In this document: one piece after another, positions 1-35,670 of the stretch
Layout: every line of letters begins with the position of its first letter
Numbering within the stretch: position 1 is the first letter of the stretch
Origin: a virus
Strand: one strand, 5' to 3'
Length of the DNA: 35,670 bases
IMG/VR virus record: IMGVR_UViG_3300046169_000058
Location: 1-35,670 of that record
Position numbers and translations under genes: made by a program
Notes under the pieces: model-generated
What the model was told of the DNA's origin: nothing
The model's input: the letters and a program-made list of their open reading frames with translations, nothing else
Databases searched by the model: none

Positions 1-37
1 CACCACAGTCACGTATATATATACGTTGACTGTGGTG
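1..37. repeat. Near-perfect palindrome at window start
   Basis: Outer arms CACCACAGTC (1-10) and GACTGTGGTG (28-37) enclose a perfect 16-bp palindrome of alternating TA steps (11-26), with one unpaired T at 27. It lies beyond the 3' end of the primase-helicase gene. With the inverted pair at 78-93 it gives four copies of CCACAGT in two inverted pairs around an easily melted core. It could be a replication origin element or the end of the early transcription unit. There is no U-tract for an ordinary terminator in either direction. Confidence 0.7.
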
Positions 38-77
38 GAAGGATTTCACTGTATTATTCCCACACTCCCACACTCCC

Positions 78-93
78 CCACAGTCCACTGTGG
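78..93. repeat. Short inverted repeat CCACAGT-CC-ACTGTGG
   Basis: Seven-base arms (78-84 and 87-93) with a 2-base centre, repeating the CCACAGT word of the palindrome at 1-37. Between them (58-78) is a C-rich stretch with the direct repeat CCCACACT. The block sits 16 bases beyond the primase-helicase stop codon. It looks like a protein-binding site or part of an origin; the function is inferred only. Confidence 0.55.
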
Positions 94-108
94 TAAACGT
101 GGACACGC

Positions 109-2310
109 TCACAAGCCCGCCTCATCGCCGTTGATCCACTCCCCGACGGTCACGATTTGCACGTCACGCCCAGCGCGCGCATCCGTCCACTTGGCCGTGC
201 GCAATACGCCCGTATCGATCCACGTCTTGGCGATTGCCTTGGCCTTCGCCTTTTCGTGTTTCTTCTCCAAGTCCAGATCCAGCGCGCCTGCCACCGCCAC
301 GCCGATCCAGCGCTTGCTGCGCACGTTTTCGCGGTACGGGTCATCCGCCGCCTCCGCCGCCCCGACGTCACGCTGCACCTTCATCGCGTCGCGCGCCGAT
401 ATGCCGTCGAAGAGATCCGGCATCGCATATTCAGTGGCCACGCCGACATATTCCATGTTTGGCAATTGCACGCCCACCATGCGCCGGTACACCGCCTTCG
501 CTGCTGGCGGTGCCAAGTTTGCCTTGCCGTCGTCCACGCGGAATATGCCGAGGCTCTCCGCCTCTGACACGCCCAGCTTCTGCGCGTCTTCCGAGCTGAT
601 CTTGTTGATGACCCGCGCCGCACGCGCCGCCCCGATCAGCGACCCCGCGCCTCTTACGCTGTCCACGGTCGCCTCATCCCCGTTGCCCTTGCGGATGTGA
701 TGCACCAGCGCCACGGCGCAATCTGTCTCGTCGCAGACGCTACGCACGGCACCGACGGCTGCGTTCATGGCCACGTTGTCGTTCTCGTTGATCTGGTTGG
801 CGCCGACCCACGGGTCGATCATCACCATGCCGATGTCGTTCTCCTTGATCTTGGCCGCCATGTAGTCAAGCATCTCGTCGTTGACCTCGATCCCGTCGCG
901 CCCTTGGTTGGCGAACACCATGTTCAAGCTTCTTCCGGCGTCGAGGAACAAGCGCCCCCGTATTTCCTCGGCGGTGACGCCGTAGTGCAGCATCGCCGCC
1001 GCAAGGCGTCTCTGCATCTCCTCCAGCGGGTCTTCGAGGTTGATGATCCACACCTTGCACGGCTCGTGTATGGCCTCGCCCAGCAGCGGCTTGCCCGTTC
1101 CGATGCACAACGCCTCCACGATCTGCAGCGACGTCTTCCCGACGCCGCCCGCCGAGGCCAGCACGCTGACATGGCCTCGGATGTAGTGCTGCCCGTAGAT
1201 CCACCGCCGCGCCGGTATTGTCGCGGGATCTATCGGCTCGTATGCAGTTGGCCACTGGCGCTCGCCCGCGATGCGCTCCTGCTTCACTTCCTCGACCGGC
1301 TTCGCCAGCGCCAGCGCCTCGCGCAGCTTCTCCGCGCCCGCTTCCTGCAGGTAGTCGTTGGCATCCTTTACGTTTTCCACGCCCAGCGCGTCGAAGCGCA
1401 CGACGTGGACGTCGGTGCTGCCGTCGCCTCGCAGCACGTCGGAAACCGCCTCCACGTCTAAGTCTGGGTCTGCGCAGATCGTGACGTCTGATGCGCGTGG
1501 CGCGTTGAACGTCTTCATGCCCGACTTGCCAAACGTGCAGACGATTGTCGCCTCGACGTGGCCCATGATCGCTTGGCGCACGCTCAGCGCATCCTCTGGC
1601 CCCTCGACCAATATGATCGCGCCGCCCTCGTGCTGATCGCCGATCCGCATGGCATTGCCGACCAGTGATCCGCGTGAATACTTGTTGATGTTGTTATGCT
1701 CGCGCTTCTTCCCGTCCGGCGTCAGCAGCACCGCCTGCACGCCGCAGACGTCGCCCTCGGCGTTGGTCGCGGGAAATAGTATCGCTGGCCCATCGTATAA
1801 GCTGGGGCTGAACCGCGCGACGCCCTCCGCCACGCCTGCGCGCATCCCGCGGTTGTTCAGGTACAGCAGCGCCGGTCTGACGGCGTCCTTGTTCTCGCGT
1901 GATATTGGCACGCTGCGCTCCCACGCGGCCTGCGCCTTTGCGATTTTCTCGGCGCGCGTTTCCTCGTCGCGGATCAGCAGATCCTTGCTGGCCAAGCGCA
2001 CGATCAGGCGATCCATCTCGCTCGGCTGAAACGGCATCGCGTCATCGTTCTCCAGCGTCTTCGGGTTTTCGCTGCCCCGCTTGAACCCGCTGCCAATGGT
2101 TGCCTTTATCTCGTGTTCCTGCAGCCCGATTGCCTTGGCAGCCGTGTGCAAGTCTATGACGCTGCTGTCTATGTTGCTGGCGTCCATGTGCGCGTGCCGA
2201 CCCAGCGCGTATGCCGCTAGGTTCAGCGCCTCGTTGCGACGCCCCTGCGGCGCCATGCCGATCTCGGTTACGACGCTTTCCCGTACCTTCTGAAAATAGT
2301 TTACGCTCAT
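109..2310 (-). CDS. Primase-helicase: TOPRIM domain fused to RepA-type AAA helicase
   Basis: A 733-residue replication protein expected to prime and unwind phage DNA. The N-terminal 30-80 region (GRRNEALNLAAYALG) resembles the linker seen in phage primase-helicases. A TOPRIM domain follows, with the acidic motif VEGPED at 235-240 and DPDLD at 281-285. A RecA-fold helicase like plasmid RSF1010 RepA (AAA_25) comes next: Walker A SAGGVGKTS at 386-394, NLED at 424-427, Walker B VMIDPW at 496-501, LVHHIRK at 535-541 and RGAGSLIGAARAAR at 553-566. No N-terminal cysteine/histidine zinc motif typical of DnaG-like primases is present. It is the last gene of the early leftward unit, downstream of SSB, exonuclease and resolvase. 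The ATG has only a weak upstream GGGG/GCGGG. No DNA polymerase gene is seen, so it probably recruits host replisome components. Confidence 0.92.
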   Translation of the reverse strand: MSVNYFQKVRESVVTEIGMAPQGRRNEALNLAAYALGRHAHMDASNIDSSVIDLHTAAKAIGLQEHEIKATIGSGFKRGSENPKTLENDDAMPFQPSEMDRLIVRLASKDLLIRDEETRAEKIAKAQAAWERSVPISRENKDAVRPALLYLNNRGMRAGVAEGVARFSPSLYDGPAILFPATNAEGDVCGVQAVLLTPDGKKREHNNINKYSRGSLVGNAMRIGDQHEGGAIILVEGPEDALSVRQAIMGHVEATIVCTFGKSGMKTFNAPRASDVTICADPDLDVEAVSDVLRGDGSTDVHVVRFDALGVENVKDANDYLQEAGAEKLREALALAKPVEEVKQERIAGERQWPTAYEPIDPATIPARRWIYGQHYIRGHVSVLASAGGVGKTSLQIVEALCIGTGKPLLGEAIHEPCKVWIINLEDPLEEMQRRLAAAMLHYGVTAEEIRGRLFLDAGRSLNMVFANQGRDGIEVNDEMLDYMAAKIKENDIGMVMIDPWVGANQINENDNVAMNAAVGAVRSVCDETDCAVALVHHIRKGNGDEATVDSVRGAGSLIGAARAARVINKISSEDAQKLGVSEAESLGIFRVDDGKANLAPPAAKAVYRRMVGVQLPNMEYVGVATEYAMPDLFDGISARDAMKVQRDVGAAEAADDPYRENVRSKRWIGVAVAGALDLDLEKKHEKAKAKAIAKTWIDTGVLRTAKWTDARAGRDVQIVTVGEWINGDEAGL

Positions 2311-2340
2311 CCCGCTACCCCGTTTTAACTTTTGTTATAA

Positions 2341-2364
2341 CCACGCCCGCCGGAGCAGGCGTGG
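2341..2364 (-). other. Intercistronic hairpin between SSB and primase-helicase genes
   Basis: Arms CCACGCC (2341-2347) and GGCGTGG (2358-2364) with a 10-base loop lie in the 65-base gap between the SSB stop and the helicase start. On the minus-strand transcript it is followed by UUAUAAC rather than a U-run. It is therefore more likely an mRNA-stabilising or attenuating hairpin than a full terminator. Confidence 0.5.
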
Positions 2365-2375
2365 AACTTGTTATC

Positions 2376-2963
2376 CTAGAAGCCGAAGTCGTCTGCGTCT
2401 ACAACGCTGGAAACGGGTGCCGCTGCGGTTGGCACCGGCTCCGGCTTAGGCGGCGTGCTGTCTGCGGGTTTCGAGATCCACTTGGATATGGCAAAGCCCA
2501 GATCGTATGACGTGCCCTTTCCGACTACGACAGGCGTGGACGTCGTGACGCTGACGACCGGCACCATGCCCTGCGCGAACTCTGGCGCGTTTTCCGCTTG
2601 GTTGTACAGCTTGGCGATGAACTGCCCCGTGCCATACGAGTTGTTGCTGAACTGCGCCTTGGTGCCGTCCGACATCCAGCAGTCAACATCGAACCCCTGC
2701 TTATACGCTGGCTTGCCCTCCGCGTCCGTCTCGGTCGGCTTTTGCGTTGCCTGCGATGGCGATGGCCACTCCTGCCAGTCGCGCGTTCCGACGGCGATCT
2801 TGAGCCACCCGAACTTGACGTTGGCGATGTCGATTGCGATACCCTTGGCCATGTCGATGACTTCGGGGTCGCCGCCCTTGTTTACCGTCCAGCGGTTTTG
2901 CGGAAGATTGACCCGTATATACGCGCCGCTCGCGTCTGATGATTCTCCGAATGATATTGGCAT
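2376..2963 (-). CDS. Single-stranded DNA-binding protein (phage type)
   Basis: A 195-residue protein read as an SSB from three features. It lies between the exonuclease and the primase-helicase. It has a beta-rich body. It ends in a flexible proline/alanine-rich linker (about 165-185) leading to an acidic-aromatic tip DADDFGF, comparable to the DDIPF tip by which SSBs recruit partners. The start at 2963 is chosen because AGGAGA lies seven bases upstream; a longer frame to 3059 would overlap the preceding gene and lacks a ribosome site. Homology was not tested, so the OB-fold is inferred. Confidence 0.72.
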   Translation of the reverse strand: MPISFGESSDASGAYIRVNLPQNRWTVNKGGDPEVIDMAKGIAIDIANVKFGWLKIAVGTRDWQEWPSPSQATQKPTETDAEGKPAYKQGFDVDCWMSDGTKAQFSNNSYGTGQFIAKLYNQAENAPEFAQGMVPVVSVTTSTPVVVGKGTSYDLGFAISKWISKPADSTPPKPEPVPTAAAPVSSVVDADDFGF

Positions 2964-2991
2964 GTTTGTCTCCTGACGTTGTGTGCCTGTG

Positions 2992-3279
2992 TTATGCGCC
3001 GTGTGACGCGGTGAAGTTGAACGCCCAGCGTGGTATCTGAAGCGTTTGCAGCTCCCCATACCCGTAATCCCAGACGCCCGTGTTGCGCGCTATCGCAAAT
3101 TGCTCTAGCGCGTGTTGAACTGCCGCGTCGCCCTCGGCGAGCGTGCGCCAGTCAAGCTCGTACACACCAACGGGGTAAGGCGCTTCCTTGCCCACGCTGA
3201 TGAAGATAAACCTGTCGATCTCCTCCCCGATCAGGCCCATCGTCCTGCGGTAGAAAGCTTTCTTGTATGTGATAGCCAT
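2992..3279 (-). CDS. RecE-like (DUF3799) exonuclease, C-terminal part, frame-broken
   Basis: The 95-residue open frame carries the C-terminal half of a RecE/exonuclease VIII-like nuclease: DRFIFISVGKEAPYPVGVYELD and a downstream helix ending IPRWAFNF. Its own ATG has no ribosome site. Between it and the N-terminal frame, an intermediate frame reads AKQIANYGYHIQESF, the conserved segment with the motif Gln. Two shifts, near 3299 and at 3254-3256, reconnect all three parts. Removing two bases from 2992-3794 leaves exactly 267 codons (266 residues), the usual size. Either the gene is split or inactivated, or the sequence holds two extra bases. Confidence 0.75.
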   Translation of the reverse strand: MAITYKKAFYRRTMGLIGEEIDRFIFISVGKEAPYPVGVYELDWRTLAEGDAAVQHALEQFAIARNTGVWDYGYGELQTLQIPRWAFNFTASHGA

Positions 3280-3293
3280 AATTGGCGATTTGC

Positions 3294-3794
3294 TTAGCTG
3301 AAGCCCTCGGGGTCGGGCGCTATGGTTGTCTTCAAATCTATCAGCGCCCCGATATCACGACGCCAGCCGTCTGGACGGCATCGCATGTCCACGCCCGTCT
3401 GCGTGTCCTTCGCGAATATGCTGGCCTCGCAGACCAGATCGCCGGATAGCAGCTTGGCGACCTCCTTGTTGCTGCGCACCGCGTTTGCCGCGTCCACGGC
3501 GATCTTGTAATCGCCCTCCGTCAGCAGCAGCGCGCCGTTGGCCTCGGCCTCCGCCTTGCGCTCGTTCCATTCCTTGCCGCGCCGCGTCTCCGGCCCGCAC
3601 CATACGGTGCTTGCGTGCTGCGGCTCAAACACCAGCGTGTGCGTGGCCGTGCCGACGTCGAAAGCGCTGCTTTCCTTACGTTCTGCATATTTGTAATGCG
3701 CCAGCGACTTCATGGCGATTGTCTTGGCCCCAGAGGCGCTGAGCGCGTCGCTCAGGTGGTATTCCTCGTTGGACATGGTTGTTGATATGGTCAC
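3294..3794 (-). CDS. RecE-like (DUF3799) exonuclease, N-terminal part, frame-broken
   Basis: A 166-residue N-terminal part of a PD-(D/E)XK double-strand exonuclease of the RecE/exonuclease VIII type, used in recombination or DNA-end processing. Visible motifs are YH at 12-13, GTATH with His52, Glu123 (CEAS), RPDG with Asp142, and IDLKTT with Asp153 and Lys155. The family normally continues for about another 100 residues. Here the frame stops after PEGFS, just before the Gln motif, which is found in the next frame (see the C-terminal part). The GTG start overlaps the RuvC-like stop by 4 bases and has a strong purine-rich ribosome site (GAAGGGGGAAGG). Confidence 0.8.
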   Translation of the reverse strand: MTISTTMSNEEYHLSDALSASGAKTIAMKSLAHYKYAERKESSAFDVGTATHTLVFEPQHASTVWCGPETRRGKEWNERKAEAEANGALLLTEGDYKIAVDAANAVRSNKEVAKLLSGDLVCEASIFAKDTQTGVDMRCRPDGWRRDIGALIDLKTTIAPDPEGFS

Positions 3795-4246
3795 GCCTTC
3801 CCCCTTCCGTAGAGCGCTATCAGCAGCGCCTCTGCTCTATGTTCATCCTTCTTGCGCTTCAGCTCGCTCGCCCTGTCGGGGAACCACTGCTGCGCCATCC
3901 TACGCGCCGCGTCTTTATCCTTTGGCAGGTTCATGGCCCGCTTCCACACGACCGGCGTCACCATGGTGTAGCGCGTGCGCGACAGCGCCACGGTCGTCGT
4001 GATCTGGCCAAACGCATACCCCAGCTTGAACGTCGAGCTGACGCCCTGCTTTGGCATCGCCTGCTGCTTCTCGATCCAGATGTGATCGAGCCGATCCACC
4101 GACGTGAGAATATCCATCAGCGCCACGACGTCTACGCCGCCCTCGCTGTAGACGGGCAGGTCATGCACCTCCGACCAGTTTTCACCGACCAGCGCCACGC
4201 CGCCTGTGCGGTATCCGCAGTCTATGCCACACGTCACGATGCTCAA
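3791..4246 (-). CDS. RuvC-like Holliday junction resolvase
   Basis: A 151-residue RNase H-fold nuclease of the phage RuvC type, expected to cut branched recombination or replication intermediates before packaging. Motifs: GIDCG with Asp9, WIEKQQ with Glu59, then GVSSTFKLGYAFGQI, VTPVVWKRAMNLP, and KKDEHRAEALLIALYG with Asp134. All acidic catalytic positions are present and the length is normal. Translation appears to start at TTG (4246), seven bases after a strong GGAGG and overlapping the previous stop as TTGA. It lies in a tight cluster with the exonuclease and SSB. Confidence 0.88.
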   Translation of the reverse strand: MSIVTCGIDCGYRTGGVALVGENWSEVHDLPVYSEGGVDVVALMDILTSVDRLDHIWIEKQQAMPKQGVSSTFKLGYAFGQITTTVALSRTRYTMVTPVVWKRAMNLPKDKDAARRMAQQWFPDRASELKRKKDEHRAEALLIALYGRGKA

Positions 4247-4341
4247 TGCATGTCCTCCTTATCCGGCGTGCTGTACGTCTCGAATATGATCCCCATGCAC
4301 ATGGCGATGGCGTCCTGCACGTCGCAGTCGTTGTCACGCAT
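4243..4341 (-). CDS. Small early protein, C-terminal fragment after a frame break
   Basis: Begins at the ATG in ATGCGTGA overlapping the previous stop and reads MRDNDCDVQDAIAMCMG and onward to the RuvC-like gene. Upstream in the same frame is ALQSVVGFMRDN, which continues naturally from LAKVYAL of the preceding gene if one base of the CCC run at 4371-4373 is removed. It is therefore probably the C-terminal third of one 93-99 residue protein rather than an independent 32-residue gene. No function recognised. Confidence 0.45.
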   Translation of the reverse strand: MRDNDCDVQDAIAMCMGIIFETYSTPDKEDMH

Positions 4342-4525
4342 GAAGCCGACCACCGACTGCAGCGCAGGCGCCCAGCGCGTACACCTTGGCAAGGTCTGGC
4401 ATCTCGGTGTGCTCGCTGATCGCCAGCATGTCACGCATCAGCGCGTTTGCCTCGGACATCGTGTTGCTGGCAACCGCTGACATCTCAGCATGCTGCTCCG
4501 GCGTCAGTGTGAAATCATCATCCAC
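4334..4525 (-). CDS. Small early protein, N-terminal part before a frame break
   Basis: About 63 residues, mostly helical and acidic (DDDFTLTPEQHAEM). The GTG at 4525 gives an 8-base overlap with the ribbon-helix-helix gene; an ATG at 4543 in the same frame is an alternative. The last residues (CAAVGGRLHA) look like out-of-frame sequence. A one-base shift at 4371-4373 would continue into the 4243-4341 frame to give one helical protein. Function unknown. Confidence 0.5.
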   Translation of the reverse strand: MDDDFTLTPEQHAEMSAVASNTMSEANALMRDMLAISEHTEMPDLAKVYALGACAAVGGRLHA

Positions 4526-4679
4526 GCTGCACGTCCACACCATGCTCGTCCAGCAGGCGCAGTATCGCCATCTGCGTCAGCGACGCCATGCTTATGCGCT
4601 TCTCCTTGGACAAGTCACGCAGCGCCTCGAATACCTTGGCGTCGATCCGCGAGCCAAGTTGTTTCATCTCAGTGTTCAT
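4518..4679 (-). CDS. Ribbon-helix-helix (Arc/MetJ-like) small DNA-binding protein
   Basis: A 53-residue protein, MNTEMKQLGSRIDAKVFEAL and onward, with the ribbon-helix-helix pattern: a short strand, then helix 1 (DAKVFEALRDLSKEKR), then helix 2 (SMASLTQMAILRLLDEHG). Such proteins bind DNA as dimers and often repress their own promoter. A GGAGG ribosome site lies 5-6 bases before the ATG. It is the first gene after the promoter at 4702-4729, which holds a GTTAAC motif also present at the other early promoters. It is a good candidate for the early-gene repressor; target binding is inferred. Confidence 0.72.
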   Translation of the reverse strand: MNTEMKQLGSRIDAKVFEALRDLSKEKRISMASLTQMAILRLLDEHGVDVQRG

Positions 4680-4701
4680 AATTACCTCCGTTGATCCGGC
4701 T

Positions 4702-4729
4702 ACTATAACGCCGCGTTAACATTGTGCAA
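4702..4729 (-). promoter_or_regulatory. Early promoter, GTTAAC class
   Basis: Reading leftward: -35 TTGCAC (4724-4729), 16-bp spacer (4708-4723), -10 TATAGT (4702-4707). A GTTAAC palindrome (4715-4720) lies inside the spacer, where a bound repressor would block polymerase. It serves the ribbon-helix-helix gene and probably resolvase, exonuclease, SSB and helicase. It shares the CTTGCA word and GTTAAC with the promoters at 6033-6060 and 9409-9436. Confidence 0.55.
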
Positions 4730-4734
4730 GGGCA

Positions 4735-4956
4735 TCAAATATCAAAGCTGTCTGACCAATCGCATAAATGCATTTTTGGTGTTTTGCTGCACGGGTGCTT
4801 GCCAGCCCGTCGTTTAAATCTGCGCCCTGCGCGATAAGCCTGATCGTCAACCAGCTTATTGTTGTTGAGATCAAAGGCATCGCTGTAGCTTATGCGAACG
4901 CATTCGTCGCTGTCGGTCGGATGAAATTTCAGCCAATGTTTTGGTTGTGATAGCAT
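4735..4956 (-). CDS. Hypothetical early protein
   Basis: 73 residues, MLSQPKHWLKFHPTDSDECV and onward, with a basic central patch (GRRFKRR) and an acidic C-terminus. The start at 4956 is chosen for AGGAG ten bases upstream; the longer frame to 5076 would overlap the preceding gene. It is preceded by a C(UACG)G hairpin. No family recognised. Confidence 0.6.
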   Translation of the reverse strand: MLSQPKHWLKFHPTDSDECVRISYSDAFDLNNNKLVDDQAYRAGRRFKRRAGKHPCSKTPKMHLCDWSDSFDI

Positions 4957-4978
4957 GACGCTGATCTCCTGCTGGTGT

Positions 4979-4994
4979 GGGGGCCGTAGCCCCC
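4979..4994 (-). repeat. Intercistronic C(UACG)G tetraloop hairpin, copy 1
   Basis: On the minus-strand transcript GGGGGC-UACG-GCCCCC: a 6-bp GC stem closed by a UNCG-class tetraloop. It lies just after the stop of the 5000-5554 gene and upstream of the ribosome site of the next gene. It sits in a repeated block (CCCCACACCAGCAGGAG) also found near 5561-5587. There is no U-tract, so an mRNA-processing or stabilising role is more likely than termination. Confidence 0.7.
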
Positions 4995-4999
4995 GCTGC

Positions 5000-5554
5000 T
5001 TAAAAGTTGTAGTCGTAAAATTTGTAAGGCGTTTTTGATAAAACGTGACGACCATTGGCTGAGTGAAAGTAACCATCTTTGCGAAGGCGGGCGCGGATCA
5101 CGGTGTAATCAGGGTTTGATTTGTAGGCCCACTTCTGAGCGCCTTGGTTTGTGCAGTGACCAGAAAAGCCACCAGCAATGATCTCTGGCTTCCAATTTTT
5201 ATCCAGCTCAGCATCCATCACGCGGATCTCGATTGTCTTTGGAGATACGACGCGCACGATCTCATATGGGTGCACGTCGGACCATCCGCTATGATTTGCG
5301 TGGGTGTATTCGATGGCTTCAACGCCATATTCGTACTTGTTGTTATACTCGCCGGAGTGGCTGGCAGGCAATTCTTCGATGATATTTTCGGCAGCTTCTT
5401 GGCTGTCAAAGGTTGTGGTGACTTCTGAGTTTGAGTGCAAGTAACCATTATAGCTGCTGATTTTTTCGAAGTAGGCTTTATCGGCAGTGCGGCTGCGTGA
5501 CCCGTCGAGTGTGCTGATTGTGTCGATTACGGTGATTGCGTATTTGGTAAACAT
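5000..5554 (-). CDS. Hypothetical early protein
   Basis: 184 residues, rich in Tyr, Ser and Asn; the last third contains RARLRKDGYFHSANGRHVLS and the end is KTPYKFYDYNF. No domain recognised with confidence. The ATG is preceded by an AGGAGAATG site. It is flanked on both sides by C(UACG)G hairpins, which could set its mRNA abundance separately from neighbours. Its base composition is more AT-rich than the replication genes to the left. Confidence 0.65.
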   Translation of the reverse strand: MFTKYAITVIDTISTLDGSRSRTADKAYFEKISSYNGYLHSNSEVTTTFDSQEAAENIIEELPASHSGEYNNKYEYGVEAIEYTHANHSGWSDVHPYEIVRVVSPKTIEIRVMDAELDKNWKPEIIAGGFSGHCTNQGAQKWAYKSNPDYTVIRARLRKDGYFHSANGRHVLSKTPYKFYDYNF

Positions 5555-5573
5555 ATCATTCTCCTGTTGGTGT

Positions 5574-5587
5574 GGGGCCGTAGCCCC
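5574..5587 (-). repeat. Intercistronic C(UACG)G tetraloop hairpin, copy 2
   Basis: On the minus-strand transcript GGGGC-UACG-GCCCC, a 5-bp stem closed by a UACG loop, between the 5603-5788 and 5000-5554 genes and followed by the same ACACCAACAGGAG leader. Same element as at 4979-4994 and 9113-9126. Confidence 0.7.
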
Positions 5588-5602
5588 CGTTGCGTGTGGC
5601 GA

Positions 5603-5788
5603 TTAAACTGCTGCTTCAAGCCAGTCGATGCAGCGATCCCATTGCGTTGGGCGATCAGTTAAGTTGATGTCGAACCCGCCAGCATCAATTACACTTTCCA
5701 GATAAATGGCTTTGTCTGTCTCTACACTGTATTGGTCTTTGACCGACTGCGTCGCGAGGGCTTGGATGGCTGCTTTAGTGATTTTCAT
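5603..5788 (-). CDS. Hypothetical small early protein
   Basis: 61 residues, MKITKAAIQALATQSVKDQY and onward, predicted helix-strand, acidic, ending CIDWLEAAV. A good AGGAGGAA ribosome site precedes the ATG. Its upstream spacer shares the CCAACAGGAG leader of its neighbours. No family recognised; small genes of this kind in an early block are often host-takeover factors, but nothing here shows that. Confidence 0.6.
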   Translation of the reverse strand: MKITKAAIQALATQSVKDQYSVETDKAIYLESVIDAGGFDINLTDRPTQWDRCIDWLEAAV

Positions 5789-5809
5789 ATCTTCCTCCTG
5801 TTGGTGTGG

Positions 5810-5825
5810 GGCAGCTTATGCTGCC
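5810..5825 (-). other. Hairpin spanning a stop codon
   Basis: Arms GGCAGC (5810-5815) and GCTGCC (5820-5825) with a 4-base loop containing part of the stop codon of the 5816-6001 gene. It takes the place where the UACG hairpins sit in the neighbouring gaps and is followed by the same downstream leader block. Confidence 0.45.
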
Positions 5826-6001
5826 TCTTCTGATAAGATTTCAAACATCATTGCTTTAGCATCTGATAAGCGAGAGAAATATTGGCCATCGCAACGCCAC
5901 ATTTTGGGGTCATCACATGAGCGATAAATTTCAATCTCATAATCGCGGCTGTGTCCTTCAATCTTGTAGCATCCCTCATATAATCTTTTTAGCTTTAGCA
6001 T
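5816..6001 (-). CDS. Hypothetical small early protein, first gene after an early promoter
   Basis: 61 residues, MLKLKRLYEGCYKIEGHSRD and onward. It is beta-rich at the N-terminus with a DGQYFSRLSDAKAMMFEIL segment, a strand-helix pattern reminiscent of small compact domains, but no family is assigned. Its leader (6001-6061) is nearly the same as that of the gene at 9135-9380, including the sequence GAGGAAATACAG before the ATG. It is transcribed from the promoter at 6033-6060. Confidence 0.62.
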   Translation of the reverse strand: MLKLKRLYEGCYKIEGHSRDYEIEIYRSCDDPKMWRCDGQYFSRLSDAKAMMFEILSEEAA

Positions 6002-6028
6002 CTGTATTTCCTCCTGATTGCTTATATT

Positions 6029-6060
6029 GTTAACCTAATGTTAACATCAGGAGATTGCAA
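6029..6060 (-). promoter_or_regulatory. Early promoter with tandem GTTAAC sites
   Basis: Reading leftward: -35 TTGCAA (6055-6060), 16-bp spacer, -10 TTAGGT (6033-6038). GTTAAC occurs at 6029-6034 and 6040-6045, exactly 11 bp apart, so both face the same side of the helix. This fits side-by-side binding of a dimeric repressor. The following leader matches that at 9378-9411. Confidence 0.55.
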
Positions 6061-6120
6061 GCCCCACAGGCAAAATAGTTTGCGAAAAAGTAAAAATAGT
6101 TTTCCGCAAACCTTTTCCGC

Positions 6121-6453
6121 TTAAAACGCGAACTCTTCCTGCGTGCGCAGCCGGTACAGTTGCTGGCCCTCAATAAACGACGTCTTCACGATTGTGCGCC
6201 GCTCCCGCATAGTCTTCAGGCCAATGTCGATATGCACGGCGTCCTGCTCGATCATGCTGCACAAGTCACCCACAGACAGCTCGTCATGCCTGCTCAGGCA
6301 GCGCTTGATCTCCTTGCGCAGCTTTTCTAGCGGCCACGGCTTGTGGGCATACGCGTGCATGTCATCGCGGCCAATCAGCCTGCGCTTCATGCGCGCGTTC
6401 TCGATGATCGCCAGCTCCTTCCAGCGCTCCAGCGGTGTCATGTATTCCGTCAT
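6121..6453 (-). CDS. Hypothetical early protein, probable helix-turn-helix
   Basis: 110 residues. The middle and C-terminal part (EKLRKEIKRCLSRHDELSVG, then DLCSMIEQDAVHIDIGLKTMRERR, then a short beta hairpin ending GQQLYRLR) has the layout of a small winged-helix domain; this is a fold guess. It starts with a 4-base ATGA overlap with the preceding gene and ends the overlapping block 8747-6121. Between it and the promoter at 6.03 kb are about 60 AT-rich bases. Confidence 0.6.
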   Translation of the reverse strand: MTEYMTPLERWKELAIIENARMKRRLIGRDDMHAYAHKPWPLEKLRKEIKRCLSRHDELSVGDLCSMIEQDAVHIDIGLKTMRERRTIVKTSFIEGQQLYRLRTQEEFAF

Positions 6454-6638
6454 AGCTTTCCCTCACTTTTCATATGCTCGCAATGCGTTATGATTGCTTG
6501 GCAATGTGTCGCAAATGTCAGAACAAAAGCGTCTCTCTGGCTTTCACTCAAGCTGACTGGCGTTCTGCGTAAATCCTTTTTCATCATTACAGCCCTTTGG
6601 CGTATGCGCTCAGCGTAAGTCTTAGCATCGTCGCTCAC
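6450..6638 (-). CDS. Hypothetical small early protein
   Basis: 62 residues from a GTG that overlaps the previous stop (GTGA). It is helical, with basic and acidic patches (MMKKDLRRTPVSLSESQRDA) and several Cys/His in the C-terminal helix (THCQAIITHCEHMK). No complete zinc motif is evident. No family recognised. Confidence 0.55.
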   Translation of the reverse strand: MSDDAKTYAERIRQRAVMMKKDLRRTPVSLSESQRDAFVLTFATHCQAIITHCEHMKSEGKL

Positions 6639-6865
6639 AGCCGCTTCTCCAGCATCTCGCAGAGCGCCATGATCTCTTCGGCGCGCTGCTTGATTGTCAG
6701 GCGCTCGGGGCCACGCCCCGCGTCCATCCGCATGATGTCTGCCTTGCGCCTGATCGACATGACCAGCATCAGCGGCGTTGGCTGCGTCGGCGTGCTGCTA
6801 TCCTCGTCGATATGCGCGCCAACGCTGGCGCTGTTTTCCAGTTTCGATAGATCCCATTTAGCCAT
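6635..6865 (-). CDS. Hypothetical small early protein
   Basis: 76 residues: a Ser/Thr/Pro-rich N-terminal third followed by two helices (RRKADIMRMDAGRGPERLTI, then KQRAEEIMALCEMLEKRL) that could pair as a coiled coil. CAGGAGAG ribosome site; 8-base overlap with the preceding gene. Function unknown. Confidence 0.57.
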   Translation of the reverse strand: MAKWDLSKLENSASVGAHIDEDSSTPTQPTPLMLVMSIRRKADIMRMDAGRGPERLTIKQRAEEIMALCEMLEKRL

Positions 6866-7058
6866 TGTTACTCTCCTGTGTTGGCCGTGGCTGTGGTCTG
6901 ACGTCGGGCCACGGGCGGCGGTAGTCTGCCTCGCCGCCCATCTCTACGCATTGCGGTTCAAAGATCCGCGCCAGATCGTAGTATTTCGCAAACGCTTTGC
7001 ACTCGTCTACGGATGAAAAGACGGCGAACGCCATGAAGACGGGTTCAGCTAGGGTCAT
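6858..7058 (-). CDS. Hypothetical small early protein
   Basis: 66 residues starting at the ATG that overlaps the nuclease stop (ATGA); the longer frame to 7097 would run into that gene. The N-terminal VFMAFAVFSSVDECKAFAKY could form a strand and helix; the C-terminus is Pro/Arg-rich and probably disordered. Function unknown. Confidence 0.55.
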   Translation of the reverse strand: MTLAEPVFMAFAVFSSVDECKAFAKYYDLARIFEPQCVEMGGEADYRRPWPDVRPQPRPTQESNNG

Positions 7059-7651
7059 TGCGCTGCGCCTCCTGTGATCCACTTCAAGTGCGGGCAAGCG
7101 TAATCATCGCACCCATCTAAAAGCTCGCCCTGCACAAATTTAGCGCCGCATATCCTTTCAAATCTTCCGCTTGGGGTTTGACCTAATGCGATCAACTCTT
7201 CTTCAATCAAAGACAGGCAATCCTTAGCATCACAATCATAATTTGCAGCGTCAGGGTTTTCGTCTACTTCTTTGCACAAAAAAGAATTTACATTAATCCC
7301 AGTTTTTTTTGACATCTCCAGCGCGCAAACTTTTACGGGAGCATCATGGGTTTCAATCATAAAAAGAAGCTTTTTTCTGGCTTTCCATAAATGCGATAAA
7401 TCATATACCACTGGTCGGTTATGGATGACATTATATTTTGGCCGTTTTGATTTTATAAAGCTCTTTTCAATTTCTAAAGCCTCCACCCTTGTGTCGAACC
7501 AATCAATTTCAATTTTCTTCACCTTCTTGAACCAATGCTTATCTATGGAATGCTGCGTGGTTCTAAACGCAGGGTTGTTTGAAATACCTATATACAATAT
7601 TTCTCCATCACCTGATTTGTGTGTGTAAACGGCGGTCGCATCATCAATCAT
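7055..7651 (-). CDS. GIY-YIG family endonuclease
   Basis: 198 residues. The N-terminal 85 residues show a GIY-YIG nuclease fold: VYTH (8-11), ILYIGISNNP with YIG at 20-22, Arg30 and His34 in FRTTQHS, Glu in EALEIEKSFI, and a final KPKYN-like RPKYNV. The C-terminal half has cysteines (CDAKDC, CGAKF, CDDYACPH) that might bind zinc and give DNA specificity. The start at 7651 has GGAG seven bases upstream; the upstream ATG at 7672 has none. It is visibly richer in AT than the genes around it, which with the family suggests a mobile free-standing endonuclease. Confidence 0.8.
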   Translation of the reverse strand: MIDDATAVYTHKSGDGEILYIGISNNPAFRTTQHSIDKHWFKKVKKIEIDWFDTRVEALEIEKSFIKSKRPKYNVIHNRPVVYDLSHLWKARKKLLFMIETHDAPVKVCALEMSKKTGINVNSFLCKEVDENPDAANYDCDAKDCLSLIEEELIALGQTPSGRFERICGAKFVQGELLDGCDDYACPHLKWITGGAAQ

Positions 7652-7967
7652 TAAATTGCTCCAATTTTTCATCTATAGCCCGACGCAATTTAATTAAATG
7701 AAACTTATTGCTATCTTGAACAATCGAGCAGATGAGGTTGTGAACAACTCTGCCCGTCAGCTCGACAACGCAATTTTCTCCGTTGTAAACTGATATAAGC
7801 ATTTCGTCAGCTAAGGGGTTACTTGGCTGGTAGAATTTTGCCCCCTGCCACAAGTTTCGCTTCCCTCGAAACGTGTGCCATTCGCCACCGTCCTTGTCCC
7901 TCAAAACAGAAACACTTGCCGTTGATTTGTTGCCGTTCTCAAATGGCGAATACAAGTTTATAGTCAT
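7644..7967 (-). CDS. Hypothetical early protein
   Basis: 107 residues starting MTINLYSPFENGNKSTASVS, mostly beta (FRGKRNLWQGAKFYQP, NCVVELTGRVVHNL) with a C-terminal helix. The start is the ATG overlapping the upstream stop (TGATG). It is AT-rich like the adjoining GIY-YIG gene, and the two may have come in together. No family recognised. Confidence 0.58.
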   Translation of the reverse strand: MTINLYSPFENGNKSTASVSVLRDKDGGEWHTFRGKRNLWQGAKFYQPSNPLADEMLISVYNGENCVVELTGRVVHNLICSIVQDSNKFHLIKLRRAIDEKLEQFND

Positions 7968-8059
7968 CACATCCACCCCATGCTTACAGCGGTGATCCAG
8001 CCCAGCACCGACGCAGCAATCGCTGTGGCGATGATGATGTCTTGTGTCCACTTAGTCAT
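7967..8059 (-). CDS. Single-span membrane micropeptide
   Basis: 30 residues: a short head MTKWTQD followed by one hydrophobic segment (IIIATAIAASVLGWITAVSM). Start and stop both overlap neighbours (TAATG upstream, TGATG downstream), the pattern of a real translated gene in a coupled operon. A small inner-membrane protein is likely; function unknown. Confidence 0.55.
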   Translation of the reverse strand: MTKWTQDIIIATAIAASVLGWITAVSMGWM

Positions 8060-8208
8060 TACTCTTCCTCCTCTTCGTTGCGCCAGTCGAAGTCGTCTTC
8101 GTCCTGACATTCTGGGCAGCGCACCGTTGTCCACGGGTCGCTGTCCGGTGTGTTGACGAAACGCGGCAGCTCGATGAAGCCGGTTCCGTCGCAGGTCGCG
8201 CAGATCAT
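8059..8208 (-). CDS. Small zinc-ribbon protein (DnaJ-like CxxC motifs)
   Basis: 49 residues, MICATCDGTGFIELP and onward, with two cysteine pairs, CATCDGTG and CPEC, spaced as in DnaJ-type zinc ribbons. An acidic tail follows (DEDDFDWRNEEEEE). It starts at the ATG overlapping the upstream stop (ATGA). Likely a zinc-binding adaptor; the partner is unknown. Confidence 0.65.
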   Translation of the reverse strand: MICATCDGTGFIELPRFVNTPDSDPWTTVRCPECQDEDDFDWRNEEEEE

Positions 8209-8747
8209 TTGTACACATCCGCGTTGATGCTCCACAGCACCAACGACGCGCGCCTCTGGTATAAGCGCTGCGATACATGCGCTCGGCATATCTCGCCGCG
8301 TACGTGCATGTTTTCGAGGTGCTGTGAAAGCTTGCGCGTGTCAACTCCAACGACGTCAGCGATGTCTGCCGTTTCGCAGTAGGTGACGTCGTCGCTCTGG
8401 AGCATCGCAAGAATCTTCCGCTGGACGTCAGCCCAATCAACCTGCTTAGGCTCCTCGGTGGGCGCTTGTACGGCCTCTGCTGGCACGTCAGTCGCCGAGC
8501 CCAGCACGTCACGCGCAGCGCGTCGTTCCTGCACGTAGGCGGCAACCCACGGCGTGCGCTCGCGCTGCTCTTCGACGGCGTTCTGCACGATGATGCCGGT
8601 GCAGATGTCGTCGAGATTTGCGTGCGCCTGCTCCAGCAGACGCGGCGAGATGTGTACGCTCTCGCCGTTGTCGGTGCGCACGCCGAAGCCTGTGCCGCTG
8701 TCGGTGATGTGCGTGATCAAGAATTGATGTGTATGCGTAAGGTTCAT
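8205..8747 (-). CDS. Putative regulator: OB/cold-shock-like domain plus winged helix
   Basis: 180 residues in two parts. Residues 1-72 (GTGFGVRTDNGESVHISPRL through DICTGIIVQNAVEEQRERTP, then WVAAYV) have the layout of a small beta-barrel of cold-shock type. After a variable linker, residues 108-160 (DWADVQRKILAMLQSDDVTY, then CETADIADVVGVDTRKLSQH) look like a winged helix-turn-helix. The combination suggests a DNA- or RNA-binding early regulator. GGAG lies eight bases before the ATG. Confidence 0.6.
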   Translation of the reverse strand: MNLTHTHQFLITHITDSGTGFGVRTDNGESVHISPRLLEQAHANLDDICTGIIVQNAVEEQRERTPWVAAYVQERRAARDVLGSATDVPAEAVQAPTEEPKQVDWADVQRKILAMLQSDDVTYCETADIADVVGVDTRKLSQHLENMHVRGEICRAHVSQRLYQRRASLVLWSINADVYK

Positions 8748-8765
8748 TATGGTTTCTCCGATTTA

Positions 8766-9092
8766 CTATTTGCAGTTGACACAAACTTGCGCTGCGTAGC
8801 GGAAGCCATGATGGGTGATGCCGACGCCATCATATGTGTCTTTGTTTGGGTTTCCGATTGAGCGAGACACCTTGAAGTAATTGTCGCCCTTGTTGATATC
8901 AGTGCCACAGCAGTCGCACTGATATTGCTTGCGCGCTTTAGTCGGCTTAGGGCCAGACTGAACGCGCTGTACTTCCAAAGCAACGGCTGGCTTCCACTGG
9001 TTCATCGCGGCCAAGCCAGCTTCGCGTGCGCTAGGCGCATTGAACTGACCAGACATTTTTCCGTCGATTGTGTTGATATTGAAAGTAGCCAT
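8766..9092 (-). CDS. Zinc-finger-containing early protein
   Basis: 108 residues. A short N-terminal domain (MATFNINTIDGKMSGQFNAP) is followed by a linker and a four-cysteine zinc site: YQCDCCG and, about 45 residues later, QVCVNCK, with a beta-hairpin between, like a treble-clef or zinc ribbon. It lies second in the early unit starting at 9.4 kb, after a UACG hairpin, with a GGAGG site before the ATG. Function unknown. Confidence 0.62.
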   Translation of the reverse strand: MATFNINTIDGKMSGQFNAPSAREAGLAAMNQWKPAVALEVQRVQSGPKPTKARKQYQCDCCGTDINKGDNYFKVSRSIGNPNKDTYDGVGITHHGFRYAAQVCVNCK

Positions 9093-9112
9093 GATTTCCT
9101 CCGTTGAGTTGT

Positions 9113-9126
9113 GGGGCCGTAGCCCC
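9113..9126 (-). repeat. Intercistronic C(UACG)G tetraloop hairpin, copy 3
   Basis: On the minus-strand transcript GGGGC-UACG-GCCCC between the 9135-9380 and 8766-9092 genes, followed by an ACAACTCAACGGAGG leader. Third copy of the element at 4979-4994 and 5574-5587, about 3.5 kb away in the same early region. Confidence 0.7.
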
Positions 9127-9134
9127 GAGGGTTA

Positions 9135-9380
9135 TTATTTGGCTAAGTCTGTGCCAAAGGCTAAGTTGATGCCGTAAGTCGCAGCATTGTGTGCGCAACG
9201 TGCGTGATGCTTTGCAACGCTGGCTGGATGTTCTTTGGCAAGGCTCTCATATTTCAAAGCTTGAGCAGAGAAAAATTCAATGGCCTTTGAGCCGTTGCCG
9301 CCAAAGTCTTTCACTTTACGGTTGAACATTCTGCGGGCTCTTGTCCATTTAGTATCAAATTTTGGGTTCATGCTTGCCAT
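9135..9380 (-). CDS. Hypothetical early protein, first gene of the leftward unit
   Basis: 81 residues, basic and helical (FDTKWTRARRMFNRKVKDFG, then several His/Ala-rich helices). The leader and ribosome site are nearly identical to those of the gene at 5816-6001. Being first after an early promoter suggests high early expression. No family recognised. Confidence 0.62.
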   Translation of the reverse strand: MASMNPKFDTKWTRARRMFNRKVKDFGGNGSKAIEFFSAQALKYESLAKEHPASVAKHHARCAHNAATYGINLAFGTDLAK

Positions 9381-9405
9381 CTGTATTTCCTCCGTTGCTT
9401 ATATT

Positions 9406-9436
9406 GTTAACATACAGTTACCACAGCACGGTGCAA
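9406..9436 (-). promoter_or_regulatory. Early promoter with tandem GTTAAC/GTTACC sites
   Basis: Reading leftward: -35 TTGCAC (9431-9436), 16-bp spacer, -10 TATGTT (9409-9414). GTTAAC at 9406-9411 and GTTACC at 9417-9422 are 11 bp apart, the same geometry as at 6029-6045. It drives the 9380-to-6121 gene series. The divergent plus-strand gene at 9491 starts 55 bases away. Confidence 0.58.
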
Positions 9437-9490
9437 GCAAAAAATGCACCCATCGGAAACTTTTTTTCGCCTATATATAAAATCGTTTAA

Positions 9491-9871
9491 ATGCAGTATG
9501 TTGCGCGCGTGGCCAACAGCATCAACGTCGGTCGTGCTGGCGAGTTTCTCGTCGCCGCCGAGCTAGAGCAGCGCGGGATACGCTGCCATCGAGTAGACAT
9601 GAAGGACGATGACCTATGGGTGAAGTCGGCCAGCGGCGAGCTGTTGACCATGCAGGTGAAGGCGACCCTCGAGCCACGCAAAGAGCGTTACCGCGAGGCG
9701 CGCTACGTGTTCACGCGCGCAAACGGCGATGCGCAAATATTTGCGTATGTTGCTCTGGGCCTGCGGCTGTTTATTCTACGCACCGCGCCAATCGGTAAGA
9801 CGGTACGCATAAAGCCCGCCGAGTTTACACCGCAGGCCATGGCGGATAGTATCGCGGAACATCTGTATTGA
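9491..9871 (+). CDS. PD-(D/E)XK nuclease-like protein
   Basis: 126 residues on the strand opposite to nearly all other genes. The N-terminal motif INVGRAGEFLVAAELEQRG (Glu18), an acidic turn (DMKDDDLWV, 36-44) and TMQVKAT (Gln55-Val-Lys57) match the PD-(D/E)XK endonuclease pattern of small proteins of the PDDEXK_5 kind. The ATG at 9491 lacks a clear ribosome site and follows an AT-rich stretch (TATATATAAAAT, 9471-9482) that may hold its promoter and give a nearly leaderless message. Role could be recombination, restriction or host-DNA attack. Confidence 0.68.
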   Translation: MQYVARVANSINVGRAGEFLVAAELEQRGIRCHRVDMKDDDLWVKSASGELLTMQVKATLEPRKERYREARYVFTRANGDAQIFAYVALGLRLFILRTAPIGKTVRIKPAEFTPQAMADSIAEHLY

Positions 9872-9882
9872 GAGGATATACC

Positions 9883-10062
9883 ATGGACGATAAGACACGC
9901 GAATTGGTGCGCAATCTGAACCAACCCCACCGCGTCAACAACGTTATGGCGTTGTTCCGGTTTTGCGAGGAAGCGGCTGCCGTGATCGAAGATCAGAACG
10001 CGCAGATCAACGCGCTAAAGAACGCGCCCGCGCCGAAGGCGAAGAAGTCTAGCGGAAAGTAG
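9883..10062 (+). CDS. Small coiled-coil protein with basic tail
   Basis: 59 residues: helix (VNNVMALFRFCEEAAAVIED), coiled-coil-like segment (QNAQINALKNA) and Lys-rich tail (PKAKKSSGK). It follows the nuclease-like gene by 11 bases with an AGAGGA ribosome site. Its end overlaps the end of the convergent structural gene by 14 bases. Function unknown; co-expression with the nuclease is likely. Confidence 0.6.
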   Translation: MDDKTRELVRNLNQPHRVNNVMALFRFCEEAAAVIEDQNAQINALKNAPAPKAKKSSGK

Positions 10063-12343
10063 CGATCCCGAGATCCTGCATGATGCGCTCAGCGGGGGTC
10101 ATTTCCCTTTGCTGAGCCTGCGCCATACCGGCTCCCATTGCCAGCGACCTGCCAGCTTCCGCCGCCCTTGCGCCGCCAGCGCGCGCCCTGCTGATGGCTG
10201 GTGTCAATTGCTCAAGCAATCGAGCCTGCGCCATTAGCTCTTCAGGCGTCATGCGCTGCGTCAGGACGGGCGCAATCTCCTCGCCTACACGTCTTATGCG
10301 CTCAGACTGCTTTGCGCCTCCAAGGAGCCCCTGAGCCGCTGCGCCGGTAACCGTGGGCATAACACCCTGACGCGCTACGGTTTCGCCGAGGCTTTCGCCT
10401 GTCATTTCCTTCATTCTATTCATTACTTGGTCGCGGATAAACGTCTGCGAGTTTTTAGCAACTCCGGCTAACTGCATTAGCGCGCTTGCCGTGTCGTTTA
10501 TCTGCCTACCCAAAGCATCCGCAGCATCATCGCCCAGCGCCATGCGTAGCTTTGTAGCCACGGCGCGCGTGTTCATCGCTTTTAACGCAGCCAGCGCCTC
10601 GATCACTTCCGCGTCATTGTCGGCGCGCGGGTTGATCTTGGCGTTTGCTTGGATCTCGTCGATGCGGTTTCTTAGCGCCTGCCGTAGCTGCTTGAGCCCC
10701 ACTTCGTCAATGCTTTCCATGGCCATGGCCACGTCTTCGCGCGTTATTCTTGGGCTCAGAATGTCATTGCCAAGGTCGGCGGCGATTTTCTGGTCGATGG
10801 CATCTTTGCCTGCGGCGCGTGCTTTGGCGTAGTCAGGGTTCACATCATCCAGCGAGCTGCGAAGCTGCAGCGCCAAGTTGCGCTTTGATCTGGCAGCCTC
10901 TAGATCGCCGGAGCGCTTTAACGCCTCGCTCTGACTGTATAGACGGCGCGACACGTAATCTATGGACGCCACGGTCGGCTGCCTTGTCACGGTATATGTG
11001 CCGTCGCCATGCGAGACTATGTCCAATCCCTCACGCTGCGCGGGAGTAAGGTCGTTAAACTCCGCCTCTTTAATGCGTTGCCCGCCAATATAATTATCAG
11101 CCTCGCCAGCTTCTCGGAGCAGCGAGCGAGCGCCTGACATATCGGTCGGGTCAACGCGTGAAAACAGCGCCATCACTTGGCTGTCTGCGGGGATGTCTGC
11201 GTCATACGCTGCGCCATAAAGATCGCGGCGGGCATTCGCAGTGTCTTTCATAATCTGCGCCTTTTGCGTCAGTATGCCATCTGAGGTTTTGCCAAGCACA
11301 TTGTCCAGCGTTGTGTTAAGATCACGCGAAGCGACAAGGGCTGTCTCGTTAAGGTTTTGCTTCACGATTGTTGCTGCTGGCCCGCTTTTATTGGCTACAG
11401 TATCAAGCAGCGCCTCGGTGTTGGGACCAAGCGCAGCAATAGACCCATATGGCCCCATCCGCTCTGCGCTTTCCACAGCGGTTGCGCTGTCCATGGCAAG
11501 CGTTTCCTTAACCACCTGAGCCGCTGTGTCCTTAAACCCGATCTTCTGCAGAATATCGCGCACCGGCTTTTCGAGGTACTTGCCGTAAACGTACCCAGAA
11601 CCTGCGCCAACGACGGGCGCAGCCGCACCAAACAACACGCCGCCCAATCCGCCTGACTTAGCCTGCGAAACGGCTTCCGGCACCCCGCCTTCACCATACC
11701 CAGCCACAGCGCCCTCAAGCGCCGCCAGCGGCCCGCCGTAGCCAACGCCTTGCGTGACTTTACCGGCGAATGATTCCGCTGCCAGCTTAGGCGCAAACGG
11801 TGCTGCAGTTGCGATACCCGTAGCCAAGCGAGATACGGCGGTTGTTTTAGGCGCTTCCAGCTCGCGGCCAGCGATGGCTTCTCTTATTAGGCTTTGCGCC
11901 TGATCTGGTGAAACGCCATCTCCATAATACTGGCTGGCTGCAGAAGACAATGCGCCAGCAACCGGCTCAACGTAACCTCTGAAAAACGGCATGCCCTTCA
12001 TCGCCGACAAGATCCGCGTCGGCACTTCGCCGATCATTTCCTGCGCTGATTGACCCTTCACGACCGCTGCGGCGTCTCCGCCTGCGGCACTTATCATCTT
12101 GATCATGCTCGGGTCTGACGTGCTGTAGGTGCCGTCGGTGAACGACTCAACGCCTGTCTCTTCGTTTCTGACGATCATGCCGCCCTGCGGGAAGCTTTCG
12201 ACAAGACTGGTGCCTTGCGGAGTTTGCACTGCAGCTTCCCGTGCGGCTTTGGCGAGCCTGACTAATTCAGCGGCATCCGCCTCTTCACCCATGGCGTCCG
12301 CCTTTGCGGCCATAGCCATGTATTCTTCATAAGTCGCAGCCAT
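10049..12343 (-). CDS. Large internal virion / DNA-ejection protein candidate
   Basis: 764 residues, last structural gene of the late unit. It begins with a helical YEEYMAMAAKADAMGEEADA repeat-like head. It has a glycine/alanine-rich hydrophobic stretch (GGLGGVLFGAAAPVVGAGSG, about 245-265) and long amphipathic helices in the rest, ending in a helical tail with MTPEELMAQARLLEQLTPAI. Such large helical proteins at the end of podovirus structural operons are usually packaged inside the capsid and ejected to span the envelope. No enzymatic motif is visible. Function is inferred from position and composition. Confidence 0.6.
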   Translation of the reverse strand: MAATYEEYMAMAAKADAMGEEADAAELVRLAKAAREAAVQTPQGTSLVESFPQGGMIVRNEETGVESFTDGTYSTSDPSMIKMISAAGGDAAAVVKGQSAQEMIGEVPTRILSAMKGMPFFRGYVEPVAGALSSAASQYYGDGVSPDQAQSLIREAIAGRELEAPKTTAVSRLATGIATAAPFAPKLAAESFAGKVTQGVGYGGPLAALEGAVAGYGEGGVPEAVSQAKSGGLGGVLFGAAAPVVGAGSGYVYGKYLEKPVRDILQKIGFKDTAAQVVKETLAMDSATAVESAERMGPYGSIAALGPNTEALLDTVANKSGPAATIVKQNLNETALVASRDLNTTLDNVLGKTSDGILTQKAQIMKDTANARRDLYGAAYDADIPADSQVMALFSRVDPTDMSGARSLLREAGEADNYIGGQRIKEAEFNDLTPAQREGLDIVSHGDGTYTVTRQPTVASIDYVSRRLYSQSEALKRSGDLEAARSKRNLALQLRSSLDDVNPDYAKARAAGKDAIDQKIAADLGNDILSPRITREDVAMAMESIDEVGLKQLRQALRNRIDEIQANAKINPRADNDAEVIEALAALKAMNTRAVATKLRMALGDDAADALGRQINDTASALMQLAGVAKNSQTFIRDQVMNRMKEMTGESLGETVARQGVMPTVTGAAAQGLLGGAKQSERIRRVGEEIAPVLTQRMTPEELMAQARLLEQLTPAISRARAGGARAAEAGRSLAMGAGMAQAQQREMTPAERIMQDLGIATFR

Positions 12344-12359
12344 CGTCTAATCAACCTTA

Positions 12360-13547
12360 TTATTGGTATTTGTCTTCTAACTCTTTTGGCGTTAACGGCG
12401 CAGTTTGCCCATTCCCGCCTCCGGTGTCGCCCTCAAGCCAAGTTGGCCGTCCGCCAAGCGCCCTGTCCAAAGCGGCTATATCCGCGTTTGGCTCTTTGTA
12501 GGCAAACCTGATGGCTTTTTGGTATCGCCCTTTAATCTTGTTCAAATCTTTTAAGACGGCCTCCTTGCTTTGGCTTAGGTTTAGCTTAGCGATGTCGCTC
12601 TCTAAAAGTTCCAATTCCTTTTCGGAAACTGAGCCAAGAGTTGCCCCGCTTGCCTTTAAATCCATAAGAGCCTGCAACGCCATATTTGACCGCAACGTCT
12701 GTGCGTCAATTCTTAATTCGCCAGCGGCAGTAAATGGCACCATTCCAAAAATTGACCCCCAAAAGCCTGTGGTGCCTTCAGTATTTCTGACAGTGTTCAA
12801 CAAGTCTTCAACGGTTTCTAGCGTCTCACTGGCCCCGCCAGCCGCTGATACGCTCGCTCGTGATCTTGCTATCTGCTCGTTTATTTGGTCGATCTGCATT
12901 TTAATTGCGGGGGCCATTTCAGGGAACGCATAGGCTTGCTGTATGAGCTGCTGCTTTTTTAGCTCAAGGTTGGACATATCACCCATTCCAACCCCAGCGC
13001 CACCCATAACCCGCTGCAACATCTGCTGCCTCTGCGCAGCCGCTTCACGCTTGCGCTGGCTATCCGACATGTCTCCAAACGCCTTGAGCGTCCTTGCGAA
13101 AGACGTTCCTTCTTTGCCTTGCGCCGCCATACCTGCGTCAGAGATCGCTGAAAACGCCAGCATCATGCGCTGCTGCTTAGACAAGTTGCCAAATGGATCG
13201 TCTGATCGCGTAGGCTGCGTAGGCTGCTGCAGGATGCCCGTGCCAAGTTGAAATCCTGCAGGCGTTGCAGGCTGCTGCATTGGCATTGCGGATGGCGCAT
13301 CGAGAGGCGCTGCTTGAGCCGGAATAAGCGGCACAGCAGAATCCGTGGGCATTGCGCTGGGCGGTTGCCCAGATCCCCCTGATGGCGCTGCCAGCGTCGG
13401 CACAAATGGCTTATTTGCTTGCGCTGCTTGTGCGCGCTCAAATAAGTCTATGTCATCTGGCGTAAGCGTTTCGCCTTCAAGCGGCAGCATATTTGGCGGC
13501 ATCCCAGAAAGCGCCAGCGATTGGATTATGGCTTCCGTTGCGATCAT
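12360..13547 (-). CDS. Internal virion / ejection protein candidate
   Basis: 395 residues. A Pro/Gln/Ala-rich N-terminal third (about 40-115) is followed by helices. The segment LKASGATLGSVSEKELELLE and following DIAKLNLSQSKEAVLKDLNK is a motif I associate with phage virion proteins of the ejection type. A short hydrophobic stretch (GFWGSIFGMVPF) could touch membrane. It lies between two other ejection candidates and abuts the upstream gene. Exact role unproven. Confidence 0.55.
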   Translation of the reverse strand: MIATEAIIQSLALSGMPPNMLPLEGETLTPDDIDLFERAQAAQANKPFVPTLAAPSGGSGQPPSAMPTDSAVPLIPAQAAPLDAPSAMPMQQPATPAGFQLGTGILQQPTQPTRSDDPFGNLSKQQRMMLAFSAISDAGMAAQGKEGTSFARTLKAFGDMSDSQRKREAAAQRQQMLQRVMGGAGVGMGDMSNLELKKQQLIQQAYAFPEMAPAIKMQIDQINEQIARSRASVSAAGGASETLETVEDLLNTVRNTEGTTGFWGSIFGMVPFTAAGELRIDAQTLRSNMALQALMDLKASGATLGSVSEKELELLESDIAKLNLSQSKEAVLKDLNKIKGRYQKAIRFAYKEPNADIAALDRALGGRPTWLEGDTGGGNGQTAPLTPKELEDKYQ

Positions 13548-14485
13548 TATACTAGCCTCCCCGTGCTAAGCCCGCCGTAACCCATTCCGGCGCCATACCC
13601 AGCGCCCATTCCGGCGCCCATACTTCCGAAGGCCATGCCAGCAGGCCCAAATGCGCCCATGCTTGCTGCGGACCTCCCCAGATTTCCAAGCGTACCCAGA
13701 GCTGGCCCCATGCCGCCTGTGCGCTCTGTCGTCGTAGTCGTTCCAATGCCTGCCGGAATAAGCCCAGCCGTTGAGAACAAGCCCGCGAGTGACTGCAGCG
13801 GATACTGCTGCTCGCGTATAAACTGCTCGTAGTCAGCGCTAAGGCCCGCCTGCTCGATCTGGCGTGCAATGTCACCGGCTGACATCTGCGCGCCCAACGC
13901 GCCCAGCTCTGCCTGACGACCCGCGCCGGCGGCACCTATCATGCCCTGTGCGCCCGCCATGCGTGCTTGGTTTTCTGCTGCAACCTGCGCCTCGCCGAAG
14001 CTGAGCCCCTGCTGCATCAGGCCGGCGACCATGGCGTCGCGTGAAGTTTCATACGCCGCCTCGCGCTCGCCCTCAAAGACGCCGCGCCGCACGTTGCCAA
14101 ATGCACCCTCTTTAGTGACGCTCGCAGCCTCCGAAACACGATCCTGCGCACGCTTGCGCTCGGCCTGCGCCAGCATCGGATCAATGACGCCCTCGGTGTA
14201 CATATCCTGATAGCCACGCACCCGCGCCATGCGCTGCTCTGGCGTCTCGGCAGCCATTCCCGCGTATATGTCAGACGCGGCACCGTATTCGCTTGGCAAT
14301 GTCAAAGCGCCGTAGCCCTCATATGCCTGCCGTGTCATCGGGTCCATGCCAGCGACAAGCGGGTCGGTATATCCAGCGAATGGGCTGTCAGCTATTGCTG
14401 TCGTGCGCCCGTATAGATCCTCCAGCATTTCCTGCTGGAATGGGTCCATTGTGCTTTCTTGTTTGGTCGTCGTCGTGCTGCCCAT
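13547..14485 (-). CDS. Internal virion / ejection protein candidate, Gly-Met-Ala-rich tail
   Basis: 312 residues. The helical body contains QAERKRAQDRVSEAASVTKE and GLSFGEAQVAAENQARM. The motif QYPLQSLAGLFSTAGLIPAG leads into a low-complexity Gly/Ala/Met tail (GAFGPAGMAFGSMGAGMGAG). This plan occurs in podovirus proteins ejected with DNA. The ATG overlaps the previous stop (TGATG), indicating coupled translation. Confidence 0.55.
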   Translation of the reverse strand: MGSTTTTKQESTMDPFQQEMLEDLYGRTTAIADSPFAGYTDPLVAGMDPMTRQAYEGYGALTLPSEYGAASDIYAGMAAETPEQRMARVRGYQDMYTEGVIDPMLAQAERKRAQDRVSEAASVTKEGAFGNVRRGVFEGEREAAYETSRDAMVAGLMQQGLSFGEAQVAAENQARMAGAQGMIGAAGAGRQAELGALGAQMSAGDIARQIEQAGLSADYEQFIREQQYPLQSLAGLFSTAGLIPAGIGTTTTTERTGGMGPALGTLGNLGRSAASMGAFGPAGMAFGSMGAGMGAGYGAGMGYGGLSTGRLV

Positions 14486-14937
14486 CAGTGCAACTCCATC
14501 TCATAGTGTGTATAAATCGGACGAAACGCAGAGCCGTCCACATATCTTTCAAAGCCCTTACGGCCATCCGCCTCCACGGCGTCAAGCTTGGCGTCCTTGG
14601 CCAACCCCGCCAAAACATCTACCGCCTTATTCATCCATACATGCATGTGCTTGCCGCCCATAAATTCTATCTTGAGGTTCTTACGTTGAGGGTGTTTCAC
14701 AACGCATGTGGTGATCGCTGCGGTCAACTTGTCCTCAAGGTAAACCAGCCACAATATTGACGTGCCGGCCAGTATGTCTTCTCTTACATCGTCCAGATCG
14801 ACGTTATGTTCAACCCGTCTAATCGCCGGAGCCAGCAGCTCCATGCCTCTCTCGATGTAGTCGTCTATTTCTCGTTCAGGTATCGGCAGAACCGTCACCC
14901 GCTGCGCTTGGCCAAATTGTACAACATTATCAATCAT
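14485..14937 (-). CDS. GNAT-fold protein, T7 gp13-like
   Basis: 150 residues. The strand-helix order (ILWLVYLEDKLTAAITTCVV, then KIEFMGGKHMHVWMNKAVDV, then LDAVEADGRKGFERYV) has the look of a GNAT acetyltransferase fold, as in T7 gp13-type internal virion or morphogenesis proteins. The canonical acetyl-CoA loop (Q/RxxGxG/A) is not evident, so catalysis is doubtful. It lies between the tail protein and the ejection candidates, and begins with an ATGA overlap. Confidence 0.55.
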   Translation of the reverse strand: MIDNVVQFGQAQRVTVLPIPEREIDDYIERGMELLAPAIRRVEHNVDLDDVREDILAGTSILWLVYLEDKLTAAITTCVVKHPQRKNLKIEFMGGKHMHVWMNKAVDVLAGLAKDAKLDAVEADGRKGFERYVDGSAFRPIYTHYEMELH

Positions 14938-15311
14938 CCGTGAAGCCTCGTAATGGCCAAGGTTGACGCGGGGATCGCTGGCACAGGCGAAGACGCTGCG
15001 GTGTAGTTTAAGAAGCCCGCCGTGTTGTCGATCATGTAGTTCACTTCCAAGTAGTCATTCGCCGCAACGGTAAATATTTGCGTGCGTGACGTGACCAGTG
15101 TGGCGTTATTCCGGTGCAGCGCTGTTGTCATTCCGCTGTTGGCTACGTTTGTGCCGTTCACGCTGGGCCAGAAGTAGAAGTGAACCGTGCTGGCTGACGT
15201 AGATGATATTTGCGCCGAAAACGATATGACGTATTGGCCCGCTTCCTCAAACACAATGCGCTGACGCTGGCGTGCCTTGCGTGATGCCGTCGTTGCCGCT
15301 GGGCGCGTCAT
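14934..15311 (-). CDS. Virion protein, C-terminal part after frame breaks
   Basis: The 125-residue frame from RIVFEEAGQYVISFSAQISS onward is a beta-sandwich-type domain common in marine phage structural proteins, ending ASTLAITRLHG. The first residues (MTRPAATTASRKARQRQ) are an out-of-frame artefact. The true link runs from 15308-15592 through PAAANTAYKLTYDAP and GNDGITQGTPAS in a third frame. Shifts near 15261 and at 15344-15346 restore one gene of 218 residues, and removing two bases makes 14934-15592 exactly 219 codons. Confidence 0.65.
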   Translation of the reverse strand: MTRPAATTASRKARQRQRIVFEEAGQYVISFSAQISSTSASTVHFYFWPSVNGTNVANSGMTTALHRNNATLVTSRTQIFTVAANDYLEVNYMIDNTAGFLNYTAASSPVPAIPASTLAITRLHG

Positions 15312-15592
15312 ATGTCAGCTTGTACGCCGTGTTGGCTGCTGCAGGGCACGACGTCAGCCGTCTTCATAAAGTCAGCGTGGCCATCTTCCAGAACGATCTG
15401 CCGGAACTCGCCATTCTTCGACACGACAGGGTAGCCGTTTACGTTATCCCATAAGATGACGCCGTTTTCGGCGGGGCTGCTGTCAGGCGTCTTAAAGCCC
15501 AGCTTGTACAAGTTTTGCGTCAGATAACGCGTCAGGCCACGCCCCCATTGGCGCAGATCCTCGCCTATCGCTGGGAGTATCGGCGACGACAT
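15308..15592 (-). CDS. Virion protein, N-terminal part before frame breaks
   Basis: The first ~81 residues (MSSPILPAIGEDLRQWGRGL, then ENGVILWDNVNGYPVVSKNG) resemble the N-terminus of a structural protein found next to gp10-like tail genes in marine podoviruses. The ending VPCSSQHGVQADI is out of frame. Removing one base from the run at 15344-15346 continues into PAAANTAYKLTYD. The ATG overlaps (TAATG) the repaired stop of the tail gene, which supports both repairs. Confidence 0.65.
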   Translation of the reverse strand: MSSPILPAIGEDLRQWGRGLTRYLTQNLYKLGFKTPDSSPAENGVILWDNVNGYPVVSKNGEFRQIVLEDGHADFMKTADVVPCSSQHGVQADI

Positions 15593-15685
15593 TATCTACG
15601 CCCCGCCGGTTTTATATCAACGCGCATATTACCAACGCGCCACGGTGCCAGCTTTGCGCCCTCAACGCGCATACGCATTTGGCGG
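15592..15685 (-). other. Displaced C-terminus of the tail protein (other frame)
   Basis: In the +1 frame this stretch reads RQMRMRVEGAKLAPWRVGNM and on to IKPAGRR then TAA. That is the expected end of gp10-like tail proteins after VRFAG. The TAA (15592-15594) overlaps the next ATG (15590-15592). Removing one base of the run at 15686-15688 joins it to the frame above. Confidence 0.7.
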
Positions 15686-17410
15686 CCCAGCGAAGCGGAC
15701 AGATGTCGGGTTGTTGGGGGTGTACGGCCCGTGGCTGCTTTCGTCGCCGTTTGGGTAGAAGCGTGTCTTAAATGTCACGTTTACGTCGCCTTGCGTTTCC
15801 TCGTCTGGAATGAGCTTGGTGACATGCGCAGTCTGATCGCCGTTGCCAATAGAAAACGGGCCGCTTTCCGCGAAGACCGCGCCGCTGTCTACGTTTAGCC
15901 CGACTTCGTGGTCATAAATGCTGACAGGCCCGCCAACAGAAATTGTGTTGCCCATAGAATTGCCGTGAACGGTGCAGTAATATTTTAAACTATCTGGCGC
16001 ATCGCTCGCCACCACTATAGTAACCTTGGCTCCAGCTTGCCCAGCCGTTCCTGTTGTCGTTACGCCGGTAGTGTATGACGCATCTGCGCTTGTCCTAAAT
16101 GCAAAAGGATGCCCAGAGTTTGACGCATCTGAGAGGTCAAACACATATGTGTTGCCCCGCACAAAAGTCAAAGCTGGCGCAGATCCAGAGATGCCAGCTA
16201 TCGCATATTTATTGCCACCGTCATTAACCACCGTGACTGTATAGTTTACCGTTTCGGGTTGCTCTCCCGCCATGAACGGGTAGCGGAAAACGCCACGCTC
16301 TGTGCCTGACGTGCGCGCCAAGTTGCCGATCAGCCAATGGCGCTCGGTGTAGTCGTAAGCCACATATCTGTCGATCTCGGTGCTGTTTTCGGAGCAATAG
16401 AACCACCACACCTCCCCGAATTGGCCGTTGGCAAAGCCCCACGCCTTAGACTGCTGCGCTTGGTTGAAGTCGCCGAAGACGTAATCATGCACGTCGCATG
16501 GAAGCTCGCGCACGCTGTTGCCGTCAAAATAGAAAAACCCGCGATTGCCCATGTAGAACACGCCCAGATCCGTATCTACAGCAGACTTGCGCGATATGGC
16601 CCCGCACGAGGTTCCGACTCTACTAAACGAGTAAATAAATGGCGGGCCTGCGTATACCGCGGCGTGGCAGTCTGTGTCTGTGATGACCAGAGTTTGCCCC
16701 TTCGTGCGGATCGCCTGCATGATTTGGCCAGACGTCTGCAGGATTTGCGAGCCAGCTTGGTTCGTGGACGCGGGTGTCCATAGCGTGTTGTTTTCCTGAT
16801 CACACCATGACACTGTACGCGGGTTGCCGCCCGCGCCCAGCGCGAAGATAAAGCGTTCCTCTGTGACCAGCAAGCCCAGATTGCTTGTCGGGGCGTTTGC
16901 AATTACAGCAGCCTTCGCGGCTGGGTTTAGCTGCCACTCAAGCAGGCGTCCGTCGTCTTTTGAGCAGGCCACGAGGTATTCGCCAAAATTGTCGATAGAC
17001 CAAGTGGTGGCTTCCTCTGGCACAGCGTTTTCGTTTTGCTGTATCGGCTGCCCGTAGAAGCCGTCGCCATAAAAGCCGTATCCATACCCTGTTTCTACCT
17101 CTGCGCTTTCACGGCCAGCCGTTAAGTCTGTCGGGGCGATGTCATATGTCGTGCCGTTGCCCGTCATGGCTTTTAGCTCGTTATATGAACCGCCAGCCAA
17201 ATAAGCCGTGCCGGTGTTTGACTCCCATGTGTGCATTCCGCGCACAGGGTTTGTGCTGAATGACGCTTTGCGCTCTTGCCACCCGCCGATTGGGCGCAAG
17301 CTGTTATCCCGCCACCTGACCAAGCTGCCATCGCGCCACCGGCCAGACTGCTCTAAATCAGTTCCGTTTCGGTAAAATCCTGCGGGGATGTCGAGGGGTA
17401 CGAGTGTCAT
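15662..17410 (-). CDS. P22 gp10-like tail / DNA-stabilisation protein with inserted cupredoxin-like domain
   Basis: 582 residues as read, 605 after repair of the frame at 15686-15688. The N-terminus (GRWRDGSLVRWRDNSLRPIGGW) and the beta-propeller-like body (FGEYLVACSKDDGRLLEWQ, FFYFDGNSVRELPCDVHDYV, FGEVWWFYCSENS) match tail proteins annotated as packaged-DNA stabilisation gp10. Between YPFMAG and IYDHEVG, residues about 385-495 form an extra domain with cupredoxin-type copper ligands (His434, Cys479, His482, Met486). The protein probably closes the portal channel or forms the tail hub. It lies between the fibre gene 17411-18277 and the 14934-15592 virion gene. Confidence 0.78.
   Translation of the reverse strand: MTLVPLDIPAGFYRNGTDLEQSGRWRDGSLVRWRDNSLRPIGGWQERKASFSTNPVRGMHTWESNTGTAYLAGGSYNELKAMTGNGTTYDIAPTDLTAGRESAEVETGYGYGFYGDGFYGQPIQQNENAVPEEATTWSIDNFGEYLVACSKDDGRLLEWQLNPAAKAAVIANAPTSNLGLLVTEERFIFALGAGGNPRTVSWCDQENNTLWTPASTNQAGSQILQTSGQIMQAIRTKGQTLVITDTDCHAAVYAGPPFIYSFSRVGTSCGAISRKSAVDTDLGVFYMGNRGFFYFDGNSVRELPCDVHDYVFGDFNQAQQSKAWGFANGQFGEVWWFYCSENSTEIDRYVAYDYTERHWLIGNLARTSGTERGVFRYPFMAGEQPETVNYTVTVVNDGGNKYAIAGISGSAPALTFVRGNTYVFDLSDASNSGHPFAFRTSADASYTTGVTTTGTAGQAGAKVTIVVASDAPDSLKYYCTVHGNSMGNTISVGGPVSIYDHEVGLNVDSGAVFAESGPFSIGNGDQTAHVTKLIPDEETQGDVNVTFKTRFYPNGDESSHGPYTPNNPTSVRFAGPPNAYAR
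15926..16258 (-). other. Inserted cupredoxin-like domain within the tail protein
   Basis: About 110 residues starting VNYTVTVVNDGGNKYAIAGI. Motifs: FVRGNTYVFDL, SGHPFAFRT (His434), and SLKYYCTVHGNSMG with Cys479-x2-His482-x3-Met486, followed by NTISVGG. This is the ligand order and spacing class of type-1 copper proteins (plastocyanin, amicyanin). The host protein reads naturally across the insertion if it is removed. Copper binding is inferred, not shown. Confidence 0.7.
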
Positions 17411-18277
17411 TTATAAAGCAAACCCAATGGTTGAAACATTTGCCCTGCCGCTAGAGTTCACATCAATACTTAATGAGCCATTTGGGCCAAGGTAAAATGA
17501 TCCTCCAGCAACGGCCAATGCGGAGAGGGAAAAACTCGTTGTCCTTGCGCCCGTGCTGCTTGGGCTTACGCTAGTGTTGTAGCCACCGGCCCCAGAAATA
17601 ACCGTTATAAATGAGCCAGAGCCAGTCACACTGATTGTGCCACTTCCCGAGTTGTGTGGAACATTAAACTTATACTCCCCATACATACCCCCAGAGCCAG
17701 CGGTTGTGACAGTTCCGTCAGAGCTTCTGTACCCAAACGAAGGGCTTGCATAGTTAGGGCCGCCAGTCGGAATATTAATTGTTGTGCTTCCGATAGATGT
17801 AACGTGACCATATGTGTCAAGGCTGATGTCTTGGACAACCGTCGTGCCGCTGTTGTTTACGCTGCCTTGGCTTGATGTGTCCGAGTGGCTGATGGTGCGG
17901 TTAGAAGCTAAAGACCCACCACCCGTTAAACCGCCGCCAGCAGAAATACTTGTTGATGTAGACGCCTTGGCGTTCAACTGCGTCTGGATGTTGCTGGTCA
18001 CACCGTCAGTATGGTTCAACTCTGCTGTAGTAGCCGTCACACCATCCAGCTTGTTTATCTCTGCCGTTGTAGCTGTAACGCCGTCTAGCTTATTAATCTC
18101 CGCAGCATCAGCCGTAATAGCCGTGCCGCCGACCTTCCATGATCCAGCGGTCAAGTCTGGGGTGCTTGCGGTGTCACCGTTTAGAACGTCAACAACGTCA
18201 TCAAGCGCCGTGTTGACCGTTGCCCCCCATGTGTTCTCGCTGCCGCCAACGGTGGGTTTAGTTATGCTGATCGTCAT
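17411..18277 (-). CDS. Tail fibre / spike protein
   Basis: 288 residues. The N-terminus MTISITKPTVGGSENTWGAT is typical of virion-attached fibres. Three tandem copies of AEINKLDGVTATT (last copy AELNHTDGV) follow, then Ser/Gly/Thr-rich beta sequence with ISAGGGLTGGGSLASNRTIS, a motif common in phage fibres, and a distal beta domain. It is immediately upstream of the tail protein (one-base gap). Likely a trimeric receptor-binding fibre. Confidence 0.75.
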   Translation of the reverse strand: MTISITKPTVGGSENTWGATVNTALDDVVDVLNGDTASTPDLTAGSWKVGGTAITADAAEINKLDGVTATTAEINKLDGVTATTAELNHTDGVTSNIQTQLNAKASTSTSISAGGGLTGGGSLASNRTISHSDTSSQGSVNNSGTTVVQDISLDTYGHVTSIGSTTINIPTGGPNYASPSFGYRSSDGTVTTAGSGGMYGEYKFNVPHNSGSGTISVTGSGSFITVISGAGGYNTSVSPSSTGARTTSFSLSALAVAGGSFYLGPNGSLSIDVNSSGRANVSTIGFAL

Positions 18278-18336
18278 ATCAAAATCCTCAATGCTTACAC
18301 GACTATACTACTTTACGCGCCAGTCGTCCACGTTTG

Positions 18337-18951
18337 CTATCTCAGCCAATCCCACGCCTGTCGCGTGCGATCCGCTCTATCCTTCAGCCCATGATGCCCG
18401 CCGTTCACCCGCTTGGTGATTTTGGCGATGGCGTCGTCGTTCACGCCTTCACCGGCAATCTTCCACAGGCCATTCTTGTCGAAGAACCACATGGCCGTTT
18501 CAAACGCGTAGTCTTCCTCCACCAGAGATGGATCTGTCAGCACCTCGGGCAAGCGCATGTCATGTGCAAACGCCTTGTAATTATTCTTGCCGGTGAGCTG
18601 CAGGAAGCCGCGTCCGATAAACTTTGCTGCGTCTTCCGGCGTCTCATTGCCCATACGCCCGACATACACCTTGCTGGCCAGCTTAGCGCCGTTGCGGGCA
18701 TACGGCTTGGCGCTATCCTCGTCGGGGAAGCGTGACGGCCAGACGCGCATCATGGCTTCCACCGAATAGTTTAGGTTTTCGCGTGTCAGCTTAAACCCGC
18801 CGCTCTCGTGGCCCGCCTGCCCCAGAAGATGCGCGGCCTTAACGCGAGACAAGCCGTAGTGCTTGGTGATTGCACGCGCCGTATTTGGCCCGTATGCGCC
18901 ATCTGGCTCAACGCCAACCTTTTCCTGCAGAAGCTTCAGTGCGACGCTCAT
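18337..18951 (-). CDS. Endolysin: GH19 chitinase/lysozyme-like with peptidoglycan-binding motif
   Basis: 204 residues. The N-terminal 32 residues (LKLLQEKVGVEPDGAYGPNT) match a peptidoglycan-binding_1 repeat. The rest is glycoside hydrolase family 19: GQAGHESGGF with Glu49, TRENLNYS with Glu58 as the second catalytic position, and GRGFLQLTGKNNY at 113-125. No signal peptide, so export needs the holin. The start is the ATG overlapping the holin stop (ATGA). It degrades the cell wall at the end of infection. Confidence 0.88.
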   Translation of the reverse strand: MSVALKLLQEKVGVEPDGAYGPNTARAITKHYGLSRVKAAHLLGQAGHESGGFKLTRENLNYSVEAMMRVWPSRFPDEDSAKPYARNGAKLASKVYVGRMGNETPEDAAKFIGRGFLQLTGKNNYKAFAHDMRLPEVLTDPSLVEEDYAFETAMWFFDKNGLWKIAGEGVNDDAIAKITKRVNGGHHGLKDRADRTRQAWDWLR

Positions 18952-19292
18952 TTCTTCAAGCCTTTCATTGTGCGGATTCCGAAGCTGGCGGCGATGGAAG
19001 CGTACATGCCCCATTGTACCCACATCGGACAGTTAGATAAATTGTCAAAGCCAACGCGCATCGCGTCCTGCCAGCTCGGTATAAAATTTGCGCACAATAT
19101 TGCCACGAAAACAATTGTCCACAGCTCATCTTTCCAACTGTCTTTGCTGGCCTCGATGGCTGACTGCTCCCAATCCATCTCGCCTGTGGCCTGCTTCAGC
19201 TTAATCTCAGCATTCGCTTTCTGAATAGCCGTCTTGCCGTCGAGATAGCTTGTCGCCAGCCCGCCGACTGCGCCTATAATCTGGCCAATCAT
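18948..19292 (-). CDS. Holin, gene-transfer-agent type (GTA_holin_3TM-like)
   Basis: 114 residues. An N-terminal hydrophobic/amphipathic stretch (IGQIIGAVGGLATSYL) is followed by a charged helix with WEQSAIEASKDSWKDELWTI. Then come a membrane span (VFVAILCANFIPSW), VGFDNLSNCPMWVQW, and a last span (YASIAASFGIRTM). This order matches the 3-TM holin family known from alphaproteobacterial gene transfer agents. It overlaps the endolysin, as lysis genes often do. Confidence 0.78.
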   Translation of the reverse strand: MIGQIIGAVGGLATSYLDGKTAIQKANAEIKLKQATGEMDWEQSAIEASKDSWKDELWTIVFVAILCANFIPSWQDAMRVGFDNLSNCPMWVQWGMYASIAASFGIRTMKGLKK

Positions 19293-19483
19293 TTTTCAGA
19301 CCCCAGCCACACGGCAAAAGCACCTGTCATAGCACCTGTGACGGTCGCCGTGAGCGCTGTAGCCTGCGTGCTGACCACATCCTGCGGCAAAGACATAAAC
19401 CACTCTATGACGCGTATATACATCACCGTCATTACCAGCATCATAAGACGCGGCATGATCTTATATTCCAAAAGCTTTTCCAT
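19289..19483 (-). CDS. Small two-span membrane protein, second holin candidate
   Basis: 64 residues: membrane span 1 about 8-28 (IMPRLMMLVMTVMYIRVIEW), a short loop, and span 2 about 42-60 (ALTATVTGAMTGAFAVWLGS). Size and topology fit a class II holin or a holin partner. It overlaps the 3-TM holin gene by 4 bases. Which of the two forms the lesion cannot be told from sequence. Confidence 0.6.
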   Translation of the reverse strand: MEKLLEYKIMPRLMMLVMTVMYIRVIEWFMSLPQDVVSTQATALTATVTGAMTGAFAVWLGSEK

Positions 19484-19484
19484 T

Positions 19485-19739
19485 TTACACCTTTATATTG
19501 ATGTTTGTGCCTTGCGGCCTGTCAGCATTGGTCTTAGTGCCGAACTTATCATAACCCTTCCCCAGATCCAACTTCTGCTCCCGAAGCGCCTCCAGATGCG
19601 TGTGGTTGGCCCTATGCTCCTTGGTCACCCGCTGCTCCACCAGATGCGCCTCTATGCGCTCACGCGTCTGCGTTTGCTGGTGTATGTCCGACTGAACGTT
19701 AAACGGTGCCGATCCTATGCCGCTTACACCGTCCGCCAT
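19485..19739 (-). CDS. Hypothetical protein in lysis/virion block
   Basis: 84 residues from the ATG overlapping the previous stop (TGATG). Glycine/serine-rich start, then a charged helix with many Glu, Gln, Arg and His (QTQTRERIEAHLVEQRVTKE, HRANHTHLEALREQKLDLGK) probably forming a coiled coil. The C-terminus is disordered. No family recognised. Confidence 0.55.
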   Translation of the reverse strand: MADGVSGIGSAPFNVQSDIHQQTQTRERIEAHLVEQRVTKEHRANHTHLEALREQKLDLGKGYDKFGTKTNADRPQGTNINIKV

Positions 19740-20200
19740 CACCGCCGCACCGCGACCCAGACAAAGCCAAACAGCGCGCCCACGCAGATCAGGAACAGTA
19801 GCAAGCCCGCCGCCCACGCGATGATCGTCTCCTTGCGCTCGATGCGCTTATACATCGCGTCCTTCTGCTTTTGCCGGATCTCGTTTTCCATGCGGATCAG
19901 CTCCTGCCATGCAGACGGGCCAAGCGTTTCGGAAATCATCTTACGCAGCTCGTCGCGCATGTTTTCGCGCTGCTTCTTCTGGACAAACAGATCCATCGCC
20001 TGCTGCTCAACACTGCCGAAGCTCTGATACCACTTTGGGTTTTCTACGCGCTTCGCCGCAAAGTCGAAGTCGCTGATCGCCTTAGACCAACGCCCCAGAT
20101 CGCCCGCCATGCCCTCCAGATCCCGCCCGATCTGGCAGCCCTTGCGTATTGCGTTGAACGCCGTAGACGCTGCCATGATTGCTGTGGCGGGGTCTATCAT
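19739..20200 (-). CDS. C-terminally membrane-anchored protein in lysis block
   Basis: 153 residues. A helical cytoplasmic-type part (about 1-120) holds coiled-coil segments (QQAMDLFVQKKQRENMRDEL, RMENEIRQKQKDAMYKRIER). One strong membrane span follows (IIAWAAGLLLFLICVGALFG) with the end FVWVAVRR. The reverse topology of a spanin makes a Rz role unlikely. It may regulate the holin or be a minor virion protein. Confidence 0.55.
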   Translation of the reverse strand: MIDPATAIMAASTAFNAIRKGCQIGRDLEGMAGDLGRWSKAISDFDFAAKRVENPKWYQSFGSVEQQAMDLFVQKKQRENMRDELRKMISETLGPSAWQELIRMENEIRQKQKDAMYKRIERKETIIAWAAGLLLFLICVGALFGFVWVAVRR

Positions 20201-20203
20201 GGC

Positions 20204-20437
20204 TCATCTTTCCATCAGGCGGTCTATTTTCTCTTCGATGCGATCAAAGCGCGAAACGATCTGACCCATGACGGCTGTGCTGTCTGCCTTGGTGACGTAA
20301 TCGCGCGCCATTTCTTCGCGGGTCTTGTTCAGCAGAATATTGAGGCGCTGCATCTCGTCCACAGCGCTTTTCAGCACCCAGCCGATCAAGCCCAATCCAG
20401 CAGTAAGAGCCGCTGTCCAGAGCATCTCGGCTTCCAT
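20204..20437 (-). CDS. N-terminally anchored coiled-coil membrane protein
   Basis: 77 residues: MEAEMLWTAALTAGLGLIGW forms a membrane span, followed by a charged coiled coil (LLNKTREEMARDYVTKADST, RFDRIEEKIDRLMER). The plan resembles small XhlA-like lysis accessories, though with the span at the opposite end. A spanin-like role is also possible. The start overlaps the previous stop (TAATG). Confidence 0.55.
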   Translation of the reverse strand: MEAEMLWTAALTAGLGLIGWVLKSAVDEMQRLNILLNKTREEMARDYVTKADSTAVMGQIVSRFDRIEEKIDRLMER

Positions 20438-21096
20438 TATGCCGCTTCCTGTTCTGTCCAGACCGCCGCTGGCACAGTTTCGACTTGCCACTTAAACCGC
20501 GCTGGGCCGACAACCGGCACACCGGCCACGATGTCAGATGCTGTCAGCGCTTGGCTCTGCGTGACGCTTGGAGCGCCGATAGTAGGAGCGCCAGCCGTGA
20601 TGCTGTCAGCCGTTAAGCTGATAATTTGCGTTATCGTTGAGGCAGCGACAGTCGGGGTGCCGGACGTAATATCACCAGCCGTTAGCTGATTATTAGGGAT
20701 GAGCGTGACATTGCCAACCGTAGGCGCACCAGCCGTAATATCAGCGGCAGTAAGCTGCGTGTCAGCGCCAATCGACGGCGTACCGACAGTTGGAACGCCA
20801 GACGTAATATCAACCGCTGTGAGCGTGTGAGCTTGGCTAATCGTTGAGGCAGCCACCGTGGGTGTGCCAGCCGTGATGTCGGTGCTTGTGAGCGACTGAC
20901 CCGACGAAACGCTTGGCGTTCCTACTGTCGGCGCACCAGCAGTGATGTCGGCTGACGTAATAACGTGCGCCTGAGAGATTGTTGAGGCGGCAACCGTGGG
21001 TGCGCCGGCAACAATATTATCAAGGCCAAACGCTGCATCTGCAACAGCCCCTGTGTCGGCGAGCGGGGCAGACGCTAAGGGGCTGAAACCTAGCAT
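20437..21096 (-). CDS. Fibre-type protein built of 23-residue repeats
   Basis: 219 residues. After MLGFSPLASAPLADTG come eight tandem 23-residue repeats of the form LTAADITAGAPTVGTPSVSQ, then a short domain (ARFKWQVETVPAAVWTEQ). Such regular Thr/Pro/Ala/Gly repeats would give an extended beta structure. It lies beside fibre genes and the lysis block. Probably a minor fibre, decoration or adhesin-like protein; a link to lysis is not excluded. Confidence 0.55.
   Translation of the reverse strand: MLGFSPLASAPLADTGAVADAAFGLDNIVAGAPTVAASTISQAHVITSADITAGAPTVGTPSVSSGQSLTSTDITAGTPTVAASTISQAHTLTAVDITSGVPTVGTPSIGADTQLTAADITAGAPTVGNVTLIPNNQLTAGDITSGTPTVAASTITQIISLTADSITAGAPTIGAPSVTQSQALTASDIVAGVPVVGPARFKWQVETVPAAVWTEQEAA
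20473..21024 (-). repeat. Eight tandem 69-bp coding repeats
   Basis: Each repeat encodes 23 residues with core DITAGAPTVG or DITSGTPTVAAS. Copies 1, 3 and 6 share PTVAASTI(S/T)Q, and copies 2, 4 and 7 share PT(V/I)G(T/A)PS. This suggests growth by duplication of a two-repeat unit followed by divergence. Confidence 0.75.
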
Positions 21097-21109
21097 GTGT
21101 CGTTACTCC

Positions 21110-21382
21110 TTATGGCTTCGTCGGCCAAGTGACATTCGTTGGAAACCCAGCTTGGCTTGGGATATCCCGCAGAGCCTGTCTGTACGACTGCATCGCTGAT
21201 GTCATCGTGTTGTCTGACAGTGCCAGATAATCGGTTTCTTCGATTAAGCTGTTGCGCTTTTCTCTGGCTTCCGCTGCCGCTCTGTCGTTAGCACCTGCAG
21301 CCCATGCAGCTTCTTCAGCTTGGCGAGCAGCTATTTCATCTGCGGTCATGTCGGTTAAAATACCATTTACATATTTTTGCAT
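21110..21382 (-). CDS. Tail fibre assembly chaperone-like protein
   Basis: 90 residues: a Met-Gln-Lys-Tyr start, an Ala/Glu-rich helix, and a conserved C-terminal block RNSLIEETDYLALSDNTMTS, then YRQALRDIPSQAGFP and TNVTWPTKP. This matches the C-terminal motif of tail fibre assembly / XkdW-like proteins (DYxxLxD, YRQxLRDIP, WP). It sits among fibre genes. It likely helps fibres fold and trimerise. Confidence 0.72.
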   Translation of the reverse strand: MQKYVNGILTDMTADEIAARQAEEAAWAAGANDRAAAEAREKRNSLIEETDYLALSDNTMTSAMQSYRQALRDIPSQAGFPTNVTWPTKP

Positions 21383-21984
21383 TAGCTCAATCCATACAGT
21401 TTTATGACGCCTTTAGTAAGATTTCCAGCTTCCGAAAATAGCCTTATATCTGTTATTACAGAATTAACAGCGTAGGAGGATGCACACTCTGAATAATTAA
21501 CTGTAAACGATCTTCCTCCGGCTGCATCACTTTGAAGTGTTGTCGGAACAGAAGACTCTTGCGAATTATAAATCATTACGCGAGCAGAAAAATCATCAAA
21601 ACTATTAATTAACCTTCCAATTGCCCCTGTATCATTAGCCGCAAAGGCTCCATTGTTTAAAGTCCCACTACCAGCCTGACCTGAATAAACATATCTATAT
21701 TCGCCAATAGTCCAATAACTAGAGGTGCTTTTAAAGCTAGCGCCATTATCGTCTGAAACACGGTATCTTATTCTTGTTCCAGTAGTGACATCTAAATTAT
21801 GAATAACCATCATTTGCACTGAGTGAGAGCTGCTTAACGATATATCTACAGAAGCAACCGAAGATGTAATGTTTGTGGTAGATATTAAGGTCATAGCACC
21901 GCCACCAGCGGCGGCCCCATCGAGGGTTACACTGCCGCTTGTGGCGCTGATGTCATTCGTCTGGTGGTTTATCGTTAAAGCCAT
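21382..21984 (-). CDS. Virion-associated beta-rich protein
   Basis: 200 residues, Ser/Thr/Gly-rich, with TLISTTNITSSVASVDISLS, RIRYRVSDDNGASF and a C-terminal ITDIRLFSEAGNLTKGVIKL typical of jelly-roll-type fibre tips in marine phages. It is clearly more AT-rich than its neighbours, suggesting separate acquisition. It overlaps the chaperone-like gene by one base. Confidence 0.6.
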   Translation of the reverse strand: MALTINHQTNDISATSGSVTLDGAAAGGGAMTLISTTNITSSVASVDISLSSSHSVQMMVIHNLDVTTGTRIRYRVSDDNGASFKSTSSYWTIGEYRYVYSGQAGSGTLNNGAFAANDTGAIGRLINSFDDFSARVMIYNSQESSVPTTLQSDAAGGRSFTVNYSECASSYAVNSVITDIRLFSEAGNLTKGVIKLYGLS

Positions 21985-21994
21985 AATCTACCCC

Positions 21995-22300
21995 TTATGC
22001 GGCTGTAGAGCCATCCATGTCGGCTTGCGCCATCACCCACGCATAACATTTGTCCAAGAATGTAGAGCCTGATGCCGCCTCAATGTCAGTCAGATTTGCG
22101 TTGTAACGCTTGAAGTCTACCTCGCGGGTGTCATCGGTAGGCGAGCTTGTAGCATATGCCGACAGATCAATCATCACGGTAAACTTGGGGTCTGACCCAC
22201 GCTGACGGCTGACAGCCGCTGTAACGATGCGGTAATATGCACCTGAAAACGAAATGCCATAATCGGAGTTCGCTTCAGATATGTTGTGTTGAATAGCCAT
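21995..22300 (-). CDS. Hypothetical virion-region protein
   Basis: 101 residues: MAIQHNISEANSDYGISFSG, then YYRIVTAAVSRQRGSDPKFT and an acidic helical C-terminus (SGSTFLDKCYAWVMAQADMD). The sequence suggests a small tail or fibre adaptor, but no family is assigned. A GGAGATAACC ribosome site precedes the ATG. Confidence 0.55.
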   Translation of the reverse strand: MAIQHNISEANSDYGISFSGAYYRIVTAAVSRQRGSDPKFTVMIDLSAYATSSPTDDTREVDFKRYNANLTDIEAASGSTFLDKCYAWVMAQADMDGSTAA

Positions 22301-22312
22301 TGGTTATCTCCT

Positions 22313-23470
22313 TTAGGCGTATGTTACTTCGGTGGTTCTAATGTTTGCCACCCAACGTATATTGTGCGCAGCCTCACCAGTGCATGTGATGGCAAGCGCG
22401 TTATTGGTGTTATCGGCTGAGAGAGCCATGCCCCACCCAGATGAGTTTTGAATGACTGTAGTTGCGGAGTTAGCGAGGGTGGTTGTGCCGCCGTCATTCA
22501 CCAGCAATCCCTCAATCTTCCATGATGCATATGCTTGTGCGCCGTTCTGCATCGCGGTTATGGTGCCGTCGAAGGTGATCGCTGTGTCAGCGTTAGCTAC
22601 GATTTGGTTTGATGCACTACCGTTTCCACCTGTAGTCGAAAGCGTTTTAGGCGTTGCATCGGTTGTAAGTCTTCGAAGAATAAACTGACCGCCTTGTGCG
22701 TCACCAGTAACCGCAAAAACACCAGCCGCAAATGCAATTTTACCAGTTCGATCTGCCTTGGAATTGGCGCCGATACAAACTGAGTTCCAGCTTTCAGCCG
22801 TGGCCTGATAACCAAGCGCATAACTGCTGTCGCCAATCGCGCTCGCAAAGCTGCCAATCGAGACAGAGTTAGCATTGCCAGCTTTCGATTGACGCCCCAT
22901 CGCGATGCTGTTCGCACTGCCCGCTCCGTAGGTTGAGGTGTTGTTGGTAATAGCTGCTGCGAAGCTGTCGGTGCCAGAAGCGTAAGAAGCGCCGAGCGCC
23001 ATAGCTCCCGCACCAGTTGCTGTAGTCGCTCCTGTGCCAGCGCTGCCCGATCCAAGCGCAGTGCTGTATGAACTAGAGCTAAAAGTGTTTCTCCCAAAGG
23101 CTAAAGAATTACCGCCTGTCGCTCCGACTGTGCCGTTGACCGCAGAATTGTCCTGTGCAATCGCGACTGCTTCATTGCCGCTCGCGAATGACCTCCAACC
23201 GAGCGCTAGTGTCCTGTTTCCTTGCGCTGTTGCCTGCGCTCCAATCGCGATGGAGTTTAGAGCGCTAGAAACGGCAGTGTCGGCAATCGCTATCGCATTC
23301 GTGCCAGTAGCACTTGGCTGTGCTGATGGACTACTTTCATTAGCAGCATAAAGGTCAGCACCACCACCACCGCCGCCAATTGCGCTGCCATCTAAGAGTA
23401 AGTCAGTACCGTCAGAGCTAAGTGTAACACCGCCACCTGAGCCTGTGTTATCAATATTAATAGAACCCAT
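22313..23470 (-). CDS. Tail fibre with YadA-like head repeats (paralogue B)
   Basis: 385 residues. A glycine-rich N-terminus is followed by many 14-residue repeats of trimeric-autotransporter head type (NSIAIGAQATAQGNRTLALG, NSVSIGSFASAIGDSSYALG). The C-terminal domain ends ALSADNTNNALAITCTGEAA, then HNIRWVANIRTTEVTYA, nearly identical to the next gene. The head repeats would form a left-handed trimeric beta-roll. Likely receptor-binding or side fibre. Confidence 0.72.
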   Translation of the reverse strand: MGSINIDNTGSGGGVTLSSDGTDLLLDGSAIGGGGGGADLYAANESSPSAQPSATGTNAIAIADTAVSSALNSIAIGAQATAQGNRTLALGWRSFASGNEAVAIAQDNSAVNGTVGATGGNSLAFGRNTFSSSSYSTALGSGSAGTGATTATGAGAMALGASYASGTDSFAAAITNNTSTYGAGSANSIAMGRQSKAGNANSVSIGSFASAIGDSSYALGYQATAESWNSVCIGANSKADRTGKIAFAAGVFAVTGDAQGGQFILRRLTTDATPKTLSTTGGNGSASNQIVANADTAITFDGTITAMQNGAQAYASWKIEGLLVNDGGTTTLANSATTVIQNSSGWGMALSADNTNNALAITCTGEAAHNIRWVANIRTTEVTYA

Positions 23471-23482
23471 TATTTATTACTC

Positions 23483-24862
23483 CTAAGCATACGTCACCTC
23501 ACTGGTCTGAATGTTAGCAACCCAACGAATGTTATGTGCAGCTTCACCTGTACAGGTAATTGCTAAGGCGTTGTTTGTGTTGTCGGCTGACAAAGCTACA
23601 GTCCAACCATTACCGTCATCAAATGTTTGTATATTGCTGCTTACTAAGGTAGTTGTACCACCGTCATTCTTCAGTAAGCCTTTAATCTCCCAGCCACCCT
23701 GATCCTGTGCGCCATTCTGCATTGCCACAAGTGTGCCTGAGAACATGATGCAAGTGTCACTGGCTGCTACGATTTGGTTAGTGCTTCCCGCTGCCCCCTG
23801 ATCAGCCGTAAGTGCAGTTGCAGTTGCGTCGGTAGTAGCCGCACGAAGAATAAAAATACTGCCTTGAGCATCCCCATCAGCAGCAAAACGTCCACTCGCA
23901 AAAGCCTTTTGACCGTATTTGGTTGCGGATGATCTAAAGCCCACTGCAAGGGAACGCTCTCCAGAAGCGGTTCCTCCTTTTAAACTGACAGCCACAGTTC
24001 CTGACGCCGTACCACCAAGAGCAAGAGAATAAGCTCCCGACGATGTGCCGCCAAAAGCATGTGATTGAATGCCGTTAGCTAGCGAACTTGTGCCTAAGCT
24101 TACCGCACCACTACCTCCAGAATACGCAAGCTGGCCTATCGCAATGCTGTTCGCACCACTCGAACCATAGCTGCTAGTGTTGTTGTCGATGACCGCTGCA
24201 AAGCTACCATTGCCAGAAGCAAGTGACTGAGCAATCGACACGCTTTCAGAACCCGTACTTTGTGCATTTGAGCCAAGAGCCATTGCATCTGTGCCAGTGG
24301 CGTCAGTATTTCGCCCAATCGCGATTGAAGATGACGATGTACCAGCAACGGCAGCTTCGCCGATAGCTATAGAGCCAACGCCGGTTGCCGTTCCATCGAG
24401 CGCCGCGAATGACAACGATGCGCTCGCTACGGCGTCAAAGCCAAGAGCTATACTGTTGCTGGCTGTGGCTTCTGCATTTCGCCCAATACTGACGGCGTTA
24501 GTGCCGCTGGCGACCGGCTTAGTGGAAATCCCATCATAGTTTTCAGCGTAGAGATTAGTCTCTGGAATATCTTCAGCCGTAGCCCCGATAAACACCGTAG
24601 CTGAGCCGCTAAGGTTAATGGCATTGTTTGAGTTGCTGCTCTCGCTTACGGTGCGTGACAGGGTGGTGCCAGAGCTTGTGTAGGTGCCTGTGCCTATCTC
24701 AAATGCACCGCCAGTATCTTCTATGACGTACCTTACTACATCTGCATTTGCCACGCCAGCATCAGCAAAAGTCTGATAGCCATCCTCGGCAGAGCCGAGC
24801 GTAATGGTTCCAGTACCTGTGGTACTGGTGGACATCTTTGCCCGATTTTTAAGAACGGCCAT
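23483..24862 (-). CDS. Tail fibre with YadA-like head repeats (paralogue A)
   Basis: 459 residues. The N-terminal domain MAVLKNRAKMSTSTTGTGTI, then GYQTFADAGVANADVVRYVI, is a common fibre/virion attachment module. It is followed by YadA-head repeats (NSIALGFDAVASASLSFAAL, SSSIAIGRNTDATGTDAMAL) and the C-terminal domain shared with paralogue B (DNTNNALAITCTGEAAHNIR). Only this copy carries the attachment module, so it may anchor the fibre while B forms another variant or a heteromer. Confidence 0.72.
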   Translation of the reverse strand: MAVLKNRAKMSTSTTGTGTITLGSAEDGYQTFADAGVANADVVRYVIEDTGGAFEIGTGTYTSSGTTLSRTVSESSNSNNAINLSGSATVFIGATAEDIPETNLYAENYDGISTKPVASGTNAVSIGRNAEATASNSIALGFDAVASASLSFAALDGTATGVGSIAIGEAAVAGTSSSSIAIGRNTDATGTDAMALGSNAQSTGSESVSIAQSLASGNGSFAAVIDNNTSSYGSSGANSIAIGQLAYSGGSGAVSLGTSSLANGIQSHAFGGTSSGAYSLALGGTASGTVAVSLKGGTASGERSLAVGFRSSATKYGQKAFASGRFAADGDAQGSIFILRAATTDATATALTADQGAAGSTNQIVAASDTCIMFSGTLVAMQNGAQDQGGWEIKGLLKNDGGTTTLVSSNIQTFDDGNGWTVALSADNTNNALAITCTGEAAHNIRWVANIQTSEVTYA

Positions 24863-24873
24863 TGCTCAGCCCC

Positions 24874-25245
24874 TTATGCTGGATCTGGAATGCGAATATC
24901 TGATGCTGTCAGAGAAAATGTGTTTCCAGAGGTCACAGCCTGTGATGATGACAATGCGCCGGTAGCAAGCAAACGGCTGTTGCCAGTATCAGTAATCGCA
25001 TAGTGCGTTGCCGTGCCGGTAGCAGTCACAGATGCACCAGTGATAGCCGACAGCGTAACCTTACGTCCGTTTGGCGAAGCATCGGCAGGGGCTGATATGC
25101 TTATGCTGGTTTCATTGCCAAGCGTTAGCGTGCTTGTCGCAGCGGCGTATGTAGTTGGCTCGGCAGAGCAAATATCAACTCTATTTGCTTCGGAATCCAA
25201 AACGGTCAAGCCGTTATCTAGTACCCTATCGTTTAACGTTGCCAT
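24874..25245 (-). CDS. Small structural protein upstream of fibres
   Basis: 123 residues starting MATLNDRVLDNGLTVLDSEA, then NRVDICSAEPTTYAAATS, with a C-terminal beta domain ending TASDIRIPDPA. This layout is recurrent in marine podovirus structural operons next to the adaptor. Likely a tail or decoration protein. It overlaps nothing and has an AGGAG-like site. Confidence 0.6.
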   Translation of the reverse strand: MATLNDRVLDNGLTVLDSEANRVDICSAEPTTYAAATSTLTLGNETSISISAPADASPNGRKVTLSAITGASVTATGTATHYAITDTGNSRLLATGALSSSQAVTSGNTFSLTASDIRIPDPA

Positions 25246-25869
25246 TTAGTAACTCCTAGCTTTCATCTTTAATCCAACGCCGCCATATTTTGCGCTTTCA
25301 CTGTCTGAATTTATACCACTAATGGCGTTGTTCAGCAATGACGCCCAAACCTGTATGCGGCTATCGTCTGCAAGGTAAGGCGCGCTGTGAACCAATGCGC
25401 CATATAAATACGCATCGGGGTAATAAGTCAAAAGCCAATTAGTGGCGTTGCTGTCGCTTAACGCGGCTGGCTTACCATAATAAACCATTTCCACGGTTAA
25501 GTCGTCAGAGTTTGGATTTGGATACACCTCTATCGATCCGTCGGTGATCGCGTAAAAACGCGGCGTGCCGCTGGTGTTTTGTCCAAGCTGGCGCTGCTCC
25601 ATCATCTGCGACTGGCTGATTGGCTCCAAGCGGCTGGTATTGCCGCTTAACATGCTGAGCCTGATCGGCTCTAAGAAATCTGCAGGCGGGGCTGTGTACT
25701 GCGCGCTCATCTCAGCGGTCGAGCGCTTTTCCATACGCCAGTGCCGTATCTTGCGGTTGAAGTCAGCCTCGGCCAGCGAAATAAATGTCGGAATGGCGCT
25801 CGTCAAATCGGTGCGGTTTAAGAAGTCCGCCACGCTCGTTTTAAGCTCCGCATATGTTGTCAGTGCCAT
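25246..25869 (-). CDS. Head-tail adaptor / tubular protein (SU10 gp4-like)
   Basis: 207 residues. The N-terminal helices TYAELKTSVADFLNRTDLTS, AIPTFISLAEADFNRKIRHW match SU10-type adaptor proteins. A central beta segment follows (PRFYAITDGSIEVYPNPNSD, MVYYGKPAAL) and then helices (WLLTYYPDAYLYGALVHSAP). It connects the portal to the tail. Its position three genes after the scaffold fits. Confidence 0.8.
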   Translation of the reverse strand: MALTTYAELKTSVADFLNRTDLTSAIPTFISLAEADFNRKIRHWRMEKRSTAEMSAQYTAPPADFLEPIRLSMLSGNTSRLEPISQSQMMEQRQLGQNTSGTPRFYAITDGSIEVYPNPNSDDLTVEMVYYGKPAALSDSNATNWLLTYYPDAYLYGALVHSAPYLADDSRIQVWASLLNNAISGINSDSESAKYGGVGLKMKARSY

Positions 25870-25878
25870 CTGCTATCC

Positions 25879-26178
25879 TTAAAGCGTTCCGGCTCTTGTC
25901 CGAAAAACGCGGTTATCTCTGTCGTTCAGCCATTTCTTCAGACGCTTAGGGTCATCCACAATGCCTTGGCTCTTGAGCTGATAATACACTGAAAGCGGGA
26001 TCGACGCCACCTTCGGCATGTCGCCAAACTTGCCGTCAACGTTATTATAAGCTCGCTTGTTGCTTTCGGCTATATGCTGGGTGTCTTGTACAGTCTCCAC
26101 CACATATTCGCCTTTGCCGGTGACGTGCCAGTATTTGGTGATACCCGTGTCTACGTCGCGGCTGAATAATCTTTTCAT
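25879..26178 (-). CDS. Conserved-type small structural protein after capsid gene
   Basis: 99 residues, basic: MKRLFSRDVDTGITKYWHVT, then TQHIAESNKRAYNN and LKKWLNDRDNRVFRTRAGTL. It lies between capsid and adaptor, where a small head-completion or capsid-associated protein is often found. A CAGGAGGCAGC ribosome site precedes the ATG. No family named. Confidence 0.6.
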   Translation of the reverse strand: MKRLFSRDVDTGITKYWHVTGKGEYVVETVQDTQHIAESNKRAYNNVDGKFGDMPKVASIPLSVYYQLKSQGIVDDPKRLKKWLNDRDNRVFRTRAGTL

Positions 26179-26196
26179 GCTGCCTCCTGTGATAGC

Positions 26197-26220
26197 GGGG
26201 CGACGCCTAAACGCCGCCCC
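26197..26220 (-). other. Hairpin after the capsid gene
   Basis: Arms GGGGCG (26197-26202) and CGCCCC (26215-26220) with a 12-base loop, seven bases beyond the capsid stop. There is no U-tract on the minus transcript. Hairpins here often protect the abundant capsid mRNA or act as weak terminators. Confidence 0.5.
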
Positions 26221-26227
26221 TCCAATC

Positions 26228-27184
26228 TTATGATACGTTCAGATCGAACACGCCGCCATGCGCCGCTTCGTTTGACACTTTCAAGCCAAACTCTGCAAGC
26301 ATCATAGCTTTGTCAGCGTCACCAGTTTTGGCAAGATCCACTGAGTTGATCGGACGCAGATAGCATACTGATGCATATTCTGGGTCGAGCAACCACGCGT
26401 CACGCTCACGCTGGAAGCGGTTTGGCACAACCTGAAGTGTACCAAAATCTGACATATACACGTCAGCAGCACCGATAATTGTGGTCGGGCTGTCGCTTGG
26501 AGCCATGTAACGCTGAGCAGCAATACCGGCAAAGCCTGACACAACGGTTTTGTTGTGTGGGCCAACCATCAGGATTGATGGGTTGCCGCCAGACGTAAAC
26601 GCCTGCTGCATCACGTCCTTGACCATAGCCTCGGTCAAATCGCGTTGCGTGCCGTCGTTACGAGCGTCTGAGCCGTCGTTGGCAGTTGGGTTTGTACCGT
26701 CACCAGCTTTGTTGGTGTTGGTCGCAATCCACGCACCCAAGCCAGCAGTCTCGCGAGCTGTGGATGTGTTCCCTGCCACGCGGGCATTATTGTCAGTTAA
26801 AACTGCTTCGATATCGCGTTTTAACTCACGTCCGCGCTTGGCCATCTGGTATGCTTTTTCGTCATTTCTTCCGGCCAAATCTTGTGCATTCAAGTTGTCT
26901 GCAACAATCAATGTACGACGTGAAATGTGCGTATAGTTACCAATACGAACCGTTGCGGCTGTGCTGTCGAATGACGTTACGTCGTCGCCATCAATTACCG
27001 CTGTTTTACTAACAGCCGCAAGCGAATCAGTTTGCCACTCGAAAAACGTGTTTGAAACGCTTTCTGAGCCAACATTACTTTGAAACGGTACTTCGTCAGG
27101 CGAAATGTTTGCGATTACATTCGCAAGATCCTCGCGGATACCTTTGGCGTCAAATGACGTAAAGGTGTTTGCTACTATTGCCAT
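26228..27184 (-). CDS. Major capsid protein, SU10 type
   Basis: 318 residues, HK97-fold SU10 major head family. The N-terminus (TFTSFDAKGIREDLANVIAN, SPDEVPFQSNVG), the E-loop-like FEWQTDSLAAVSKTAVIDGD, ISRRTLIVADNLNAQDLAGR, and LMVGPHNKTVVSGFAGI are typical. It ends AAHGGVFDLNVS. The GGAGAAG ribosome site and following hairpin fit high expression. It forms the capsid shell on the scaffold encoded just upstream. Confidence 0.85.
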   Translation of the reverse strand: MAIVANTFTSFDAKGIREDLANVIANISPDEVPFQSNVGSESVSNTFFEWQTDSLAAVSKTAVIDGDDVTSFDSTAATVRIGNYTHISRRTLIVADNLNAQDLAGRNDEKAYQMAKRGRELKRDIEAVLTDNNARVAGNTSTARETAGLGAWIATNTNKAGDGTNPTANDGSDARNDGTQRDLTEAMVKDVMQQAFTSGGNPSILMVGPHNKTVVSGFAGIAAQRYMAPSDSPTTIIGAADVYMSDFGTLQVVPNRFQRERDAWLLDPEYASVCYLRPINSVDLAKTGDADKAMMLAEFGLKVSNEAAHGGVFDLNVS

Positions 27185-27196
27185 ATTTCTTCTCCA

Positions 27197-28054
27197 TTAT
27201 AGCAAGGCTTTAATTGCAGCCGCTGCATCTTGCACGCGGCCAGACTTCTGTAGGCGCTGTTGCGCTTCCTGCGCGGCAGTCTTCGGCTTTGGCGCTGAAC
27301 CGCGAGAACCTGCTTTTAGAGTTTTGCTGCGCGGCTTCTTAGGCTTCACTTTCGCCTCGTTAGCACGCGTTTCGCCTCTGTCGTAAAGCATGGCTTTCCT
27401 CGCCAGTTTGACCAATGTCGCGTTTTTCAGCCCTTGAACGTCATCTTCGTTAAAACCCTCTGTAAGAAGGAAATCACGAATTTGCCCAGCTTCGGTGGAT
27501 GCAACCTTCTGGTCGCGCCACTCTGGGATCAGATCAGGCAGAGCGGTTCTTTGCTCTTCCAGATACTGCTGTTCCATTTGCTGCATTTTCTTCTGCTGAA
27601 GATCACGCAGGCGGGCCTGCTCGGCTTGAACGGCTTGCATCTGAGCGCTCTTCTGCTCTTGCTGCTTTCGCCACTGTCGCTCCGCTTTCGCTGCCATCGT
27701 GGGGTCTGTGTCATACAGTGTGTCCCAATCAGGCTCGTCTTGCACCGATTGCTCAATCTGCTGGCTTAATGCTGGCAGTAGTTGAGCGTATTGCGCACGC
27801 TCCCGCTCGATTGCTTCGGCTTCTGCTGCATACGACTTGCGCATCTCAGCCAGCTCCTGCGTCTTACGGGTGTAGTCTCGATGCCTTAGATGTCCGCTTT
27901 TCAGATCCTCAACCGTAATCTCTTCGCCGTCTACTTCCACCGTGGCGGATAGTATGTCGAAGGATTGATCGCCAGAGCTGTCGGCGTCGTCCTCTTCATC
28001 AAGCTCGACTTCAGATCCTTCGACGGGTGAATTGTCGATCTCTTCGTCAGCCAT
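27197..28054 (-). CDS. Scaffolding protein, main part (frame-broken N-terminus)
   Basis: 285 residues: acidic N-terminus, then long charged coiled coils (YAAEAEAIERERAQYAQLLP, QEQKSAQMQAVQAEQARLRD) and a basic C-terminus (KVKPKKPRSKTLKAGSRGSA) that would contact the capsid protein. The ATG at 28054 has no ribosome site. In-frame sequence upstream (ADVEMADEEID) connects to the 48-residue frame at 28062-28208 if one base of the pair 28066-28067 is removed. That gives 336 residues and exactly 337 codons. It lies just before the capsid gene, as expected. Confidence 0.78.
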   Translation of the reverse strand: MADEEIDNSPVEGSEVELDEEDDADSSGDQSFDILSATVEVDGEEITVEDLKSGHLRHRDYTRKTQELAEMRKSYAAEAEAIERERAQYAQLLPALSQQIEQSVQDEPDWDTLYDTDPTMAAKAERQWRKQQEQKSAQMQAVQAEQARLRDLQQKKMQQMEQQYLEEQRTALPDLIPEWRDQKVASTEAGQIRDFLLTEGFNEDDVQGLKNATLVKLARKAMLYDRGETRANEAKVKPKKPRSKTLKAGSRGSAPKPKTAAQEAQQRLQKSGRVQDAAAAIKALL

Positions 28055-28061
28055 TTCGACG

Positions 28062-28208
28062 TCAGCCTTGATCCTGATCTTCAGTTTCAGCTTCAGTCTC
28101 TAGCGCATCAGTTGCCTCTGCATTATCCTCTTGGGGTGCAAACATAGCACTGATTGCATTTTGCGCGTCGGTCAGGCCAATCCCTTGCGGGGTGTTAGTA
28201 TCTGACAT
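28062..28208 (-). CDS. Scaffolding protein, N-terminal part before frame break
   Basis: 48 residues: MSDTNTPQGIGLTDAQNAIS, AMFAPQEDNAEATDALETEA and an acidic end, stopping eight bases before the main scaffold frame. It has the GGAG ribosome site that the main part lacks. The acidic composition continues seamlessly into the main frame after removal of one base at 28066-28067. It is therefore most likely the true N-terminus of the scaffold. Confidence 0.65.
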   Translation of the reverse strand: MSDTNTPQGIGLTDAQNAISAMFAPQEDNAEATDALETEAETEDQDQG

Positions 28209-28235
28209 TTTGCGTCAATCTCCTTTATTATGCGG

Positions 28236-28478
28236 CTATTTCTGTTTCATTTCAATAGTCGCGTTGTCCGCCATTGCACGCAGGGATTGCTGAACCAGCT
28301 CAACCCCGCGCAGTTTCATGTAGACAGCCTCTCGGTTGTCCGCATCGCCAACGCCAGTCGCTTTGAACTCGCGCCAGCAATCCTGCTCGATCTCAGCGAG
28401 AAATCGCTTCAGATCGGTATCGTCTAAAAGTCGCTGCGCCTGCTTGCCGTCATCAATGACCTGCTGCTTAGTCTTCAC
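28236..28478 (-). CDS. Small helical protein between portal and scaffold
   Basis: 80 residues from a GTG inside the portal stop region (11-base overlap). All-helical: QQVIDDGKQAQRLLDDTDLK, LAEIEQDCWREFKATGVGDA, AVYMKLRGVELVQQSLRAMA. Proteins of this length and place are common in marine podoviruses and may assist head assembly. No activity motif. Confidence 0.65.
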   Translation of the reverse strand: MKTKQQVIDDGKQAQRLLDDTDLKRFLAEIEQDCWREFKATGVGDADNREAVYMKLRGVELVQQSLRAMADNATIEMKQK

Positions 28479-30591
28479 GCGCAGCCTCCTTGATTACGTC
28501 CGCCTGCGCCTTCAGAACCTCGCGGTTGATCGCCAACTCGGATCTGATCTGCTCCACGTTCAACTGTCCGCCATATTTGGCCTTCATCTCTTCGGCCTTC
28601 ACAAACAGCTCCGCCTCCAGCTCGTCACGCTTGCGGTCGTCATCCATCTGCATTTTCTCGCGGTCAAGCTGCAACTGCGCGGCCTTCTTCTGGATGTCCG
28701 CTTGGATCTGCTGGATCTGCACCTGTATCAGCATCTCGTTCACGTCCGGCTTTTCTTGCTTCGGAGGCGGCGTAAACTCTGCGGGGTTGCTCCAGAACTG
28801 CGACGTATCCTTGAAACCGGCCAGCTCTGTCATCGCCTTCAGCGTGTTGCTGAGCTTCGTGATGTCGGTCAGCGGGTTCTGTGGCCCCATAGTCTTCATC
28901 GCGTCCTTCTGCATCTCGCCGATCTGGCGCAGCATCATCATACGCTCGGCGTCTGTGCCACGCCCAAGCGAGACGTTGATCGACACATCCATACTGCTAT
29001 TCCACACACGCGGGTCAATCGGCACGAACTCATTACGCAGGCGAACCATGCGAGGCGCGTCCTGATGCGTCGTGATCAGGTGCAGCACGATCTTAAACAA
29101 GTCTTTCATGCCGGTCTCGGCAAAGACGCGCGCGATCAGCTCGATGTGCTGCTGGGCGGCGCTCACAGTCGCTGCAACGGCGCTGGCAGTGGTAGACTGC
29201 AGCACGTTGGCGTCTAGCCCCTGAGACGCCTTTGAGATGCCTGTGCGGGCCTCTTTGACCTGATCCATATATTGCAGAACGGGGAACGCCTCGCGGCCAA
29301 CGAATGGCATCGACAGCGGCTGCACCTGACCGGCTTGGCGCTGGCGGATGATGCTGCCGACCTCTGTGTTCATAACGTCATCTAGATTCACCATGCCCTC
29401 TGTGACAGCCACGCGGGGGTGTATGGACATGGCCAAGCTATCCAGCGTGTTGCGCATGATGACAGACTTGATCCGCTGGATGTCCATGACGGTGTCCGCG
29501 ACAGCTATGCCGAAGAAGTCGTGCGGCTCTGGATCTGGGCAGAACGTGGCGAAGGGGGCCATGTCAATCGGCTCGTTGTTCAGTATCTTGTTGCCGTCGC
29601 CCGCCGTGCAGATTTTGCGCAGCTCCGCGATGCCGTCGCCGTCATAATCAACGCGGATATAGTTTTCGACGTACAGCACCTTACGCATCGCCGGATCGTT
29701 GCGCTCGTTCATCTCGTTGGTCAGCGCGGGGTTGCGCGTGTACCGCTCGACGTTGGTGTTCATGTCGTCATACGCGGATGACATGCTGGCGACCTCGTCG
29801 TAGTCATATCCCATCGCAACCAGCTCTGAGACTGTCACAATGCGCCGGTGAGCGACGTAATCTGCTTCCGCGATAGATTTGGCCTCGCGGGAGATTAGCA
29901 GCTCCTCGGGCGGCACAGCCTCCAGCTTAACGCGTCCATCGGGGCGCGTATATTCAACGCGCACGTCGTGCATCATCGGAGGCGGCAGCATTTCACCCGT
30001 CATGGGGTTCAGCGCAGGCCCGCCGACAGGCATAGACGCCTGCACGGTGATCATCGCGTCGGGGTCAGCGGCAAGCGCCGCAAGCGCGTTATCGTCGAGG
30101 CCGGTGTAGTTGTAGGCGTCAATCGTGGTCTGGTCATCCCACCAGCACTTGAGAATGCCAACCTTGCGGATCAGCGCGTCCTTGAACGCGGAGTGCATGG
30201 CCAAGAAACCGTTGTTATCGCGGTTGATGATGAAATTCGCGTAGTCGGTCGCCTGCTCCGCCGCAGCGATGTCCTCGGGCCCCTGCGGCGCGTATTCGAC
30301 GGTGTTGTCGGTGCTATGGAAGATCCGCATCAGCGACGGCAGGATGGCCTGTACGGTATCGCGTACGTCCATGCTGACCACTTGGCTGCGCCCGTCCTCT
30401 TCATCGCCAAACGGCTCGCCCCGATAATACTCGGTCGCCTGCGCGCGGATCGGCGAGATGTTGTTGTCGATGTAGTCAATCGCGTCGTCGATCTCTTTGC
30501 CGACGATGCCCTGCAGCTCGTCGTCGCTCATCACGTTGGGGTCGATTTCCTGCTCCAACTCGTTGACTAGGTCGTTGATCTCATTTTCCAT
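28468..30591 (-). CDS. Portal protein
   Basis: 707 residues, large podovirus-type portal. Characteristic segments: DAIDYIDNNISPIRAQATEY with YYRGEPFGDEEDGRSQVVSM near the N-terminus; FCPDPEPHDFFGIAVADTVM and IQRIKSVIMRNTLDSLAMSI in the middle; and long C-terminal helices (IQVQIQQIQADIQKKAAQLQ and onward) forming the barrel. It is the dodecameric vertex through which terminase pumps DNA. Confidence 0.88.
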   Translation of the reverse strand: MENEINDLVNELEQEIDPNVMSDDELQGIVGKEIDDAIDYIDNNISPIRAQATEYYRGEPFGDEEDGRSQVVSMDVRDTVQAILPSLMRIFHSTDNTVEYAPQGPEDIAAAEQATDYANFIINRDNNGFLAMHSAFKDALIRKVGILKCWWDDQTTIDAYNYTGLDDNALAALAADPDAMITVQASMPVGGPALNPMTGEMLPPPMMHDVRVEYTRPDGRVKLEAVPPEELLISREAKSIAEADYVAHRRIVTVSELVAMGYDYDEVASMSSAYDDMNTNVERYTRNPALTNEMNERNDPAMRKVLYVENYIRVDYDGDGIAELRKICTAGDGNKILNNEPIDMAPFATFCPDPEPHDFFGIAVADTVMDIQRIKSVIMRNTLDSLAMSIHPRVAVTEGMVNLDDVMNTEVGSIIRQRQAGQVQPLSMPFVGREAFPVLQYMDQVKEARTGISKASQGLDANVLQSTTASAVAATVSAAQQHIELIARVFAETGMKDLFKIVLHLITTHQDAPRMVRLRNEFVPIDPRVWNSSMDVSINVSLGRGTDAERMMMLRQIGEMQKDAMKTMGPQNPLTDITKLSNTLKAMTELAGFKDTSQFWSNPAEFTPPPKQEKPDVNEMLIQVQIQQIQADIQKKAAQLQLDREKMQMDDDRKRDELEAELFVKAEEMKAKYGGQLNVEQIRSELAINREVLKAQADVIKEAARED

Positions 30592-30602
30592 TTCGGTGTC
30601 CT

Positions 30603-31358
30603 TTATCGGCGGGCTTGCAGGGATTTAAGGTATTCGTCTATCACGTTCAACTGCTCCGGCTGCTGGTCGCGCATTGCCGCAATCGTTCCGGCGACCATAG
30701 TGGGCGCTACGGCCCCCTGCGGAGACGCTCCAGTTGCCCTAAGCGCACGCATTGTGGTCTTAGCCATGGGCTTCATAAATGGCGCTGCAGTCATCAACAC
30801 GTCGGCCCCTCCGAGTAGAGCCTCCAAGCCAGACGCCTTCATTCCTGCGGCGTCGCCATCTCTCATGGCGCCCAAAAAGCTGCGCCCGCCTCTATATGCG
30901 TCTTGCCCGCCAATAACCGTTCCAAGAACGGGCGCGTAGCTTGCGCCTACGGCGGCGTCGTATGCTGCTCTGGGGTTCTGCGTTTGCGCTAAGACGGCAT
31001 CAAAGATCCCCATCTGCGTGGGGTTTTCTAGCGGCTGGCGAAAATCTACTGCGCGCTGTAAGTCTTCGTCTGAATACACATAATCGCCTTGCTCGCGATA
31101 TGATCGGCCAGTCATGGGATCTGTCACAATCTCGCCGGTGCGCGTCTTATATGCAGCGCCTCCGCCCTCGTCCTCGCCAAGCATTCGGGAAAATGTTCTT
31201 CGGACGTCTGGTATCTCTTCGCCGGTAGCGTCGTCAAACTTAGCGTCTGGATAGTTATGGCGCATGACATCGGCCAAGGTATATACACTTCCGTCATCAG
31301 CGCGCGCCATTGTCACGCCATTTTGATCGAACAGTTGCAATTCCAATTCATTTTCCAT
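30603..31358 (-). CDS. Hypothetical structural-region protein
   Basis: 251 residues. The N-terminal beta/acidic part (LQLFDQNGVTMARADDGSVY) is followed by GDYVYSDEDLQRAVDFRQPL and a glycine/alanine-rich helical part (APVLGTVIGGQDAYRGGRSF, ALLGGADVLMTAAPFMKPMA) that may contact membrane. It lies directly upstream of the portal; an ejected or capsid-internal protein is possible. The 5' end overlaps the -10 of the plus-strand promoter at 31335-31363. Confidence 0.55.
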   Translation of the reverse strand: MENELELQLFDQNGVTMARADDGSVYTLADVMRHNYPDAKFDDATGEEIPDVRRTFSRMLGEDEGGGAAYKTRTGEIVTDPMTGRSYREQGDYVYSDEDLQRAVDFRQPLENPTQMGIFDAVLAQTQNPRAAYDAAVGASYAPVLGTVIGGQDAYRGGRSFLGAMRDGDAAGMKASGLEALLGGADVLMTAAPFMKPMAKTTMRALRATGASPQGAVAPTMVAGTIAAMRDQQPEQLNVIDEYLKSLQARR

Positions 31359-31366
31359 ATGTTAAC
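31335..31366 (+). promoter_or_regulatory. Rightward promoter of the early GTTAAC class
   Basis: TTGCAA (31335-31340), 17-bp spacer, TATGTT (31358-31363), with GTTAAC at 31361-31366. The ten bases TATGTTAACA are the same as at the early promoter 9409-9436. It reads away from the 30603-31358 gene into the isolated plus-strand gene. Confidence 0.5.
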
Positions 31367-31398
31367 AAAATCCTATGTTTTTAAATCGGGAGGCAACA

Positions 31399-31569
31399 AT
31401 GGATAAGCAAAGAGCCAGAGAAGAAATCGTCGAAGAATACATCACGCGCACAAAATGCACCATAGAAGAGGCGGAAAGCTTCGATGATGCAGTGAAAGCG
31501 TCACTACAGATCGAAGACAATAACAGCCCCATGTTTATCGCTGATTTTTTCATTCTTTCTGGCATCTAG
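31399..31569 (+). CDS. Isolated plus-strand small protein (moron-like)
   Basis: 56 residues, MDKQRAREEIVEEYITRTKC and onward, acidic and helical, ending MFIADFFILSGI. A strong GGGAGG site lies five bases before the ATG, and a promoter of early type lies upstream. It is the only plus-strand gene in the 23-kb structural block, ending 4 bases into the end of the convergent 418-residue-frame gene. The placement, its own promoter and strand are those of a moron: an added, independently expressed gene. Function unknown. Confidence 0.68.
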   Translation: MDKQRAREEIVEEYITRTKCTIEEAESFDDAVKASLQIEDNNSPMFIADFFILSGI

Positions 31570-32780
31570 TCTAACAATCCTCTTTTCTTAGCGTTTTCAA
31601 GCATTCGCCCATAATTATCTACAAGCTGAGCGTCAATAAGTTGCGGCCTTAGCTGCGTTTTTTGAGTATATGTTGCATTTGCTGAGTCCAACGGGCCAAC
31701 CGCCCCTTTTCCGGTTACATAATTGGGGCTGGAATACGCGCGAAATGGGTCTCGAAATAAATCTTCCTGACGCATAGGCATCTCCAGACTGCCCGTGTAC
31801 AAGCCGCGCGCTTGAATTGGATATGTCGTATGTGGTACTGACGGCGCGTCTATAAGGCCTCTTGTCACGTCAAACTTAGATATGCCCGTCCCAGCAATTC
31901 CAGATGGCATATCAAACTGCGTTGGGTCTGTAACAGCGTATCTAGACGCCCCAATAGCGTCAGACGTTACGCCAAAATTCTTTCTAGCCTCGTCAGTATC
32001 CGCGAAGCGCATAAACGCTTTTTGTTGATCTGGCGTGGCGTTCATTAACCATTCATCCAGCTCGTCCGAGTGAATCCCCGCCCAATTAGACATACCTTTG
32101 CGCTTTCGCAGCTCGGCATCAAACCCCTTGGCAGCTTTCTTAGTCATTGATTGTTGCAGAAGATCAGCGGCAACGCGTGGCGTGAACTTAGCAAAATCTA
32201 ACGCATTTGGGGCCATAGATATGGTCGCGCCATAGACCGGCCTTCCCGTCTCTCTGGCAATCTCTTCAGCTCTGCTGATAATAGGCTTCATCACGCCAGC
32301 ACCAGACGCCCAAATTGCGTTATCAGCTTGATAAGACGGGCCGCGCATGAAATCAAATCCGCCTTCCAAATTATACCCGCGCTGCAAATCTATATCGCCC
32401 ACTCGCGTCAATATTCCGCCCGCTGAGCTTCGATCCCCATAAAGGGGCAGAAGATACCCGCCCTCGATGTCTTCAAGTGAAATCGTCTTACGGGGCAAAA
32501 GGGGTGTGTTTGTCGGGGTAACGGTCGGCGTATATGCCTCAATCGGGCGGCTTAGCTTCGTGCCGCTGTAGCCCATAGGATCAAGCAACTCTTTTGTGGG
32601 CTGCTTGCTCGGAGGCAAACTGCGCACCTTCATTACCTGCCCCGCCTTCGGCAGCCGCGTCGCTGGCGCGCTTGCGGATGTTATGTCGGTAACAGTCTTG
32701 CTGCGATCACGCGCAGGCATGTCATCAATGCGGCCACGGCTCAGCGCCTGCATTAAGTCAAGTAAATTACGGGCTGCCAT
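31566..32780 (-). CDS. Conserved-type hypothetical protein, late region
   Basis: 404 residues from the ATG immediately after the previous stop; a longer frame to 32822 would overlap that gene. Core motifs: GYLLPLYGDRSSAGGILTRV, YNLEGGFDFMRG, IWASGAGVMKPIISRAEEIA, GRPVYGATISMAPNALDFAK. It looks like a single well-folded domain with a disordered C-terminus. I associate the GDRSSAGG / EGGFDFMR pattern with unassigned proteins of marine phages. No catalytic set is clear; function unknown. Confidence 0.6.
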   Translation of the reverse strand: MAARNLLDLMQALSRGRIDDMPARDRSKTVTDITSASAPATRLPKAGQVMKVRSLPPSKQPTKELLDPMGYSGTKLSRPIEAYTPTVTPTNTPLLPRKTISLEDIEGGYLLPLYGDRSSAGGILTRVGDIDLQRGYNLEGGFDFMRGPSYQADNAIWASGAGVMKPIISRAEEIARETGRPVYGATISMAPNALDFAKFTPRVAADLLQQSMTKKAAKGFDAELRKRKGMSNWAGIHSDELDEWLMNATPDQQKAFMRFADTDEARKNFGVTSDAIGASRYAVTDPTQFDMPSGIAGTGISKFDVTRGLIDAPSVPHTTYPIQARGLYTGSLEMPMRQEDLFRDPFRAYSSPNYVTGKGAVGPLDSANATYTQKTQLRPQLIDAQLVDNYGRMLENAKKRGLLD

Positions 32781-32781
32781 C

Positions 32782-33033
32782 TTAACACTTCCACCTTCTG
32801 CGTGCTGCCTTGCCGCGTTCACCCGTCCAGCCCCGGGATCGGGCGCAGAACGACTTTTTACGCGCTTTCTCTGATTTCGTTTTGGGGCTCGGCGCGGGGG
32901 CTTTTAACTTGCTGCCGGTCGCCTTGTTATACTTTGCGCGCCCCTTGGCGGTTAAACCGCCGCCACGCTTCACCGAAAGCTTCTCGCCGCGCCCAACAGA
33001 TAGGCTTGGGCCTGATTTGCGTTTCGTCGCCAT
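32782..33033 (-). CDS. Small lysine/arginine-rich protein (DUF6321-like)
   Basis: 83 residues, very basic: VKRGGGLTAKGRAKYNKATG, SKLKAPAPSPKTKSEKARKK, SFCARSRGW, ending GKAARRRWKC. The pattern matches the small phage domain DUF6321. It overlaps its upstream neighbour by one base. It may bind DNA or the packaging machinery; a role is not established. Confidence 0.72.
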   Translation of the reverse strand: MATKRKSGPSLSVGRGEKLSVKRGGGLTAKGRAKYNKATGSKLKAPAPSPKTKSEKARKKSFCARSRGWTGERGKAARRRWKC

Positions 33034-33392
33034 TACGCCCTCTTCACCGCGCGTTTTTCTGCAGCCGTGTAGGGCGCGCGCTTCTTGCCGGAGCTGGTCG
33101 CCTTATTCTTGGCGCGCGATCCGGCAGATTTTTGACCAGATGATAAACTTTTGCGTGCAGACTTGGGCAGGTAGCGGCTTTTGCCCTCCTTGCCGGAATA
33201 ATCCCAGTCTTGCTTGCTCCACTTGGACAAGCTGTTGCCGCTGCTCTTTGAGCCAGAATAACCGCCGCCCGCTTCCTTGTAATACTTAGTGGCGAGCTGC
33301 ATGGCACGCGCGCTATGCCCGCCCATCTTAGCCTTGGCTCGCGCCTTCGACTTTTCCCATAGCTTCGGGTTGGTTTTCTTCGCCGTCGCCAT
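33033..33392 (-). CDS. Small lysine/serine-rich protein (DUF5872-like)
   Basis: 119 residues, very basic: NPKLWEKSKARAKAKMGGHS, ARAMQLATKYYKEAGGGYSG, NSLSKWSKQDWDYSGKEGKS, RYLPKSARKSLSS, then a Lys/Ser tail ending PYTAAEKRAVKRA. The pattern matches DUF5872 proteins of viruses. The final motif recurs in the 33578-33712 protein. Probably a nucleic-acid-binding or virion-internal protein. Confidence 0.72.
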   Translation of the reverse strand: MATAKKTNPKLWEKSKARAKAKMGGHSARAMQLATKYYKEAGGGYSGSKSSGNSLSKWSKQDWDYSGKEGKSRYLPKSARKSLSSGQKSAGSRAKNKATSSGKKRAPYTAAEKRAVKRA

Positions 33393-33578
33393 CTACGCTC
33401 CTTCGCCCCACTGGACGCATTGATAATCCACCGCGCGGTACGCAGGAAACGTCTGCCGCGCGTATTTCAGCCCGCTCGGTATGGACTGTATGCACTGGCT
33501 CTCGCTCTGCATCACGGGGCTGCCAAACGCAAAGCAGTTACCCTCGACGCTGCAAAGCAGAAGCAGCGCCGTCCACAT
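33393..33578 (-). CDS. Small exported-looking protein
   Basis: 61 residues with a hydrophobic N-terminus (MWTALLLLCSVEGNCFAFGS) that could be a signal peptide, and four cysteines in all (CSVEGNC, SQCIQS, YQCVQW) that could pair in the periplasm. It starts at an ATG overlapping the previous stop (TGATG). Possibly a periplasmic exclusion or lysis factor; unproven. Confidence 0.55.
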   Translation of the reverse strand: MWTALLLLCSVEGNCFAFGSPVMQSESQCIQSIPSGLKYARQTFPAYRAVDYQCVQWGEGA

Positions 33579-33712
33579 CACTTCTTGGGGGCGGAAGTCT
33601 TCCGCTTCGTCGTTGTGCCATACTGCTTCTTCTTTTTCTTGTTCATCGCCGAGGCTGCAGCCCTTTTACCTGCGGCTGTGTACGGGAACTTTTTACCATC
33701 TACATTTGGCAT
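33578..33712 (-). CDS. 44-residue lysine-rich protein
   Basis: MPNVDGKKFPYTAAGKRAAA and onward with KKKKK and RKTSAPKK; about a third Lys/Arg. The ATG at 33712 has GGAG six bases upstream; an ATG at 33724 in frame is less likely. The PYTAAGKRAAASA motif resembles the end of the DUF5872-like protein two genes on. Likely a small DNA-binding protein. Confidence 0.6.
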   Translation of the reverse strand: MPNVDGKKFPYTAAGKRAAASAMNKKKKKQYGTTTKRKTSAPKK

Positions 33713-33756
33713 CACAATCTCCATAATATCTTGCGATATAATAACATTAAAACGCC

Positions 33757-33796
33757 AAAAAGAAACCCCGCGCGCTGGGAGGGGCGCAACGGGGTC
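33757..33796 (-). terminator. Rho-independent terminator after terminase
   Basis: Reading leftward: GACCCCG, an inner GCGC pair, then CGGGGT arms (33790-33795 with 33765-33770), followed by UUUCUUUUU (33765-33757). GC stem plus U-tract in the right order about 110 bases past the terminase stop. It would lower transcription into the downstream genes, which might therefore have another promoter in the AT-rich stretch 33712-33757, though no clear boxes are seen there. Confidence 0.7.
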
Positions 33797-33907
33797 AAGT
33801 TGTGCGGGTACAGGGAGGAAAACCCGCGATGAGGTACAGACGTGGACATGAAACCACTCTGAGCAAGGCCAAGGTAAACTTTTTTCAGAGAAAATGCAAA
33901 CCCGCCC

Positions 33908-35329
33908 CTAAACGACCCCGCGTATGCCCCTGCGAAGGGGCGCGCCCCACCCGCCAACCTTGGAACCGAAATGCATCGCCGTGTGGTCTGTCGCCAATGA
34001 CAGGCACACGGCGTCGGCGCGATCTGGCGAGGCAACGCGCCGCTTCTTCATGCTGTCCTTGCTCTCGACCTGCATCTTGCCGCTTGACGTGAAGTGATAT
34101 CGCGGCGCAGCCAGCTCAGCATATAACGCGTCGTCACGCGGCAGCTTAACATCCATACCCTCCAGCCACGCCTTCGCCTTGAACCACAGCTCCGCGCGCA
34201 GGTTCACATATGTCTGATTGGCGGCGGCGCGCTCCGACACGTTCAACCCGCGCGCCGGAAGCCCCACCTCACGCAGCCGATCCAGCACGCCTGCGCCGAA
34301 CCCGTTGCTATCCACGATGATCTCCTGCGGGCGCTTATCCGCGGGCAGCGCGTCATACTCCGCCTTCACGGCACCAGTAAGCTGCATCAAATCGAGATTG
34401 CGCCACACGCTGAGCGGATGCACGACTGGCCCCTGCCGCTTGGCCAAGACAGACGCATCCCCGCCCTGACGCGCGACGTCCAGACCCCAGATGCTCGCCG
34501 TATTCTCATGCACACGCACGTCGCTGGCCATGGCGGCCTCGATCAGCGAGACGGGGATCACCGTGTCCTCCTCGGACGGCGGGAAATTGCCAAGCACGCG
34601 CACATGATAAGCGGGGCTATCGATTCCGTAGCGGCGCTGCATATCCGCCACGAAATCCTCGCTGACGCGCGGGCTGTCCACGCAGCTCACATGCATCGTG
34701 TGCCAGTCGTCGCGCAGCCGGTTGTGCGTGTCGTAGAAGAACCCCGTGTTACGCGTGGGGTTGCCCGTCAGCACCGTCGTCGCGGTGTGGCCGGACATCG
34801 ACCCACTGGCAGCCTCAAACACGGCCTCGGGTATCCCGCTGGCCTCGTCAGCAAGCAGCAGCACCGAGGGGCTGTGAACGCCGGCCAGCGCCTCGGGCTG
34901 CTCCGCCCGTGACGTCCTGCACGAAATAAACGTGCTCTCGGGGTGGCTCTTCAGCTCAATCCGATCAGACTTCACCTCCAGCAGGCTGTCAAACGGCGGC
35001 TTCAGCTTCTTGGCCAATGCCTTCATCTCAGCGAACAGCGCATCAAATAGCTGCGCGCTGGTGGGGGCCGTGACAACCGTCTTGCTCGGCACGCGCATCA
35101 ACACGTGCCACAGCGCAGCCATGGCGACGCCGGTACTTTTGCCGACGCCGTGGCCGCTGCGCACGCTTACACGGCGTATGGCAGGCGCGGAGACGGCGTC
35201 CAGCAGCTCAACCTGCCACTCGTCGGGCTCGATGCCAATGACCTCCTCGGCAAAGCGGACAGGGTCGTCACGATAGCGGCGCATGAGCGCCAGAAACGGG
35301 TTATCTTGGGGTGCGGGGGTGCTGGTCAT
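33908..35329 (-). CDS. terL: Terminase large subunit
   Basis: 473 residues. Packaging ATPase: Walker A SGHGVGKS at 58-65, Walker B VLLLADEAS around 156-164 with Asp161-Glu162, coupling motif TVLTGNPTRNTGFF. RNase H-like nuclease: GLDVARQGGD with Asp284, EIIVDSNGFGAGVLDRL with Asp340, and SPDRADAV with Asp436/Asp439. All catalytic sites are intact. It cuts and pumps DNA into the prohead through the portal. AGGAG lies 12 bases before the ATG. It is the first gene of the late unit; no small subunit is recognised next to it. Confidence 0.92.
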   Translation of the reverse strand: MTSTPAPQDNPFLALMRRYRDDPVRFAEEVIGIEPDEWQVELLDAVSAPAIRRVSVRSGHGVGKSTGVAMAALWHVLMRVPSKTVVTAPTSAQLFDALFAEMKALAKKLKPPFDSLLEVKSDRIELKSHPESTFISCRTSRAEQPEALAGVHSPSVLLLADEASGIPEAVFEAASGSMSGHTATTVLTGNPTRNTGFFYDTHNRLRDDWHTMHVSCVDSPRVSEDFVADMQRRYGIDSPAYHVRVLGNFPPSEEDTVIPVSLIEAAMASDVRVHENTASIWGLDVARQGGDASVLAKRQGPVVHPLSVWRNLDLMQLTGAVKAEYDALPADKRPQEIIVDSNGFGAGVLDRLREVGLPARGLNVSERAAANQTYVNLRAELWFKAKAWLEGMDVKLPRDDALYAELAAPRYHFTSSGKMQVESKDSMKKRRVASPDRADAVCLSLATDHTAMHFGSKVGGWGAPLRRGIRGVV

Positions 35330-35365
35330 TTTTTCGCGTGGCTCCTATTTTTCGGAAAACGTGAA

Positions 35366-35399
35366 GGGGTGGGGGGTATGGCGGGTATGCGTGGGGGGG
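35366..35399 (+). other. G-quadruplex motif on plus strand
   Basis: Four G-runs of 4, 6, 3 and 7 separated by loops of 1, 6 and 7 bases fit the canonical G3+N1-7 rule. It lies 37 bases upstream of the terminase start, in the non-transcribed strand of the late leader; the leader RNA is correspondingly C-rich. Confidence 0.55.
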
Positions 35400-35447
35400 T
35401 CATTGCAATTGCACCCCGCCGCGCCAAAAGAGGGGGGGGGTCAAACC

Positions 35448-35461
35448 TGACCATCTGGTCA
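35448..35461. promoter_or_regulatory. RutR-type operator, downstream copy
   Basis: TGACCA-TC-TGGTCA, a perfect 6-bp dyad with 2-base centre. It matches 14 of the 14 defined inner positions of TTGACCA-NN-TGGTCAA except for the outermost pair (C/G instead of T/A). It lies about 38 bases downstream of the -10 of the candidate late promoter, where bound protein would be a roadblock. Confidence 0.6.
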
Positions 35462-35498
35462 GAATATGGCCCCGAAACCGGCTGGAATCGCATAATCG

Positions 35499-35526
35499 TT
35501 ATTATGTTAAATAAAATATGCAGCAA
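35499..35526 (-). promoter_or_regulatory. Candidate late promoter for terminase operon
   Basis: Reading leftward: -35 TTGCTG (35521-35526), 16-bp spacer, -10 TAATAA (35499-35504). Same spacer length as the early promoters but no GTTAAC. It would give a leader of about 165 bases before terminase. It lies between the two RutR-type dyads, and its -35 overlaps the left arm of the long stem-loop. Confidence 0.5.
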
Positions 35527-35584
35527 TATCAGCACGTTAGCGTTTTACAACTATTTAAAGTTGTATCGTTGTGCATATTGCTGC
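35520..35584. repeat. Long nested inverted repeat
   Basis: Outer arms GCAGCAATAT (35520-35529) and ATATTGCTGC (35575-35584), inner GCAC/GTGC pairs beside them, and a central hairpin TACAACT (35546-35552) / AGTTGTA (35559-35565) with a 6-base AT loop. It could extrude as a cruciform or bind protein. Located just upstream of the candidate late promoter. Confidence 0.65.
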
Positions 35585-35601
35585 GCTGCGGAGCGTCGAT
35601 A

Positions 35602-35619
35602 TTTGACCATTTGGTCAAA
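35602..35619. promoter_or_regulatory. RutR-type operator, upstream copy
   Basis: TTTGACCA-TT-TGGTCAAA, an 8-bp-arm perfect dyad. It contains an exact match to TTGACCA-NN-TGGTCAA, the consensus known for RutR, the TetR-family uracil-responsive regulator. Its centre is 156 bp from the other copy, and the candidate late promoter lies between them, which would permit looping. Confidence 0.65.
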
Positions 35620-35670
35620 AATGTGTAACCGCGCGCGCCTATGCGCTTCCCTCTCTCGATGTGCAAAATC

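Follow-up and report, generated by a model that had tools for sequence, protein, structure and literature searches.

The noncoding DNA ahead of the large terminase gene (terL) in the virus record IMGVR_UViG_3300046169_000058 carries two palindromes that very likely serve as paired operators of a protein binding DNA as a dimer, and their assignment to the TetR-type class is well supported. The sites flank a promoter-like element where the early and late modules of the phage meet. Taken as a whole, the explanation that a TetR-type repressor uses this pair to control an early/late promoter, and that a host regulator reads it, seems to us to have about an even chance of being correct.

Two palindromes ahead of terL

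The window, by which we mean the whole stretch of 35,670 nucleotides analysed, is a virus record of linear form that probably lacks part of the genome; all its genes identified by family lie on the minus strand. The gene order is terL, portal, major capsid and virion proteins, followed by an early block of endonuclease, RuvC-like resolvase, parts of exonuclease VIII, an SSB-like protein (assigned as SSB by eye) and primase-helicase. We recognised neither an integrase nor a CI-type repressor in the phage, and HTH_3 (CI-type) genes are absent from both the window and its nearest long relative, G001. Because an Sf6-like small terminase gene (terS) precedes the 340-bp gap in relatives, we place the sites in the terS-terL intergenic region. 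A search of Rfam across this control region returned nothing above gathering score.

Both sites lie in the noncoding DNA 5' of terL, 156 bp apart centre to centre (Table 1). The palindrome TTGACCATTTGGTCAA at site 1 is a full match to the RutR consensus TTGACCANNTGGTCAA, and CTGACCATCTGGTCAG at site 2 deviates at the outer pair, T/A being replaced by C/G. In its degenerate form TGACYRNNYRGTCA, the dyad has two copies in the 35.7 kb window, at sites 1 and 2, against 0.05 expected from dinucleotide shuffles, none of 100 of which reached two copies. An earlier note on this DNA had described two palindromes at this spacing with TTGCTG-N16-TAATAA between them; all of this is confirmed, with positions agreeing within one base, and the start and end that it quoted (35448-35619) are off by one.

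Table 1. Features of the control region and genes discussed in the text (window coordinates)
Feature	Position	Strand	Remarks
Site 1 (putative upstream operator)	35603..35618	-	TTGACCAAATGGTCAA in terL sense; first base 107 nt ahead of TTTAACATAAT
Dyad TACAACTTTAAATAGTTGTA	35546..35565	-	Further dyad, between both putative operators
TTGCTG-N16-TAATAA	35499..35526	-	Promoter candidate of the earlier note; TTGCTG 35521-35526, TAATAA 35499-35504
Element ATTTAACATAATAACGATTATGC (CATAAT-N4-ATTATG dyad)	35490..35512	-	Presumptive promoter -10 region; family-wide; AACATAAT single copy in window
Site 2 (putative downstream operator)	35447..35462	-	CTGACCAGATGGTCAG in terL sense; starts 49 nt past TTTAACATAAT start, just ahead of C-tract
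C-tract of the terL leader	35432..35440	-	C9 in terL sense (C7-C9 in relatives); nearly whole family, also 5' of terL in phiM5
terL, large terminase subunit, 473 aa	33908..35329	-	PHROG phrog_2 and phrog_5902; first late-module gene in window lineage
P0001 gene, early, 180 aa	8205..8747	-	Predicted OB-like and winged-helix domains; at least 37% identity in six of six GACC-type phages tested

The -10-like CATAAT is present in nearly all relatives, no constant -35 was found among them, and TTGCT[AG] is retained in close relatives only. Of the conjectural late promoter, just the -10-like half, ATTTAACATAATAACGATTATGC, is conserved. The ATTTAACATAAT-N4-ATTAT dyad there is nearly family-wide (L002-L273) with a free 4-nt centre and may be an operator or promoter in its own right. 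Distances from AACATAAT to the C-tract looked quantised, as helical phasing would make them, but this was rejected (Rayleigh p 0.06 for all values, about 0.4 for collapsed events). The C-tract makes the terL leader C-rich and G-poor, resembling a Rho-loading region; in phiM5 the corresponding tract (L313:300-360) lies near the end of the terminal repeat.

Conservation of the pair among related phages

From contigs of related phages we compiled 107 control regions that differ from one another. A GACC-type site 1 is found in 40 of them, and site 2 in 33 of these 40 as opposed to none of the remaining 67; the two sites clearly go together, the regions being kin sequences and not independent counts, so that a Fisher value on them is not a true probability. 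In contigs with TerL 98-100% identical both sites are kept at fixed places. There, nine of the ten columns of the site 1 arms (TGAC / GGTCAA) are invariant, against seven of 44 other columns in the surrounding segment, which is the most variable stretch of the control region. Two site 1 alleles agree at 10 of 38 flanking positions and at all ten arm bases.

Variation outside the arms has the same character. At site 2, TGACC/GGTCA is kept across six spacers (AGAT, GGAT, ATGC, GTTT, GTCT and AGAC), and its position differs by 10 bp between lineages, at +49 or +39 from TTTAACATAAT. The right arm of site 1 is GGTCAA everywhere except in one tandem copy; the left arm varies (TGACC, TTACC, TGACT) and is often imperfect (TTTACC, CTGACT), and the spacer is AANY in most upstream alleles. 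Conserved arms combined with varying spacers and flanks are the pattern expected of a dyad bound by a dimeric protein, and conserved half-sites around a free short spacer are what TetR-type operators display. Ahead of terL in L243 and L405, the place of site 1 is occupied by GACC dyads in tandem, spaced about 18-24 bp.

The pair is not shared by the whole family. Relatives with TerL 81-86% identical retain the promoter element, and in most of them paired GACC palindromes were not found, some having a GAAC-N4-GTTC dyad in their stead, which makes the arrangement lineage- or host-specific. The earlier note had named exactly this, relatives that keep the promoter and not the sites, as evidence against its reading. 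At the place of site 1, 30 other control regions of the 107 have GAAC-N4-GTTC with free spacers, probably a TetR-like design too: PaaR of Thermus has the operator CNAACGNNCGTTNG (PMC6651687). The carriers (L049, L053, L055, L074, L075 and L203-L262) form another clade, and their sites are similar both to TetR sites of the PaaR type and to the LexA box of Gram-positive bacteria. In L201, L242, L243 and L245, a third group, this place holds GACC-N4-GGTC dyads peculiar to them. The remaining 37 of the 107 regions show neither dyad by the same test, and those that could be aligned share little beyond GTCAA there. Despite these differences of dialect, the ATTTAACATAAT-N4-ATTAT element and the C-tract are retained in nearly all regions. 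Comparison by eye revealed no clear correlation between TerS residues and operator dialect.

A search with the early protein P0001 led to phages that match the window mostly at 84-100% identity in their early genes and at only 54-55% in TerL and 37-38% in portal. In this lineage the same control region, with GACC dyads flanking ATTTAACATAATAACGATTATGCG, stands 5' of a different terS-terL module. Since the same region precedes a different late module, we identify it as the junction of the early and late modules, a position that the sites keep ahead of both late modules. The sites go with the early module and, it may be, with the host. L010, in which upstream sequence of the TerL-55% lineage is joined to a window-type terL, is a recombinant at the control region and has no terS directly upstream; in L452 (G027) terS and terL are separated by a gene resembling those of DNA methyltransferases. 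The junction position supports the suggestion that the palindromes flank a late promoter: a co-conserved pair does surround a promoter-like element there, although the -35 half proposed for it is not conserved.

Host regulators and other candidate readers

Several lines of evidence bear on the host. GANTC is the CcrM methylation site of alphaproteobacteria. In the window it occurs 16 times against 61 expected, a fourfold depletion, while control words are near expectation; it is similarly low in G001, G002, G003 and G024 (in G003, three against 75 expected). This depletion points to an alphaproteobacterial host, which we regard as probable. The best cultured relative is the Sinorhizobium phage phiM5 (TerL about 50% and portal 45% identical). 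A search of bacterial genomes yielded only two stray MAG contigs, from Desulfuromonadales and Opitutae (L200, L201), which are uninformative and probably binning errors or contamination.

We compared the phage sites with operators from 5' of rutR-type genes in E. coli and on alphaproteobacterial plasmids. A matrix built on six such operators, host sites only, ranks the window sites first (23.6 bits) and second (16.1 bits), ahead of a third place in the window that scores 15.0. Two phage alleles are identical at 16 of 16 positions to operators ahead of alphaproteobacterial TetR genes. One is the L020 allele, which equals the operator CTGACCAAGCGGTCAA of a Tistrella rutR-type gene (20 positions with flanks); the other, a common phage allele found in L010 and G024, equals the operator-like site CTGACCAACTGGTCAA preceding a BetI-like TetR gene of S. 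meliloti. The Pseudorhodobacter and Roseinatronobacter operators are CTGACCAACCGGTCAA and TTGACCAATCAGTCAA, with dihydropyrimidinase, hydrolase or PreA genes as neighbours, and the E. coli rut operator TGGACTAAACGGTCAA was compared with the L018 allele CTGACTAAACGGTCAA. The asymmetric AANY spacer is present in all five host sites (Tistrella, Pseudorhodobacter, Roseinatronobacter, E. coli, S. meliloti). The pattern YTGACYAANYGGTCAA, shaped in part on phage alleles, has three occurrences in alphaproteobacterial plasmids totalling 8.5 Mb, all of them 5' of a TetR-type gene. Two further rutR-type operators (Sinorhizobium C101 and S. meliloti L292) fit the consensus more poorly; changes of the RutR motif between taxa have been reported (PMC5343134). 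By NCBIfam the alphaproteobacterial proteins score best as RutR, yet under the cut-off.

The earlier proposal of RutR as the reader is borne out in that the sites match operators ahead of rutR-type genes in alphaproteobacteria and E. coli, but this match is not specific to RutR. Because a matching operator also precedes the BetI-like gene of S. meliloti, the class is TetR-type and not RutR alone. None of 19 phage records, the window and 18 relatives, has a TetR_N domain (PF00440), which extends the earlier remark that no TetR-like gene is visible, and reading by a TetR-type protein would therefore need a host reader. A host TetR-family regulator is the likeliest reader, with about an even chance of being so. 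Among single proteins RutR leads, albeit tentatively, with BetI-like paralogues next. Our literature search found no RutR control of phage late genes and no phage target of such regulators.

A reader encoded by the phage is an unlikely competitor. P0001, or another early protein, would bind the dyads and control the early-to-late switch, the likeness to RutR operators being convergent. Among the records tested, the six of GACC type, near-complete or long, all have P0001 at 37% identity or more, whereas nothing in 16 others exceeds 24%; G020 has it at this level though the rest of its early genes are no closer than those of non-GACC phages. Its predicted winged helix has repressor-like matches (ZitR, NolR, ArsR) at weak scores. 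The best fold match of the protein, however, is the Rho RNA-binding domain, no repressor, in a model of modest confidence (mean pLDDT 69). Homologues with the same domains, diverged to 23-24%, are encoded by four dyad-less phages; moreover, P0001 moves with the whole high-identity early block and could merely mark a shared host. The Rho-like best match of its OB-like domain, beside the C-rich leader, hints at Rho-related control. Rather improbable is a role in packaging, in which TerS or a cofactor would bind the dyads near the genome end. The direct terminal repeat of phiM5 ends about 36 bp ahead of terL, adjoining a C9 tract like that of the window, a homology suggesting that genomes may end here, and contig ends of the family pile up near terL, but the dyads are missing from most of a family all of whose members must package. 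The G024 lineage has the same dyads ahead of a quite different terS, and L010 has them with no terS adjacent. The contig ends of L013, L019, L021, L050, L052, L054, L058, L080 and L081 are no more than about 40 bp from the start of terL and could reflect an assembly break or a terminal repeat. We do not read the pile-up as a physical genome end: the ends do not fall at a single base and so may be assembly breaks.

RNA hairpins in the terL leader and the terS 3' end, acting by attenuation or antitermination, are a still weaker contender that we consider very improbable. Site 2 does fold as a 7-bp hairpin immediately ahead of the C-rich leader, where some relatives have other hairpins. Site 1, however, sits 5' of the presumptive promoter, and within the clade the arms are fixed in sequence with no compensatory changes: inner and outer pairs break (C-A, A-C) and the half-sites stay. 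Least probable of all is that chance palindromes were inherited in one clade. By a rough estimate, the occurrence of the exact 16-mer in more than 100 viral contigs is about what chance would give in a collection of that size; the co-occurrence of the two sites, the conservation of arms inside a variable segment and the persistence of the pair across two late modules all disfavour it.

A possible switch and its known parallels

In the scheme that we favour, one dimeric TetR-type repressor would occupy both sites, on either side of the promoter-like element between the early (replication) and late (terminase, structural) modules. Site 1 precedes the ATTTAACATAAT element by about 107 bp and site 2 follows it by about 40-50 bp, a layout that would suit looping; across relatives the spacing between the sites is 146-172 bp without constant helical phase, and simple looping is therefore not favoured. 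The bound repressor would block initiation or elongation, and its departure would allow late transcription. The reader would be an alphaproteobacterial TetR-family regulator of RutR-type specificity, released perhaps by uracil or thymine. Binding, repression, the host origin of the reader and its release by pyrimidines are all steps that we infer from sequence.

More speculatively, and with the odds clearly against it, alphaproteobacterial phages of at least two late lineages may have put the early-to-late switch under a RutR-type pyrimidine sensor of the host. Uracil or thymine set free as nucleic acids are broken down in the infected cell would then license virion production; the dialects of sister phages would perhaps address other host sensors. 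Many marine phages, probably of alphaproteobacteria, carry the putative operator pair, and a host metabolic sensor may help to time virus production in them. If a host TetR-type sensor does gate late genes, host metabolism would help to set when these marine phages lyse the cell, and susceptibility to phage would come to depend on a regulator of catabolism. With the natural alleles and dialects of this one promoter region, one could readily ask which regulator reads which phage.

The window and phiM5 have related TerL and portal proteins and a C-tract directly 5' of terL, but no GACC dyads were seen in the phiM5 leader, where the terminal repeat ends. With the RutR operators of rut and pyrimidine catabolism genes the phage sites share the TTGACC-N4-GGTCAA dyad, the AANY spacer in the upstream site and up to 16 of 16 positions; unlike them, they are paired about 150-160 bp apart in a phage control region and do not adjoin pyrimidine genes. 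Other TetR operators (S. meliloti BetI-like, PaaR) have the same geometry, extending to identity with a phage allele for the BetI-like site and to resemblance between the PaaR site and the GAAC-N4-GTTC dyads of related phages, whereas their ligands and regulons differ. Phages whose switch uses a host repressor are known from LexA-controlled prophages. There, as would be the case here, a stress or metabolic regulator of the host gates phage genes; in those prophages it acts on lysogeny and induction genes, whereas the sites described here flank the junction of the early and late modules.
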